From a virus: a DNA stretch of 45,251 bases. The notes under the pieces are model-generated. The model was given only the letters and a program-made list of their open reading frames with translations. It was not told where the DNA came from and ran no database searches. The DNA is taken from positions 1-45,251 of IMG/VR virus record IMGVR_UViG_3300027987_000080, one strand, 5' to 3'. This document shows positions 1 through 45,251 of this stretch, one piece after another (positions within the stretch are counted from its first letter, which is position 1; the number at the start of each line of letters is the position of its first letter). Both the position numbers and the translations under genes were made by a program.

Positions 1-582
1 AGCAACGGTTGCGTGTTCATCCAGGACACCCCCGAAGGACGGGCGGGTCTGATTAACGACTACAACTGCCAGAAGGAGCTGTCAGAACTGTTTAAGGCTC
101 CCGGTATTGAAATCCACCAGTTAACCAACGGCCGGTTCATGTTCGATGGCTGCAAGTCCCTGACTGAGGCCCCCCGTGAGCTGCCAGCGTTAACCAACGG
201 CTATTGCATGTTCGATGGCTGCAAGTCCCTGACTCACGCACCCCGTGAGCTGCCGGCGTTAGTCGACGGCTTTTGCATGTTCCGCAGCTGCACGTCCCTG
301 ACTCGCACCCCCGGTGAGCTGCCAGCGTTGACCGACGGCACAGGGATGTTCTACAACTGCAAGTCCCTAACTCAAACCCCCCGTGAGCTGCCAGCGTTGA
401 CCGACGGCGTGCACATGTTCGAGGGCTGCACGTCGCTGACTGAGGGGCCCCGTGAGCTGCCAGCGTTAACCAACGGCGAGCAAATGTTCTACTACTGCAC
501 GTCCCTAACTCACACCCCACGTGAGATGCCGGCGTTAACCAACCGCCGGCACATGTTCCGCGGATGCGCTTCCCTTGTTTAA
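1..582 (+). CDS. BspA-type leucine-rich-repeat protein, 5' end missing (LRR copy 1)
   Basis: The reading frame is open from base 1, so the gene is cut by the window edge; the GTG at 13 is internal because the residues before it (SNGC) match the full-length paralogue at 8903. What is visible is a short N-terminal stretch (QDTPEGRAGLINDYNC), then seven 23-residue repeats with the pattern MF-x-x-C-x-S-LT-x-x-P-RE-LPAL-x-x-G, the last one partial. This matches Treponema/BspA-type LRRs, which form solenoids used for binding other proteins. No signal peptide can be judged because the start is absent. The stop overlaps the TTG candidate of the next gene. About 30 N-terminal residues are missing relative to the paralogue. 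Function unknown; a binding protein or decoy is inference. Confidence 0.8.
   Translation, partial: SNGCVFIQDTPEGRAGLINDYNCQKELSELFKAPGIEIHQLTNGRFMFDGCKSLTEAPRELPALTNGYCMFDGCKSLTHAPRELPALVDGFCMFRSCTSLTRTPGELPALTDGTGMFYNCKSLTQTPRELPALTDGVHMFEGCTSLTEGPRELPALTNGEQMFYYCTSLTHTPREMPALTNRRHMFRGCASLV
115..576 (+). repeat. Tandem 69-bp LRR-coding repeats, copy 1
   Basis: About six and a half direct repeats of 69 bp, each encoding one 23-residue LRR. The part encoding RELPAL is nearly invariant in DNA, including third codon positions, while codons either side of MF and before the conserved P vary. Bases 314-408 are identical to 9240-9334 in the other long LRR gene. Confidence 0.9.
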
Positions 583-601
583 GTACTGGACCGATAACGA
601 T

Positions 602-901
602 ATGAAAATAATCCTCGACGACCCGAAGGACCGCATACGCGACCTCGCGACTGATTTGGTCGGTGAGTTCCTCGACCAACACGGGCAAGATGACGACCTG
701 TACGCTAAGATACTGGCCTACGTTGAACCCCAATTGATCCGCCAGCTGTTGCTACGGAAGGGCAAAAACCAAAGCGAGGCGGCACGTTGCACCGGCCTAA
801 ACCGAGGCACCTTCCGTACCAAAATGAAACAATATGGACTGCTGAAAGGCGGCGAACTCAAGCCTCGGAGGAATTGCCCGTTTTGCGGCCATGACGATTA
901 G
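602..901 (+). CDS. Fis-like nucleoid / DNA-bending protein
   Basis: A 99-residue protein from ATG 602 (a TTG at 575 would add nine residues and overlap the LRR stop). It aligns along most of its length with bacterial Fis, which is about 98 residues. The segment GQDDDLYAKILAYVEPQLI corresponds to the Fis dimerisation helices, and GKNQSEAARCTGLNRGTF followed by TKMKQYG corresponds to the Fis helix-turn-helix (GNQTRAALMMGINRGTL, KKLKKYG). Fis bends DNA, tunes promoters and helps site-specific recombination. Unlike Fis it carries a C-terminal tail with a CPFC pair of cysteines, perhaps half a zinc site. It lies directly after an LRR gene at the start of the early region. The family call is firm; the role in phage or host gene control is inference. 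Confidence 0.88.
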   Translation: MKIILDDPKDRIRDLATDLVGEFLDQHGQDDDLYAKILAYVEPQLIRQLLLRKGKNQSEAARCTGLNRGTFRTKMKQYGLLKGGELKPRRNCPFCGHDD

Positions 902-934
902 CGTGCCAAACCGCAAAAATACTTGGTAAAAAGC

Positions 935-962
935 TTGTAATTGCCAATATATTTGGTATTAT
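935..962 (+). promoter_or_regulatory. Sigma70-type promoter for the 997 gene
   Basis: TTGTAA at 935-940, a 16-bp spacer and TATTAT at 957-962, about 35 bp ahead of the ATG at 997. The spacer carries an imperfect dyad (TTGCCAA, TATA, TTTGGTA), and a TTGGTAA element lies just upstream at 923-929, so an operator here is plausible. Sequence-pattern call only. Confidence 0.6.
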
Positions 963-996
963 ATAGGCATAGTCAAGACAAACCGAGGATACAGAG

Positions 997-1239
997 ATGC
1001 GCAAATATAACCCAGAAATGAGTTCCATGATCGTTGATTCAGAAGACTATTTCGCCGCTAATAATATCGATGGTGGGGTTCGATTCGGCTTGAAAGGTGT
1101 TAGCGTATTCATCATAAAACCGGAAAACCCCAATACTGCCCGTGTACAAGCATGCACCAGTTCTGAACAAGTCGAAGCGATTTTTGACGAGTTCCAAAAT
1201 GGCGACCATGGCGATTTTGTTTATGACATCAAACGATAG
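997..1239 (+). CDS. Hypothetical protein (80 aa)
   Basis: A small acidic protein with no recognised family. It starts at ATG 997, preceded by a purine-rich GAGGATACAGAG that can serve as ribosome binding site, and follows a good promoter at 935-962. There is no membrane segment or cysteine motif. It is the first gene of the short early block and overlaps the following HTH gene. Confidence 0.65.
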   Translation: MRKYNPEMSSMIVDSEDYFAANNIDGGVRFGLKGVSVFIIKPENPNTARVQACTSSEQVEAIFDEFQNGDHGDFVYDIKR

Positions 1240-1477
1240 GTCTAGACCCCAAACAGCCGCCGAAAGAGCAAAGGCGGCTGGCCTAAAATCGCTTGCGCAG
1301 GCTGCGGATATGACAAATTTAACGACTGAGACGTTACGCAACTGGTACAAGTATCAGCCAAAAAGATTTGAAATTATTTTACTTGGGTGCAGGGCGCGAT
1401 TGTCTGAGGTACCCAATCGATTGGGCCATCGTCCCGCAAGTCGCGGCGGAATTCGTAAAAACAGTATCGGAGATTAG
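1223..1477 (+). CDS. Small HTH protein, phage Cox/regulator-like
   Basis: An 84-residue basic protein. The motif AAERAKAAGLKSLAQAADM, then TTETLRNWYKYQPKRFEIILLGC, is the pattern of small phage HTH proteins in which a short helix-turn-helix is followed by W-x-x-x-x-P-x-x-F-E-x-x-LLGC. Such proteins are usually DNA-binding regulators of early genes. The frame is open from 1142, but ATG 1223 places the start just inside the end of the previous gene; ATG 1199 is an alternative. The C-terminal tail after LLGC (about 35 residues, Arg-rich) is not part of the usual motif. Confidence 0.6.
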   Translation: MTSNDRSRPQTAAERAKAAGLKSLAQAADMTNLTTETLRNWYKYQPKRFEIILLGCRARLSEVPNRLGHRPASRGGIRKNSIGD

Positions 1478-1480
1478 CCA

Positions 1481-1777
1481 ATGAGAAAGCAGTTCGACAG
1501 AAAAAAGTTCAAGACGGTCGTAAGAAACATCAAAAACCTAAATTCTATTACGTTTTTTGACGTGGTCGACATACTTGAAACGGGCTTCATAAGCGTAGGT
1601 TGTGACATTATGGAGATATACGCACAACACTATAAAGGTAGGGTGATCCTCTGTGAGTACGTCGAGCACGAACTTCTGAAAAAACTAAAAACTCGGCTGC
1701 TCCCTTATATTCTGGAAGAACTTACTGATGCTGAGCGCCAAAAATATAAGCGATACGGTCGGATCAATAAACCGTAA
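1481..1777 (+). CDS. Hypothetical protein (98 aa), AT-rich
   Basis: A 98-residue basic protein starting at ATG 1481, three bases after the preceding stop. It is rich in Lys, Ile and Asn with an amphipathic helical C-terminus (ELLKKLKTRLLPYILEEL). Base composition is clearly more AT-rich than the primase region downstream, which suggests a recently acquired accessory gene. No family recognised. Confidence 0.6.
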   Translation: MRKQFDRKKFKTVVRNIKNLNSITFFDVVDILETGFISVGCDIMEIYAQHYKGRVILCEYVEHELLKKLKTRLLPYILEELTDAERQKYKRYGRINKP

Positions 1778-1803
1778 GACGCGGCTAACTTTACAATAAT
1801 TAA

Positions 1804-1832
1804 CATACATTGCATTGGTACTGTGCTATAGT
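1804..1832 (+). promoter_or_regulatory. Extended -10 promoter for the 1860 gene
   Basis: An extended -10 element TGCTATAGT (hexamer TATAGT at 1827-1832) with a weak CATACA at -35 spacing, in an AT-rich 82-bp gap. An AGGCGATGAGAAG stretch ahead of ATG 1860 offers a ribosome binding site. The position and the gap between genes support a promoter; the -35 is poor. Confidence 0.45.
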
Positions 1833-1859
1833 TAGTTTAACAACTGAGGCGATGAGAAG

Positions 1860-2036
1860 ATGAACAAAGGTCAAATTTTCAAAAACAACAAGGGTGAAGC
1901 GTTCGAGTTTGTTGCAATGGTCGGGTCCTCAGTAGTAGGAAAGAAACAAAACGGAAAATGCGCGTACTTATTTACTCCAAGTAAAAACGGGCTTTCAAAA
2001 GGCATCAGAGTTCCCCTTTCACTGGTAGCGCTTTAA
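1860..2036 (+). CDS. Small basic hypothetical protein (58 aa)
   Basis: A short gene, ATG 1860 to TAA 2034-2036, with a purine-rich AGGCGATGAGAAG upstream and a terminal overlap (TAATG) with the next gene, as in a translationally coupled pair. The protein is Lys/Gly-rich with an N-terminal MNKGQIFKNNKGEAFEFVAM and looks like a small beta-rich fold. No family recognised. Confidence 0.6.
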   Translation: MNKGQIFKNNKGEAFEFVAMVGSSVVGKKQNGKCAYLFTPSKNGLSKGIRVPLSLVAL

Positions 2037-2248
2037 TGTTTTTGGTTTCTTACATAAGGGTTGCCGGCATTTGCTGCGACCTTTACGAGACGCAGTCCGG
2101 GTGGCGGTTGCAAAGTTACGGTCAGCTAGCAAATAGGTCCGGCAGCAAAAAGCTAATACTTGAAGATTACAAAAGGGTAGATTTAAGGGACTTTGAACAA
2201 AAAATTTTGAACTGGATTAATAGTTATGATGACGATAATTTATTGTAA
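2036..2248 (+). CDS. Hypothetical protein (70 aa)
   Basis: Starts at the ATG that overlaps the previous stop codon by one base, so it is probably translated by coupling. The 70-residue product has an N-terminal beta-like stretch with two cysteines (GICCDLYE) and an acidic C-terminus. It is AT-rich like its partner. No family recognised. Confidence 0.55.
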   Translation: MFLVSYIRVAGICCDLYETQSGWRLQSYGQLANRSGSKKLILEDYKRVDLRDFEQKILNWINSYDDDNLL

Positions 2249-2264
2249 ATAGCGAGACCGACCC

Positions 2265-2486
2265 ATGAAAAACAAACCCCTAATCGAGGCCAGAAAAGCC
2301 ATACAGCGCCAGCGTGACTTAGGCGTCGGGGCCGCGCAGGCCTACTGCGCTGAAATAGTTTGCGCGTCGGTCAATACCTGGATCGCGTGGGAAACCGGCC
2401 ACCGGAAAATGAACCGATTGGCGGTGAAAACTTTTGAAGAGAAAACTGGGCTCAGCGTGACGGTGAGGGCCATATGGGACTGCTAG
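2265..2486 (+). CDS. Small HTH DNA-binding protein (Cro/XRE-like)
   Basis: A 73-residue basic protein. The segment GVGAAQAYCAEIVCASVNTW, then IAWETGHRKM, resembles the helix-turn-helix core of XRE/Cro-type regulators, with the usual W-x-x-x-x-x-G-x-R-x-M ending. It is short enough to be a Cro-like dimer. The stop overlaps the start of the following LRR paralogue by 13 bases. A regulator of the early operon is the likely role; the operator is unknown. Confidence 0.6.
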   Translation: MKNKPLIEARKAIQRQRDLGVGAAQAYCAEIVCASVNTWIAWETGHRKMNRLAVKTFEEKTGLSVTVRAIWDC

Positions 2487-2854
2487 GCATAAAGCACTTT
2501 TTAGACTACGGCCCTTGGCAGAAAGACTGGCCAACGTTCATGCTGGAGATGTCAGACGGAAACGAATACTTAAGCCATATGATGGCCTTCCAGCTAAAAG
2601 ACCTTGAAACACAAAGAACGCATTTTACCAAAGAGTTTATCGATAGCCTCATAGCTTCGCCGGCCGTTGAAATTTCTGACTTAGTTGACGGCCGATATAT
2701 GTTTGCGGGGGCCGGTCACCTCTTGACTGAAGCGCCCCGCGAATTACCGGCCTTGAAGTATGGCTTTCGGATGTTCTACGGCTGCGTTAATTTGAAAAAC
2801 AGGCCCAACATGCCTAGCCTAATTGAATCACCTTATACTTTTGAGGACTGCTGA
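2474..2854 (+). CDS. Degenerate LRR paralogue (LRR copy 2)
   Basis: A 126-residue protein sharing the N-terminal layout of the 8903 LRR gene: G-IKH at the start, then FMLEMSDGNEYLS (VLAMSDGYDYIS in the large copy), then VEISDLVDGRYMF leading into the repeats. Only about two and a half repeats remain (LLTEAPRELPALKYGFRMF, then YGCVNLKNRP), the last ending in FEDC. DNA identity to the other copies is low, so it is an older or decaying duplicate rather than a recent break. It shows that the N-terminal module and the repeats belong together. Confidence 0.75.
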   Translation: MGLLGIKHFLDYGPWQKDWPTFMLEMSDGNEYLSHMMAFQLKDLETQRTHFTKEFIDSLIASPAVEISDLVDGRYMFAGAGHLLTEAPRELPALKYGFRMFYGCVNLKNRPNMPSLIESPYTFEDC

Positions 2855-2858
2855 AACT

Positions 2859-3155
2859 ATGAACTACTTAAGAACAGTACCCGACCCGGGCGGCGACCCG
2901 TCAAACGACATTTTCCTGGCTGAGCTGGGCGACAGCCTCATATTCGGCTATAAAAGTCGAATGATTGATCGCGCACAGCCCGCCCTATGGGCCTATTGTT
3001 CGATTGAAGCTAAGGAAACGCTTTTGGCAGTTTTCGATTCGGTTGCAGATTACGAGACCTTGCAAGTTTCACTTATCCACATACGGTCAGAAAAGCGATC
3101 TTGCGTACTCCGCAAGCTGTTCGCCTTGATGACCCCTCAACACGCGGAGCATTGA
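2859..3155 (+). CDS. Hypothetical protein (98 aa)
   Basis: ATG 2859 follows the LRR stop by four bases. The product is a mixed alpha/beta protein with no recognised motif; the start MNYLRTVPDPGGDPSNDIFL is Pro/Gly-rich and the C-terminus contains IRSEKRSCVLRKLFALM, a basic amphipathic helix. Three bases separate it from the next ATG, in an operon-like run from 2265 to 3891. Confidence 0.6.
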   Translation: MNYLRTVPDPGGDPSNDIFLAELGDSLIFGYKSRMIDRAQPALWAYCSIEAKETLLAVFDSVADYETLQVSLIHIRSEKRSCVLRKLFALMTPQHAEH

Positions 3156-3158
3156 ACT

Positions 3159-3599
3159 ATGTTTCACAACATGAAATGTCTGAAGAAAGACAAGGCCCCC
3201 GACATGGCCCAAGTGATGAGCCGTACGCCGGAACTGGTAAGCTATGGTTGGCCGGTTAAATCGGCGTCGGCCAAAGGAGACGGCATAACCGACGACTTAC
3301 CGGCGATACGAGCGGGCGCCGCCACGCCCGGCGTCAAGGTCGATGTAACCGAAGTTTACATAAAAGCCAAGGGTCGACAGGCGTGGACGGTGTGCGCCAA
3401 CACTGGTAGCGGCTTCCTTTCCGCGATCGACCTCAAAGACGGCTCGATTGAAAACGCGGTAAGCCGCTTGATCGAAGAAATCGGGCCTAGGTACCTCAAC
3501 TTACTCCCAGCCGCCAACCCCTCCATTCAACTAAAGCCCGGCGAATCGCTTAAATGCATAGCGACAGAAGCCGGTCCAATCATGGTGCACTATGTTTAA
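3159..3599 (+). CDS. Hypothetical protein with a KGDGITDD motif
   Basis: A 146-residue protein. Residues about 38-51 read SAKGDGITDDLPAIRAG, which resembles the N-terminal signature of pectate-lyase-like tailspikes (KGDG-x-TDDT-x-A-x-x-A), yet the protein is far too short for a beta-helix and lies among early genes. The remainder looks alpha/beta. The stop overlaps the next start by eight bases. It may be an unrelated fold or a fragment; no function assigned. Confidence 0.6.
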   Translation: MFHNMKCLKKDKAPDMAQVMSRTPELVSYGWPVKSASAKGDGITDDLPAIRAGAATPGVKVDVTEVYIKAKGRQAWTVCANTGSGFLSAIDLKDGSIENAVSRLIEEIGPRYLNLLPAANPSIQLKPGESLKCIATEAGPIMVHYV

Positions 3600-3891
3600 G
3601 ACTATCCACGAAAAAACCGTTGAACTCGACCAACGTCAAGTACTTGATGACATGTACAGGGATTGGTTGAACCATCAAAGGCCGCAAGATCAGGAGGGAC
3701 AGCTGTTCACACCCACTCAAGTCGAGATATTGGATACATGCCAAGCCGCATTCGTTAGGTGGGCGGGTTCGATGGCCGGTGAAGACCACTACCAAGTTGC
3801 GCCTCTCTCTGACGAACAGCTTAAGATCTACGAAGCTTTCAAGACGTTGCAAAACTACTACAACAATTTAAACCCTTTTAGTGATGACTGA
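3592..3891 (+). CDS. Hypothetical acidic helical protein (99 aa)
   Basis: A 99-residue, mostly alpha-helical acidic protein. It starts at ATG 3592 inside the end of the previous gene and its own end overlaps the HNH start, so this is a tightly packed operon. There are no cysteine motifs or membrane segments. Family not recognised. Confidence 0.6.
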   Translation: MFKTIHEKTVELDQRQVLDDMYRDWLNHQRPQDQEGQLFTPTQVEILDTCQAAFVRWAGSMAGEDHYQVAPLSDEQLKIYEAFKTLQNYYNNLNPFSDD

Positions 3892-4151
3892 GTACCACTA
3901 CACCGACTTACCGAAACATGTGGCAGATGAGATCGAGATCTGCCCTTTCTACGGCTGCTGGATCTACAAAAAGCACACGAACAACCGCGGCTACTCACGC
4001 ATTTGGTGTTGGAATATTCGTTTTTTTAGCACATAAGTTCGCTTACGAGTACCTAGTCCGGCCTATAGTCAATTTGAAAGGATTGGACCTTGACCACACT
4101 TGCGCAACTCGCGAGTGCATAAACCCTGCTTTCAGGCGACTGCATCATTGA
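3884..4151 (+). pseudogene. HNH homing-type endonuclease, frameshifted at a T7 run
   Basis: Two frames together encode one HNH_3-type endonuclease. Frame one (ATG 3884 to TAA 4034) gives CPFYGCWIYKK, then NNRGYSRIWCWNIRF. The frame one base later then continues LAHKFAYEYLV, then LDLDHTCATRECINPA, up to TGA 4149. Joined, they read as the classic order GCW, GY-x-R-I, AH-x-x-AYE, LDH-x-C, C-x-NP of phage HNH proteins. The switch falls exactly on seven Ts at 4021-4027; one T fewer would restore the frame. The enzyme would nick or cut DNA and drive its own spread. It is either a decayed gene, a slippage-expressed gene, or a sequencing error. After the conserved NP the frame ends early, so the C-terminus may also be damaged. 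Confidence 0.7.
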
Positions 4152-4296
4152 ACAGCATAATGCTGGCTACATTCGCCGTAGGAAGGGAGGCCCGAAGGAG
4201 CGTGTACACTCGACGGTTATGAATCTCTACATCGACACCCGCCTGTTCGACCAGCCACTTGTAATCATGAACTGACCAACAACGGAGGCAAAACCG

Positions 4297-4497
4297 ATGT
4301 TTAAAATTCCTTTTGACCCCGGCAGCGGGATTGAGTGGGACCTTAAAAAGATCCAACTTACCCTAAAACCTGGGAGGTACTATTTGAACGGTCTGTACAT
4401 AACGTGCACAGGACTAACCCTAGTTGAAACAACGGACCGGCTTGATATTCGAGGGGACGGACTTCCAGCGCCACGCTTTAAACGCGCCAGGACTTGA
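4297..4497 (+). CDS. Small hypothetical protein (66 aa)
   Basis: ATG 4297 is preceded by an ACGGAGGC ribosome binding site at good spacing, which supports translation despite the short length. The product is beta-rich (LTLKPGRYYLNGLYITCTG) with a basic C-terminus. No family recognised. The 145 bp before it hold the remains of the HNH region and no clear gene. Confidence 0.55.
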   Translation: MFKIPFDPGSGIEWDLKKIQLTLKPGRYYLNGLYITCTGLTLVETTDRLDIRGDGLPAPRFKRART

Positions 4498-4555
4498 CCC
4501 CAAACCTCAAAACGTGCAAACTGCGCATCTAAACAACGAACTACAGGGCGAGTAA

Positions 4556-4738
4556 ATGGCCACATTATTAAAACCCGCCGAGGTTGCCAAACGCCTCGAC
4601 ATCTCAAAGCGTAAAGTGTACTACCTCATCGCTCAGGGCGAGCTGCCCAGTCAGCGGCACCTCGTCACCGGTGCCGTACGCGTTACCTTATCCGATTTAA
4701 ACGACTATATCAGGACTCGAAAAGCCGCCAATGCTTGA
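4556..4738 (+). CDS. MerR/AlpA-type excisionase-like HTH protein
   Basis: A 60-residue helix-turn-helix protein of the HTH_17 (excisionase/AlpA) type: LLKPAEVAKRLDISKRKVYY, then LIAQGELP and V-x-L-x-DLNDYI. These small winged-helix proteins bind DNA as regulators or recombination directionality factors. The gene overlaps the primase-helicase start by eight bases, so its likely job is control of replication genes. No integrase is seen in the window, so an Xis role is not supported here. Confidence 0.8.
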   Translation: MATLLKPAEVAKRLDISKRKVYYLIAQGELPSQRHLVTGAVRVTLSDLNDYIRTRKAANA

Positions 4739-7196
4739 ACTCGCAGAACAACTGCGAGCTGTCGGCGTTTATTCTTTTCCATGCTGGGCCAAACACGACC
4801 CCGTTAAAAATAAATGGAGAAAAGGACCCTCGGTGCCTGCCGGGGAGCCCTGGCAGCTGTCCGCACTTCGCCCCGTCAACGACCCGCATTTTAATTGGGC
4901 GTCTGGCGTTATTGGGGTGCCGGTACCAGCGGACTTACTGGTACTCGATCTCGACAAGTACAAAGGCGCCACCCGTGAGGCGATCGATGCGGCTGTCGGC
5001 TGCGCCCTGCCCTGGGATCAAGCCTTCATACAGACCACCATCGGCGGGGGCGAACACTATGCGTTTAGATGCCGTTGGAAAGCCCGCCAGGGGGACTCAA
5101 TAGCCGGCGTGCCTGGCTTCGATACCAGGGCAGCCCTGCGCGGTTTCATATGCTCAGGGGCCGGCTACGCGCCCGTTAACCACGGCGGCGTGTTTGCCTT
5201 TGCCAGCCCCGAAGTACTGCCCGAACTGCCCGATGCCTGCCGCCGCTTGCTTGAAGTTGTAGACCAACCGCCGACCTCCAAAACCGAATATCAACCACGG
5301 GCCCAAGATGCGCAAATACTCGAAGCCTTGAGGCACATAGACCCGGGCTGCTCGCGCGATAAGTGGCGCAACATTGGATACGCGCTTAAGGCGCTGTACG
5401 CACAAGACGACATCGAAGGCCAAGCGGTTTTCGAGTCTTGGTCCTCCGGCGAGCTGTGGGATGGCGACCAACCGCACAACTACGTCAGCGACGGTAAGGG
5501 TTCTGTATCGGACCAGTGGCCGACCTTTAAAGCCGAGGGCGGTGTTAATCCGCAGACCCTTTTCTATTGGGCGATAGACGGCGGCTGGCGCCCGCCGCCT
5601 ACCGTCGACGCGGCCGAAGCCTTCTGTGCGGCGCCCGACCGCTTCGATACGCTTATTGACCAAATACGCAGGGACGGTGCGGACGTAAAAAAGACTGAAA
5701 ATATTATCGAAAGCATTAAGGCCGCCGGTTGTAGCCCGTTGCAGACCGCCCTGTTGGCCGCTGAGCTGAAGACGGAACTTAAGGGCGCGGGGATTAAAGA
5801 CAAAGCCATTGACGCGCATGTTGACCGGATCTTAAACAACCGTCAGGCAGACTTTACGCCAGCGGGTTTTTACGGCAAAAACGATACGGACAACGCGCTG
5901 ACTTTCTTAAATAAGTACTACCCCGAGGGCGCTTTAGCGCGATGTGACGGGGCCTTTTATCGTTTTGAGGGCCGCCACTGGTCTCGGCTTACAACGGACA
6001 CATTAAAACACCAAATAGCGGCCGACATGGCCCAACAACGCATGCAAGAGTCAAAAGTCAGCGCGTGCTTTAGAATGACAAATAACTTAACCCCCGTACT
6101 CGACGGACAGTTAAATTGTACTCCAGAGAATTTGGTGGTTTTTAACAACGGCGTGTTTGACTTAAACACCGGCGTTTTAAACCCACACGACCGGCGGTTA
6201 TTTACGACCAACATCTTGCCGTATGATTGGAATCCGTCGGCTACGTGCCCTCAGTGGCTGGAATTTTTGAACGACATATTCAGTAATGACTACGAACGTG
6301 TTGCGCTGTTGCAGGAGTGGCTGGGGTACCTATTGACGGGCAGCAACCTGCACGAAAAAATAATGATACTCCTTGGCGGCCCCGGCAGCGGTAAGGGCAC
6401 CATAGGCAAAGTGCTGGCCGCACTGGTCGGCGAACATAATTTCAGCGGCGGCAGCCTGTCAAAGCTGGTCGTAGACTCATATCTGGACGGACTCAGCGAA
6501 AAGCCCGTCGTTTTTATAGGTGATGCTGCCAAGAAAGTAAGCCCTGTAAAAATTCACGACGTGATTGAAACCCTAAAAGCCATAAGCGGTAACGACGCCC
6601 TGGGCTGGCATCGTATGTACCACGGCCTGGTAACTCGTGTACTCCCAACACGGTTCACTATTGCGGCCAACAGCGTCCCCTCGCTATTCGACGACTCCGG
6701 CGCCCTGGCTTCTCGAATGATGCTGTTGACGTTCGATAAGTCTTACCGCGGCACGGGAAAAGAAGATTTAACGCTAGTCGGTCGCCTGATTAATGAGATC
6801 GAAGGGATAGCCGCATGGGCTCTTGAGGGTGTCCGCCGGCTTAATCAAAACGGGCGGTTTACCAAACCCGCGGCCTGCGCGGAGGAGCATAACCTAATTG
6901 TGGAGGACTATTGCTCGGTTCAAAGATTTGTTAATGCGTGTTGTACGTTTGATCCTGCCGCCGAAACTTCAGGCCGCGAACTCTACGACGCCTACCGCTC
7001 TTGGGCTCTATCCGAAGGTGAAGACCCCGTGCGTCAACGTAGTCTGGTCAACGCCATACGGGACGCCTACCGCGGGCGCTCCGTGCGCTACGGGGTGCAC
7101 TGGGAGGGCGGCAAGAGTACCCGCGGGTTTCAAGGCCTGGCGGTACGCGCCGTGACCCCCTTCCAACCAAGAGTAATAACCAGCACAGGGAAATAA
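4731..7196 (+). CDS. Primase-helicase: Prim-Pol N-terminus and D5/P4-type SF3 helicase
   Basis: An 821-residue bifunctional replication protein. The N-terminal Prim-Pol domain shows the metal-binding DLD at residues 73-75 (VLDLDKYKG) and the partner motif TTIGGGEHY ending near residue 110, the usual archaeo-eukaryotic primase layout. A PriCT-like segment follows (IDPGCSRDKWRNIGYALKAL, about 205-225). The C-terminal half is a D5/P4-type helicase with Walker A GGPGSGKGT at 549-557, a VVFIGDAAK stretch near 585-600 and a sensor-like TIAANSVP. It would prime and unwind at the phage origin. The ATG at 4731 overlaps the HTH gene stop. A winged-helix region (RRFLNQ-type in P4) is likely at the C-terminus but not clearly visible. 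Confidence 0.9.
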   Translation: MLELAEQLRAVGVYSFPCWAKHDPVKNKWRKGPSVPAGEPWQLSALRPVNDPHFNWASGVIGVPVPADLLVLDLDKYKGATREAIDAAVGCALPWDQAFIQTTIGGGEHYAFRCRWKARQGDSIAGVPGFDTRAALRGFICSGAGYAPVNHGGVFAFASPEVLPELPDACRRLLEVVDQPPTSKTEYQPRAQDAQILEALRHIDPGCSRDKWRNIGYALKALYAQDDIEGQAVFESWSSGELWDGDQPHNYVSDGKGSVSDQWPTFKAEGGVNPQTLFYWAIDGGWRPPPTVDAAEAFCAAPDRFDTLIDQIRRDGADVKKTENIIESIKAAGCSPLQTALLAAELKTELKGAGIKDKAIDAHVDRILNNRQADFTPAGFYGKNDTDNALTFLNKYYPEGALARCDGAFYRFEGRHWSRLTTDTLKHQIAADMAQQRMQESKVSACFRMTNNLTPVLDGQLNCTPENLVVFNNGVFDLNTGVLNPHDRRLFTTNILPYDWNPSATCPQWLEFLNDIFSNDYERVALLQEWLGYLLTGSNLHEKIMILLGGPGSGKGTIGKVLAALVGEHNFSGGSLSKLVVDSYLDGLSEKPVVFIGDAAKKVSPVKIHDVIETLKAISGNDALGWHRMYHGLVTRVLPTRFTIAANSVPSLFDDSGALASRMMLLTFDKSYRGTGKEDLTLVGRLINEIEGIAAWALEGVRRLNQNGRFTKPAACAEEHNLIVEDYCSVQRFVNACCTFDPAAETSGRELYDAYRSWALSEGEDPVRQRSLVNAIRDAYRGRSVRYGVHWEGGKSTRGFQGLAVRAVTPFQPRVITSTGK

Positions 7197-7207
7197 CAAA
7201 ACGGTAT

Positions 7208-7246
7208 TTGATGAATCCGTGCACAGCGTGCATACTGTACACAGTA
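7208..7246 (+). promoter_or_regulatory. Promoter with 14-bp operator-like dyad
   Basis: TTGATG at 7208-7213, exactly 17 bp, then CATACT at 7231-7236 preceded by TG. A perfect inverted repeat TACTGT-AC-ACAGTA (7233-7246) overlaps the -10 and start region, well placed for a repressor. The block GCGTGCATACTGTAC is shared with the promoter at 19817-19845. It would drive 7270 onwards. Confidence 0.65.
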
Positions 7247-7269
7247 ACTAACAACAGTCGGAGCACGTC

Positions 7270-7524
7270 ATGGATAAATTAGTTTTTGTATTTTTGGCCT
7301 TTTTAGTTTGCCTATTAGCCTGCTTAGTGTTTTGGGGGCTTTCACTCCAGGCCACAGAAAGGGCAGAGTGGTCGACGTTTTCTTCTCAGCACAACTGTAA
7401 AATTGTCGGCCAGGAAAAAGCGGAGGTTTCTTTTGGGGTCAGCTCAAACGGGGTTTTAACTCCGATCGTGAGCGCTGAAAAAATAGGCTATCAATGTGAC
7501 GACGGCATCACATACTGGAGGTAA
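7270..7524 (+). CDS. Small single-span membrane protein (84 aa)
   Basis: An N-terminal hydrophobic segment (LVFVFLAFLVCLLACLVFWG, residues 4-23) is followed by a soluble domain of about 55 residues with cysteines at HNCKIVG and QCDDG. The orientation is probably N-in with the soluble part periplasmic, where the two cysteines could pair. The upstream CGGAGCACGTC provides a ribosome binding site. First gene after the 7208 promoter; unknown function. Confidence 0.65.
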   Translation: MDKLVFVFLAFLVCLLACLVFWGLSLQATERAEWSTFSSQHNCKIVGQEKAEVSFGVSSNGVLTPIVSAEKIGYQCDDGITYWR

Positions 7525-7529
7525 GAGTC

Positions 7530-7745
7530 ATGAGCAATAGCCTAGAATCCCTAACAGAAGAACTGATCGCGGCGCAAACCCGATTGAATTCGGGCCACAT
7601 GTCACACGCCGCCTACAAAACAATTGAACGTCGTATTATCCCCCAGCTCAAAGAGCTTAACCACCAACGCTACGGCCACGCAATGGGCCTCCGCAACGTC
7701 CGCCGCCTCCGCGAAATTCAGGCCATCGGCCGGGACGTCTTATGA
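7530..7745 (+). CDS. Hypothetical helical protein (71 aa)
   Basis: A basic, all-helical 71-residue protein starting at ATG 7530 with GGAGGTAAGAG upstream, a strong ribosome binding site. It ends overlapping the GGDEF gene start (four bases), so the two are probably co-translated. The segment EELIAAQTRLNSGHMSHAAYKT suggests a helical hairpin. No family recognised. Confidence 0.6.
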   Translation: MSNSLESLTEELIAAQTRLNSGHMSHAAYKTIERRIIPQLKELNHQRYGHAMGLRNVRRLREIQAIGRDVL

Positions 7746-8224
7746 AGCGCGAACTGCTCAGACGGCTTAAAAGCCTCAGTGATGCCGACCTTTACAAAGA
7801 GGTTTATACAGACCCGCTGACCGGCGCCCTAAACCGCCGGGCTTTTGATCTTCGAGACGGCGGCTATCTCGCCTTACTAGACCTGGATTCGCTTAAATAT
7901 ATCAATGATACCCTTGGGTACCGTTGGGGCGACAAGTTTTTAAAACGGACGGCGGGGTGTTTGATGACAGTTTTCGGCGACGACTCAGTTTATCGCCTCG
8001 GCGGGGATGAATTCGTCGTCGTATCAAAAGAAATCTGCGGTTTTACCCGCAAAATGATGGACTTGCAGAGCGTCCTACCCGTGTTTAGCTTCGGCATTGC
8101 GGCCTCTATGGGTATCGCGGATAAAAAGCTCAAAGAACAGAAGAAAGCCCGGGAGGCAAAAGGCTTGCGGGCCTCTACCGGCCAGGTGCCGCCGTGGATA
8201 GGGTCGGTATTATGCACGGCCTAA
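7742..8224 (+). CDS. Stand-alone minimal GGDEF domain protein (putative diguanylate cyclase)
   Basis: A 160-residue protein made almost only of a GGDEF domain. Visible motifs in order: DPLTGALNRRAF at 24-35, LDLDSLKYINDTLGYRWGD at 46-64 (metal and base-contacting D-x-D-x-x-K-x-x-ND), and RLGGDEF at 85-91 with the signature intact. The residue expected to be Arg in the RxxD inhibitory site is Phe, so feedback inhibition by c-di-GMP should be absent. The C-terminal part is compressed: the S-x-G-x-A strand runs straight into an ADKKLKEQKKAR helix. No sensor domain or membrane span. If active it would make c-di-GMP from two GTP in the host cytoplasm; activity depends on dimerisation. Confidence 0.85.
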   Translation: MKRELLRRLKSLSDADLYKEVYTDPLTGALNRRAFDLRDGGYLALLDLDSLKYINDTLGYRWGDKFLKRTAGCLMTVFGDDSVYRLGGDEFVVVSKEICGFTRKMMDLQSVLPVFSFGIAASMGIADKKLKEQKKAREAKGLRASTGQVPPWIGSVLCTA

Positions 8225-8424
8225 GGATCGCGTTCATGTTGGCCGTCAGCTGGACGTTCGGTTACGTCCAGGGAATCGACGCCTATCAAGACCGACACCG
8301 GGAGGCCGTACGCCAGGCCGCGGAACACCAACGGTTGTTAGACGCCTGCCAACGCAACGGCGCGCAGTGCCAACTGTACGCCTGTTATACAACTCAAAGA
8401 GGAGGATTTATCTGTGGAAGTTGA
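8212..8424 (+). CDS. Small exported or membrane-anchored protein (70 aa)
   Basis: An N-terminal hydrophobic stretch (GLRIAFMLAVSWTFGYVQG) is followed by a helical, charged segment and a Cys-rich end (ACQRNGAQCQLYACYTT, then GGFICGS). This layout suggests an inner-membrane anchor with a disulfide-stabilised periplasmic tail. ATG 8212 overlaps the GGDEF stop; ATG 8194 is an alternative. Function unknown. Confidence 0.55.
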   Translation: MHGLRIAFMLAVSWTFGYVQGIDAYQDRHREAVRQAAEHQRLLDACQRNGAQCQLYACYTTQRGGFICGS

Positions 8425-8899
8425 AATTCAAACATCAATTAAATTTTTTGCCGGCACTCATGGCACCGATGTTAATTTTGAAAAAGCCTTAGCGGCAGCG
8501 TTTAAAAAAGACAGGGGGCGCCTAACCGAGGAGCACCGGCTGCGGGTTTATTTCGATAACTGGCTACAGTACGAGGCCTTTTACACGGAGAATATAAGCA
8601 TTGCCAATTTTGAAACAATTCTTAAAAGCCAATTCCTGCGACCAGAACAAGTCGACTTGCACGATGACCCGCACGATCCGTTTAGGCACGTCCAAGTCGT
8701 GACTATAGAGGTTGCTAAAATCAAAAATAAATTCGACCGATACGTCATCAATATCGAGGTCGATCGTTCTAAAATCTCAGACCCCCTTACAGTTGATCTT
8801 GCTTTTCCCCATCTTTACAGGGGCGGTTTCTGTGTTTCTGAAGGGGACCAGCGTCAAGTTGTTGAAGGGCTCATCTTCGAGTTTACCAAAAAGGGCTAA
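8414..8899 (+). CDS. Hypothetical protein (161 aa), GTG start
   Basis: The GTG at 8414 is chosen because AGAGGAGG lies eight bases upstream, one of the best ribosome binding sites in the window, even though it overlaps the end of the previous gene. The product is a soluble alpha/beta protein with an acidic centre (LHDDPHDPFRH). It directly precedes the large LRR gene (three bases). No family recognised; a partner of the LRR protein is only a suggestion from position. Confidence 0.65.
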   Translation: MEVEIQTSIKFFAGTHGTDVNFEKALAAAFKKDRGRLTEEHRLRVYFDNWLQYEAFYTENISIANFETILKSQFLRPEQVDLHDDPHDPFRHVQVVTIEVAKIKNKFDRYVINIEVDRSKISDPLTVDLAFPHLYRGGFCVSEGDQRQVVEGLIFEFTKKG

Positions 8900-8902
8900 C
8901 CC

Positions 8903-9721
8903 ATGAAATTAATCAAGATCAAGCACTACGTCGAGAACTCTTACGCGGGCAAACCCTCGTTCGTACTGGCCATGTCTGATGGTTACGACTACATCAGCAA
9001 CGGCTGTGTGTTCGTCCAGGACACCGCTGAAGGACGGGCGGGCCTCATTAACGACTACAACTGCCGGGATCGGCTGTCAGAGCTGTTTACGGCCCCCGGT
9101 ATTGAAATCCACCAGTTAACCAACGGCGCTTACATGTTCGACGGCTGCGAGGCCCTGACTGAGGCGCCCCGTGAGCTGCCAGCGTTAGTCGACGGCTATT
9201 GCATGTTCCGCCGCTGTACGTCCCTAACTCACACCCCCTGTGAGCTGCCAGCGTTGACCGACGGCACAGGGATGTTCTACAACTGCAAGTCCCTAACTCA
9301 AACCCCCCGTGAGCTGCCAGCGTTGACCGACGGCACGTGCATGTTCCGCGGCTGCGTGTTACTGACTGAGGCGCCCCGTGAGCTGCCAGCGTTAGTCGAC
9401 GGCGAGTGCATGTTCGATGGCTGCATGTCGCTGACTGCGGCCCCTCGCCAGCTGCCGGCGTTGACCTGCGGCTGTTGCATGTTCAAGGGCTGCACGTCGC
9501 TGACGCAGGCGCCCCGTGAGCTGCCGGCGTTAACCAACGGCACGTGCATGTTCCGCGGCTGCGTGTTACTGACTGAGGCGCCCCGTGAGCTGCCAGCGTT
9601 GACCGACGGCACAGGGATGTTCTACTACTGCACGTCCCTAACTCACACCCCCCGTGAGCTGCCAGCGTTGACCTGCGGCTATTGCATGTTCGATGGCTGC
9701 ACGTCCCTGACTGAGAACTAA
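8903..9721 (+). CDS. BspA-type leucine-rich-repeat protein, full length (LRR copy 3)
   Basis: The complete 272-residue member of the LRR family in this window. Residues 1-72 form a non-repeat N-terminal module (KHYVENSYAGKPSF, then VLAMSDGYDYIS) with no signal peptide, so the protein is probably cytoplasmic or on the virion. Nine 23-residue repeats follow, with the scaffold MF-x-x-C-x-x-LT-x-x-P-x-x-LPAL-x-x-G. The paired residues before MF (AY, YC, TG, TC, EC, CC) and after MF (DG, RR, YN, RG, KG, YY) vary. TpLRR solenoids usually present such positions on one face for binding. Bases 9330-9393 and 9537-9600 are identical, showing internal duplication. No cognate ligand is known. Confidence 0.85.
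   Translation: MKLIKIKHYVENSYAGKPSFVLAMSDGYDYISNGCVFVQDTAEGRAGLINDYNCRDRLSELFTAPGIEIHQLTNGAYMFDGCEALTEAPRELPALVDGYCMFRRCTSLTHTPCELPALTDGTGMFYNCKSLTQTPRELPALTDGTCMFRGCVLLTEAPRELPALVDGECMFDGCMSLTAAPRQLPALTCGCCMFKGCTSLTQAPRELPALTNGTCMFRGCVLLTEAPRELPALTDGTGMFYYCTSLTHTPRELPALTCGYCMFDGCTSLTEN
9107..9715 (+). repeat. Tandem 69-bp LRR-coding repeats, copy 3
   Basis: About nine direct 69-bp repeats. Bases 9240-9334 match 314-408 base for base (95 bp), and 9330-9393 match 9537-9600 (64 bp). Silent sites are as conserved as coding ones in the scaffold parts, which points to recent recombination rather than selection on protein alone. Confidence 0.9.
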
Positions 9722-9724
9722 CCC

Positions 9725-9886
9725 ATGAATAACTTTCTATCTGACACGCGAAAAATGAACAAGGTGTCCCAATCTTGCCGCAATGATCAACAGAGGGAGG
9801 TTGCTAAACGATACTTTCGACTTTACACGTTAAAGTGGCCCCGCCAGGTGTTAGGGCTCTACCCCGGGATTTTAAAGAAGCCGTGA
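9725..9886 (+). CDS. Small basic hypothetical protein (53 aa)
   Basis: ATG 9725 lies three bases after the LRR stop, in the same stop-CCC-ATG arrangement seen before the LRR gene at 8903. The product is basic and helical (DQQREVAKRYFRLYTLKWP). Its stop overlaps a GTG start (GTGA) of the next frame. No strong ribosome binding site, so expression would rely on coupling. Confidence 0.45.
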   Translation: MNNFLSDTRKMNKVSQSCRNDQQREVAKRYFRLYTLKWPRQVLGLYPGILKKP

Positions 9887-10098
9887 GCACAATATTGGAG
9901 CTCAACCGGCGGATTGATGCCGCGGCCGGTAAGCACCCGGCCGGCTCGTCTGCCCGCATTTGGGCAGCACGTTGGGCTGTCGAACAAGCGTATAGGGAAG
10001 GTTTAATATGCAGACCGCCAGAGTGGTTGGGGCCTACGGTTTTTTTGCTATACTTGGGGCCAAACTGTACCGGCTTGGAGTTCCGAATCGTGCCGTGA
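9883..10098 (+). CDS. Hypothetical protein (71 aa), GTGA-coupled start
   Basis: A frame open from 9835; the GTG at 9883 forms a GTGA overlap with the preceding stop, a common coupling signal. The segment ARIWAARWAVEQAYREGLI, then CRPPEWLG, reads like a real helical protein. The last 91 bases overlap the membrane-protein gene at 10008, so either the two overlap heavily or one is spurious. Unknown function. Confidence 0.4.
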   Translation: MSTILELNRRIDAAAGKHPAGSSARIWAARWAVEQAYREGLICRPPEWLGPTVFLLYLGPNCTGLEFRIVP

Positions 10099-10265
10099 CT
10101 CGTTTCGTATTTTGGTTTTGCGTTGTCTTAATACTTTGGCTGCTGGTTTCTCTGGCGGCAGCTTTTCTGATCGCCCGATATATTACGACAACGTTTTTAA
10201 AGCTTGAACACGAAGAGGGTCTGAGGGGTCCAGGGGGCACTCCCCGCAAACGATGGACTGTGTGA
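10008..10265 (+). CDS. Small membrane protein (85 aa)
   Basis: AGGGAAGG ends six bases before ATG 10008, a convincing ribosome binding site. The product has a strong transmembrane helix (FVFWFCVVLILWLLVSLAAA, about residues 33-52) and a short charged C-terminus. Its last 83 bases overlap, in antisense, the 3' end of the TetR-like gene. Unknown function. Confidence 0.5.
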   Translation: MQTARVVGAYGFFAILGAKLYRLGVPNRAVTRFVFWFCVVLILWLLVSLAAAFLIARYITTTFLKLEHEEGLRGPGGTPRKRWTV

Positions 10266-10464
10266 TTACAGGCCAATGCTTCTGGGCGATCGCATGCTCG
10301 ACCAATTCACGACGAAAACCTTCCATACCTTCAAAGTGGTGATTCAAAAGGGGGCCTGTAACTCCGGCTGCTACGCCTATTTGCTCCCGAGTTAAGTTTT
10401 TATAGCCTTGTTTTTCAGACAGAACCAGGGCTGCGTCAAGCATTTGTGTACGTCGGTTTTTCAT
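10183..10464 (-). CDS. TetR-type HTH mini-regulator without ligand domain
   Basis: A 93-residue protein consisting of a TetR N-terminal DNA-binding domain: TQMLDAALVLSEKQGYKNL, then TREQIGVAAGVTGPLLNHHF. Normal TetR regulators are about 200 residues with an effector and dimerisation domain, which is missing here; short phage versions of this form exist. ATG 10464 overlaps the VRR-NUC stop by four bases, placing it last in the leftward helicase operon. It is probably a constitutive or phage-partnered regulator. Its 3' end overlaps a rightward gene in antisense. Confidence 0.75.
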   Translation of the reverse strand: MKNRRTQMLDAALVLSEKQGYKNLTREQIGVAAGVTGPLLNHHFEGMEGFRRELVEHAIAQKHWPVITQSIVCGECPLDPSDPLRVQALKTLS

Positions 10465-10967
10465 AATTCCAAGTCTCCGCTACAAAAAGTCGCAAAACCC
10501 CCTATTCTTTTAATGAGTGCCAGCCAGGCGGCCTGTGCCGGTTCCTGGCGCGTGCCTGTGTAGGTCCATCCCGGTTTTTTCGTTTCGACGGCGCCGAACT
10601 GCGCTATAGTCGTTCCCACGTCCTCGGGCCGTATGACTCGCGGGATGGCCAATATTAAGTCACTTGATTTTACCCTTTGGTTAAGCTTTTGGGAATCATT
10701 AGCCAGCCCGTAGCGTATCGGCTGTTGTTTTTCTTCAAACCGCATTGCGCACCGGGGGCAAGTATGCTTGGTTTTGGCGGGGGTGGCCCCGACGTTATTG
10801 CGCCATGCGTAACCCCCCTGTCGAGATACGCTAAGCCGTACTTGCTGCTGTACGGCGGCCTCCCCTTTTACTCGCGGATCTAGCGGTACGGCCCGAACCT
10901 CAGCAAACATCCGCTCAAGATCGGCGGCGGCGACGGGGTGCATGAGGGCCCACTGTTGGTAGGTCAT
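10461..10967 (-). CDS. VRR-NUC domain nuclease
   Basis: A 168-residue VRR-NUC (PD-(D/E)XK superfamily) protein. Landmarks: E-x-x-VQQQVRLSVSRQGGYAWRN at about 36-57, RYGLANDS near 86-93, SSDLILAIP as the metal-binding Asp region, then VETKKPGW as the E-x-K core, ending AQAAWLALIKRIGG. Stand-alone phage VRR-NUCs are structure-selective nucleases that cut branched DNA. A CPRC pair lies at about 70-73. It overlaps its neighbours by four bases on each side, in one operon with an exonuclease and a helicase, which suggests recombination or fork processing. Confidence 0.85.
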   Translation of the reverse strand: MTYQQWALMHPVAAADLERMFAEVRAVPLDPRVKGEAAVQQQVRLSVSRQGGYAWRNNVGATPAKTKHTCPRCAMRFEEKQQPIRYGLANDSQKLNQRVKSSDLILAIPRVIRPEDVGTTIAQFGAVETKKPGWTYTGTRQEPAQAAWLALIKRIGGFATFCSGDLEL

Positions 10968-11488
10968 CGTATTAGCTCCGGTCGGTGTTTCAGCAGTCGT
11001 TCTGCCTGTGTTAGCGCATCGTGCAAGGCGTGGTGATGGGCCCCTGTGCGATTGCTGTCATCGAACCGAAGCCCCGCCATGGCCGTGCGATAACAGCGGT
11101 TATTATAGAACTTCCAAGGCGCTTCGCGGCCGCATAGTGAATACGCGTTTTCCAAGATAGCGTTATCAAAATTCGCACCGTTGCCCCATACCTTTGGTTC
11201 AGAAAGGGTGTAAATAAAATTTGAAAATTGTCTAAGGGCCTCTTGTATCGGTACGGCCGACGGGTCATTAAAAACTTGGCGTGCTTCCTTTGATTGACGT
11301 TGCCACCAGGCTATGGTGCTGGCGCTTTCTGTAAGCCCTAAATCTTTGCAGCTTTGATAATCTACGGCGGTATAGAACGTTTTACCAGCGGCCGGCCCCT
11401 TAAAGACCCCGGCACCGATTGAAAGTATCCCCGCCGTGGCCACCGTGTGGGTGGTTTCTAAGTCCACCATTACGTGATCATCATTCAT
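10964..11488 (-). CDS. DEDDh 3'-5' exonuclease (Rv2179c / RNase T-like)
   Basis: A 174-residue exonuclease of the DnaQ-like fold. The three Exo motifs are visible: MVDLET with D9 and E11, WGNGANFDNAIL with D108, and HHHALHDALTQA with the His of Exo III (H152) and D157. The length and the SIGAGVFKGPA strand fit the Rv2179c-like group (PF16473), which trims 3' overhangs of RNA or DNA. It lies between the helicase and VRR-NUC with four-base overlaps, so it likely acts with them. Confidence 0.87.
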   Translation of the reverse strand: MNDDHVMVDLETTHTVATAGILSIGAGVFKGPAAGKTFYTAVDYQSCKDLGLTESASTIAWWQRQSKEARQVFNDPSAVPIQEALRQFSNFIYTLSEPKVWGNGANFDNAILENAYSLCGREAPWKFYNNRCYRTAMAGLRFDDSNRTGAHHHALHDALTQAERLLKHRPELIR

Positions 11489-14238
11489 TGTATTAAGTCC
11501 TCGTTAAAACGTTGTGTGATTTTGTCGATTAGCGCTTCGGTTTCGCGCAGTTTAAGTGTAAAAGCCGTCCCGATATCGATGCCAAAGCGCAAATAAAAAC
11601 GTCGGTGCACTTCTGATAGCTCGCGATGCGATTGCAGCCCGACCCACCAGCCGACTAAGTTGCGCAGTACCTCCCGTTGGGCCTTGGTGTCGATGTGCCT
11701 GCGCAAGTCTTTGTTACGTCCGATCGACGGGATGCCACGACGTATTTGATCCCGCTTGTAGTCGTCGATTGACATATCGGCGCGGTCCATCCGCTCAAAC
11801 AGTGCGGCCATGGCGTCAACGTCGAGTTCAAATAAGTCACCGTCTACCTGTTCCGGTGCCGATCGGCCGCCGGTCACGGGGCGCGGTTCGCCGCAGTAGG
11901 GGCAGGCCTTGTAGTATCGTTCAAACGGTTGGGTACACGCCGTGCAGATAGTTTGCGGCGTCATCCCGTCCTGCTTGCTACGGCTGCCTTTCTCCACCCC
12001 GGCCAGGGACCATACCCGCGGCCAGTTGGGCATGCCGTGGCGCTCCCAATTGCGGACGGGGTCAATAACGATAGCATATGGCTTAGGCCCGGCAGCCATG
12101 GCCGCCAGACGGCCTTCAACCGTGTCAAGGTCAAAACCTTTTGCGTATACCGGGCGAAGTGCTCGGCCGATCATTTGCAGATCCTTAGCCAACGATTCAG
12201 TTTTGCGGGCAAGTAAGACGGCCTCGACTTCGGGCACGTCGAAGCCCTCATCGAACAGATCGACGTTTATCAACACCGTCACCGCGCCCTCTTCAAACGC
12301 GTCAAGCGTCCGGTCTCTTACGTCCGGGTCAGTCTCTCCACTGAGGGCGGCCGCAGTCACTCCCGACGCTTTGAAGTCATTCGCCACTTCGTGTGCAGTC
12401 TCTACGTCATTGGCGAACACCAGGGCTTTTTTACCGGCGGCAAACTGCTGATACTGTGCTACAACATCGCCGACAAAATCCGATGCTACGATGCGTTTGC
12501 GCATAACTCTGGTATTGAGTTCGCCGCTTGCCGTAATCGGGATGTCTGACAGATTTAAGTCAGTGGACGGCGCACAGTACTTAAACCGGCAAAGGTAGCC
12601 CTCCTCAATCAGCTGTTTAGTGCTGGGCCCCTCGACGATAATTTCAGCAAACCCGTCGTGCCCTCTGCCCAGCCCTTTGCCGTCGGCCCGTTCGGGGGTC
12701 GCGGTCATAAATAGTTTTACACCACGTGACAGCATGTGGACTGCTTTAGACCAAACGCCCTGCTCAACATAGTGGTGGCCCTCATCGAATACCGATAGGG
12801 TTACCTGATAGACCCACTGCTGCAGCTCTTTATTGGTGTCGCTGGCTTTACTGGTCAACGTCTGGACCGACACCACCCCCACCGGAGCCTGTGGGTCAAC
12901 AAACGATTTGCCGAATTTCTTTAAATGCTTTCGCCGTATTCGGGTGATGACTTGCGGCGGTGCTATGATGCGATGATGCACGCCCAACAGCGCCAGGGCT
13001 ACGCTTATTTGCCCGAGTATTTCTTTGCGATGTACGACCGCCGCCGCCGCGCCTTTGTGGTTGTGCACGATCGAGGCAAAGCACACGGTATTATGCGTAA
13101 CCGTGAAGTCGCCCAACAGGAACAAATGGTCGCCGTCTATCTCAAATCCGTAGTACTCGCCCTCCCCTACTGGGTCTACTGAAATTCCGGTAACTAACGG
13201 CGACTTTATTTGTGTACGAATAGGCGCTTTTTTCCTCCGCACTTTAACCGGTACCACCGACAAATCCCCGCTAATAGAAACGCGGTAGTACAACCCTTCT
13301 TTGCCTGTGTTGCCGCAAGTCTTACGGGCGTCTGAAACGTACGCTGCGAAGCCTAAAGAACGGCACAAATAAGCCACGTCTTGGGCTAATTTTTTTTCCT
13401 TTGATATGTAGTCATAACCTGCCCGGGATAAGGACCCGTCTGAATCGATAAGCCCTGCGAGGAGGCTTAGGCGGGACGCCCGATCCGTGGCTTTGTACTC
13501 CAACGGAACGTGTTTGTTGCATAGTAAATTATGCTTATACAAGGCCCCTTTTACCCCCGCTCGCCATTTACCTCTAGCGCTGAAATGGTACGTTTTAGCT
13601 GCGTTATTTGACGAAAGGGTTTCAGTGCGTAAAGGAAGGTCGTGTATGCCGGCGTGGGTTTTTAAATACTCGACTATTTCTCCGTCGGCCGTTGTAATTG
13701 CGGCGGTACGGGAGCTGCCGTCCCCCAGCCAAAGGCCCAATAGATAGGGCGGCAATAACGGGTCCACCTCGGCCGCAGGCCAGTCTACCCCGGTCCTCCA
13801 GCCCTTATGGGTGTGGCGAAAGTTGCGTGACGATTCGTAAAAGTCTTTAACATTTACGTTTTTAACCGTCCCCTTTCCGGTTTGACATGGGTAACGTGGT
13901 TCGGACTTTAGGCCGGTTTGCTTTAGACTGAGTATATGACTCTCGTTAACTGTATACGGGTCTCCTTTAACCGGGGTGACACGGTACATCATTTCACGGC
14001 CGGAGCACGTCGATATCACTCGTCGGGGGGCGCTATCGGGGCCCATTAATAAGTCCCCTTTGCGAATATCCTCTACGACTTTTACCGTACCGTCAAACAT
14101 TAAAACGGGGGTACCCTTAGCAAGGCACTTACCTCCGCCTGTAGGGAGCACGCCCAGGACTGACGTAAACTGCGCCCAAGCGTCGTAAATCGCAGCAATA
14201 AAAGCCTCTTGATAGTCGCGAAGTTTAATCACTTTCAT
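11485..14238 (-). CDS. SF2 DEAD/DEAH-type helicase precursor interrupted by an intein
   Basis: A 917-residue precursor; removing the intein (residues 38-383) leaves a 571-residue ResIII-type SF2 helicase. Extein motifs: Walker A PTGGGK joined to T, motif Ia region VVHRKEILGQI, motif II DEGHH (SVFDEGHHYVEQGVW), motif III MTATPER, motif V INVDLFDEGFDVPE, and motif VI QMIGRALRP. A zinc-knuckle CTACTQPFERYYKACPYCGEP follows, then a helical C-terminal domain. It would unwind or remodel DNA with the downstream nucleases. The precursor cannot bind ATP before splicing because the intein separates GGGK from its Thr. It is the first gene of the leftward operon, reading away from the 14246 promoter region. 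Confidence 0.9.
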   Translation of the reverse strand: MKVIKLRDYQEAFIAAIYDAWAQFTSVLGVLPTGGGKCLAKGTPVLMFDGTVKVVEDIRKGDLLMGPDSAPRRVISTCSGREMMYRVTPVKGDPYTVNESHILSLKQTGLKSEPRYPCQTGKGTVKNVNVKDFYESSRNFRHTHKGWRTGVDWPAAEVDPLLPPYLLGLWLGDGSSRTAAITTADGEIVEYLKTHAGIHDLPLRTETLSSNNAAKTYHFSARGKWRAGVKGALYKHNLLCNKHVPLEYKATDRASRLSLLAGLIDSDGSLSRAGYDYISKEKKLAQDVAYLCRSLGFAAYVSDARKTCGNTGKEGLYYRVSISGDLSVVPVKVRRKKAPIRTQIKSPLVTGISVDPVGEGEYYGFEIDGDHLFLLGDFTVTHNTVCFASIVHNHKGAAAAVVHRKEILGQISVALALLGVHHRIIAPPQVITRIRRKHLKKFGKSFVDPQAPVGVVSVQTLTSKASDTNKELQQWVYQVTLSVFDEGHHYVEQGVWSKAVHMLSRGVKLFMTATPERADGKGLGRGHDGFAEIIVEGPSTKQLIEEGYLCRFKYCAPSTDLNLSDIPITASGELNTRVMRKRIVASDFVGDVVAQYQQFAAGKKALVFANDVETAHEVANDFKASGVTAAALSGETDPDVRDRTLDAFEEGAVTVLINVDLFDEGFDVPEVEAVLLARKTESLAKDLQMIGRALRPVYAKGFDLDTVEGRLAAMAAGPKPYAIVIDPVRNWERHGMPNWPRVWSLAGVEKGSRSKQDGMTPQTICTACTQPFERYYKACPYCGEPRPVTGGRSAPEQVDGDLFELDVDAMAALFERMDRADMSIDDYKRDQIRRGIPSIGRNKDLRRHIDTKAQREVLRNLVGWWVGLQSHRELSEVHRRFYLRFGIDIGTAFTLKLRETEALIDKITQRFNEDLIQ
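13090..14127 (-). mobile_element. Intein with LAGLIDADG homing endonuclease in the helicase P-loop
   Basis: A 346-residue in-frame insertion. It begins with Cys (CLAKGTPVLMFDG, block A), has block B around PYTVNESHILSL, and two dodecapeptide-type endonuclease motifs (LLGLWLGDGSS, about 166-176, and LLAGLIDSDGSL, about 259-270). It ends with block F (EYYGFEIDGDHLFLL) and block G VTHN, with Thr as +1 extein residue. All key splicing residues (Cys1, block B His, penultimate His, terminal Asn, Thr+1) are present, so self-splicing is expected. The insertion point GGGK/T is a preferred intein site in P-loop ATPases. Confidence 0.95.
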
Positions 14239-14245
14239 CCAAGTG

Positions 14246-14281
14246 TTGACAAGTTGGTAAATTCTGTCACATACTTACCAA
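14246..14281 (+). promoter_or_regulatory. Promoter and inverted-repeat operator in the divergent region
   Basis: A consensus TTGACA at 14246-14251, an 18-bp spacer and CATACT at 14270-14275. A perfect 7-bp inverted repeat TTGGTAA (14254-14260) and TTACCAA (14275-14281) brackets the -10. It lies between the leftward helicase gene and the rightward replication operon, so one regulator bound here could affect both. Confidence 0.65.
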
Positions 14282-14306
14282 ACAGTAAACACACGGAGCT
14301 AACAAA

Positions 14307-14945
14307 ATGATCAAAATTGAATTCCCGGCCGATCGGCGGGACCTTGCCGAAGCCTTCGGCCGTGCGCTGTTAGAGGTCGCTAAAGACGAGGCGGCCGAGC
14401 CCCCAAAGCCCCAACAACCCGCTGGACGGGGTGGGCGTGCGGAGGATGTGGACGATCCTGGAGCGGACCAGCCGACCACCCCACCCGAGGATTCCCCTGC
14501 GGTTGCGCAAGTCGATACAGCTAACGGCGTGCCGTACAACGCCGAGTTTTGCAGTTCTGGCCGCACGATGTATTCCAGCGGTAAGAATCTCTGCCAGTGG
14601 GTCAAGAAAAAAGGCTTACCCCAAGAAGCTTACGACGCGTGGTACGCTGAAGAACTGGCTAAACTCAAGCCACGGACGGTTGAAGAAGACGAGCCCGTTA
14701 TCGATGCCGTCAGCGTGTTTGCCGCCACGCCCGTGGAACCTGCGCCGACGATTACTGACGGTAACAGCTTGATGCTTTGGGTATCGCAACAGCAAGCCCT
14801 GGGGGCCCTCAGCGACACCGCTTTCAATGAAGCTTTAAAGCAGCTTAATATTCAGCCGCTCCAACTGCTGACCGATGCCAGCGGTGAACTGGCGCGTCAA
14901 ATTTACGGTATTTTAAATGCAGCACGCACCCCTAGCGCCCAGTAG
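14307..14945 (+). CDS. Hypothetical replication-operon protein (212 aa)
   Basis: Starts at ATG 14307 with CACGGAGC upstream. Residues about 30-75 are a Pro/Ala/Asp-rich linker; a central region (NGVPYNAEFCSSGRTMYSSG, then KNLCQWVKKKG) and a helical C-terminal domain flank it. The product is acidic and likely modular. It overlaps the DUF2800 nuclease by 29 bases and heads the replication operon, so a helper of the nuclease or SSB is possible. Family not recognised. Confidence 0.65.
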   Translation: MIKIEFPADRRDLAEAFGRALLEVAKDEAAEPPKPQQPAGRGGRAEDVDDPGADQPTTPPEDSPAVAQVDTANGVPYNAEFCSSGRTMYSSGKNLCQWVKKKGLPQEAYDAWYAEELAKLKPRTVEEDEPVIDAVSVFAATPVEPAPTITDGNSLMLWVSQQQALGALSDTAFNEALKQLNIQPLQLLTDASGELARQIYGILNAARTPSAQ

Positions 14946-16113
14946 CGCCCCGCAATGGGGCAACTGCGCGGGCTCCGTTCGCGCTCAGTCGGCTTTCCCG
15001 AACAAGGAAACCGAAGAGACGCGACGGGGTACGGCAGCCCATTGGGTGGCGGCTTGCGTCCTCATCGACTACCGGGCCGGCGTGTCGTCTTCTTGTGGCT
15101 TATACGAAGGTCGCCAGGCCCCCAACGGAGTCATAATCGACGACGAAATGGCGGAGGGGGCACAAACGTTTGTCGATGAGGTCGTGCGGGTAGTCGAGCA
15201 TTTTAACGAACTCTTTAGCACGGACATACGCCAGCGTCTGCGGATAGAGCACCGCGTTTACATGGCGGAAATTCACCCCGAAAACTGGGGAACCTTAGAC
15301 GCGGCGCTGGACGTCCCCGAGTTCAACCTGTTGTTTATTTGGGACTACAAACACGGACACCGCGACTGCCAGCCGGAAGGTAACTTGCAGCTGATTGACT
15401 ACCTCAAAGGTTTGACGTGCGAGCTGGGTATTAACGATCAATCGACCTATGCGGTAGCAACAATCGTACAGCCGTTTTGTTATTATGCAGACGGTCCGGT
15501 TAAATCTTGGGAGTTTCAACTATCAGATTTACGCCCCTACTGGAATCAGCTAAAACTTAAAGCCGAGGAGGCTTTTAGTCCTAACCCGACTTTGAACACA
15601 GGGCCATGGTGTACAGGTTGTAGGGCTGTTGGTATATGTGCACCGGCAAAACTGGCGGGCTATAACTTTATCGACATGTTGCACCAGCCGTACCAAATGG
15701 ACAACATGACGGGCGCAGACTTGGCCTTTGAACGGTCAATCGTTAAAAACGGCATCAGCGTCGCCAAGGCACGACTTGAGGCAATCGAGGACCAGCTACA
15801 ACAACTGGTGGCTGACGGTGATGTCAGCTCCCGCCTATGCCTGTCATCCAGCCCGGGGCGCGAACGTTGGACCGCGCCCCGTGAGCAAGTCGTGATACTG
15901 TGTGGTCAACTCGGTGTTGATGCGTCGAAACCGGGTTTAAAAACCCCTAAACAAGTACGGGATTCAGCACCTAAAGAGGTTCGACCGTATTTAGCAAAAT
16001 TAATCCGTCCGTTGACCGAAAGGCCGCCGGGCAAACTTAAACTAACGCCGGCAGAAAATACTGTTGCTTTCAAGGCGTTCAAAAAGAGGACACAACATCA
16101 TGCCGATGTCTAA
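14917..16113 (+). CDS. DUF2800 family PD-(D/E)XK (Cas4-like) exonuclease
   Basis: A 398-residue member of the phage DUF2800 group. Landmarks: SSAPQWGNCAGSV near the start, E-HRVYM near 110, then WGTLDAALDV and FIWDYKHGHRD (about 124-149), which hold the D and D-x-K of a PD-(D/E)XK fold. Next come a Q-L-x-x-Y helix and a cysteine group CTGCRAVGIC at about 231-240, which could ligate iron-sulfur or zinc as in Cas4/AddB-type nucleases. It precedes the SSB gene with an overlap of 14 bases, the typical DUF2800-DUF2815-polymerase order. It probably resects DNA ends in phage recombination. Confidence 0.85.
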   Translation: MQHAPLAPSSAPQWGNCAGSVRAQSAFPNKETEETRRGTAAHWVAACVLIDYRAGVSSSCGLYEGRQAPNGVIIDDEMAEGAQTFVDEVVRVVEHFNELFSTDIRQRLRIEHRVYMAEIHPENWGTLDAALDVPEFNLLFIWDYKHGHRDCQPEGNLQLIDYLKGLTCELGINDQSTYAVATIVQPFCYYADGPVKSWEFQLSDLRPYWNQLKLKAEEAFSPNPTLNTGPWCTGCRAVGICAPAKLAGYNFIDMLHQPYQMDNMTGADLAFERSIVKNGISVAKARLEAIEDQLQQLVADGDVSSRLCLSSSPGRERWTAPREQVVILCGQLGVDASKPGLKTPKQVRDSAPKEVRPYLAKLIRPLTERPPGKLKLTPAENTVAFKAFKKRTQHHADV

Positions 16114-16999
16114 TGATGACGTATTGGTAATCAACAACTGCCGCGTGGTCTACGACGGTATTTCATCCCCTGAAATGGTTAAAGGCAAGGATGGCAATTT
16201 TCAAAAATTTAAATTGAAAGTTGTTACCGAGCCGAATAATCCGGACGTTCAACTGTTGGAACAACTGGGCAAGAAAGCTTTGCACCAATCCGCAGTTTTC
16301 AACGGCACGTTGCCCCCGGGCGCCTACTGGCTAACCAAACAAGTGCCGCCAGGAAAGTATAACGATTTATTCCCCGGTTTCGTTTCGATTAATGCCATTA
16401 CTTACAGAATGCCGCAAGTAATCGATGAAAATATACAACCTATTGCACCGATGATGATCGGGCAGCTGCTGTATCAAGGGCAGATTGTAAACTTAGCGGT
16501 AAAAGCCAAAGAGTACAACGAAGTTTCGCAAGGTATAAAAGCCGAGCTTCACATTATTCAAGTCGTGACGTCGGCTAACGCCCCCCAACTATCCCTTGGC
16601 GGAGTTGATGCGGCAAGCGTGTTCGGCGGCCAACAGCCACAGCAGCCGGCTTACGGCCAACAGCCACAGCAGCCGGCTTACGGCCAACAGCCACAGCAGC
16701 CGGCTTACGGCCAACAGCCACAGCAGCCAGCTTACGGCCAACCGCAACAGCCACAGCAGCCAGCTTACGGCCAACCGCAACAGCAGCCGGCTTACGGCCA
16801 ACCGCAACAGCCACAGCAACCGGCTTACGGCCAACCGCAACAGCCACAGCCCGGAGGTACGCCAAACGGCGGCGTAAACCCTACTGCAGCTGCGGGGAAC
16901 CCTTACGGACAGCCGACGAACGACGGTACGGGGTCTGCCAATTCTGCGACGACATACCCTTCTAACCAAGCGCAAAACTTTTTACCCCCAAGGACTTAA
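16100..16999 (+). CDS. Enc34-type ssDNA-binding protein (DUF2815) with QQPAYG repeat tail
   Basis: The frame is open from 16064, but ATG 16100 is preferred because AGAGGA lies nine bases before it. Residues 1-170 match the DUF2815/Enc34 SSB group: NNCRVVYDGISSPEMVKGKD, then F-K-L-K-VV, and a central LPPGAYWLTKQVPPGKYNDL; the fold is an OB-barrel. Residues about 177-251 are an unusual low-complexity tail with seven PAYG units separated by Gln/Pro, then an NGGVNPTAAAGNPYG stretch. It has no acidic D-D-x-PF tip like bacterial SSB. It coats ssDNA during replication; the tail may mediate self-association. A terminator follows. Confidence 0.85.
   Translation: MPMSNDDVLVINNCRVVYDGISSPEMVKGKDGNFQKFKLKVVTEPNNPDVQLLEQLGKKALHQSAVFNGTLPPGAYWLTKQVPPGKYNDLFPGFVSINAITYRMPQVIDENIQPIAPMMIGQLLYQGQIVNLAVKAKEYNEVSQGIKAELHIIQVVTSANAPQLSLGGVDAASVFGGQQPQQPAYGQQPQQPAYGQQPQQPAYGQQPQQPAYGQPQQPQQPAYGQPQQQPAYGQPQQPQQPAYGQPQQPQPGGTPNGGVNPTAAAGNPYGQPTNDGTGSANSATTYPSNQAQNFLPPRT
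16629..16852 (+). repeat. 27-bp tandem repeats encoding QQPQQPAYG
   Basis: Four near-perfect 27-bp copies, followed by three variants of 33, 27 and 33 bp, all within the SSB gene. The repeats are in frame and encode Gln/Pro/Tyr-rich units. Copy number could change by slippage without breaking the frame. Confidence 0.9.
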
Positions 17000-17020
17000 A
17001 CCGTAGGGAACTGCGATATT

Positions 17021-17046
17021 GGCCCGCCTCCGGGCGGGTCCTTTTT
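17021..17046 (+). terminator. Rho-independent terminator after the SSB gene
   Basis: CCCGCC-TCCG-GGCGGG hairpin followed by TCCTTTTT, starting 21 bases after the SSB stop. It would reduce read-through into the small membrane gene and polymerase, separating early abundant SSB from later genes. Confidence 0.85.
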
Positions 17047-17064
17047 AACTAAGGGCGATTAAAA

Positions 17065-17274
17065 ATGAAAACGCTATTAATTCTAAAATGGGTTCTGTGC
17101 CTGGCCTTACTCGCGGTGTTCTGTGTTGCCGCCGGCCCTTTGTTCTTTTGTTTAATGCTGATAAACGGCCAGGAGACGCGGGACTACTCAGACTTCATGG
17201 GCAAATATCTCGCCCACACATGTCGTGAGGACTTTCGACGACTGCAGATAAAACAGCAGGGGGCGATACGGTAG
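17065..17274 (+). CDS. Small membrane protein (69 aa)
   Basis: Begins at ATG 17065 with TAAGGGCG upstream. It has one or two hydrophobic segments (LILKWVLCLALLAVFCVAAG and PLFFCLMLI) and a charged C-terminal tail, so it is an inner-membrane protein. One base separates its stop from the next ATG. Function unknown. Confidence 0.55.
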   Translation: MKTLLILKWVLCLALLAVFCVAAGPLFFCLMLINGQETRDYSDFMGKYLAHTCREDFRRLQIKQQGAIR

Positions 17275-17275
17275 C

Positions 17276-17512
17276 ATGTATTTCTTTAAGTCAAAGGGCA
17301 AGCAAGTCCTCGATCTGCATGGCGATTTGGTGCTGACGCACAATAAAGCGCTTGTCATAGGCAGGTCGAAGTCGGCGGCCCCCAGCGAAGTTAAAAACGG
17401 CCGTTATGTCCTGCTGTCGAACTTAACCGCATTGGGCAGATTTAAGGCCTGCCTCATCGCCTGGCGGTTTATTTGGTCAAAGTCGATAGAACCGATCGAT
17501 GAGCGCTTATAA
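17276..17512 (+). CDS. Hypothetical protein (78 aa)
   Basis: A basic 78-residue protein with beta-like N-terminus (KQVLDLHGDLVLTHNKALVI) and a C-terminal helix. It ends overlapping the polymerase start by 14 bases, suggesting coupled translation. No family recognised. Confidence 0.55.
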   Translation: MYFFKSKGKQVLDLHGDLVLTHNKALVIGRSKSAAPSEVKNGRYVLLSNLTALGRFKACLIAWRFIWSKSIEPIDERL

Positions 17513-19820
17513 CGCCCGCATACCCGCTGGCCTGTCGTATTCGACCGTCTACCCGTCGATGGACTTTGAGACGTACAGCCCGGCCGGGTACAAACGAGTC
17601 GAGAACGACGCGCACGGGTCTTTGATTATCAATGGCCGTAAAAAATGGGTGCCGCCGTATTCAATTGTAGGTATCGGCTCCCAAGGTAAGGGCGGACTCA
17701 ATGCCGTGCCGGTTTCAGTTTACGCAGAAGACCCGCTGGCGGAAATATTGAGCCTCGTCTACGACCTAAAAGACGGCCTCGGCCGCCGGTTTTGGATGCC
17801 TTTGCTACCGGCTCCTATTGACCTACACAATCACATAGCCGCGGGCCTGCCAATCGAAGCCTGGAACGTTACGTTTGAGTTTTGGATCTGGAACATGATC
17901 GGCGTACGCCGGTTTGACTGGCCGCCCTTAGAGCTGCACCAGTGCCATTGTGCGATGGCTAAATCTCGCCGGTTCGGCCTGCCTGGCGGCCTTGATCTTG
18001 CGGCCCAGGTACTCGGCACCCCGGAAAAAGATAAACGCGGCAAAACGTTATTGCAAAAACTGACCCGGCCTCATACTCCCACAAAAACCCGGCCTGAATG
18101 CCGATGGACGCCGCAAACGGCCCCGGCAGACTTCCGCGCCCTCTACGAATACAACGACGGGGACGTTTATGCCGAGGACTGCGCCAGTGCCAAAATACCC
18201 GACCTAACGCCCTACGAGCGGCAAACGTGGCTACTTGACCAGACTATTAACCTACGCGGCGTAGCCGTCGATGTCGAAACCCTCGACGCCGCTTTAGACG
18301 TTCACCGCCAGGCAATCAGCAAGTACGAGCCGAGGCTTAATGAGATTACGCAGGGAGCCGTGCAGACCGTCGGCCAGAGTGCCAAGTTTATCGAATGGGT
18401 CAATTCTCGCGGCGTGTTTACGACATCGCTTGACATCAATCACAGGGCGGAAATATTAAAACGGACTGACATACCGGACGACGTACGAGCCGCCCTCGAT
18501 ATTGCGGAGATGATATCGTCCGCGAACATCAAAAAGCTTTACACCCTCAAGCGATCCCTGTCGAGTGACGGCCGTTTGCGTGACGCCTACACCTATTGCG
18601 GCGCTGACCAAACGGGCCGCTGGTCGTCTGGCGGCGTCCAGTTGCAGAATATGACGGCTAAAGGCCCCGAGGGCGTAGCGCAGTGTGAAGCCTGCAACCG
18701 GTATTTTGTCCCGCACGCTGATACATGCCCGCACTGTGGCGCCTGGATGTGGCGTAAGCTTCAAAAAGGCGAATGGCCTGTTGCTGCCGTAGAATCCGCT
18801 ATCCTTGATGTTCGTACCGGCAGCCTTGAACACGTTGAACGGATATGGGGGCCGCCCGTTGACGTGCTGTGCGGAATCTTGCGCGGCCTCTTCATCGCTG
18901 CCGAGGGCAAGAAGTTCGTCTGTTGCGACTTTTCAGCCATTGAAGCCGTAGCCGCGGCGTGTTTGGCTCGGTGCGACTGGCGCATCAAGGTATTCCAGGA
19001 CCCGACTAAGTGCATCTATACGGAGTCCGCATCAACGATAACCGGCACTCCTGTTGAGGTTTACAAAGAGTACAAAAAGGCCCACGGCAGCGATCACCCC
19101 GACCGCAAGAAGATCGGGAAAATCGCCGAACTGGCCAGCGGATACGGCGGCTGGATTAACGCTTGGCTAAGCTTCGGATGCGAGCTGCCCGAAGACGAGA
19201 TCAAACAGCATTTACTGGCCTGGCGGGCCGCCTCCCCGGAGATTGTCGACATGTGGGGCGGCCAGTTTCGTTGGTGCGGCCCGGGAAAATGGGACTATCG
19301 GCCGGAACTCCACGGCCTGGAGGGCTGCGCAATTCAAGCCATCATGTACCCCGGCCAGTGTTTCAGCTACAACGACATTACCTACGGTGTTAAAGACGAG
19401 GTGTTGTATTGTCGCCTGCCTTCTGGCCGTTTTCTACACTACCACCGGCCACGACTCGAACCGGCAGAAGACAAACTGCGGCGGGGGCCTGCAGTCAAAA
19501 TAGTTTTTGAAGGGTACAACACGAACACCCAAAAAGGCCCGGTTGGCTGGATAGACATGGAGACTTTCGGCGGTCGGCTTTTTGAAAACGTCGTCCAGGC
19601 CGTTAGCTGCGACCTTCAAGCCGAAGCGCTTCACCGCTGCGAACAGGCAGGGTACCCGATAGTCCTGCACACCCATGACGAAGGTTGCGCAGAGGTTCCC
19701 GACTCTCCCCGTTACAACGTCGAGACCATGGCAGCAATTATGACCTCCCGCCCTTCTTGGGCCAGTTGGTGGCCGATACGTGCCGCCGGTTGGGAGCATA
19801 AACGCTACCAAAAAGATTGA
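17499..19820 (+). CDS. Family A DNA polymerase with 3'-5' exonuclease and zinc-knuckle insert
   Basis: A 773-residue phage DNA polymerase of the PolA type. The N-terminal proofreading domain starts with SMDFETYSPAGYKR (D22, E24) and has WNVTFEFWIWN (Exo II region) and YNDGDVYAED (Exo III). The polymerase domain has TGRWSSGGVQLQN, motif A CCDFSAIEA (Asp near 477), motif B K-IGKIAELASGYGG and motif C HTHDEG (D near 727). An extra segment at about 395-420 (CEACNRYFVPHADTCPHCG) forms a C-x2-C, C-x2-C zinc knuckle absent from bacterial Pol I. There is no 5' nuclease domain. It would be the replicative enzyme together with the primase-helicase and SSB. Confidence 0.92.
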   Translation: MSAYNARIPAGLSYSTVYPSMDFETYSPAGYKRVENDAHGSLIINGRKKWVPPYSIVGIGSQGKGGLNAVPVSVYAEDPLAEILSLVYDLKDGLGRRFWMPLLPAPIDLHNHIAAGLPIEAWNVTFEFWIWNMIGVRRFDWPPLELHQCHCAMAKSRRFGLPGGLDLAAQVLGTPEKDKRGKTLLQKLTRPHTPTKTRPECRWTPQTAPADFRALYEYNDGDVYAEDCASAKIPDLTPYERQTWLLDQTINLRGVAVDVETLDAALDVHRQAISKYEPRLNEITQGAVQTVGQSAKFIEWVNSRGVFTTSLDINHRAEILKRTDIPDDVRAALDIAEMISSANIKKLYTLKRSLSSDGRLRDAYTYCGADQTGRWSSGGVQLQNMTAKGPEGVAQCEACNRYFVPHADTCPHCGAWMWRKLQKGEWPVAAVESAILDVRTGSLEHVERIWGPPVDVLCGILRGLFIAAEGKKFVCCDFSAIEAVAAACLARCDWRIKVFQDPTKCIYTESASTITGTPVEVYKEYKKAHGSDHPDRKKIGKIAELASGYGGWINAWLSFGCELPEDEIKQHLLAWRAASPEIVDMWGGQFRWCGPGKWDYRPELHGLEGCAIQAIMYPGQCFSYNDITYGVKDEVLYCRLPSGRFLHYHRPRLEPAEDKLRRGPAVKIVFEGYNTNTQKGPVGWIDMETFGGRLFENVVQAVSCDLQAEALHRCEQAGYPIVLHTHDEGCAEVPDSPRYNVETMAAIMTSRPSWASWWPIRAAGWEHKRYQKD

Positions 19821-19845
19821 CAACCTAGTGCAAGGCGTGCATACT
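19817..19845 (+). promoter_or_regulatory. Promoter at the end of the polymerase gene
   Basis: Consensus TTGACA at 19817-19822 (overlapping the polymerase stop), exactly 17 bp, and CATACT at 19840-19845 preceded by TG. The block GCGTGCATACTGTAC is the same as at the 7208 promoter, followed here by a GTACGTAC palindrome. It would drive the gene at 19887 and those after it. Confidence 0.7.
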
Positions 19846-19886
19846 GTACGTACTAACCACCGTTAACTGCTACCGAGGATACGACC

Positions 19887-20279
19887 GTGAATATTTTAGA
19901 AGGAAAAGTACTAAACGGAATCAAGATCGCAGAAGATAAACTAGCGCTTTTATTTCAAACAACCGAAGGAGACTTCAAAGTTTCATGCCAGGCGGAGTGC
20001 TGCTCGTACACCTGGGTTGAATCAATCGAATTGCCTGCACTCGGGTTCCCCTGCTTAGTACATAAAGTCGAAAACCTCGACATGCCCGACCTCGGTGATT
20101 TGGAAGGCTGCGAGGTTGTAGCTTATTACGGTTGCAAGATATCTACAAACAAAGGCGATATTGTAATCGACTATAGAAACGACTCCAACGGTTATTATGG
20201 CGGCGACTTGGTGTGGCCGGGAGATTTTTATGACGGGGCGCCCGATGAAGATTGGCGAGATGTGGTAGACGCCGGTTAA
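19887..20279 (+). CDS. Hypothetical acidic protein (130 aa), GTG start
   Basis: GTG 19887 has CGAGGATACGACC upstream and sits behind the 19817 promoter. The product is acidic and beta-rich, with a run of cysteines (SCQAECCSYTW) in the first third and an Asp/Gly-rich end. It is AT-richer than the polymerase gene. No family recognised. Confidence 0.6.
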   Translation: MNILEGKVLNGIKIAEDKLALLFQTTEGDFKVSCQAECCSYTWVESIELPALGFPCLVHKVENLDMPDLGDLEGCEVVAYYGCKISTNKGDIVIDYRNDSNGYYGGDLVWPGDFYDGAPDEDWRDVVDAG

Positions 20280-20298
20280 AACTTGAGGAGGCGACAGG

Positions 20299-20526
20299 GT
20301 GGAAATGTTAATAACGGCCTTCGTGGTTGGGTTTGTCAGTGCCTTAGCTGCTCACCGATTTCACCAAAAGCGCATAGCGGCATTGTTAAGGCACTTGGGG
20401 GAAGAGCAGATTGGTTTGATTGACAATGCAGAAAATCAGCCTTGCAGCTCCATACGGCTTGAGTGCCGAGATTTTTGCAGGGGGTACGGAGCTTGTAGAG
20501 AAGAGATAGTCCGGTGGTTTAAATGA
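20299..20526 (+). CDS. Small membrane-anchored protein (75 aa), GTG start
   Basis: GTG 20299 is favoured over ATG 20305 because GAGGAG ends eight bases before it. An N-terminal hydrophobic segment (LITAFVVGFVSALAAHRF) is followed by a basic helix and a Cys-containing tail (LECRDFCRGYGACREE). The stop overlaps the DUF1289 gene start (ATGA). Unknown function. Confidence 0.55.
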   Translation: MEMLITAFVVGFVSALAAHRFHQKRIAALLRHLGEEQIGLIDNAENQPCSSIRLECRDFCRGYGACREEIVRWFK

Positions 20527-20681
20527 ATCACCCCTGCGTTAACGTCTGCAACGGGTGGGCTACGGCTGACGGCGTTTGTACCGGCTGCTATCGTACTGTT
20601 AGCGAGGTCGCCAACTGGGCGGCGTATTCTGACGAACAGAAGCGCCAAGTATTGAAACTGATCGAGGAGCGGAAAAAATGA
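20523..20681 (+). CDS. DUF1289 mini-protein (52 aa)
   Basis: A short gene bounded by ATGA overlaps on both sides. The product fits DUF1289 closely: PCVNVCNGWATADGVCTGCY, then RTVSEVANW and YSDEQKRQVLKLIEER. The four cysteines (C5, C9, C19, C22) are the family's probable metal site. DUF1289 proteins are common in proteobacteria and some phages; their function is not settled. Its clear family match shows that this stretch between 20299 and 20678 is genuinely coding. Confidence 0.85.
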   Translation: MNHPCVNVCNGWATADGVCTGCYRTVSEVANWAAYSDEQKRQVLKLIEERKK

Positions 20682-21253
20682 CCCCCGAACGGATTAACCA
20701 ACTCGCCAAATCAATCCATGAACAAAACGTCAAAATCGGCTGGTGGGATGATCCCGACCGCTGTGTTTTTCAAGCGCTGCAACTCGTCAATACTGAAATT
20801 GCCGAAGCCACAGAAGCCGACCGGCGCCGGGGCGTTGTGATGGACGACCACATACCCGGACGCCGAGCCGTAGAAGTCGAGCTGGCCGATGCTTGTATTC
20901 GGCTGCTGGACTTGGCGGGGAGGTTTGGGTGGACGTACGCCCCGGTAGTTCTAACCCAATTCTGGCTGTATTCTGCCGCCAAAAACTTAGCTGGAAAACA
21001 TTTAGGGCTAACTGGGTCCGTATGCAACTTAGCGGATGCCCTTTTTTACACTAAAAGCTGCACCGAGGAGGCTAAAGTAATTGAGGCCGCTATAAACAGC
21101 GCATACTCCCGTTGCATCGAAATGTGCCTCGACATCGCCGAGCGCGAAGTCTACGACCTGGAAGGGGCGATAGTCGAGAAGCATCACTACAACCTGGGCC
21201 GTGCTGATCATGACCGTGAGAACCGCAAAGCGTTTAAAGGCAAGAGGTATTAA
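20678..21253 (+). CDS. MazG-like nucleotide pyrophosphohydrolase
   Basis: A 191-residue all-helical protein. The pattern LVNTEIAEATEADRR (E-x-x-E-x-x-E) followed by VEVELADACIRLLDLAGRFG (E-x-x-D) is the metal-binding core of the MazG/all-alpha NTP-PPase superfamily. These enzymes hydrolyse NTPs or dNTPs, and phage versions are thought to clean nucleotide pools or lower ppGpp. The C-terminal half is a second helical segment with less conservation. It overlaps DUF1289 upstream and shares its last base with the next gene. Substrate unknown. Confidence 0.78.
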   Translation: MTPERINQLAKSIHEQNVKIGWWDDPDRCVFQALQLVNTEIAEATEADRRRGVVMDDHIPGRRAVEVELADACIRLLDLAGRFGWTYAPVVLTQFWLYSAAKNLAGKHLGLTGSVCNLADALFYTKSCTEEAKVIEAAINSAYSRCIEMCLDIAEREVYDLEGAIVEKHHYNLGRADHDRENRKAFKGKRY

Positions 21254-21462
21254 TGATTAGCCACTGCACATGCCACCAGTGTATAAAGGACAATGATATT
21301 AGATCAGAGGGTGAGGGTTTCTTTTCCACACTTCCTTTGAGCGCCACCAGGATGATTCTTTGCCCTTTATGCGGCAACAAAAGATGCCCAAAGGCCAGCA
21401 ATCATAGATACGAATGCACGGGAAGCAACGAGCCAGGACAAAAAGGGTCAGTATATGATTAG
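21253..21462 (+). CDS. Small Cys-rich phage protein (69 aa)
   Basis: A 69-residue protein with C-x-C-x2-C near the start (HCTCHQC) and CPLCGNKRCPKASNH, then CTGSNEPGQKGS, at the end. The NKRCP-x-A-x-x-H-x-x-x-CTGSNEPGQ-x-GS ending is a pattern seen in many phage proteins of unknown role. The cysteines and histidines could bind one or two zinc ions. It begins a short AT-rich cluster of zinc-ribbon genes. Confidence 0.7.
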   Translation: MISHCTCHQCIKDNDIRSEGEGFFSTLPLSATRMILCPLCGNKRCPKASNHRYECTGSNEPGQKGSVYD

Positions 21463-21492
21463 AGACTGCAAATTCCACAAGAGGATAAGATT

Positions 21493-21723
21493 ATGAAAAT
21501 TGATCGCTGCCCTCATTGTCAATCAAAAGAAGGTTTTTATCAATTAGTTAAGGAGTCATTTAACAAATACTGGGATGGGTACTCTGGTATTCAAGATGAA
21601 TACAAAGGAGATTCTGATTTCAAATGTGGCAGTTTCAAGTGCCAGACTTGTGACAAAACTATCCCAAAAAGACTAATAGACCCGGAGTGGATAACCGTAA
21701 CCACTAAACGAGATAATTTATGA
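21493..21723 (+). CDS. Zinc-ribbon hypothetical protein (76 aa)
   Basis: AGAGGATAAG precedes ATG 21493. Two knuckles, CPHCQSKEGF at the start and FKCQTCDK in the second half, form a treble-clef or ribbon-like zinc site; a C lies also at FKCGSF. The gene is AT-rich and overlaps the next one by four bases. Unknown function. Confidence 0.65.
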   Translation: MKIDRCPHCQSKEGFYQLVKESFNKYWDGYSGIQDEYKGDSDFKCGSFKCQTCDKTIPKRLIDPEWITVTTKRDNL

Positions 21724-22070
21724 TTAGAAAACTACTCTACAAATACACCGCAAACCTACCCTGCAAGCTCATAAATCCCAACGGGAAGCCATACCGTAAA
21801 GGTATGACGAAATTTATTAACAGTATTTTTAAAGCAAAAAAGCCACAAAGCCCTTTTTGTAATGTTACTACACTAGATTCGTTTAAATTTGATGAAAAAC
21901 TATCAAAGATTAAGGGGGAGCCTGTTGATCAGGCCGGTATTACGGCAGACGAATGGTTTGATGGTTACGTGATGTGCAAATTTTGCAAAACTTTGTGTTT
22001 GCCGAGAGAAAATACTAATCCTGGGGCGCATCCCTGCCCTCGGTGCACCCATCCTGTTCAAATTTATTAA
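21720..22070 (+). CDS. Zinc-ribbon hypothetical protein (116 aa)
   Basis: A basic 116-residue protein whose C-terminus carries CKFCKTLCLP and, about 20 residues later, CPRCTHPV, a C4-type ribbon. The N-terminal part is Lys-rich and may bind nucleic acid. It has an ATGA overlap with the previous gene, so both likely act together. AT-rich compared with the HD gene that follows. Unknown function. Confidence 0.65.
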   Translation: MIRKLLYKYTANLPCKLINPNGKPYRKGMTKFINSIFKAKKPQSPFCNVTTLDSFKFDEKLSKIKGEPVDQAGITADEWFDGYVMCKFCKTLCLPRENTNPGAHPCPRCTHPVQIY

Positions 22071-22094
22071 CGCTGAAGGCACGGACACTAAACT

Positions 22095-22622
22095 ATGAAC
22101 TTACCCCCAATCATTCTGCTAAACAACGGGCGAGATCTGGACTTGTTAAACCCCGACTTAACCGGTTTAAAAGTCGAGCACCTCGCCGCCTCCCTGTCCA
22201 AGCTGTGCCGATTTAACGGCCACTGCAACGGGTTCTACAGTGTCGCACAACACTCGGTTTTGGTGTCGGAAATTTGCCCGCATGAATTCGCGCTGCACGG
22301 CCTCCTGCACGACGCCCACGAGGCTTTTATAGGGGATATCACGACGCCCCTTAAGCACCAGCTGACCGGGCTTGAAGAAATCGAAAACCGCCTACAGCGC
22401 GCCGTGTTTGAGCATTTCGGGCTGTCTCCAGAGCTGCCGCCGGAAGTTAAACACGCGGATCATGTGGCCTTGAAAACCGAAGAACGCGATTTAATGCCTG
22501 AGCACACCCCGTGGGGGTTTTACAACGGCATCGTGTCTTTATCTCGGAAGTTAAGCTTCGGGGCGCCGTCCTATGCTCAGGATCTTTTTCTAAACCGTTT
22601 CTATGAACTCACGGGCCGCTAG
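22095..22622 (+). CDS. HD-domain phosphohydrolase (YfbR-like)
   Basis: A 175-residue HD-superfamily hydrolase. Metal ligands are visible as H53 (YSVAQHSVLVSE), H72-D73 (GLLHDAHEAF) and the E76/D81 helix leading to IGDITTPLK; a later E-x-D-x-LMP helix is usual for the phage group. The enzymes act on nucleoside monophosphates, so a role in dNTP metabolism next to MazG is sensible. The last 15 bases are repeated 326 bp downstream. Confidence 0.85.
   Translation: MNLPPIILLNNGRDLDLLNPDLTGLKVEHLAASLSKLCRFNGHCNGFYSVAQHSVLVSEICPHEFALHGLLHDAHEAFIGDITTPLKHQLTGLEEIENRLQRAVFEHFGLSPELPPEVKHADHVALKTEERDLMPEHTPWGFYNGIVSLSRKLSFGAPSYAQDLFLNRFYELTGR
22607..22621. repeat. 15-bp direct repeat, left copy
   Basis: ACTCACGGGCCGCTA at the 3' end of the HD gene, identical to 22933-22947. 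The pair brackets the AT-rich gene 22624-22923. Confidence 0.85.
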
Positions 22623-22623
22623 C

Positions 22624-22923
22624 ATGAATACTTACAAATACGAAGAAGGGACTTGGATTTTCGGCCCATATAAATTCTCCGGACCAGAAATAGGAATCCT
22701 GTTTCACTATGAGATTCTACCCGACGGTAAATTGCTGTCTTTTTTGATTAAACACGGAGAGCCCCGGGTTGTCGCAGATATGGAATCTTTGTATTACCGA
22801 TCTGACAAGAATGTAATTTGTCTGATAGGCTGCATACCTGTGAATGAAATTAATAAAATGATCGAGATAGTAGACTATGTCGGCCGTTGGTACTCACAGT
22901 TTGCAGGCGATAACATTCATTAG
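22624..22923 (+). CDS. Hypothetical AT-rich protein, possible moron (99 aa)
   Basis: The frame is open from 22603, but ATG 22624 begins just after the HD stop. No good ribosome binding site is visible for either start. The product is beta-rich with aromatic residues (GTWIFGPYKFSG, then ILFHYEILPDGK). It is more AT-rich than both neighbours and is bracketed by a 15-bp direct repeat, which suggests late insertion between two convergent genes. No family recognised. Confidence 0.55.
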   Translation: MNTYKYEEGTWIFGPYKFSGPEIGILFHYEILPDGKLLSFLIKHGEPRVVADMESLYYRSDKNVICLIGCIPVNEINKMIEIVDYVGRWYSQFAGDNIH

Positions 22924-22932
22924 CCGCTGCGG

Positions 22933-22947
22933 ACTCACGGGCCGCTA
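22933..22947. repeat. 15-bp direct repeat, right copy
   Basis: Second copy of ACTCACGGGCCGCTA, covering the 3' end of the leftward coiled-coil gene. It contains that gene's stop codon in reverse, as the left copy contains the HD gene's stop. Confidence 0.85.
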
Positions 22948-23252
22948 AATTTATCAACGACCCACGCCACGCCGGCAGCCACTGCGGCCCCGGCGGCACC
23001 GAGTCCCGCAAGCCAAGCGGTAAACTTGCCTACTCCTCGACCGATTCGCGCCGCCCCTTGAACGTCCTGATAGATGCGGACCACTGCCTCCGTCGATTCC
23101 GCGATACGTTTAGTCGCTTCGGTGTTTTGTTCGACCATTTCCGCCAACTGGAGCCAGCGGTGGTCTTGTACCTGTTTGTACTCTTCAAAATCTTGTTTCA
23201 ATTGTCGAAGTTGTTCATCACTAAAACGCATCTCGTCATCATCAACAGACAT
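22935..23252 (-). CDS. Coiled-coil protein with C-terminal membrane helix (possible lysis protein)
   Basis: A 105-residue protein. Residues 8-65 are a charged coiled coil (FSDEQLRQLKQDFEEYKQ, then NTEATKRIAESTEAV) and residues about 76-97 form an Ala/Gly-rich transmembrane segment (FTAWLAGLGAAGAAVAAGVA) ending DKFSGP. Small phage proteins of this layout are found in lysis cassettes (XhlA-like or holin-associated). It follows the holin-like gene in the leftward operon. A lysis role is inferred from layout and position only. Confidence 0.55.
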   Translation of the reverse strand: MSVDDDEMRFSDEQLRQLKQDFEEYKQVQDHRWLQLAEMVEQNTEATKRIAESTEAVVRIYQDVQGAARIGRGVGKFTAWLAGLGAAGAAVAAGVAWVVDKFSGP

Positions 23253-23314
23253 TTGAGGGACTCCGTACTACTGCTAAATACGCCGGCGGTCCTACGCCTG
23301 GCTGTTGTACCTCC

Positions 23315-23437
23315 TTAGCTGGGTGTATCTGTTTTGGCGTTCCGCTGTCCAAAAGTTACTAGCGCAGCTTCAGCGATTCGCCCCATGTGGGGTGCTGCAA
23401 AATAAAAGCCCAGTATTAGCATCACCGCTGGCGTCAT
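23315..23437 (-). pseudogene. Detached 3' part of the holin-like gene (membrane segment)
   Basis: A 40-residue frame starting at ATG 23437: MTPAVMLILGFYFAAPHMG, then a short polar end. It is a strong membrane helix and reads as the natural C-terminal helix of the holin-like gene at 23370-23672, but lies one base out of frame with it. It ends at TAA 23315-23317, and a GGAGGT follows. It may be the relic of a deletion, or be translated on its own. Confidence 0.55.
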
Positions 23438-23672
23438 ATCGCCACAACCAGGCCGACGTAATAATGAAAGCCAAAAACCGACGGGACAAGTTTTGCCCCT
23501 GGCTATTTTTAATCCACTCGATCAATACCTGCCGGGCTTGGGTCACGCTTGCCGCGTCGTCTGCGGCCTGTTCTTCTTTGGTGTACACCAAAGCGTCGAG
23601 ACCATCACGGACGGCCCCTATAGCCTCCCGTGTGGCGTCTGGCGATCCGAATAAACGACCGAAAAAACTCAT
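23370..23672 (-). pseudogene. Holin-like gene, probably disrupted by an out-of-frame deletion
   Basis: The 100-residue frame begins MSFFGRLFGSPDATREAIG, has VYTKEEQAADDA and IEWIKNSQGQNLSRRFLAFI, the start of a three-span holin (GTA_holin_3TM-like) with its first membrane helix at FLAFIITSAWLW. After that the frame turns polar (RYDASGDANT), while the next base frame supplies the missing helix (VMLILGFYFAAPHMG). Related phage holins as I recall them have roughly 30 more residues between these two parts, so an internal deletion with a frame change is likely. A compensating slippage or assembly error is the alternative. It overlaps the next upstream gene by four bases. Confidence 0.6.
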
Positions 23673-23992
23673 GGTACTATGTAAATCTCCCCCTCATAGA
23701 CCATTCCACTACGACTTAACGGGTCCTCCGACTCATCGTCGCCGCAATTTTGGCATATCAGGGGGTGCTTGTTGGGGTGGTCGTCCGGCAGCTCGCCCCG
23801 GGGGTCTAATTTAGTACCTCCGCAAACTTCGCATTCATGGTACTGTTGTCGAACTAGAGCCAGCTGTTGGCCCTCCGCCGTTTCTGCCATTACGTACTGG
23901 GCTTTGGGCGGCGGGTTGTACTGTTCGCCTTTTTCTTGCCGCAATATTGCTGTGGCGTCTTCGATAGGGACTCTTGGTAAGGGTTCGCCCAT
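23669..23992 (-). CDS. Hypothetical zinc-binding protein (107 aa)
   Basis: A 107-residue protein with two C-x2-C pairs (HECEVCGGTK and ICQNCGDDE) about 25 residues apart, a likely zinc ribbon, and an Asp/Glu-rich C-terminus. It lies between the tailspike gene (five bases) and the holin-like gene (four-base overlap), so it may be a tail or lysis accessory. Function unknown. Confidence 0.6.
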   Translation of the reverse strand: MGEPLPRVPIEDATAILRQEKGEQYNPPPKAQYVMAETAEGQQLALVRQQYHECEVCGGTKLDPRGELPDDHPNKHPLICQNCGDDESEDPLSRSGMVYEGEIYIVP

Positions 23993-23997
23993 GGGTG

Positions 23998-25716
23998 TTA
24001 CTCCGCGTTGGTTATGGTTACGTTGGTTACTTTAATTCCGGTGTTAAGTGGCATATTAACCCCGGAATTCTGGAAAACGTAAATCGCGACAGTGTCGCCT
24101 TTGTTTACGAATACCTCGTCATCTATGGACGCCGTCAAGTTAAACGGTACGCTGCCGTCACGCGTGTGGTAGTATTCTTCAGAGACGGAAGTACCGTTGA
24201 CATAAATGCCTATGCGGTACTCACTGTTGATGGTCTGGTACTGCGCGAATACTTTAGCGTTAATTCTAAGCTTACCTGCAAATAGCGCCGTGCCTTGATA
24301 GGTGCCGGTGTTCCACAGCCCTTCAAGGTCGACGTTAATGGCGTCGAGTTCCACAATGGTCCAAACGTTGTTCGGGATCGACTGCGCGGCCGATTTGTAG
24401 GCTTTCGTGTACGGCCCCGCACCCATTCGATGAATTCGGGGGGTGGTCGACTGTACGGTTTGAGCGCCAAGACTTGAAAAGATAGCCGACCACTCCAGGT
24501 AGCCGCCTTGAAGGTCAATAGCGACTGGACTGGGGCCGTCGAGATACAAAGACGGTGCGAACACCGTACCGTTAAGAATCTGAAGGGTGGCCGTGCCTGC
24601 CGGCCCCATGGTGGCGCCGTCGATGAGCCCGGGGGAGATGTTGCCGACCTTACAGCATATGTCGAAACTGGAAATATACGTTTTCCGCATACCTCCGCCG
24701 TTAATGCCGTCGGTCAAATCTTTGCCAAGTTCGACGCCTACGCCGCCGGTGTCGCCCGTGCCTCGACCGGATATACGACCGCTATCGAGCCACACTTTAA
24801 GGCCTCCATAAATCGATACACCGGTTTTAAAACCGCTGACGTTGGTGTCAAACCATTCCAGATCGCGCAGGGGTGTTGCCGCAAGAGTAGCGCGGGAGTT
24901 GTAGCCTATGCCCGTCGAGCTTCCGGTAGATTCAAAGTGCATACCGCGAAAAAAGGTATTGTCGGATTCGCCAAGGTTCCGCAGGCCGTCGGCGGTGGCG
25001 TGGCTGAATTTAATCCTCGACACCTCCGGCCCGTCGCCCCACCATCGGGGGCCGGATACGCCGGCCGGTAAGGTTAACTCATTACTACAAAGGTACCCCG
25101 CACCGCCTGGGAAATAGACCAGCTTACCAGGGGCGTAAACAATAATGTCTTTAAGGGCTTGGATGTCGTCAGTCGTATTATCGTTTTTGCACCCGAACAT
25201 ATACGCGTCGAGTATCTGTTCTGATATTTTCCATTCGTCGCCGTCCAGGTCCCAGTAGTAGCCGGCTTGGGTGTCGTGGCCAATCGTGCTGATGGCGACC
25301 GGTGCGCCAACTGTGGGGGCTAAATTCGTGGCGCCGGTCTTGTGTACCCGCTTACCGCCTTTAGGACCCCCGAGAGTCGCGGCCCAGCCGCCGTAATAGC
25401 TTATCAGTACCAACGAGTTGACTTCATGGGAGTTGTCGATAAGCTCTTGTACCGAGTCTTTCTTCGATGCAAATTCAGAGTTCAACGCGTCCAGGTACTG
25501 AGAAGCACCGACTTGATCCGGGTTTCCTGACGGAGTTATGCCGGCCCGCGTAAGCAAAGCTTGCAATAGGCCGTAAATATCGTTGGGCCATGCCTTCTCT
25601 AAGGGCGTACCCTTGCCGTCGCTAGGAACGGTAATATTACGAAATTGGCCAAAAGGATATTGCGCGCTGGACCCGTCAATTTTACCCGGATATTTGGTCT
25701 CTAAATTAAGTGCCAT
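23998..25716 (-). CDS. Tailspike / tail fibre protein with beta-helix
   Basis: A 572-residue receptor-binding protein. The N-terminus (YPFGQFRNITVPSDGKGTP, then NDIYGLLQALL) is the standard phage tail-fibre attachment segment. A pectate-lyase-like region follows (GCKNDNTTDDIQALKDIIVY, then KLVYFPGG), which is the start of a right-handed beta-helix. The last 140 residues (from about 430) look like a C1q/jelly-roll trimer domain (YRIGIYVNGTSV, then DEVFVNKGDTVAIYVF). It is the last tail gene after gp48, as expected for the host-specificity protein. An enzymatic activity on host polysaccharide is possible but no catalytic residues can be named. Confidence 0.82.
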   Translation of the reverse strand: MALNLETKYPGKIDGSSAQYPFGQFRNITVPSDGKGTPLEKAWPNDIYGLLQALLTRAGITPSGNPDQVGASQYLDALNSEFASKKDSVQELIDNSHEVNSLVLISYYGGWAATLGGPKGGKRVHKTGATNLAPTVGAPVAISTIGHDTQAGYYWDLDGDEWKISEQILDAYMFGCKNDNTTDDIQALKDIIVYAPGKLVYFPGGAGYLCSNELTLPAGVSGPRWWGDGPEVSRIKFSHATADGLRNLGESDNTFFRGMHFESTGSSTGIGYNSRATLAATPLRDLEWFDTNVSGFKTGVSIYGGLKVWLDSGRISGRGTGDTGGVGVELGKDLTDGINGGGMRKTYISSFDICCKVGNISPGLIDGATMGPAGTATLQILNGTVFAPSLYLDGPSPVAIDLQGGYLEWSAIFSSLGAQTVQSTTPRIHRMGAGPYTKAYKSAAQSIPNNVWTIVELDAINVDLEGLWNTGTYQGTALFAGKLRINAKVFAQYQTINSEYRIGIYVNGTSVSEEYYHTRDGSVPFNLTASIDDEVFVNKGDTVAIYVFQNSGVNMPLNTGIKVTNVTITNAE

Positions 25717-25725
25717 CGATGCCCC

Positions 25726-26541
25726 CTAAGCATATTCAACAAGTATACCCAGCCACAGGTGCCCCGGGCAAATTTTTAAGCAAAGTGTCTCGAACTCTTC
25801 ACGCCGTGAGACGTCAAGGGTAGCTACATCGTCTATATCCGACGCGCCGATGTACAGAAAGAACGGCCATTTATCCGGCTCTGACGGCACAATGTAGTTC
25901 TGAAAAACAGTAATAAAGTTCTCATAGTTTCCGCACAGTGCGTCCTCTTCACCACAGGCCGCAATGAACTCGCCGCACAGCGGTATAATGTCGGGCTCAG
26001 TCCGCAATATGCGGTTTACCAACGGGTAGCCCAATGGCTCAATTCCGTTTCCGCACTCCGCAAAGGCTTCGCCGCATGCCGCCTCCGCTTCACCGCAATC
26101 GACGCCGACAGAAACGCCGGTAAACTCACGGCGCAGGTACGCGATGGGGTTGCGGACGGTAGCGCAGCCCTGCACCCCAATAGCCGGCTCTGTGCCAGGA
26201 ACCCAAAACTCGTGGACATACACATCAAAACCGTTGGCCTGTAGGGTGTCTTGGATATAGCGCGGAGACTGACCCCCGACGGCTTTCCATGCGGCGTCCA
26301 GCCGGTCCCGGCGTTGTTGCTCCGTCAGTCCCGACGCGATTAGCCCCCATTGGTCCTCCCACTGCGCCAACTCGCGGGTGGTTTGCGGGTGAAGGTCGCC
26401 CCATATTTCGTCAAAAAAAGTTTTAATACCGGGGCCCAGTGCGTCGGCCAGGCCCTGGAAAAACTGCCGAAGCGTTTTATCAACAGTCAGCGACCACGCT
26501 TTACCGGACGGTAGTAGATGCTTAAACAGGCGCAGCCACAT
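25726..26541 (-). CDS. Mu gp48-like (YmfQ/DUF2313) baseplate protein with Cys heptads
   Basis: A 271-residue member of the YmfQ/DUF2313 family: LLPSGKAWSLT near the start, then FFDEIWGDLHPQTTRELAQW and W-x-x-x-x-x-SPRYIQDTL. In Mu this protein (gp48) closes the baseplate next to the wedge protein gp47. Unusual here is a pair of cysteine blocks, CGEAEAACGEAFAECGNG and CGEFIAACGEEDALCGNY, each three CG pairs spaced by seven residues. They may form disulfides or a metal site. It abuts gp47 with one shared base. Confidence 0.82.
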   Translation of the reverse strand: MWLRLFKHLLPSGKAWSLTVDKTLRQFFQGLADALGPGIKTFFDEIWGDLHPQTTRELAQWEDQWGLIASGLTEQQRRDRLDAAWKAVGGQSPRYIQDTLQANGFDVYVHEFWVPGTEPAIGVQGCATVRNPIAYLRREFTGVSVGVDCGEAEAACGEAFAECGNGIEPLGYPLVNRILRTEPDIIPLCGEFIAACGEEDALCGNYENFITVFQNYIVPSEPDKWPFFLYIGASDIDDVATLDVSRREEFETLCLKICPGHLWLGILVEYA

Positions 26542-27734
26542 TAGACAAAACTCACAGTTGCTTTGGCCTTTTCCCCGATACCAAGGCTGTACGCGTCCAT
26601 TTGAACACCGGCCAGGGTCATAATGACGCCGCTAAAAACGCCGCCGGCAGCACTGACGATGTCTTCGACGACCCCGGCAACGCCCGTCCGGGTGATCTGG
26701 TCAAGTCGAGGCGGTACCGTAAGGCCAACAATGTAGGGCGCCCGATCGGTGAAGTATTCTTTGACCGCTGTCGTTATTTGCGCTTGGACCGTCGCCGGAT
26801 CGGAAACGCTTAAACCAATGACGGAAACACTAAAAGCCAACCGAGTGATAGGGAAAACGTTAACCAAAGAACTCGCCGGCCGTCGGGACGCCAGGCCCCC
26901 GCTGTCGAGTTCAATTGAATTAAAAACCGCCGTAAGCTGGGCCGCTGTCGGTATGCCGTCGGCACTGCCTGAACTGGCCACCGTGGCCTCGACATACACG
27001 TCAACCTGTCCCGGGCACGCACTGGTGTAGGGGTATATGTTGAGGATTCCCGCAGGTTCTTCACCCCATAGCTCATAGTCCGACATCGCCCCGCCTTGGG
27101 GACGCTTTTGAAATCGATCTAAAACACGCTGGCGGTAGACTTCGACGGCCTCACCGTCGGCCCCTGTAACGGCTTGCAAAACGACTTCAGCCGTACGGTT
27201 GACGTTAGCGATGGGATTGGCAAACGAGATTGTGGCGCCTATGTCGAGATTCCCTATCGCACCGGAGCCGCTCCCCCCGTTCTGATCGGACACCGCCCGT
27301 ACTTGCACCTGTTTTGTGGCCGCATCAAGCAAGATAGTCGAAAGGGTAATATATGTGATGCCGTTAGTAGGGCCAACCAGTTGCGTGTTGGCCGGCAGAC
27401 TGCCGGTTTGGTTTTCGACGGTTATTTCTATAACAAGCTCGGCCTGTGTGGCGACGGCAGGGTCGCCAACTCCGATAAGCCTTCCCAACTCAATAAGCGG
27501 TTTGACAATGACCCCGTTGACTGTTGTTGCCTCCGCACTGGCGAACCGTACGAACAGCTGAAGGAACATAAAGCCGCCGTACTTATAGAGCAATACGAAC
27601 ACCCCCGCCAGAGCTTTAGCCAGCACACGGTTAAACGCCTTTGGCAGTAACGGTATCGTTTGATTTAGCGAAGATTCAAGTTGCGCGACAATGTTGTCGC
27701 TAATGTCGCTGACCGAAGGGGTTGTAAGGCTCAC
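26541..27734 (-). CDS. Mu gp47-like baseplate wedge protein (gpJ family)
   Basis: A 397-residue baseplate J-like protein: FVRFASAEATTVNG, SLPANTQLVGPTNG, ADGEAVEVYRQRVLDRFQ and GAMSDYELWGEEPAG are the usual motifs of the family. The protein forms the baseplate wedge that links the hub to the tail fibres. Its start overlaps the stop of the gp46-like gene by four bases, within the Mu-ordered run gp45-gp46-gp47-gp48. Confidence 0.88.
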   Translation of the reverse strand: MSLTTPSVSDISDNIVAQLESSLNQTIPLLPKAFNRVLAKALAGVFVLLYKYGGFMFLQLFVRFASAEATTVNGVIVKPLIELGRLIGVGDPAVATQAELVIEITVENQTGSLPANTQLVGPTNGITYITLSTILLDAATKQVQVRAVSDQNGGSGSGAIGNLDIGATISFANPIANVNRTAEVVLQAVTGADGEAVEVYRQRVLDRFQKRPQGGAMSDYELWGEEPAGILNIYPYTSACPGQVDVYVEATVASSGSADGIPTAAQLTAVFNSIELDSGGLASRRPASSLVNVFPITRLAFSVSVIGLSVSDPATVQAQITTAVKEYFTDRAPYIVGLTVPPRLDQITRTGVAGVVEDIVSAAGGVFSGVIMTLAGVQMDAYSLGIGEKAKATVSFV

Positions 27735-28171
27735 GCGTCGGCCCTCCAGTTTTCTAAAAACTGAACGCTGGTTTCTCGTTCATCGTAAATTATCGATACG
27801 CTCAACATGACCTTATTAAGCCCAGGCATAGTGGCCGCAATCTCGATTGAGGTAGCCGCGCCACTGCTTACAAACCAGGCAAGATCACGTCTGGCCGCAT
27901 CCTCCAACCGTCGCAAGTTGGCCGGTATTGCTGCGATTGTGTCCAGCAGGTATTGCGTCTCGCCGCGGTATTGCTTTTCGCTTTCAGTCTCTGTCAAGTT
28001 CCCCCACCATTGGGCTTCCGCATCCGCCCGGCCGTCATCATTTTGATTGCCGCCAAATAGCGATAAATAGGCCGCGGTTTCAAGGCCGCCCGACATGCGC
28101 ATAAACCCTTCGACGACATCAACTTCGCCGCCGTCGTTGGTTTGATAGAGTAGTACGTCACCTTCTTGCAT
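27731..28171 (-). CDS. Mu gp46-like baseplate protein
   Basis: A 146-residue member of the phage GP46 family. Typical features are TAAYLSLFGGNQNDDG, QWWGNL and a helical AIPANLRRLEDAARRDLAWF. It plays the role of T4 gp25-type sheath initiator in Mu-like baseplates. Located between gp45-like and gp47-like genes as in Mu. Confidence 0.87.
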   Translation of the reverse strand: MQEGDVLLYQTNDGGEVDVVEGFMRMSGGLETAAYLSLFGGNQNDDGRADAEAQWWGNLTETESEKQYRGETQYLLDTIAAIPANLRRLEDAARRDLAWFVSSGAATSIEIAATMPGLNKVMLSVSIIYDERETSVQFLENWRADA

Positions 28172-28173
28172 GG

Positions 28174-28740
28174 TTACTCCGTGGCCGTTGGTGGCGCCGT
28201 CGGCTGTTCTGTATCGCCGCCGCTGTCATTCGGCTGGGTGTGAAAGTGGTTGCGGAGGCTGACCCCGTCGCTCGTCACCACGTCCCCGCCGGTCGTGAGT
28301 TTAGCGCCGTTAGCGACAAAATCGCCGCCAGCTTCAAGCTGAAATTGGCCGGAACCGTTATCAGCCTCCACGCTGCCGTCAAGGCCTACGGTAACCGTAA
28401 CCGCTGAGTTCATCAAAACCGCCGAACCGTCATTTTTCAGCCACAATTCTACTATGACCGCGCCCGTGTTGGCATCCCTGGCATATATCCTTTTTTCACC
28501 TCCTGCAGACTGGCCTGGATTGACCGGGTCAAAATACCCTATGGACGCAAATTTACCCGACTGTGGGGTCTGTGCAAGGTAGTTGTAATCCCCCGGCAGC
28601 GGCTGGGCGTCGTCTCCCGGGCTTGAGTAATGGCGTCCTGTAGTGTTGGGGCCTCCCCCCGGGTCGGATTTAACCGCACCAACGGTGACGGTGTTGCGTA
28701 TAACGCGGGTAAACGAAAGTATTTTTCCGATCAATCCCAC
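28174..28740 (-). CDS. Mu gp45-like baseplate spike (gpV)
   Basis: A 188-residue spike protein. The N-terminal OB-like domain (GKILSFTRVIRNTVTVGAV) is followed by beta-helix-like repeats (VTVTVGLDGSVEADNGS) and a tip with LRNHFHTQ, the H-x-H motif that holds iron at the apex of gpV-type spikes. It pierces the outer membrane at infection. The end is a disordered Thr/Pro-rich tail. It overlaps the gp44-like gene by ten bases. Confidence 0.88.
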   Translation of the reverse strand: MGLIGKILSFTRVIRNTVTVGAVKSDPGGGPNTTGRHYSSPGDDAQPLPGDYNYLAQTPQSGKFASIGYFDPVNPGQSAGGEKRIYARDANTGAVIVELWLKNDGSAVLMNSAVTVTVGLDGSVEADNGSGQFQLEAGGDFVANGAKLTTGGDVVTSDGVSLRNHFHTQPNDSGGDTEQPTAPPTATE

Positions 28741-29963
28741 GGCAAAAACTCCGGCTGTTCTCCGCTAAAAGCCCCCGGCAACACTAAGTTTAAGGTCGCT
28801 TGTTCTTCTCGACTATCACGTGTTAGGGAAACACTACGCACTATAAAGTCATAAGCGTTGTAAACCATGGCGCCGGGGGCCGTAAGCCTTATCGTTGTGT
28901 TAGGTTCCCAAAGCGCCCCCGATGGGTCCCGCCACGTGTTGACCACGACAGAATATGAGGCCATGTTGGCGTACATCCGGCCTATCTTGGCCTCGACGGA
29001 GGTCTTTAGATCACCGCTTTCGACATCGCCGGCCTTAAACGTTACCGGGCGCAAAGCGCCTTTTAGGTGGGGGTTTCGCACGGTGTACTGCGACCCGTCG
29101 GTACCTTCGAGGACCGATTCAAGCCCTGTTATGTGGCTGAAATACTGTTGGGGGGAAAAAGAGGGAGCGACCGAAACCATAGGCCCCTCCCCTTGGGTCA
29201 ATATCGCCCGCGGCTTGCCCGCGTCCGTCGACTTCTGGAACACCAGCACACCGAGGGGCGTGCTTGATATGACGAGGCCTCGCTGTTTGGCAAGACCGGT
29301 TAAAAAAGCCAGAACAGTTTGTACGGAGTTGCTTTCGACGGTTTCAAAAGCCGCCCCCGCTCCGTCGGGGAAGCTGACCGCAATGCCAAAAGGCTTACAA
29401 AGGGATTCTGCGATAGCTGCTAGATCCATGTCATCGAATTCTAAAGGGAAGTCGGAAGCGGGCGACGTGCAGTCGTTAAGAACTCCCGGCACAGAGTACC
29501 CGGAGACGTTAATAGTTTGATCGCGTGGGCCTAAACTCGGGTCGACGCCTATTAAGGTACCTGTAAAAAGCGGACTGCCGCCAACGGAGACCGCCAAACT
29601 CTGATACGTGAAAGGCTTAAAAGTGTCGCGGAAATTGGAGTCGTCCGGGTCAAACGGCGCCGTGAACTCCAGAGTATCCATGGCGTCGATGCTTCGCGTT
29701 AAGCGAAACGACGACCAGAACCGGAAGCGTTTGCCGTTGATTAATATGGCCGCTTCGTTTTCAGCAGAATTGAGCCCGTCGGGTATTTTATCGGTTACTA
29801 CCCCCGGCGCGTCGGGTATAAAAAGCTCCGTGCCCGTAGGGATGGGCTCAACAACGCCAGGGTTTGCAGACCGAATGTTTGCAGAGTACTGTTCGTCGCC
29901 GTAGCTCTTGCGTGATATCGAGATAAACGTATCGCCGGAAACCGAGACGTACGACTTAGACAT
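28731..29963 (-). CDS. Mu gp44-like (gpP) baseplate hub with LysM domain
   Basis: A 410-residue hub protein. The first 50 residues form a LysM-like module (YVSVSGDTFISISRKSYGDE, ending ELFIPD) that could touch peptidoglycan or stiffen the hub. The remainder matches the gpP/gpD family: FTAPFDPDD, FTGTLIGVDPSLG, SVPGVLNDC, and LAKQRGLVISSTPLG. It forms the central hub that holds the spike. An overlap of eight bases with the gpN-like gene fits the Mu order. Confidence 0.87.
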   Translation of the reverse strand: MSKSYVSVSGDTFISISRKSYGDEQYSANIRSANPGVVEPIPTGTELFIPDAPGVVTDKIPDGLNSAENEAAILINGKRFRFWSSFRLTRSIDAMDTLEFTAPFDPDDSNFRDTFKPFTYQSLAVSVGGSPLFTGTLIGVDPSLGPRDQTINVSGYSVPGVLNDCTSPASDFPLEFDDMDLAAIAESLCKPFGIAVSFPDGAGAAFETVESNSVQTVLAFLTGLAKQRGLVISSTPLGVLVFQKSTDAGKPRAILTQGEGPMVSVAPSFSPQQYFSHITGLESVLEGTDGSQYTVRNPHLKGALRPVTFKAGDVESGDLKTSVEAKIGRMYANMASYSVVVNTWRDPSGALWEPNTTIRLTAPGAMVYNAYDFIVRSVSLTRDSREEQATLNLVLPGAFSGEQPEFLPWD

Positions 29964-31200
29964 AATAGACCACCTCGCGGCCGGCTGGAATTTCTAAAAT
30001 TTCATCGCCGGTAAGGCTGTTTGAATTAATAAAAAAGTCAAACTGGGGGTCCAGCTCTCCGTAAAGCTCTGCGACCAAATCGATAAAAGTCCGGGCCCGA
30101 TCAGTTACGAGTCGTTTTTCTTGTTTTAATGAGAACGATATAAACACCAAAAAGCCGGCGGTTAGTGACACGGCTTCTTGTAACTGTTGGTAGCTGGACC
30201 CGGTGTCGACTTGCGCCAGGGACTCATAGTTCGCTTCGCTCCAAGCCGCTACCCCCTCGAAGGTCTCCAATAGCTCCACCGCCGCGCCAATGGCCTCCGT
30301 TTTTGTGTCAAACTGATTGTTCAAAACGGAGATTATAGATCCCGTAACATACGACGATACAAAAACGCGTCGAGTGTGGAACCAGTTAGACTCACGGTCA
30401 TCGTATCCGGGCGAGACCACCGCCCCGTCGCCTTCAATAACGGCGTTTATTAAATCGCGGTACGCCTTTAACTTATCGGCCACCAGTGCCGACGATCTGC
30501 CCGGCGCCTGCAGTAAAAGGGCGGTTTGAAACGCAAGGGTGACCGGATCAGAAACTAAAGTTTCTATGCCCAGCTCGGCTGAATCTGAAGAAGTGGAAAA
30601 TTGCCGGCTAACGGCTTCTGTGAAATCCGCGATAGGCTGCAACGCGCTTTTGGCCGTAGCCAACAGCGCTAAATATCGGCTTTGAAGGTTAAACCGTTCG
30701 ACGGCTTTATCGATGCCGACGGAATCGCCGAACTCTTGAGCCTGGGCGTCGTTGAACTCTGCTACCGCACTTAATACGTTAGCCCCCGGATCGCTTTGGC
30801 TGGTCGGATAGCTCAGCCCTATAGTTTCCCAGAAGGTAACCTCGATAACCGCTTGGTTGGCTGCCGTTTTTAAGTCATCACGTCGGGTAATAGCGCCGAA
30901 CGGGACTACAGAGGCAACGCCGTACTCTGGGTGCTCAAGTTTTCCGGTACCTTTTTCGGATAGCAACGCCTCGAAGGCTGAAGCTTTTAGATCGTAATCA
31001 TCACCCCAAAAGAAAAGCCGCAAGGGGTATTGGTTGCCCGTCCGGCCTTTGTCCTGAATAAAAGTGCCGTCGGCATCGGGAAATTCAAACGCGGTTGTCT
31101 TCTTTTCAAAAGTCCGGGACACGTCCTCGAAGTCAAACGTCAGCCGAACGCCGCCGGGGCTGGTATAGGCGGCCTCCCTGATTCGATCTTGCCAAGACAT
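29956..31200 (-). CDS. Mu gpN-like tail/DNA circularisation protein
   Basis: A 414-residue protein whose N-terminus (SWQDRIREAAYTSPGGVRL, then FPDADGTFIQDKGR and YPLRLFFWGDDYD) is the DNA_circ_N domain of Mu gpN and relatives. Despite the name, this protein is a baseplate hub or tail-end component. It follows the tape measure gene directly (31201) and precedes the gpP-like gene. Confidence 0.88.
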   Translation of the reverse strand: MSWQDRIREAAYTSPGGVRLTFDFEDVSRTFEKKTTAFEFPDADGTFIQDKGRTGNQYPLRLFFWGDDYDLKASAFEALLSEKGTGKLEHPEYGVASVVPFGAITRRDDLKTAANQAVIEVTFWETIGLSYPTSQSDPGANVLSAVAEFNDAQAQEFGDSVGIDKAVERFNLQSRYLALLATAKSALQPIADFTEAVSRQFSTSSDSAELGIETLVSDPVTLAFQTALLLQAPGRSSALVADKLKAYRDLINAVIEGDGAVVSPGYDDRESNWFHTRRVFVSSYVTGSIISVLNNQFDTKTEAIGAAVELLETFEGVAAWSEANYESLAQVDTGSSYQQLQEAVSLTAGFLVFISFSLKQEKRLVTDRARTFIDLVAELYGELDPQFDFFINSNSLTGDEILEIPAGREVVYYV

Positions 31201-32829
31201 TTAGAAGGCACCCGAGGGCGACAGCAAAACGCCCGGGCCAAGTTTGCCGCGGGTAACTTCCGCGCGGTTCGTTTCGTCCCTTATAGTGACTTCGGCGGTA
31301 GTCCTGCTTTCTTCAATCATGCGGGCGGTGCGCTCTTGCGGGCTGACTACCGCAGCACGTTTGGCAATGCGCTGGCTGTCCTCCTCTTCATCGCCGCCAA
31401 AACCGAAGAACTCTGCGACGCCGCCGCCTATGCGGCTGATAGTCTCGACGATAATGGCGGCGGCTTTTTTAACACGGTCAACCAGCGCCAGGACCTTTTC
31501 AACCGCAGAGTTAAAAATCTCAACAACGCCGTCCCACAGCCCCTTAAAGAAGGCTTTTATGGGTTCCCAGTTTTTATAGATCAAAGCAGCCGAACCGATC
31601 AGCCAGCCTATGGGGCCTGTCAACAAAGCGATGGCCGCTATCACCGGGTCCGGGAGGGATAAGAACGCGGCCTTTAGCTCATCCCACCAGATTATCGCCG
31701 CCGAAACGGCCACAATAAGCGCGGTTATCGCCAAGGCAATAAGGCCGGCAGGGTTGGCCATCATGATCAAATTGACCACCATCATAACCGCCCCCAGAAC
31801 CTTTAACGCAACGACCAGACTCGCGATCCATGCGGCGACTTTTAAAACCGTTTCGCCGTGCTCTCTTAGCCAATTAAAGGCGCCCACAAGCGCCAAGACA
31901 AACTTTTTAGCCAGATCAACGTACTCTAAAAATTTGGTAGTGACTAATTCACGGTTTGCTTTGACCCATTCGCGTATAGACTGCGCCCCGCCGGTGGCCT
32001 GTTTAATCAAGTCTTTTATTGTCGGCGCCAGTATTTCGCCGATAGCCGCCGCAGTCAGTGCAACGTTGTCCTTTAGCGTGGACCACATGCCGCTAGTAGT
32101 ACGGGACGCAATCTCCATACCGTTGAAAAATTTACCGCCCTCCGATGTCATTTTTTCAAACGCTTTGATCAAGTCTTTTGTAGTAACCCGACCGGCGCTT
32201 ATCATTTTAAAAAAGGACTTATTAACCTTTTTGCCCATCGAGTCTGCGAGCTCAGTAAAAATAGGGACGCCGGCTTCAGCGATCATGTTCAACGACTCCA
32301 TGTCGACCTTGCCTTTCAACATCGCTTTAGTAAAACCCCGGGTTATGGAGTCGAGCTTTTGAGCATTACCGCCGGCAGTGTCGCCGAGCATTCTTATCGT
32401 TTTAATGGTTTTTTCAATATCGCCGTTCATTACCGGCAAAAGTTGCTTTGTAGCATCGGCAAGGTTTTCAAACTGAAAGGGGGTAGTAGCCGCCGTGGTG
32501 TTGAGGGCGTCGACTAATTGTTTTGCCCGTTCAGCCCCACCTAATAGCGGTGTAAAAGCCGCCTCGGCGTCCTCGATCTTCGAGAACTCACGGACTAAAA
32601 GAGCGATGGAACCGGCAAGCGCACCGACTGCGACTGTGCCGTACTTAAAGACGGCGCCGCCAAAATCCTTAAGGCCGCGACCGGTTCGACTGATCATTCG
32701 GTTCACGTTACGGAGGCCAAGAGCGGCCGAGCTGGTGAACCCGCGCATGCTCTGCTGCATTCGACGAACCGGCCGAGTAAACCGGTCGACGGCAGTGAAC
32801 ATTGATTCTACTTTAAAACGTCCGGCCAT
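31201..32829 (-). CDS. Tail tape measure protein
   Basis: A 542-residue tape measure. The N-terminal half holds the tape-measure domain (VDRFTRPVRRMQQSMRGF, then GGAERAKQLVDALN and ITRGFTKAMLKGK). Two hydrophobic segments occur around residues 335-385 (AAWIASLVVALKVLGAVMMV, ALAITALIVAVSAAIIWW), as expected for the part injected into the inner membrane. The C-terminus is helical. At 542 residues it predicts a fairly short contractile tail. Its ATG overlaps the stop of the chaperone extension (TAATG). Confidence 0.9.
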   Translation of the reverse strand: MAGRFKVESMFTAVDRFTRPVRRMQQSMRGFTSSAALGLRNVNRMISRTGRGLKDFGGAVFKYGTVAVGALAGSIALLVREFSKIEDAEAAFTPLLGGAERAKQLVDALNTTAATTPFQFENLADATKQLLPVMNGDIEKTIKTIRMLGDTAGGNAQKLDSITRGFTKAMLKGKVDMESLNMIAEAGVPIFTELADSMGKKVNKSFFKMISAGRVTTKDLIKAFEKMTSEGGKFFNGMEIASRTTSGMWSTLKDNVALTAAAIGEILAPTIKDLIKQATGGAQSIREWVKANRELVTTKFLEYVDLAKKFVLALVGAFNWLREHGETVLKVAAWIASLVVALKVLGAVMMVVNLIMMANPAGLIALAITALIVAVSAAIIWWDELKAAFLSLPDPVIAAIALLTGPIGWLIGSAALIYKNWEPIKAFFKGLWDGVVEIFNSAVEKVLALVDRVKKAAAIIVETISRIGGGVAEFFGFGGDEEEDSQRIAKRAAVVSPQERTARMIEESRTTAEVTIRDETNRAEVTRGKLGPGVLLSPSGAF

Positions 32830-33068
32830 TACTTACTCTTCGGTTTTGTTGACTCTTTCAGCTCCGCCCGTAGCCCCTCATAGAAAAACACAATTTCACG
32901 GCCTTTTAAAGTCCTCGGGTCTGGCATGCCTGGGTAGTCGCGGCAAATCTGTAAAAGCATTTCGCCGTAAACTCGGGCTGCCGTATGCCCCCGATCCGGG
33001 TGCTTATAATCCGCCCCCGCCCGGACAACCGGGGTCTGTACTAGTCCATTAAGAGCGCGAAAATAGCC
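32829..33068 (-). CDS. -1 frame extension of the tail assembly chaperone (gpT-like)
   Basis: Between the chaperone gene and the tape measure, the -1 frame is open from 33068 to TAA 32829-32831 and encodes about 79 residues, including VYGEMLLQICRDYPGMPDPR and TLKGREIVFFYEGL. This resembles the second chaperone product of Mu-like tails and sits in the position of lambda gpT. The frame has no convincing start, so it should be made by a -1 shift within 33044-33068 (the frame is closed by TGA at 33069). No canonical X-XXY-YYZ heptamer is seen there; ATTTTC is the best candidate. Confidence 0.72.
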   Translation of the reverse strand, partial: GYFRALNGLVQTPVVRAGADYKHPDRGHTAARVYGEMLLQICRDYPGMPDPRTLKGREIVFFYEGLRAELKESTKPKSK

Positions 33069-33451
33069 TCACATGTTTTGATGTCTTCGCCGGCCAAACC
33101 TGCAAAAACCCCAGGGTGCAGTTTAGTAACCGCGGCCATAACAGCATACCCCTTAGCCACGTCGTGTCCCTTTTTCTTGCCATCCATCGCCATTGTGGTG
33201 GCCCCTGTTCGCTCATGAAACGTTATTGGTTCCCGGTAATTCGAGTTGGAGTTAGAAGGCGTGTAAACCGCCTCGCCGTTCTCATTAATGACCAACGCCC
33301 CGCGGCAAATGGCCTTAATTATTCGACGTTTTAGCTTGTTGAAAGCGGTAATGTCATAGACGTCCATATCGGCGGTGTCAACGTCGAGGTCCATCTCTTC
33401 GACAAAACGTTCAAATTCCGCCTGCGCGACTTCAAGTGCAACTTCTGACAT
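33041..33451 (-). CDS. Tail assembly chaperone (gpG/Mu gp41-like)
   Basis: A 136-residue acidic protein between the tube and tape measure genes, the standard position. It includes an acidic N-terminus (EFERFVEEMDLDVDTADMD), a core KLKRRIIKAICRGALVINEN typical of Mu gp41-like chaperones, and ends EAIFALLMD. The shifted product (see 32829-33068) adds the C-terminal domain that recruits tube protein onto the tape measure. Confidence 0.82.
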   Translation of the reverse strand: MSEVALEVAQAEFERFVEEMDLDVDTADMDVYDITAFNKLKRRIIKAICRGALVINENGEAVYTPSNSNSNYREPITFHERTGATTMAMDGKKKGHDVAKGYAVMAAVTKLHPGVFAGLAGEDIKTCEAIFALLMD

Positions 33452-33555
33452 AAAATTTAGCCCTTTTGAATGGTGTCGCTTCCCGGGAGGGCCTGCTTGC
33501 TCTTACGCATGCGGGGGTTGGGCGAGTCCAAGCGACGTAGACGCCCGAGGTTAAA

Positions 33556-33939
33556 CTACTGCTGTACCAGAGCGCCGGGTCCCATCAAAGAAACCGACGC
33601 CGTAGCGTTTTGGCTCGCGGCTGAAAGCTCGGCCGTAATCATGGCCCGGCCTTGGTACGTTACGCCGCTGGCGTAGGTAATAGCAACCGCAAAAAAATCA
33701 TTGCTGTCTGACAACCCTTGTAGGAACTCATGGTCGCCGCGTGAATCGTCGACTTGAACCGTCAAGCCATCTATGCCCATGGGTACGCGGGTTTTTATAA
33801 TTCGCGCCGTCCCATTACCGTTGGGCTGTACTTCGTTTTCAAAGCCGCCGAGCTTCCGGCTACTGTCAGAATCGGCCGTAACCGAAAACTCCCGGCCGTT
33901 TAAAGTTATGGACTCAATGGAGCCGCCGATAGCTGTCAT
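33556..33939 (-). CDS. Tail tube protein (Mu gpM-like)
   Basis: A 127-residue tube protein: GGSIESITLNGREFSV, TRVPMGIDGLTVQVDDSRGD and a beta-rich C-terminus (AMITAELSAASQNATASVSL). Polymerises into the inner tail tube inside the sheath. Four bases separate it from the sheath gene upstream; about 100 bases of spacer follow. Confidence 0.87.
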   Translation of the reverse strand: MTAIGGSIESITLNGREFSVTADSDSSRKLGGFENEVQPNGNGTARIIKTRVPMGIDGLTVQVDDSRGDHEFLQGLSDSNDFFAVAITYASGVTYQGRAMITAELSAASQNATASVSLMGPGALVQQ

Positions 33940-33942
33940 GAT

Positions 33943-35430
33943 TTAGCCTCCGAAGAAAAACCCGAAATTAAAGTCAATCGAAATAATGTTGGTATTGCCG
34001 CTTAGTTGAACCGTAAACGCCACGTCTAGCCGCTTTGGGTTGGTTGCGTTAATACCGGCTTGAATGCCGGCCTTAGCATCGGCACGATTGACGATGATGG
34101 CGTTATCCGCCAGGCCGTCAAGCATGGCTGCAATTGCCGCTTTGGCGGTTTTTGGCTTCTTGGCCGCCGGGTTTAATGTGGGTTCGTCATCGGGAACTAA
34201 AGGCGCGCCGTCCCACTCCGCAGTGGCAAAAATGAGATCCAAATTAAACAGGATGTTTTGAATCTTAACGATATCGACGGCGTACCGGTACGCGGGGGTA
34301 GGGTCGCCGTCGGGATGGTAAAACGTTACTGTATCCGACAGATTAATAACGCCGTCTCTAACCTCGATAGTCGAGCTGCCTTTTTTAACCGCCTCGTCAC
34401 GATCCGCGTAAGTCCATTGCTCGGCATCAGTTCCGGGGGTCAAACCGGTGGCCTGTTGACTGCCGTAATCAACCGGGGGGTTGTTGTTGGCCAGTACGGC
34501 GATCCGGGCAAGTTCACGGGCCGCCGTTACAAACGGCAAATCGTCCGAGCCAGGCGCCACCAACTGACTGTTGATTTTGTCCGTTTTACGGGCGTCAGAA
34601 ACCGCCGTAGCCGCACTAACTGTGGTGTTAGTGTTGCCTGTGAACACGATAAAAGGCTTGCGAACTAAGGCCCCATAACGGCCCTCGCCTTCAGTGTTAA
34701 ACAATCCCAAGGTGGTGGTGTCTGCGATGTCCAGACAGTTTAAAACCAAGGTCTCCCACACCCCGCCGATCTGTGCAATCGCACTGGTGACGTCCGGGTT
34801 AACCAGGCCCCCGGACGGTTGTACAATAACGAAATTCACACCGCTATTGTCTTCGCTCGTAGCTTCGACCGATACGACAAGGTCGTTAGCGCTGACGCCT
34901 TTCCATTTTGAGGTAAGGTTAACTACCGTTGCGCCATCGGCTGCCGTCAGTGGCAAATCTAAAATAGCTGCAATGGCAGCCGTAATTGCCGCCGTCATAG
35001 TAGCGACGGAATCGCCATTGGCGACAGTAAATTCAGCCGATCGAATATTATTAACTTTAACAACGAAAGACGCCGCCCCGGTTGCCGCGCCACTGGGCGT
35101 AATCGTGCCGGTTGCCGCAACGCCTGAGCCGTCGTCAACTAACGGGTAGAAAGTAACCGGTATAGTTCCGACACCGTCCCCGTTACTCGGCAACAACTGT
35201 TTAGCCGCCAAGTGCAAAGGCGAGCCAAAGCCGTAGGTCGAGCCCACCGCATAGGCGGATGTCAATTGCGCCTTCGTAACGCTGTAGGTCGAGGCAGTAG
35301 CGCCCTGGCCAAAAACCGCAATTCTTTGCGGCAAGAAAGTAGTGCCCGCGCCTCGCAAGTCAACAAAATCAGTTTTAATACCTACAACACGGGCGACGGC
35401 AGACGCATCAACAGCGCTTGAAATTGGCAT
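33943..35430 (-). CDS. Contractile tail sheath protein (Mu gpL-like)
   Basis: A 495-residue sheath protein. The N-terminus (FLPQRIAVFGQGA, then KAQLTSAYAVGSTYGFGSPL) and the C-terminus (KTAKAAIAAMLDGLADNAII, then NRADAKAGIQAGIN) match Mu-type sheaths; its length is usual for the family. Its presence makes the particle a contractile-tailed phage. Confidence 0.92.
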   Translation of the reverse strand: MPISSAVDASAVARVVGIKTDFVDLRGAGTTFLPQRIAVFGQGATASTYSVTKAQLTSAYAVGSTYGFGSPLHLAAKQLLPSNGDGVGTIPVTFYPLVDDGSGVAATGTITPSGAATGAASFVVKVNNIRSAEFTVANGDSVATMTAAITAAIAAILDLPLTAADGATVVNLTSKWKGVSANDLVVSVEATSEDNSGVNFVIVQPSGGLVNPDVTSAIAQIGGVWETLVLNCLDIADTTTLGLFNTEGEGRYGALVRKPFIVFTGNTNTTVSAATAVSDARKTDKINSQLVAPGSDDLPFVTAARELARIAVLANNNPPVDYGSQQATGLTPGTDAEQWTYADRDEAVKKGSSTIEVRDGVINLSDTVTFYHPDGDPTPAYRYAVDIVKIQNILFNLDLIFATAEWDGAPLVPDDEPTLNPAAKKPKTAKAAIAAMLDGLADNAIIVNRADAKAGIQAGINATNPKRLDVAFTVQLSGNTNIISIDFNFGFFFGG

Positions 35431-35441
35431 ATTAGCCCCCT

Positions 35442-36113
35442 CTACAAAGTGTAATCATAATCGGCTTCAGCAATGACTTGATTGTCTTCAGTCCGCAATA
35501 CGTCAACAGTCAGTAAATCCAGCGTCTCCGCAACAACTTGCGGGGACAGTTCGCTGAATTCTACACGAAAAGCAAGCCGGGCCGCCACTATCTGGTCCAC
35601 ATTGCGGCTGTCTTGTTGCGGTTGGAAAACGGTGATTGACTCCGGCCATCGACGCCAAACCAGCCCCTTAAGCCCCAGGTACGTGTACGTCGAAGCCATA
35701 AGAATGTTTCGGACTAACCGCACCGCCCGTTGTGCCGTCTCCGCCGCTTTTTGATCGCCTGCGGTATGCCCGCCGGCCGGATCATCGGCAGCGGCCCCGT
35801 AGCCGTAGCAGTCTATGTTGAAGGTCGCGCTGCTTTTCTGCGCTTCAACGACGTTGCTCGCCGCCATTTCAAAATTGGAACTCTCCCACCATACGTTGAC
35901 AACCGGTGAGGGGTCCGTCGTACGTGTCGGCAATTCTTCCCACGGATTCGACCGCTCTTGATAGACGCGCAGCTTCCACAGGCTGGGGTCCGGTTTAGCG
36001 CCGGCAGTGGCCAGGGCTACTTGAGCCGACGATTCAAGCGCGAGTATCGCGGCGATTTGATCTCGTATAATCTCGACGTTATCTTGCTTATCGATTAACG
36101 TGGCTATGGTCAT
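35442..36113 (-). CDS. Probable tail terminator (Mu gp37-like position)
   Basis: A 223-residue protein directly upstream of the sheath gene, where Mu encodes its tail terminator. The segments SPVVNVWWESSNFEMAASNV and KSSATFNIDCYGYGAA, then RAVRLVRNILMAS and VWRRWPESITVFQP, resemble the alpha/beta fold of terminators with a central sheet and helix. The family match is from position and general pattern. It overlaps the head-closure candidate by four bases. Confidence 0.65.
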   Translation of the reverse strand: MTIATLIDKQDNVEIIRDQIAAILALESSAQVALATAGAKPDPSLWKLRVYQERSNPWEELPTRTTDPSPVVNVWWESSNFEMAASNVVEAQKSSATFNIDCYGYGAAADDPAGGHTAGDQKAAETAQRAVRLVRNILMASTYTYLGLKGLVWRRWPESITVFQPQQDSRNVDQIVAARLAFRVEFSELSPQVVAETLDLLTVDVLRTEDNQVIAEADYDYTL

Positions 36114-36496
36114 GGTGTGTAATTCTCAAGCATACAGACCACTACGCCCAGCGCCCTGTCCGGGTCGGCGTTGGTTATTTTAAACGTGTGAGACGTGCCG
36201 TTAATGTCGTTAAAAGTCACCAACCAGGGCTTGCTGGTTTGATCTGCAACCCCTCGCGGCATACCGAAACCTGCCGTGATTAACGTCGAAAGACGAAGCG
36301 AAACCGAAGCCGTACGACCGCTGACCACTTGGCCAGTATCGGGGTCGATTACTTGTGAAATGTCGTTAGAAAAACCGGTAAGATTTGCATTTGAAACGCC
36401 AGACGGGTCTGTTAACGTTATGGGCCAGCCGAACCCTGTGGCACTATCTTCTAAGATTGCGCCTAAGTCAGATTCGGCCAGCTCACGAATGCCCAC
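36110..36496 (-). CDS. Head-closure / head-tail joining protein candidate
   Basis: A 128-residue beta-rich protein: GIRELAESDLGAILEDSATG, then GWPITLTDPSG and DPDTGQVVSGRTASVSLRLS, ending DPDRALGVVVCMLENY. Similar small proteins lie between capsid and tail genes of many phages and act as stoppers or neck components. Assigned by location between the gpFI-like and terminator genes. Confidence 0.6.
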   Translation of the reverse strand: MGIRELAESDLGAILEDSATGFGWPITLTDPSGVSNANLTGFSNDISQVIDPDTGQVVSGRTASVSLRLSTLITAGFGMPRGVADQTSKPWLVTFNDINGTSHTFKITNADPDRALGVVVCMLENYTP

Positions 36497-36499
36497 TAA

Positions 36500-36898
36500 T
36501 TAGCCTTTGGAAATGTGGCCGGCTTCAAGAAAGCGATTAAAGTCGGCCTCGCCACGGTGAAAATCTTCGGGCGTAACCGCTGCGGCGTCATCTCCCGACA
36601 ATATGCCGCGCTTAGTCGTAATTGCCACCCCGGGCGAAACGTAAAACGGCGGTTTAGCACCGGCTTTGGCTCCCGGAGGCGGTGCCAGCGGCTTAAGTTT
36701 GCGGGCAGCGGCTCGGGCCATCGCGGCCTCTGTCACTTCATCAACTTGAGTATGGTTTTCACCATCGCGTTTTTTGGCTTTAAGATCAGAAACCAAATCG
36801 GCCAACTGTTGGTTGTTAAGTCCTTCAGTGTTTATGTCTAACTTCAATTCGGCCGCCAGGTCTGCGGCTTCTGCACTTAATTCTTTATTGCTGGGCAT
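36500..36898 (-). CDS. gpFI-like head protein
   Basis: A 132-residue protein just after the major capsid gene. The N-terminal 45 residues (SAEAADLAAELKLDINTEGL, then NNQQLADLVSDLKAK) look like a SAP/HeH-type helical domain. A linker follows, and a C-terminal FYVSPGVAITTKRGILSGDD resembles the end of lambda gpFI, which has the same two-part layout and genome position. gpFI assists genome packaging. The terminator at 36913-36937 separates it from the capsid gene. Confidence 0.6.
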   Translation of the reverse strand: MPSNKELSAEAADLAAELKLDINTEGLNNQQLADLVSDLKAKKRDGENHTQVDEVTEAAMARAAARKLKPLAPPPGAKAGAKPPFYVSPGVAITTKRGILSGDDAAAVTPEDFHRGEADFNRFLEAGHISKG

Positions 36899-36912
36899 AG
36901 TTAAAAATCCTC

Positions 36913-36937
36913 AAAAAAGAGCGGGCCGAAGCCCGCT
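36913..36937 (-). terminator. Rho-independent terminator after the major capsid gene
   Basis: On the minus strand a perfect 7-bp stem AGCGGGC / GCCCGCT with a TTCG tetraloop is followed by a CTTTTTT tract. It lies 17 bases after the capsid stop (36954), so it would limit transcription into the downstream tail genes and keep capsid transcripts in excess. Confidence 0.9.
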
Positions 36938-36953
36938 AACCGACCAGTGAAAA

Positions 36954-38051
36954 TTAGAGTTGTGTTTCTAAGCAGCCAAAAGTATCGATCGCTACCGGGA
37001 TAAGCAGGGGCCGTGCACCTACAGCCCCAAAAAGCTGCTCACCATCCGCGCTGATCCAGACATTAGTGAACATGTCGATATTACCCGCAAGGGAAGTCAT
37101 GCGCCCGGGCAGTTCGGGTATCAAGCGGCTTGATACGCCGAGTTCCTGGCCGATGTTAGGGATTGCACCCCAAGTGGCGTCCATACGACCGGTGCTGCTT
37201 TGAATGATAACTTTGCCGGGGTCCATAAACTTTGTAGACACGCCAGTTTGCGGATCTGTATAGCGACCTTCATAGGTCCACAGATCCAGCTTATAATTAC
37301 CAAGCTCGATAACGCCCCGATAAATGCCCCCGCTGCCTGTTCGCTCCATCGGCACTATCCTTCCGGTATCGGCACGACGTGCATCAAAAAAACGATCCAG
37401 AAAGCCGGTTGTTTGTAGCAAATTTTCCCAGGCATCCGATCCACAAATCATTTGGTCGGGGTCTCGCAAGCCGTTGCTGCGGATAACATCACACAGGGCT
37501 GTTAGATCCGCAATTTTTTGGGCTAACGTAGCTGCGCCCCACGCGGTGCCCGATGTCGGGAAGTGTGCCGACTTTGGCTTATAGTCGAGGGTATATAACG
37601 CCGTACCGGATGAATCCGTAAGCGTAACAATTCCGGTTTGCTTGATTTGTGACGCCTGTATTTCAACCGCTCGACGGATCTTTGCCTCGATTTTTCGCAT
37701 CCCACCCATCATTTTAAGAATGATATTGGCTCGAAAGTTCGGCATCTCAAAAGGCGTTTGGCCTGGATTCCGTTTTAGTAAATCAAACGAATTCAAAGGC
37801 ACCGCCTCTTTGTAAATTGGCGGCTTGAATTTCTTGTTACTGAACAGGTCCGTAGAGTTCATACGGTAGCCCGTGCTTAAGTCCTGCACTACGATCGCGA
37901 CGTCTTCTTCACTTCGTTCGACGTCAATCTCGACCTCTTCGGAGGTATGCACGCCTTGCGGTCGAGTCGTAAACATGCCGGAGAAGAAAGCCGTAGGGCT
38001 GGCCTCTTGAAAGTAGGCCTCTTGCATTGCAATGGTTGTATTCGTGCTCAT
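36954..38051 (-). CDS. Major capsid protein (lambda gpE family)
   Basis: A 365-residue capsid protein of the HK97 fold, gpE type. Family landmarks: TAFFSGMFTTRPQGVHTSEE at the start, VVQDLSTGYRMNSTDLFSNK, ALYTLDYKPKSAHFPTSG, GAATLAQKIADLTALCDVIR and GGIYRGVIELGNYKLDLWTY. Length and order (after gpD) are as in lambda. A strong terminator follows directly. Confidence 0.93.
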   Translation of the reverse strand: MSTNTTIAMQEAYFQEASPTAFFSGMFTTRPQGVHTSEEVEIDVERSEEDVAIVVQDLSTGYRMNSTDLFSNKKFKPPIYKEAVPLNSFDLLKRNPGQTPFEMPNFRANIILKMMGGMRKIEAKIRRAVEIQASQIKQTGIVTLTDSSGTALYTLDYKPKSAHFPTSGTAWGAATLAQKIADLTALCDVIRSNGLRDPDQMICGSDAWENLLQTTGFLDRFFDARRADTGRIVPMERTGSGGIYRGVIELGNYKLDLWTYEGRYTDPQTGVSTKFMDPGKVIIQSSTGRMDATWGAIPNIGQELGVSSRLIPELPGRMTSLAGNIDMFTNVWISADGEQLFGAVGARPLLIPVAIDTFGCLETQL

Positions 38052-38079
38052 ATCTTAATAGCTCCCCAGTGCGGCCCGG

Positions 38080-38487
38080 TTACGAGTTATCCGCGATGTT
38101 TAGTTCATCAACATCGATCGGCGTTAATTGATAGTCTCGAAGTTGGTCGATTACCGCGGCATCAATGTTGCTATCGTCGCCGTCGGCATCGATAATCAAC
38201 TTCTCTTTGCGATACTTACCAGACACGCCGATGCGCACCGGAACATCGCCCGCACCGGTTGCCGTCACTTCATAGGTTAGAATGACTTTTGGAATGCCGT
38301 TTTCGTTGGTCACGCCGCCTTTAACGAAAATCACGAGTTTCAACGAAACCGAGTCCCGGGCCAGTATAGTGCCGGGGGCCAACACGTCGGCACCTGCAAA
38401 CGCAATGACATCATCCCGGAATTCTGCACTTTCCAAAATCGGGCTGTTTAAATCGTTAGTGGTGATCGTAAGGTTAGCCATTTGCAC
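38080..38487 (-). CDS. Head decoration protein (gpD family)
   Basis: A 135-residue gpD-like protein. The N-terminus NDLNSPILESAEFRDDVIAF and the segment ADVLAPGTILARDSVSLK match the decoration family that forms trimers on expanded capsids. It overlaps the protease gene by 14 bases and precedes gpE, as in lambda. Confidence 0.87.
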   Translation of the reverse strand: MQMANLTITTNDLNSPILESAEFRDDVIAFAGADVLAPGTILARDSVSLKLVIFVKGGVTNENGIPKVILTYEVTATGAGDVPVRIGVSGKYRKEKLIIDADGDDSNIDAAVIDQLRDYQLTPIDVDELNIADNS

Positions 38488-38836
38488 TTACTCCCAATCC
38501 TTGCTGCACGAGGGCCAACACCTGGCTGGCCTCTGACGTGTCAGACGTTGAATCCGCGCCGTTTGCAGCGGCCGCCACGTCTTGCTCATCGGCTTGACGG
38601 TTGTCGCTGTCTTTACGCGACAGGATCGCGGCGCTATAAGACGCCAGAATAGACGGGGTCATGCCCGATCCATCCTCTATCGCCTTAATCGCTTTGGCCA
38701 TGTCGCCGGCGGCCTCGCCCATTGTTAGGTGGGCCTTAACCCGTTCGCGCTCGGCGTCGTGCCCCCTGGCTTCGCCCTCGGCTACCGCTTCCGCATAGAC
38801 CGCCGGGTGCTCTGCTTTCAAAGTTTTAAGATCCAT
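38474..38836 (-). CDS. Nested scaffold protein from internal start (Nu3-like)
   Basis: ATG 38836 lies in frame within the protease gene (Met268). GGAG occurs upstream with a nine-base spacer, so independent translation of a 120-residue scaffold is expected, as with lambda Nu3. The product begins MDLKTLKAEHPAVYAEAVAE and is highly charged and helical. Its start sits exactly at the domain border. Confidence 0.7.
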   Translation of the reverse strand: MDLKTLKAEHPAVYAEAVAEGEARGHDAERERVKAHLTMGEAAGDMAKAIKAIEDGSGMTPSILASYSAAILSRKDSDNRQADEQDVAAAANGADSTSDTSEASQVLALVQQGLGVSANG

Positions 38837-39637
38837 AGTACTGGACTCCGGTTTTCTGGTTTCAATTTTGGCCGATGGTACCACAGCAAGGGCCGGGCCC
38901 GCTATAGCATCAATCATGCCCCGTTTTAAGGCTTCATCGGCCAAAAAAGTGCGGCCCTGGCCAAATTCAGAATTAACTTTTTCCGCTGTAACGCCTCGAC
39001 CGGATGCAATCGCACTGACAAAGAGCTCGTGCATCTCGTCGAGCTCTTCGCGCACGGCTGCGCGCCCCTCTTCAGTTCTTACGTCGGGACGCTTTTTAGG
39101 GGCCTCGGTGCTGGTGACGTGGACCTGATTATCGCTAACGAAAAAAGACGCCACGATGCCGATACTACCGACGCGGGCTGACTTGTTTTTAGCCGTTATC
39201 GTATCGGCTTTACTGGCTATGGCGTAGGCGGCCGAGGCGGCCATGCCGTCGACAACCGCTGTTAGTGGCTTGCTAAACGCTTCAATAGCATCTATAGCGT
39301 CAAAAAGCCCCGCAACGTCGCCCCCGGGGCTGTCAATAACCAATTCCGCTTTGTCGATTTCAGGATCTCGGTCGGCTTCGGCCAAAGCGCTTACAATGTC
39401 GGAATACGTAACGTTGCCGCCGCCAAATAGGGCGGCTAAAAAGCTGGGGGACTTGGTCAAAACGCCGGAGACGGATATTCGGGCAGTACGACCGGCAGAG
39501 GATAATACCGGGGACGGGCCAGAACGTGCGGCCGTATGTCGGGTGGCCCATTGCTCTTGCTGTTCGAGTGAAGGTACAAGCCCGTTCTCGTAGGCTTTCT
39601 CTATCGTCTTTTTAACATCAGGGTGTAGCAGCCACAT
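38474..39637 (-). CDS. S49 prohead protease with C-terminal scaffold (gpC-like)
   Basis: A 387-residue fusion like lambda gpC. The protease part has the ClpP/SppA-type motifs IDSPGGDVAGLFDAIDAI (oxyanion region, 102-119) and DGMAASAAYAIAS with the nucleophile Ser135; the general-base Lys is probably K181 or K182. The last 120 residues are a charged, helical scaffold (VAEGEARGHDAERERVKAH) with a disordered Ala/Asp-rich end. An internal start (38836) would give free scaffold. The protein shapes the prohead and then cleaves the scaffold. Confidence 0.9.
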   Translation of the reverse strand: MWLLHPDVKKTIEKAYENGLVPSLEQQEQWATRHTAARSGPSPVLSSAGRTARISVSGVLTKSPSFLAALFGGGNVTYSDIVSALAEADRDPEIDKAELVIDSPGGDVAGLFDAIDAIEAFSKPLTAVVDGMAASAAYAIASKADTITAKNKSARVGSIGIVASFFVSDNQVHVTSTEAPKKRPDVRTEEGRAAVREELDEMHELFVSAIASGRGVTAEKVNSEFGQGRTFLADEALKRGMIDAIAGPALAVVPSAKIETRKPESSTMDLKTLKAEHPAVYAEAVAEGEARGHDAERERVKAHLTMGEAAGDMAKAIKAIEDGSGMTPSILASYSAAILSRKDSDNRQADEQDVAAAANGADSTSDTSEASQVLALVQQGLGVSANG

Positions 39638-39695
39638 AGGCGGGCCTCATTGTTTACGGCGCCAGTTTACCGTAAGGATCATAGCCGACGCAACC

Positions 39696-40430
39696 TTACC
39701 CAAGCTTATATAACAACAGTGGGACGCGGGCAGAACAGTCTATGCCGTTAGCTGAAGCCGTTCCCGTAAGCATTAAATCTGAATAAGCTGGTAATATAGG
39801 CGTGTCGTACGTCTCAAAAAGAAAGGCAGAACTTCCAACCTTTTGCAGCCCCCAGCGCCCCGCCCGTGTGAACACGCCACCGGGCGGCCGTATCTTCGCC
39901 CCCAGCGTTACGCTGTCCCCGCTGCCCCCGCCCGCATTAATCGTGCTTTCTGATGGGAGTAAAAAACCAACGTGATCACTGGGGAGGGTGTAAATCATTT
40001 GAAATGAACGTTGGTTTTGCGGGTATATCTGGCTGTATATGCTGCCCCCTCCGGCAGCCCGTAAGCTTACAGTACCTTGAACTTCTGTACCCGATACGTT
40101 AATCATAAAATTGATCCGGCCAAAACCCAAAACAGGCGCCGAGGGAGAAGCTATCTGTACGACTTCCTGCTTTTGTAGCCCGTTTCCATCCAAACCCTGT
40201 ATTAAAATAAGTTGATTATCGGCTGGGTTGGTCGACGATATCTCCATATTTTCGCCGGCGGGGTTCGGCCAGACGTAATTGCCGCCTAAAGGCCAGATTG
40301 TCTCTTCGACCCCCATGTCAAGGCTGGGGTTATAGCCGGCAAAACTGGCGGTTTGAAGCCCCGGAACAAAACCAAGATTAATAGAAACGAAAAATTGTAA
40401 ACGATGTATGAAACTCCCTGAGCTCTCCAT
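39696..40430 (-). CDS. Probable virion structural protein between portal and protease
   Basis: A 244-residue beta-rich protein with aromatic and Gly content: ETIWPLGGNYVWP, NQLILIQGLDGNGLQK, QSEVV-like and RSFQMIYTLPSDHVGFLLPS. I recall similar patterns (PET-x-W-x-x-GG, V-x-GLD, A-IYTVP) in structural proteins of marine phages, whose role is unknown, possibly head fibre or decoration. It interrupts the lambda gene order (B-C), so it is an addition to the module. It has no apparent enzymatic motif. Confidence 0.55.
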   Translation of the reverse strand: MESSGSFIHRLQFFVSINLGFVPGLQTASFAGYNPSLDMGVEETIWPLGGNYVWPNPAGENMEISSTNPADNQLILIQGLDGNGLQKQEVVQIASPSAPVLGFGRINFMINVSGTEVQGTVSLRAAGGGSIYSQIYPQNQRSFQMIYTLPSDHVGFLLPSESTINAGGGSGDSVTLGAKIRPPGGVFTRAGRWGLQKVGSSAFLFETYDTPILPAYSDLMLTGTASANGIDCSARVPLLLYKLG

Positions 40431-40442
40431 AAAACCCTGTGG

Positions 40443-42110
40443 TTAGCTTTCAGCCTGTAGGCCCTCGCTAACCGCCTCCGTTACCGTGTCATATAAAACC
40501 CTTGCCGCCTCATCGGTGGCCGGGCCGCCAAACTCCTGTTTTAGCTCTAACATCGGGCGCATTGCCTCGGCTTTAAGTTCATTTTCACGTTTTAAACGTT
40601 TTAAATTGCTGTTGAATTTAGTGCCCGTCAGTATGCGGGCCTCGCGGGCATTATTAGACCAGCCGTTATTCACCAGTTCAATTGATGATTTAGCTTGCTT
40701 AAGCATGTCTGTCGAGGGCTTGATCGAGCCGTACCACTCGGTCGCGGCCCAAGCCGCTAATATGTCGTGCTGGGACGGGTCCCGCCACGCTTCCAGCAAT
40801 CCCGGTGCCTCAATCCTGCCGGCGATTACCTCGCTTATCAACCATTCCAAGTATATCGGGCTGCAAAAGGTCTCCCCCCAGTCGCCCCACTTCAAATTGA
40901 TAGCGATTTTAACCTCATTAATAGCGGCCTGTGACGCGCTATAGTTATTAGAAAAGGACAGCTTCACAATCTCCGGGGGCAGTTCGAGTGACCAGGCGAC
41001 AGAAGATAAAACAGCGTCCTCGAAAATATGAAAATTGATATCCGTCCCCTCGCCGCCTTTCATTACGACGTTTTCACCCTGCTGCATCTCTTCGACAATG
41101 ACGCCAGGGTCGTACTGGCCGAGGTTAAACCGTCGGGGTGTACTGCCCGTTGTGTTGTCCCTAACATCTACGCTGTCACGGCGTTTAGCCGCCCCTGTCA
41201 TCGGAAGCGTACCGGGCTTATCCTCATCTTTCGTGATGACCATCGCCAGGATAGAATTAATAACAGCTTTACGTTGTGCGCTGTCACGATAACGATCGAT
41301 CTCTTTTAGCGACTGCATCACCACTGACAGCAAGGGCTGGCCCCGCACTTCATCGAGCCTTTTTTCAGTACCAAAAACCAGCCACGCCAAACGCCTGCCG
41401 GATTTCTCGCCCCATGCCGGAAGCCGTTTAAAGGTGCCGTCTCCCTGTCGAACATGAAACGCTACATCACGACCTACGCTATCAAACTCGACACCGTGCT
41501 TAATCTCGTGGCCAGGCCGGAGTGGCGTTTGCGTCCACGGAGTCATAACGGAGGCCCCTCGTATGAGCTGGACCATAGGCGCCCGGGTGCGCGGATTACT
41601 CCGAAGTACTACCAAGACGTCCCCCTCAATGAGGGCTTCGCGGTACGCCTCCCGCTGTATGGCACCAAAGGTTGAGCGTTTTTTCCAGTCGCACACCTGC
41701 GGGCTCTTGCCCCACAAGGCGGCGCGGCTTTCAACGTCGTCGGTCCAGTCGCCGAGGCTCCCTTCCGGGCGCCCCAACACAATTTCATCAGGCACCGCTT
41801 CGGGGCTAAGCCCGGTATTGATGACGTTGGTCACCAGGCGGCGCACAATCCCCTTGGCGTAGTGATTCTCATTGAATAGTTGCGCCGAACGGGCGCGCAG
41901 AGTCCAATAGTCGATATGCTGTATTTGAGTTTCGCCGAAATCGCCGGCAAACTTGCCGCCGTCATAGATGGACCAGTCATAGTCGGAAAAACGCTGCTGG
42001 CCGGCATACGCACCGGCTTTCAGGTCATCAATTGATATAACCTGACCTTGATCTAAGTCAAAAGCTTGGCCGCCATAAAAAGCATTTACAATTTTTTGCA
42101 GTATTTCCAT
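40443..42110 (-). CDS. Portal protein (lambda gpB-like)
   Basis: A 555-residue lambda-type portal: RARSAQLFNENHYAKGIVRR, TNVINTGLSPEA, WKKRSTFGAIQREAYREALI, EGDVLVVLRSNP, FSNNYSASQAAINE and LEWLISEVIAGRI are family landmarks. It forms the dodecameric ring for DNA entry and binds the terminase. Located after the gpW-like gene as in lambda. Confidence 0.92.
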   Translation of the reverse strand: MEILQKIVNAFYGGQAFDLDQGQVISIDDLKAGAYAGQQRFSDYDWSIYDGGKFAGDFGETQIQHIDYWTLRARSAQLFNENHYAKGIVRRLVTNVINTGLSPEAVPDEIVLGRPEGSLGDWTDDVESRAALWGKSPQVCDWKKRSTFGAIQREAYREALIEGDVLVVLRSNPRTRAPMVQLIRGASVMTPWTQTPLRPGHEIKHGVEFDSVGRDVAFHVRQGDGTFKRLPAWGEKSGRRLAWLVFGTEKRLDEVRGQPLLSVVMQSLKEIDRYRDSAQRKAVINSILAMVITKDEDKPGTLPMTGAAKRRDSVDVRDNTTGSTPRRFNLGQYDPGVIVEEMQQGENVVMKGGEGTDINFHIFEDAVLSSVAWSLELPPEIVKLSFSNNYSASQAAINEVKIAINLKWGDWGETFCSPIYLEWLISEVIAGRIEAPGLLEAWRDPSQHDILAAWAATEWYGSIKPSTDMLKQAKSSIELVNNGWSNNAREARILTGTKFNSNLKRLKRENELKAEAMRPMLELKQEFGGPATDEAARVLYDTVTEAVSEGLQAES

Positions 42111-42113
42111 GGT

Positions 42114-42368
42114 CTACCAGCCGGGGCGTGCTTGGATCGATCCGCCTTTCAATCTTGCTTCAAAGACACAAAGCCGATTGTACAAACTGTCAAGTATGCG
42201 TTGTAACTCCGTCAAATTAGCACGGGTGACAGTCTGTCGAGTCTGCCCGGTATCGAGTGTGTACGATTGCAAAGCGCCGTTGGTGCCAAACGCCAAAAGG
42301 GCCGCTTCGTAAGCATCGATAAGGGCTTTAGTCTGGGTGATGCGTTCTTCTACATAGGTCCGGTCCAT
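42114..42368 (-). CDS. gpW-like head-tail joining protein
   Basis: An 84-residue helical protein between terminase and portal, where lambda has W. The middle strand pair (GALQSYTLDTGQTRQTVTRA) flanked by helices (ITQTKALIDAYEAALLAFG and LTELQRILDSLYNRL) fits the small alpha-beta gpW fold. Its ATG overlaps the terminase stop. Confidence 0.7.
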   Translation of the reverse strand: MDRTYVEERITQTKALIDAYEAALLAFGTNGALQSYTLDTGQTRQTVTRANLTELQRILDSLYNRLCVFEARLKGGSIQARPGW

Positions 42369-44323
42369 TACGATTCCGTAAAGTATACTTTCTCGTCTGT
42401 AATGTAATCCCAGAATTGCTGCCAGTCAATCGTCTTAAGTTCAAACTGCTTAACACACACCGACCAGGCGAGAATTTCAACCGCGGCATTGCCATAGACG
42501 AACAAATCCCACAACTCATTCCTGGCGTTGCCTGGGCGGTGCCAATAATAGACTACGTTCCCGCGGTCGTCGGTCTTTTCCCCTAGAGTTTCTACCGTTA
42601 ACTCGGTGAGCGCTTTATCATCAAGATCAATAGGCGCGTTAAAGTGGTATGGCAGCTGCTCGCCGGCCTCCTCGACCCACTGCCTCCGCAGCACCACCGA
42701 CAGCCTGTCCTTATAGTGGTCCACTAAGAGCTTAAAGCCGGTAGTGCCTAAAGGGGTCTCGAATTCCGCAAATTCTTTAATGGTCTGATTTTTAGCCGGG
42801 CGTTCCCGCCCCAAGATGGGGTACACCCCCGAAACATAATCGCTGCAAAATCCGACGACGGTGCTGTTTGCATACCCCGCATCTACTAGGGTCAAAGCTA
42901 TGTTGTATTTTTTGCCATCATCAGCCTCGTATACGGCCGCTTCTAATAGGGCCTGCAACCGGCCCCAAACCGGAGAGCCTGGATCGGTACAATCGACATC
43001 ATTTTCACCGCGTTCGAACCGCCAATAGTCGATAAGATAAGCCCGCATGTCTCGACACCAGCCGAAAACCGCGACAGCCAGGTTACTGTCATGTACGTCT
43101 ACCTGACACGTCAGCAACAGTACGGGCGAGCCGGAAAACTGCTCGGCGTATTTATTCGGAATCTGGCCAAGCCGGTACACTGATCGGCGATGCGCTGAGG
43201 CGGCCCTAAACGACACTTTGCCGCCGGTTACTTCGTACGCCTCGCCGAGTACGTTGTTGTAAAAAACCTGAAATTGCCCGGGGTCCGTCACCTGTTTAGT
43301 TTCGGGGTCAAATCCCGCCAGCCAATCGACGATATTCTTAGACCAGGGCCGAAAACCGAACGGCGAATAGAACGCTGGCAGATGGTAAGACCGAATGCCT
43401 GGCTCGGTGGGTTTAGCTGTCGGCTGCCAGTGCGCCCCCTCTTCGGACGAAAACAGTTTTTCCTTATCCGTCTCGAAGTGCTCCCGGCCGCACTCCCTGC
43501 ACCGGTACCGCACCGACTCAAGAATTAGGCTGCCGTCCTCCATATCCCAAACAAAACCGCCTTCCGTACCCCTGTGCTCCATCCTCAGCTCTTGCGGAGC
43601 GTTGCAACCTCGACAGCAAACAAGATACTGACGCTGGTCCCCGCGTAGGTAAGCTTTATCGATCAAGCTCGGCTTAAGGGTGGGTGTTGATCCGCGCAGA
43701 ATTTTACGTACCGCCCAATACGCGGAGGCCCGGTCATTAGTCAACGAATCCGGGTCCCCATCTTTGCCAACTACCGAAGGCCACCCGTCAATTTCATCTT
43801 TAAGTAAAACCGGCATGGAAAACTGGCGCATTTTTGCTGCGTTTTGCGCACCGTTATAAATCAGGTAGCCGCCGCCGTCCCACTGCAGGTTGCCGTCAGT
43901 CTGCCCCGTCTTGCGGTGATTGGTTACGTCAGCGGAACGTATCCGGTGCATCATATCCGACTCTACCAACATCGGCAGTATGTTGTTTTCGATCCGGCCC
44001 TTAGCCAATTCGCGGTCCGCCGTGATGTACAAAACCGGTGCCGTTTTTATGTGGCCGATGTAATAAAACAACACCGACTCAAGCAAAGTGGTGTAGCCTG
44101 TTTGAACGCCCTTTTTTAAATTGACCTCACGTACGGGACTTTGCGGGTCGAAAGCCTCCAGAATCTCGCGCAAATAGGGGAACAAGTCGTACCGGATAAA
44201 ACCCGGCCGAGGGCTAACCCCCTGCGGCAGGTAGCGGTTTTGCTCGTTATACTTGACGGGGGTCATCCGTTCGATACTGTCGGCCATGGCGCGGACACGT
44301 TTGGACAGCCAATGCGCCCCCAT
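42368..44323 (-). CDS. Terminase large subunit (GpA family)
   Basis: A GpA-type packaging ATPase-nuclease. I chose ATG 44323, four bases after the small-subunit stop; a TTG at 44362 would add 13 residues and overlap it. From the longer form, the modified Walker A is KGVQTGYTT at about 84-92, and a C-x2-C pair (CRGCNAPQEL, then YRCRECGREHF) forms the usual zinc element. Nuclease-domain segments are LLTCQVDVHDSNLAVAVFGW and LTLVDAGYANSTVVGFCSDY, with the conserved Asp residues. It cuts concatemers at cos-like sites and drives DNA into the head. Confidence 0.92.
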   Translation of the reverse strand: MGAHWLSKRVRAMADSIERMTPVKYNEQNRYLPQGVSPRPGFIRYDLFPYLREILEAFDPQSPVREVNLKKGVQTGYTTLLESVLFYYIGHIKTAPVLYITADRELAKGRIENNILPMLVESDMMHRIRSADVTNHRKTGQTDGNLQWDGGGYLIYNGAQNAAKMRQFSMPVLLKDEIDGWPSVVGKDGDPDSLTNDRASAYWAVRKILRGSTPTLKPSLIDKAYLRGDQRQYLVCCRGCNAPQELRMEHRGTEGGFVWDMEDGSLILESVRYRCRECGREHFETDKEKLFSSEEGAHWQPTAKPTEPGIRSYHLPAFYSPFGFRPWSKNIVDWLAGFDPETKQVTDPGQFQVFYNNVLGEAYEVTGGKVSFRAASAHRRSVYRLGQIPNKYAEQFSGSPVLLLTCQVDVHDSNLAVAVFGWCRDMRAYLIDYWRFERGENDVDCTDPGSPVWGRLQALLEAAVYEADDGKKYNIALTLVDAGYANSTVVGFCSDYVSGVYPILGRERPAKNQTIKEFAEFETPLGTTGFKLLVDHYKDRLSVVLRRQWVEEAGEQLPYHFNAPIDLDDKALTELTVETLGEKTDDRGNVVYYWHRPGNARNELWDLFVYGNAAVEILAWSVCVKQFELKTIDWQQFWDYITDEKVYFTES

Positions 44324-44327
44324 ATCC

Positions 44328-45164
44328 TCAATCTTTTGTGACACTGGCCAAATTCCTTTCAATTTTGCTTTTTACCGGTCGAATAAAGGACCCCACAACG
44401 TCCGCCACATATGACTCGATCTCTTGGCTCGTTACGCCCGCTTGGTGTTTCGACAACACCGCCGAGGTGATGGCCTTCGCGCCGTCAGTCATTAGGCGCA
44501 CGTGTGCGGAATTGAAGGGATCGACGACCCCGGTTTCGACTAAACGTCGGCTGACTAACTTTCCCATTGACTGGGCGTTTTTAATCCGTTTTTCGTTTAC
44601 CGCCTCGATCTCTTTTAACGCTTTCAGCCAATCCAAAAAGCGCAAACCCGTCCCAAACTTATCTATTAACTCACGCAACGTGAGGTCCGCCATTGACTCG
44701 ATGTCGTCCGGTATCTCTACCAGTTCGCTTTCATCATGCCAGCTGATCTTCTTTCCCTTCCCGTGCTTGCGCTCGGGTTTAGGCGCCTGCGCTTGCTGTG
44801 TGGCCGGCACCGGTTTAGATCGTTGGCTTTCAGGAACATGACCGGCGGCGGCTAGCTGGGCGTGTATCCGTTTGGCCCTGGCGTACCCGATCTTAAACGC
44901 ACTATAAACGGCTGAAGGACTCCACACTCCACGGCGGCGGCATACCTCTAAGGCGTCATTGAAAAGGGGGTCAACACCGGGGGCCGGTTCGGGTGGTCGA
45001 GGCGCGGTCATCTTCTCTACGTATTCGATAGCCGCTGGGTGTGAATAGTCGATTCTATCTCCGACTAAAGCGGCTTTTAGATTGCCTTTAAGCTGTTTGG
45101 TCACAGCCGCGGCGGTAACTCGACATCTTCTGGCAAAAGCGGCCTTAGTCTCTAACTTCATCAT
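44328..45164 (-). CDS. Terminase small subunit-like protein with FtsK-gamma-like domain
   Basis: A 278-residue DNA-binding protein. Residues 1-50 resemble Nu1-type HTH domains (ETKAAFARRCRVTAAAVTKQ, then GDRIDYSHPAAIEYV). Residues 65-110 (DPLFNDALEVCRRRGVWSPS, then AFKIGYARAKRIHAQLAAAG) match the winged-helix gamma domain of FtsK, which reads KOPS sequences. A basic linker and a C-terminal helical domain follow, the latter possibly binding the large subunit. It probably recognises the packaging site with two different DNA-binding modules. No ribosome binding site precedes the ATG; the promoter lies immediately upstream. Confidence 0.75.
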   Translation of the reverse strand: MMKLETKAAFARRCRVTAAAVTKQLKGNLKAALVGDRIDYSHPAAIEYVEKMTAPRPPEPAPGVDPLFNDALEVCRRRGVWSPSAVYSAFKIGYARAKRIHAQLAAAGHVPESQRSKPVPATQQAQAPKPERKHGKGKKISWHDESELVEIPDDIESMADLTLRELIDKFGTGLRFLDWLKALKEIEAVNEKRIKNAQSMGKLVSRRLVETGVVDPFNSAHVRLMTDGAKAITSAVLSKHQAGVTSQEIESYVADVVGSFIRPVKSKIERNLASVTKD

Positions 45165-45171
45165 GCGTAGC

Positions 45172-45200
45172 AGTATATCCGGGCCTGTCTACACCGTAAA
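45172..45200 (-). promoter_or_regulatory. Promoter of the structural operon, possibly leaderless
   Basis: On the minus strand TTTACG (45195-45200), exactly 17 bp, and TATACT (45172-45177). The start point would fall near 45164-45165, at the ATG itself, and no Shine-Dalgarno sequence is present, so the transcript may be leaderless. The remaining 51 bases to the window edge hold no recognised feature; a cos site could be in this area. Confidence 0.55.
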
Positions 45201-45251
45201 GGGCGGGTAAAGCTCACTTTTTGTGCGAGGGGCGCGCGGCTGAATCAAAAC

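Follow-up and report, generated by a model that had tools for sequence, protein, structure and literature searches.

A short GGDEF gene lying among the replication genes of a phage raises the question of whether it encodes a working diguanylate cyclase and, if so, what such an enzyme would do during infection. The gene was studied in the window, an entire IMG/VR virus record of 45,251 bases that may itself be a fragment; its position and those of the relevant features are collected in Table 1. A preliminary description had taken the product for a GGDEF protein with all catalytic motifs, and this was borne out by matches to Pfam GGDEF PF00990 (residues 23-98, E 8.9e-14, 52 bits against a cut-off of 23.8), NCBIfam TIGR00254 (52.7 bits, cut-off 37.4) and PHROG phrog_5594 (residues 6-152, E 2.7e-29), together with the motifs read from the sequence (D47-L-D49-S-L-K52, N55-D56, G63-D64 and R85-L-GGDEF, followed by A126-D127...K134 in the C-terminal half). 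The metal- and guanine-binding roles given to these residues are those of PleD-type cyclases, which we assume to apply here, and K134 is likely the phosphate-binding lysine. At two places the protein departs from canonical enzymes: leucine is found where the DxDxFK block has the Phe of 'FK', and the second phosphate-site arginine, which we take to lie at K+4 in enzymes such as PleD, has its counterpart in R137 at K+3, out of register.

The domain and about 22 N-terminal residues fill the whole protein, which is thus without a sensor, as described earlier. A dedicated dimerisation module is also absent; GGDEF enzymes work as dimers. The RxxD site, which is common in GGDEF enzymes but does not define them, normally stops them as product accumulates; here it is gone, and the replacement of its arginine by phenylalanine (F78) was confirmed. 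Because the catalytic motifs are complete while both a sensor and the RxxD site are missing, the gene is best read as encoding an unregulated cyclase.

Table 1. Features in and around the GGDEF gene (positions in the window)
Feature	Positions	Strand	Remarks
D5-like primase/helicase, upstream of the GGDEF gene	4731..7196	+	Same neighbour in L016, L018 and L019
71-aa ORF directly upstream of the GGDEF gene	7530..7745	+	ATGA overlap of its stop with the GGDEF start
GGDEF gene; compact stand-alone protein of 160 aa, a predicted diguanylate cyclase	7742..8224	+	ATG start, family matches, fold model
Block D47LDSLKYINDTLGYRWGD64	7880..7933	+	Putative metal Asp and guanine-binding Asn/Asp; family form 'DLDSLK[WY].ND'
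RxxD product-inhibition (I-site) position	7973..7984	+	F78-G-D-D81; no I-site
GGDEF active-site hairpin, residues 87-91	8000..8014	+	
Last helix and tail, A126-D...K134..RE..G.R..TG..PPW152	8117..8197	+	Clade signature
Rv2179c-like exonuclease	10964..11488	-	CN2, MP1412 and L018 have a member of its family close to the GGDEF gene

The predicted structure answers one doubt about this protein, namely whether its compressed C-terminus can fold. AlphaFold2, supplied with a 23-row alignment, modelled a complete GGDEF domain with a mean pLDDT of 95.3 and a pTM of 0.87, so a normal fold is confidently predicted. When the model was compared with known structures by Foldseek, GGDEF-domain structures were found throughout the best 50 matches. 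VIA-align superimposed it on 3qyy_B (Z 15.7, rmsd 1.9, 124 aligned residues) and on PleD with c-di-GMP and GTP-alpha-S (2v0n_A; Z 14.4, rmsd 1.6, 119 aligned residues), and the best match in a library of viral structures was a protein of Bordetella phage CN1.

Matches were found by tblastn in 151 of 50,697 phage records; 47 of them covered at least 80% of the query and none reached 60% identity. Among the matches listed, the best relatives came from Vojvodinavirus and Yuavirus (44-48% identity over 87-88% of the query), several being annotated as diguanylate-cyclase GGDEF proteins and others as hypothetical. The homologue of Yuavirus MP1412 adjoins an antirestriction gene, and an exonuclease gene lies nearby in both CN2 and MP1412. 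In the copy of Epa38 (L009, 562-1026), the N-terminal part resembles Bordetella phages and the C-terminal tail resembles Yuavirus when compared by eye, a mosaic that suggests within-gene recombination. A relative search with the window protein alone confirmed none.

Scans of IMG/VR located the domain on 27 distinct contigs. Thirteen copies stand alone (L005, L006, L016-L023, L025, L029 and L123), and 14 lie within very large reading frames (L007, L008, L024, L026-L028, L030-L034, L124, L125 and L130), which, within the stretch covered by each locus, are 1,628 to 3,217 codons long and include two apparent near-copy pairs, L030/L031 and L124/L125. Three of the giant frames were scanned with Pfam: the polyvalent-protein domain LPD22 scored above the cut-off in L034 (E 1e-9) and just under it in L008 (E 2.6e-6, 28 versus 28.6), and none was found in L007. 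The L008 frame (3982-10749) encodes a 2256-aa protein with two tandem GGDEF-like domains, the first degenerate (GGDF, with the metal Asp lost) and the second carrying SGDEY. The idea that the window gene arose from an ordinary cyclase by truncation or frameshift was rejected, since the compact form recurs in the 13 stand-alone IMG/VR copies and in named phages. A scan of genome contigs returned 80 loci, 28 of which were put in the tree described below; by full-length identity, L035 was the sole clear clade member among those examined. This copy (6001-6471) comes from a contig that was binned with a Microbacteriaceae genome and has genes in common with Yuavirus and Vojvodinavirus; the contig is probably mis-binned phage DNA.

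To place these copies, a quick IQ-TREE tree with a midpoint root was built from 60 rows, 28 from phages and 32 for comparison (27 from bacterial genomes and five ordinary cyclases on viral contigs). L008, because of its degenerate first domain, was dropped from the alignment and the tree, and L009-L011, as near copies, from the tree; L031 and L125, which nearly duplicate L030 and L124, and L038, in which no motif was found, were dropped as well. Twenty-seven phage rows, including the window protein, fell on one branch (SH-aLRT 91, length 0.71). The long-branched L033 lay outside it, and the split of all 28 phage rows from the 32 others had a support of 74. Ten fused copies made up one subgroup inside the 27-row branch (support 88), with a similar tail motif in most of them.

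Motifs were counted in 27 phage rows, leaving out L123, whose motif was unmatched. The RxxD site was present in none of them, versus 24 of the 32 comparison rows, and conversely the conserved tail K..R...G.R..(R/T)G..P was found in 23 phage rows, that of the window protein included, versus no comparison row. The active-site motif read GGDEF in 14 rows, SGDEF in 10 and AGDEF in three, and the guanine-selecting position was Asp in 26 and Asn in one. The distance from this motif to the last helix, extracted with a crude regular expression that returned nothing for L020 and an uncertain value for L033, was 39 residues in the window protein and 36-40 in most stand-alone copies (the exceptions being L025, with 63, and L029, with 61), versus a median of 63 in the comparison rows. 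The fused copies keep a longer spacing of 45-58, the doubtful 37 of L033 being left out, and the shortest form is therefore typical of stand-alone copies. Thus, the C-terminus is indeed short, as the preliminary description stated, but damage or truncation does not explain it: the short form is family-wide and is predicted to fold well. Judged from sequence comparison, the compact C-terminus is a hallmark of the phage clade, whose members recur in phages that are not related to one another.

Residues D47, N55, G88-D-E-F91, G118, A126 and K134 were invariant in all 23 aligned rows and D64 in 22, though conservation of the GDEF columns is inflated, partly by construction, because most of the rows came from a search pattern that contained GDEF. 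A control scan with patterns taken from the D47-D64 block only gave 18 loci, namely 13 clade members, nine of them on contigs already known, and five ordinary cyclases (L129, L132, L133, L134 and L136), which were set aside and reused as comparison rows. [GSA]GDEF was present in 12 of these 13 clade members; in L123 the loop is one residue short. NG86 dN/dS ratios, obtained with a script that handles multi-step codon paths simply, were 0.18-0.55 in each of the 28 pairs formed by eight copies of the Yuavirus/Vojvodinavirus type, which indicates purifying selection among them; pairs with the window copy were mostly saturated. Relatives with a broken GGDEF, which had been named beforehand as an argument against activity, do occur. 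Besides the first domain of L008 and L123, they include the gene of Pseudomonas phage EKU1 (L012, 595-1161), which is annotated as a diguanylate cyclase although it is frameshifted after the motif and its C-terminal half is scrambled; it is either a pseudogene or a sequencing error. Most of the clade, however, keeps the catalytic residues.

The minus strand of the window encodes the tail sheath, baseplate proteins, tape measure, portal, terminase, capsid, head protease and further tail proteins; the sheath, baseplate and other structural genes identify the virus as a contractile-tailed phage. Its replication set comprises a D5-like primase, DNA polymerase, Gp2.5-like SSB, helicase and exonucleases. 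Two small ORFs separate the primase from the GGDEF gene; the 71-aa ORF, for which a Pfam scan found no family match above cut-off, looks translationally coupled to the GGDEF gene because of the stop/start overlap. The 'early region' of the preliminary description reflects position: the gene lies on the plus strand among replication genes, opposite the structural genes, and we infer 'early' itself from this placement downstream of the primase.

When terminases are compared, Shewanella phage SppYZU01 (61%) and Acinetobacter phage Scuro (56%) come nearest to the window among named phages. The GGDEF gene is absent from all four nearest named TerL relatives (SppYZU01, Scuro, PY6 and AeroV_348) and is hence dispensable. 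The window primase also lies upstream of the GGDEF gene in L016, L018 and L019, and the window helicase and nucleases are also found in L016 and L019; these common genes indicate that part of the window's own lineage has kept the GGDEF gene. In L016, DnaJ-like and sigma-factor-like proteins (5043-5615 and 6425-7021) flank the GGDEF gene, as judged by eye. ORF clustering over 15 GGDEF loci, made up of the window, L002, L003, L035 and the IMG/VR stand-alone loci other than L006 and L123 (11 of 13), found no neighbour family common to more than four.

The window record contains no integrase of family PF00589, the only recombinase family covered, and a temperate lifestyle was rejected on this ground, with the caveat that the record may be a fragment. 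No c-di-GMP receptor of the PilZ kind was found in the record. PADLOC models matched neither the GGDEF protein nor the four window neighbours tested, and identity with a CBASS or other defence gene was rejected.

We conclude that the window gene probably encodes a minimal, constitutively active c-di-GMP synthase that lacks feedback and is made early to reprogramme the host. The protein would be produced early in infection, dimerise and condense two molecules of GTP into c-di-GMP; lacking RxxD, it would not stop when product accumulates, and the cell under infection would be reprogrammed by the resulting rise in c-di-GMP. Pili and exopolysaccharide are under c-di-GMP control. The rise would most plausibly alter surface structures (pili, flagella or exopolysaccharide), and the altered surface might exclude competing phages or shield against them; interference with nucleotide-based defence is the second candidate effect. 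A switch of lifestyle would be an awkward fit for a virulent phage, and the record has no PF00589 integrase; a biofilm programme seems too slow for this virulent-looking phage, and a fast surface change or interference with defence fits better. That the same domain also occurs in polyvalent-type proteins, which are proposed to be delivered upon invasion, favours a function right at the onset of infection.

Lysogens of the Bordetella phage LK3, which carries a GGDEF gene, form hyperbiofilm but are also more motile, which is opposite to a simple c-di-GMP rise and is therefore not a clean c-di-GMP signature; the available text of the report describes no GGDEF knockout, and the gene was not isolated there as the cause (PMC8471281). 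Two early proteins of Pseudomonas phage JBD44, Eht1 and Eht2, are reported to stimulate host c-di-GMP signalling and to help phage replication (PMC11898732), much as proposed here for the window protein; since the terms GGDEF and diguanylate are absent from the accessible text of that paper, they are not presented there as cyclases. In the open-licence literature we found no enzymatic test of any member of the compact clade.

A broader proposal is that phages own a lineage of brake-less cyclases delivered in two ways, either built into giant proteins that enter along with the phage DNA or made separately as a free protein early in infection, and that a flood of c-di-GMP at the start of infection is a general weapon of host takeover or anti-defence rather than a lysogenic biofilm gene. 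We put this forward tentatively and consider it somewhat doubtful.

An alternative that we regard as unlikely, though the strongest of those considered, is that the product is not c-di-GMP, or that c-di-GMP jams or mis-triggers host nucleotide-based immunity rather than changing surface or lifestyle. A different base is argued against by the guanine-selecting Asp, kept in 26 of 27 rows. Interference with immunity would agree with the fusion of related domains into very large proteins, two of them with LPD22, with the antirestriction gene beside the Yuavirus copy and with the small gain that a biofilm would bring to a virulent phage, and the text available for PMC5512222 proposes that proteins of this polyvalent class enter together with invading DNA and disturb the nucleotide responses of the host. 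Against this, neither the window protein nor its four tested neighbours has a PADLOC match, and the protein is not known to have a defence target.

We consider it distinctly improbable that the protein is a non-catalytic binder of GTP or c-di-GMP acting as a decoy, sink or receptor, a possibility raised in the preliminary description and weakened by the present data. FimX and LapD are examples of degenerate GGDEF domains, and the compact C-terminal half, the Leu in the DxDxFK block, the out-of-register arginine and the degenerate relatives (the first domain of L008, and L123) would all suit such a role. However, the metal Asp, N55, GDEF and K134 are kept in 23 of 23 rows, the full domain, short C-terminus included, is modelled at high confidence, and the lack of RxxD in 27 of 27 rows makes product sensing through that site unlikely. 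A GTP-using enzyme acting in the replication module rather than in signalling is very improbable: a D5-like primase adjoins the gene in the window, L016, L018 and L019 and an exonuclease lies near it in CN2, MP1412 and L018, but host-takeover genes commonly share the replication region, the fused copies belong to very large proteins that are not replisome proteins, and four TerL relatives replicate without the gene.

Hybrid GGDEF enzymes that make cGAMP have Ser or Thr in place of the guanine-selecting Asp, and the window protein, which keeps D64, is not of that type. The fold and catalytic residues are those of PleD, WspR and DgcB; the window protein differs from these enzymes in having no sensor, no I-site, about 24 fewer residues between the motif and the last helix and an extra conserved tail of the phage type. 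Its closest counterparts are the phrog_5594 proteins of Yuavirus (MP1412) and Vojvodinavirus (CN1, CN2, MW2 and FP1), which likewise stand alone, are about 150-160 aa long, have the compact spacing and the tail, lack the I-site and have an exonuclease nearby. The window copy has GGDEF where the copies fetched from these genera have AGDEF or SGDEF and, unlike them, it belongs to a contractile-tailed phage of another lineage and lies beside a primase. Identity with mCpol/Panoptes OptS, in which the GGDEF motif is nearly absent and the palm is Cas10-like in the available description (PMC12657218), was rejected, as the GGDEF motif is intact and the best structural matches are GGDEF cyclases.

Phage polyvalent proteins with GGDEF domains were described by Iyer et al. 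in 2017, who in the accessible part of that paper proposed that they are delivered upon invasion and suggested that their GGDEF domains could disturb host responses that rely on similar nucleotides (PMC5512222). Our fused copies, in proteins of about 1,600-3,200 aa, are likened to these by description and not by sequence comparison. The window protein, a separate single domain of 160 aa, is not a very large multidomain protein with LPD-type domains and so falls outside the polyvalent class. GGDEF genes of Yuavirus and Vojvodinavirus are already annotated and discussed, and GGDEF domains in polyvalent proteins are already described; we found no paper in the open-licence literature describing a compact, I-site-free phage GGDEF clade, and description at the level of the clade may be new. 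If active, these small natural cyclases, devoid of the feedback site throughout the clade, would mean that phages benefit from a high c-di-GMP level while they infect. They would also allow a direct test of whether phages and bacteria contend over c-di-GMP, be it through receptor display, superinfection exclusion or second-messenger immunity, and would provide a small cyclase free of regulation for laboratory use.

Several other genes of the window deserve mention. Two plus-strand proteins in the replication half of the genome (13-582 and 8903-9721) match phrog_9915, the latter with BspA-like leucine-rich repeats. An FtsK/SpoIIIE-like protein on the minus strand (44328-45164), matching phrog_13700, which is filed under moron/host takeover, adjoins the terminase gene. 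The minus-strand helicase (11485-14238) is 917 aa long, versus 549 and 553 aa in L016 and L019; it contains an extra stretch after a Walker-type GGGK, starting CLAKGTPVLMFDG, which to our eye resembles an intein.

Follow-up and report, generated by a model that had tools for sequence, protein, structure and literature searches.

A family of capped leucine-rich-repeat proteins in phages, with traces of repeat-unit exchange between paralogues

Organization of the locus

The window, i.e. the whole 45,251-nucleotide stretch of viral DNA analysed here (IMG/VR record IMGVR_UViG_3300027987_000080), encodes three related genes whose features are collected in Table 1. In gene 3, nine leucine-rich repeats (LRRs) of 23 residues (69 bp) come after an N-terminal module of ~75 residues. 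Analysis with Tandem Repeats Finder recovered the 69-bp period in 8.7 copies with a score of 558 and a 207-bp (3-unit) super-period with a score of 733; these scores are far above chance, and both the open reading frame and its repeat periodicity are real. The same 69-bp array is found in gene 1 (120-558, score 428), which has the N-terminal module from residue 32 onwards, the start of the contig falling inside the module. In gene 2 the module is present at only 36% identity. The preliminary description had proposed that one N-terminal module is common to all three genes, and this is borne out; its view of them as a three-gene repeat family holds for the module but only in part for the repeats, which are few and degenerate in gene 2. 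Directly 3' of gene 1 lies a gene for a Fis-family HTH protein (HTH_8, E=3.8e-6; 575-901, + strand).

Table 1. Features of the capped LRR genes in the window
Feature	Coordinates	Strand	Remarks
Gene 1, paralogue with seven repeats	1..582	+	5'-truncated by contig end (lacks ~31 residues at the N-terminus)
Gene 2, short divergent paralogue, 126 aa	2474..2854	+	about 2.5 degenerate repeats
Gene 3, 272-aa LRR protein (N-terminal module and nine 23-aa repeats)	8903..9721	+	ORF with ATG start
Gene 3 N-terminal module	8903..9130	+	common to 8 virus records; AlphaFold pLDDT 94.9
Gene 3 repeat array, 69-bp units, 207-bp higher-order period	9115..9715	+	Tandem Repeats Finder, unit table
95-bp stretch identical to 9240-9334	314..408	+	gene 1; donor or recipient in unit exchange
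95-bp stretch identical to 314-408	9240..9334	+	gene 3; exactly one 69-bp unit off colinear register
64-bp exact internal duplicate of 9537-9600	9330..9393	+	gene 3; distance 207 bp, three units

Repeat type, fold and the N-terminal cap

The complete units of genes 1 and 3 define the consensus M-F-x-x-C-x-x-L-T-x-x-P-x-x-L-P-A-L-x-x-G-x-x. Nine of its positions (M1, F2, C5, L8, T9, P12, P16, A17 and L18) are invariant in 14/14 complete units, while L15 and G21 are each replaced in a single unit of gene 1, so that the scaffold of MF, C, LT, P and LPAL-x-x-G formerly described as exactly fixed stands except at these two residues. Entropy in the same 14 units is highest at positions 22, 3, 10, 6, 4, 23 and 20, in agreement with the pairs of variable residues that had been noted before and after MF and before P, to which positions 6 and 20 are to be added.

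Sequence profile analysis recovered the NCBIfam model TIGR02167 (Liste_lipo_26) with 43.5 bits for gene 1 and 38.8 bits for gene 3, both above the cut-off of 30. The Pfam model PF13306 (LRR_5) scored just below its gathering score of 27.7 in the window genes (gene 3, E=6.7e-6, 26.5 bits; gene 1, 27.5 bits) and above it in relatives (40.8 bits in HNL01 and 44.7 bits in G005). The closest solved structure by sequence is 4fs7, with the F-x-x-C-x-x-L scaffold in register, and an AlphaFold model computed from seven family members (mean pLDDT 85.5) has the TpLRR structure 6mlx as its best fold match in the PDB, which upholds the LRR solenoid proposed from the pattern alone. A comparison with viral structure models gave phage BspA-type LRR proteins as the top matches, and many phage matches in BFVD bear surface-protein names. 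The repeats are of the known BspA/TpLRR type and score above the cut-off of TIGR02167; therefore, their fold is known.

The N-terminal module, with the consensus MKxxxIxHYVExSFxxKPSFxxxMSDGxxYISNGCxF..., is modelled with three to four beta strands and two helices capping the solenoid. Scans of Pfam, NCBIfam and PHROGs gave no matching model for it, and a search of its predicted fold against the PDB returned nothing at E<=0.001, the best match having E=0.39.

Distribution of the cap module

A profile search with an alignment of the N-terminal module recovered eight virus records, namely the window (3 copies), the IMG/VR contigs behind loci L009 (2), L010 (1), L011 (2, one of them cut by the contig end), L012 (1) and L022/L024 (3, from four matches, two of which were taken as one gene across contig ends that overlap by ~110 bp), and the Vibrio phages HNL01 (2) and 1.081.O (2). 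Possession of several copies is the usual state, with three in the window and 2-3 in five other records. When scanned directly against viral contigs the gene 3 protein gave no match, the relatives being found with the module alignment, and follow-up scans with five single proteins yielded no further contig. Matches on plasmids were to the LRR region and none was to the cap. The single match in a cellular genome, a Thiotrichaceae MAG, was rejected as a cellular copy, for it is a CRISPR spacer and not a gene. Within the searched collections the cap module thus appears to be found only in phages. The family is rare, at eight records, and therefore not a general requirement.

In the two isolated Vibrio phages the proteins KUA24_4 and KUA24_23 (HNL01) and NVP1081O_226 and _228 (1.081.O) show the same order of N-terminal module and then LRRs, in two copies per phage, and all four are annotated as 'hypothetical protein'. 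Their identity to the window proteins is 27-45%, and the repeats of the 1.081.O proteins are few and degenerate.

The carriers belong to at least four unrelated lineages. The window phage is a myovirus with a sheath, Mu-like baseplate proteins and a phrog_29 head protein; L009 and L012 have phrog_283 head proteins; 1.081.O is a Schizotequatrovirus (Straboviridae); and HNL01, a phage of 111.8 kb, is unclassified, an assignment as T5-like having been dropped because the record carries no classification and has a 383-bp terminal repeat. What L009 and the window have in common over the 9.9 kb compared is limited to the LRR genes, which reach 77% identity across 133 aa, and a single small ORF. Given the unrelated carriers and how little L009 and the window share beyond these genes, horizontal transfer of capped LRR genes between unrelated phages is well supported. 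The small ORF (window 17053-17256, + strand; L009 2578-2784, directly behind the LRR genes) encodes a protein of 68 aa, probably a membrane protein, with 75% identity between these otherwise unrelated phages. Directly upstream of the LRR gene of L010 are two adjacent genes (17-469 and 501-1271) for proteins of ~28-aa repeats (FAKDVPGADxQALQxRVLExGxxWxCY), for which Pfam and NCBIfam gave no convincing match and phage records none.

The spacer lies in contig NVTY02000032.1 (L013) of the Thiotrichaceae MAG, in a CRISPR array where a 36-bp repeat recurs 38 times without change. The spacer at 1439-1474, 36 nt long, translates to GVDYISNGCVFR, which matches the N-terminal module and shares 10/11 residues with L012, L009 and the window. 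The pattern had ~20 matches in the genome collection, roughly the number expected by chance, and the chance that one of them falls in a spacer is estimated at roughly 1% if spacers are assumed to make up ~0.05% of the DNA. Other spacers of the array had no match to the loci compared. The spacer is suggestive of phages with the cap module infecting Thiotrichaceae-like bacteria.

Repeat-unit exchange, variation and selection

Between genes 1 and 3, 14% of the bases in the N-terminal modules differ. At that divergence a run of 95 identical bases, such as the two genes share one unit out of register, has a probability of about 8e-7 per site without recent copying, and because of this improbability the run is a trace of such copying. 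Together with the exact duplicate within gene 3, it shows that units have recently recombined or been exchanged unequally, both from one paralogue to another and inside the arrays, and the earlier suggestion that the family evolves by swapping repeat units finds direct support in it.

By counting methods, pN/pS in genes 1 and 3 is 1.26-1.33 at variable codons and 0.23-0.39 at scaffold codons. The set of variable codons was chosen on these two genes, for which the relatives serve as an independent check; the contrast recurs in them, with a scaffold pN/pS of 0.10-0.51 in every member. A codon model gave an omega of 0.28 for the scaffold, differing from 1 by 6.0 log-likelihood units, and the scaffold codons are clearly under purifying selection. 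For the variable codons the same model gave an omega of 1.73, which is not significantly above 1, as fixing omega=1 costs 0.39 log-likelihood units; these positions change fast at a rate compatible with an omega of 1, and positive selection is statistically unsupported.

Entropy per position in the window genes correlates with that in each of the diverged sets (Spearman 0.49-0.76, p 0.02 to 2e-5). Positions 3, 20, 22 and 23 are variable in every set, and position 10 is fixed in HNL01. Distant relatives thus vary largely at the same positions. Invariant repeats in relatives, which the preliminary description had named as evidence against its reading, do occur in part: the units of L011 are nearly identical and gene b of HNL01 also holds near-identical repeats, both of which are best read as fresh duplications. 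The number of repeats in the family ranges from about 2 to 9. Positions 20-23, 3, 4 and 6 adjoin one another in the sequence on either side of the buried MF; from this and from their polarity, the variable residues should form a stripe along the solenoid. A diversity-generating retroelement was considered as the source of the variation: the variable codons of genes 1 and 3 differ at all bases and not only at A, and no reverse transcriptase was present among the window proteins scanned, which included part of the small ORFs.

Genomic context

On the + strand of the window, genes 1-3 lie within the primase-helicase block (primase-helicase, 4731-7196), while the head and tail genes occupy 24-45 kb on the opposite, - strand, with the tail genes at 24-33 kb. 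In HNL01 the copies are surrounded by small hypothetical genes, no more than ~11 kb from the genome end, and come before the nuclease, primase-helicase and polymerase; those of L009 precede the terminase, that of L012 points away from the late genes, and those of 1.081.O are outside the structural genes. Wherever the context was readable, no family gene lay in a late gene block, and inspection by eye revealed no hydrophobic N-terminal segment. Because of this gene order and the absence of a visible signal peptide, the proteins are probably expressed early and located in the cytosol.

Several other genes of the window deserve mention. Within the early block near gene 3, a 160-aa GGDEF-domain protein (7742-8224, + strand; E=8.9e-14) with an intact RLGGDEF motif is a phage-encoded diguanylate-cyclase-like protein. 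A 93-aa protein (10183-10464, - strand) consists of a TetR-type N-terminal HTH only, without the ligand domain. An intein carrying Hint and LAGLIDADG homing endonuclease domains splits the P-loop of a helicase (ResIII/Helicase_C; 11485-14238, - strand). The C-terminal part of a gene for an Enc34-type ssDNA-binding protein contains a Q/P/A/Y/G-rich tandem repeat (27/60 bp; 16627-16844).

Functional interpretation

The reading that we tentatively favour, although we place it a little short of an even chance, is that these proteins act early in the cytosol as phage adaptors or inhibitors, binding host proteins in the service of takeover or counter-defence. A conserved ~75-aa alpha/beta cap followed by 2-9 BspA/TpLRR-type repeats of 23 residues makes up a small, probably cytosolic and probably early protein, of which phages keep one to three paralogues and which spreads between unrelated phages. 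Its repeat units are gained, lost and swapped from one paralogue to another through homologous recombination; purifying selection holds the scaffold codons, and a predicted polar stripe beside the MFxxC turn, whose positions change fast, is free, or favoured, to change. Host proteins might then be bound and either blocked or redirected, and altered repeats might lead to altered binding partners. Protein binding, host factors as the partners and the purpose of takeover or counter-defence are each conjectural steps here, and it is the position of the genes that points to an anti-defence or takeover role; PADLOC gave no match to a defence protein, and no homologue of a known inhibitor was found. 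An extension that we regard as unlikely, drawn by analogy, would see in the paralogues a phage-borne intracellular recognition repertoire, swapping repeats for new specificities against changing host defence proteins.

The main rival, which we consider rather unlikely, is near-neutral turnover, whereby a useful or dispensable cap protein would carry a stable LRR stalk with merely unconstrained surface positions, and gain, loss and exchange of units would be by-products of tandem repeats in DNA. This would agree with the omega of the variable codons, with a repeat number that varies freely and with the degenerate look of gene 2; however, purifying selection acts on the scaffold of all members, variability per position correlates between diverged phages, and most records keep their paralogues. 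A role in the virion or in adsorption, with the LRRs as a receptor-binding or decoration surface, appears improbable. Many bacterial BspA-type LRR proteins are surface adhesins, and many of the BFVD phage matches are named as surface proteins, but the genes stand in the replication or early strand block apart from the tail genes, their products are without a tail-anchor domain, and the module occurs in the terminal small-ORF region of HNL01 and outside the structural genes of a Straboviridae genome.

Slightly more improbable still is a factor in competition between phages (superinfection exclusion), which the infected cell would produce against proteins of rival phages. Multi-copy accessory genes common to unrelated phages would suit such a function, as would the small ORF shared by L009 and the window, but there is no direct link to it, and the window yielded no identifiable lysogeny module. 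A last alternative, which we consider very improbable, is that the repeats are a PARCEL element, a selfish palindromic sequence that codes for repeats and has been inserted into phage genes. PARCEL is defined by a 25-residue repeat and palindromic (dyad-symmetric) coding DNA, and its authors equate their motif with TIGR02167 (PMC2996958). Its conserved hydrophobic scaffold with variable hydrophilic positions, its multiple copies and its horizontal spread (PMC2996958) are all matched in the window family, as is the TIGR02167 score; the sporadic horizontal distribution and antisense ORFs that overlap the repeat array also speak for it. Yet the period of the window genes is 23 and not 25 residues, dyad symmetry is absent from the repeat unit of genes 1 and 3 (p 0.69-0.85; only L011 is marginal, with p about 0.04), and gene 3 contains no inverted repeat of >=10 bp. 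On period and palindromy the identity with PARCEL was rejected.

If the favoured reading of host-factor binding were true, the family would constitute a natural phage system that reshuffles LRR units between gene copies to alter binding, and a compact set of candidates for counter-defence or host takeover, including the four proteins of HNL01 and 1.081.O. As these belong to isolated Vibrio phages, the host-binding idea is testable at once. Even otherwise, the present analysis defines an unannotated family of phage proteins with a new cap domain.

Comparison with known systems

With the BspA/TpLRR proteins (LRR_5; 4fs7, 6mlx) the window family has in common the 23-residue period, the AF/MF-xx-C-xx-L scaffold and the LRR fold, whereas its members are small, phage-encoded, devoid of a visible signal peptide and furnished with a distinct N-terminal cap. 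That phages encode LRR proteins is already known from the jumbo phage vB_VhaM_pir03, which has PARCEL and BspA-annotated ORFs (PMC7765460). This too is a Vibrio phage with LRR/DUF285 repeats, but its ORFs are very large (3.7 and 19 kb) and assigned to DUF285 (PMC7765460). The recognition repertoire considered above would be analogous to variable LRR immune receptors, though on the side of the virus. The repeat being of the known BspA/TIGR02167 type, to call the locus an undescribed system, as was done at the outset, is too strong; what appears undescribed is the phage-specific cap family, its sets of paralogues and the direct trace of unit exchange between them.
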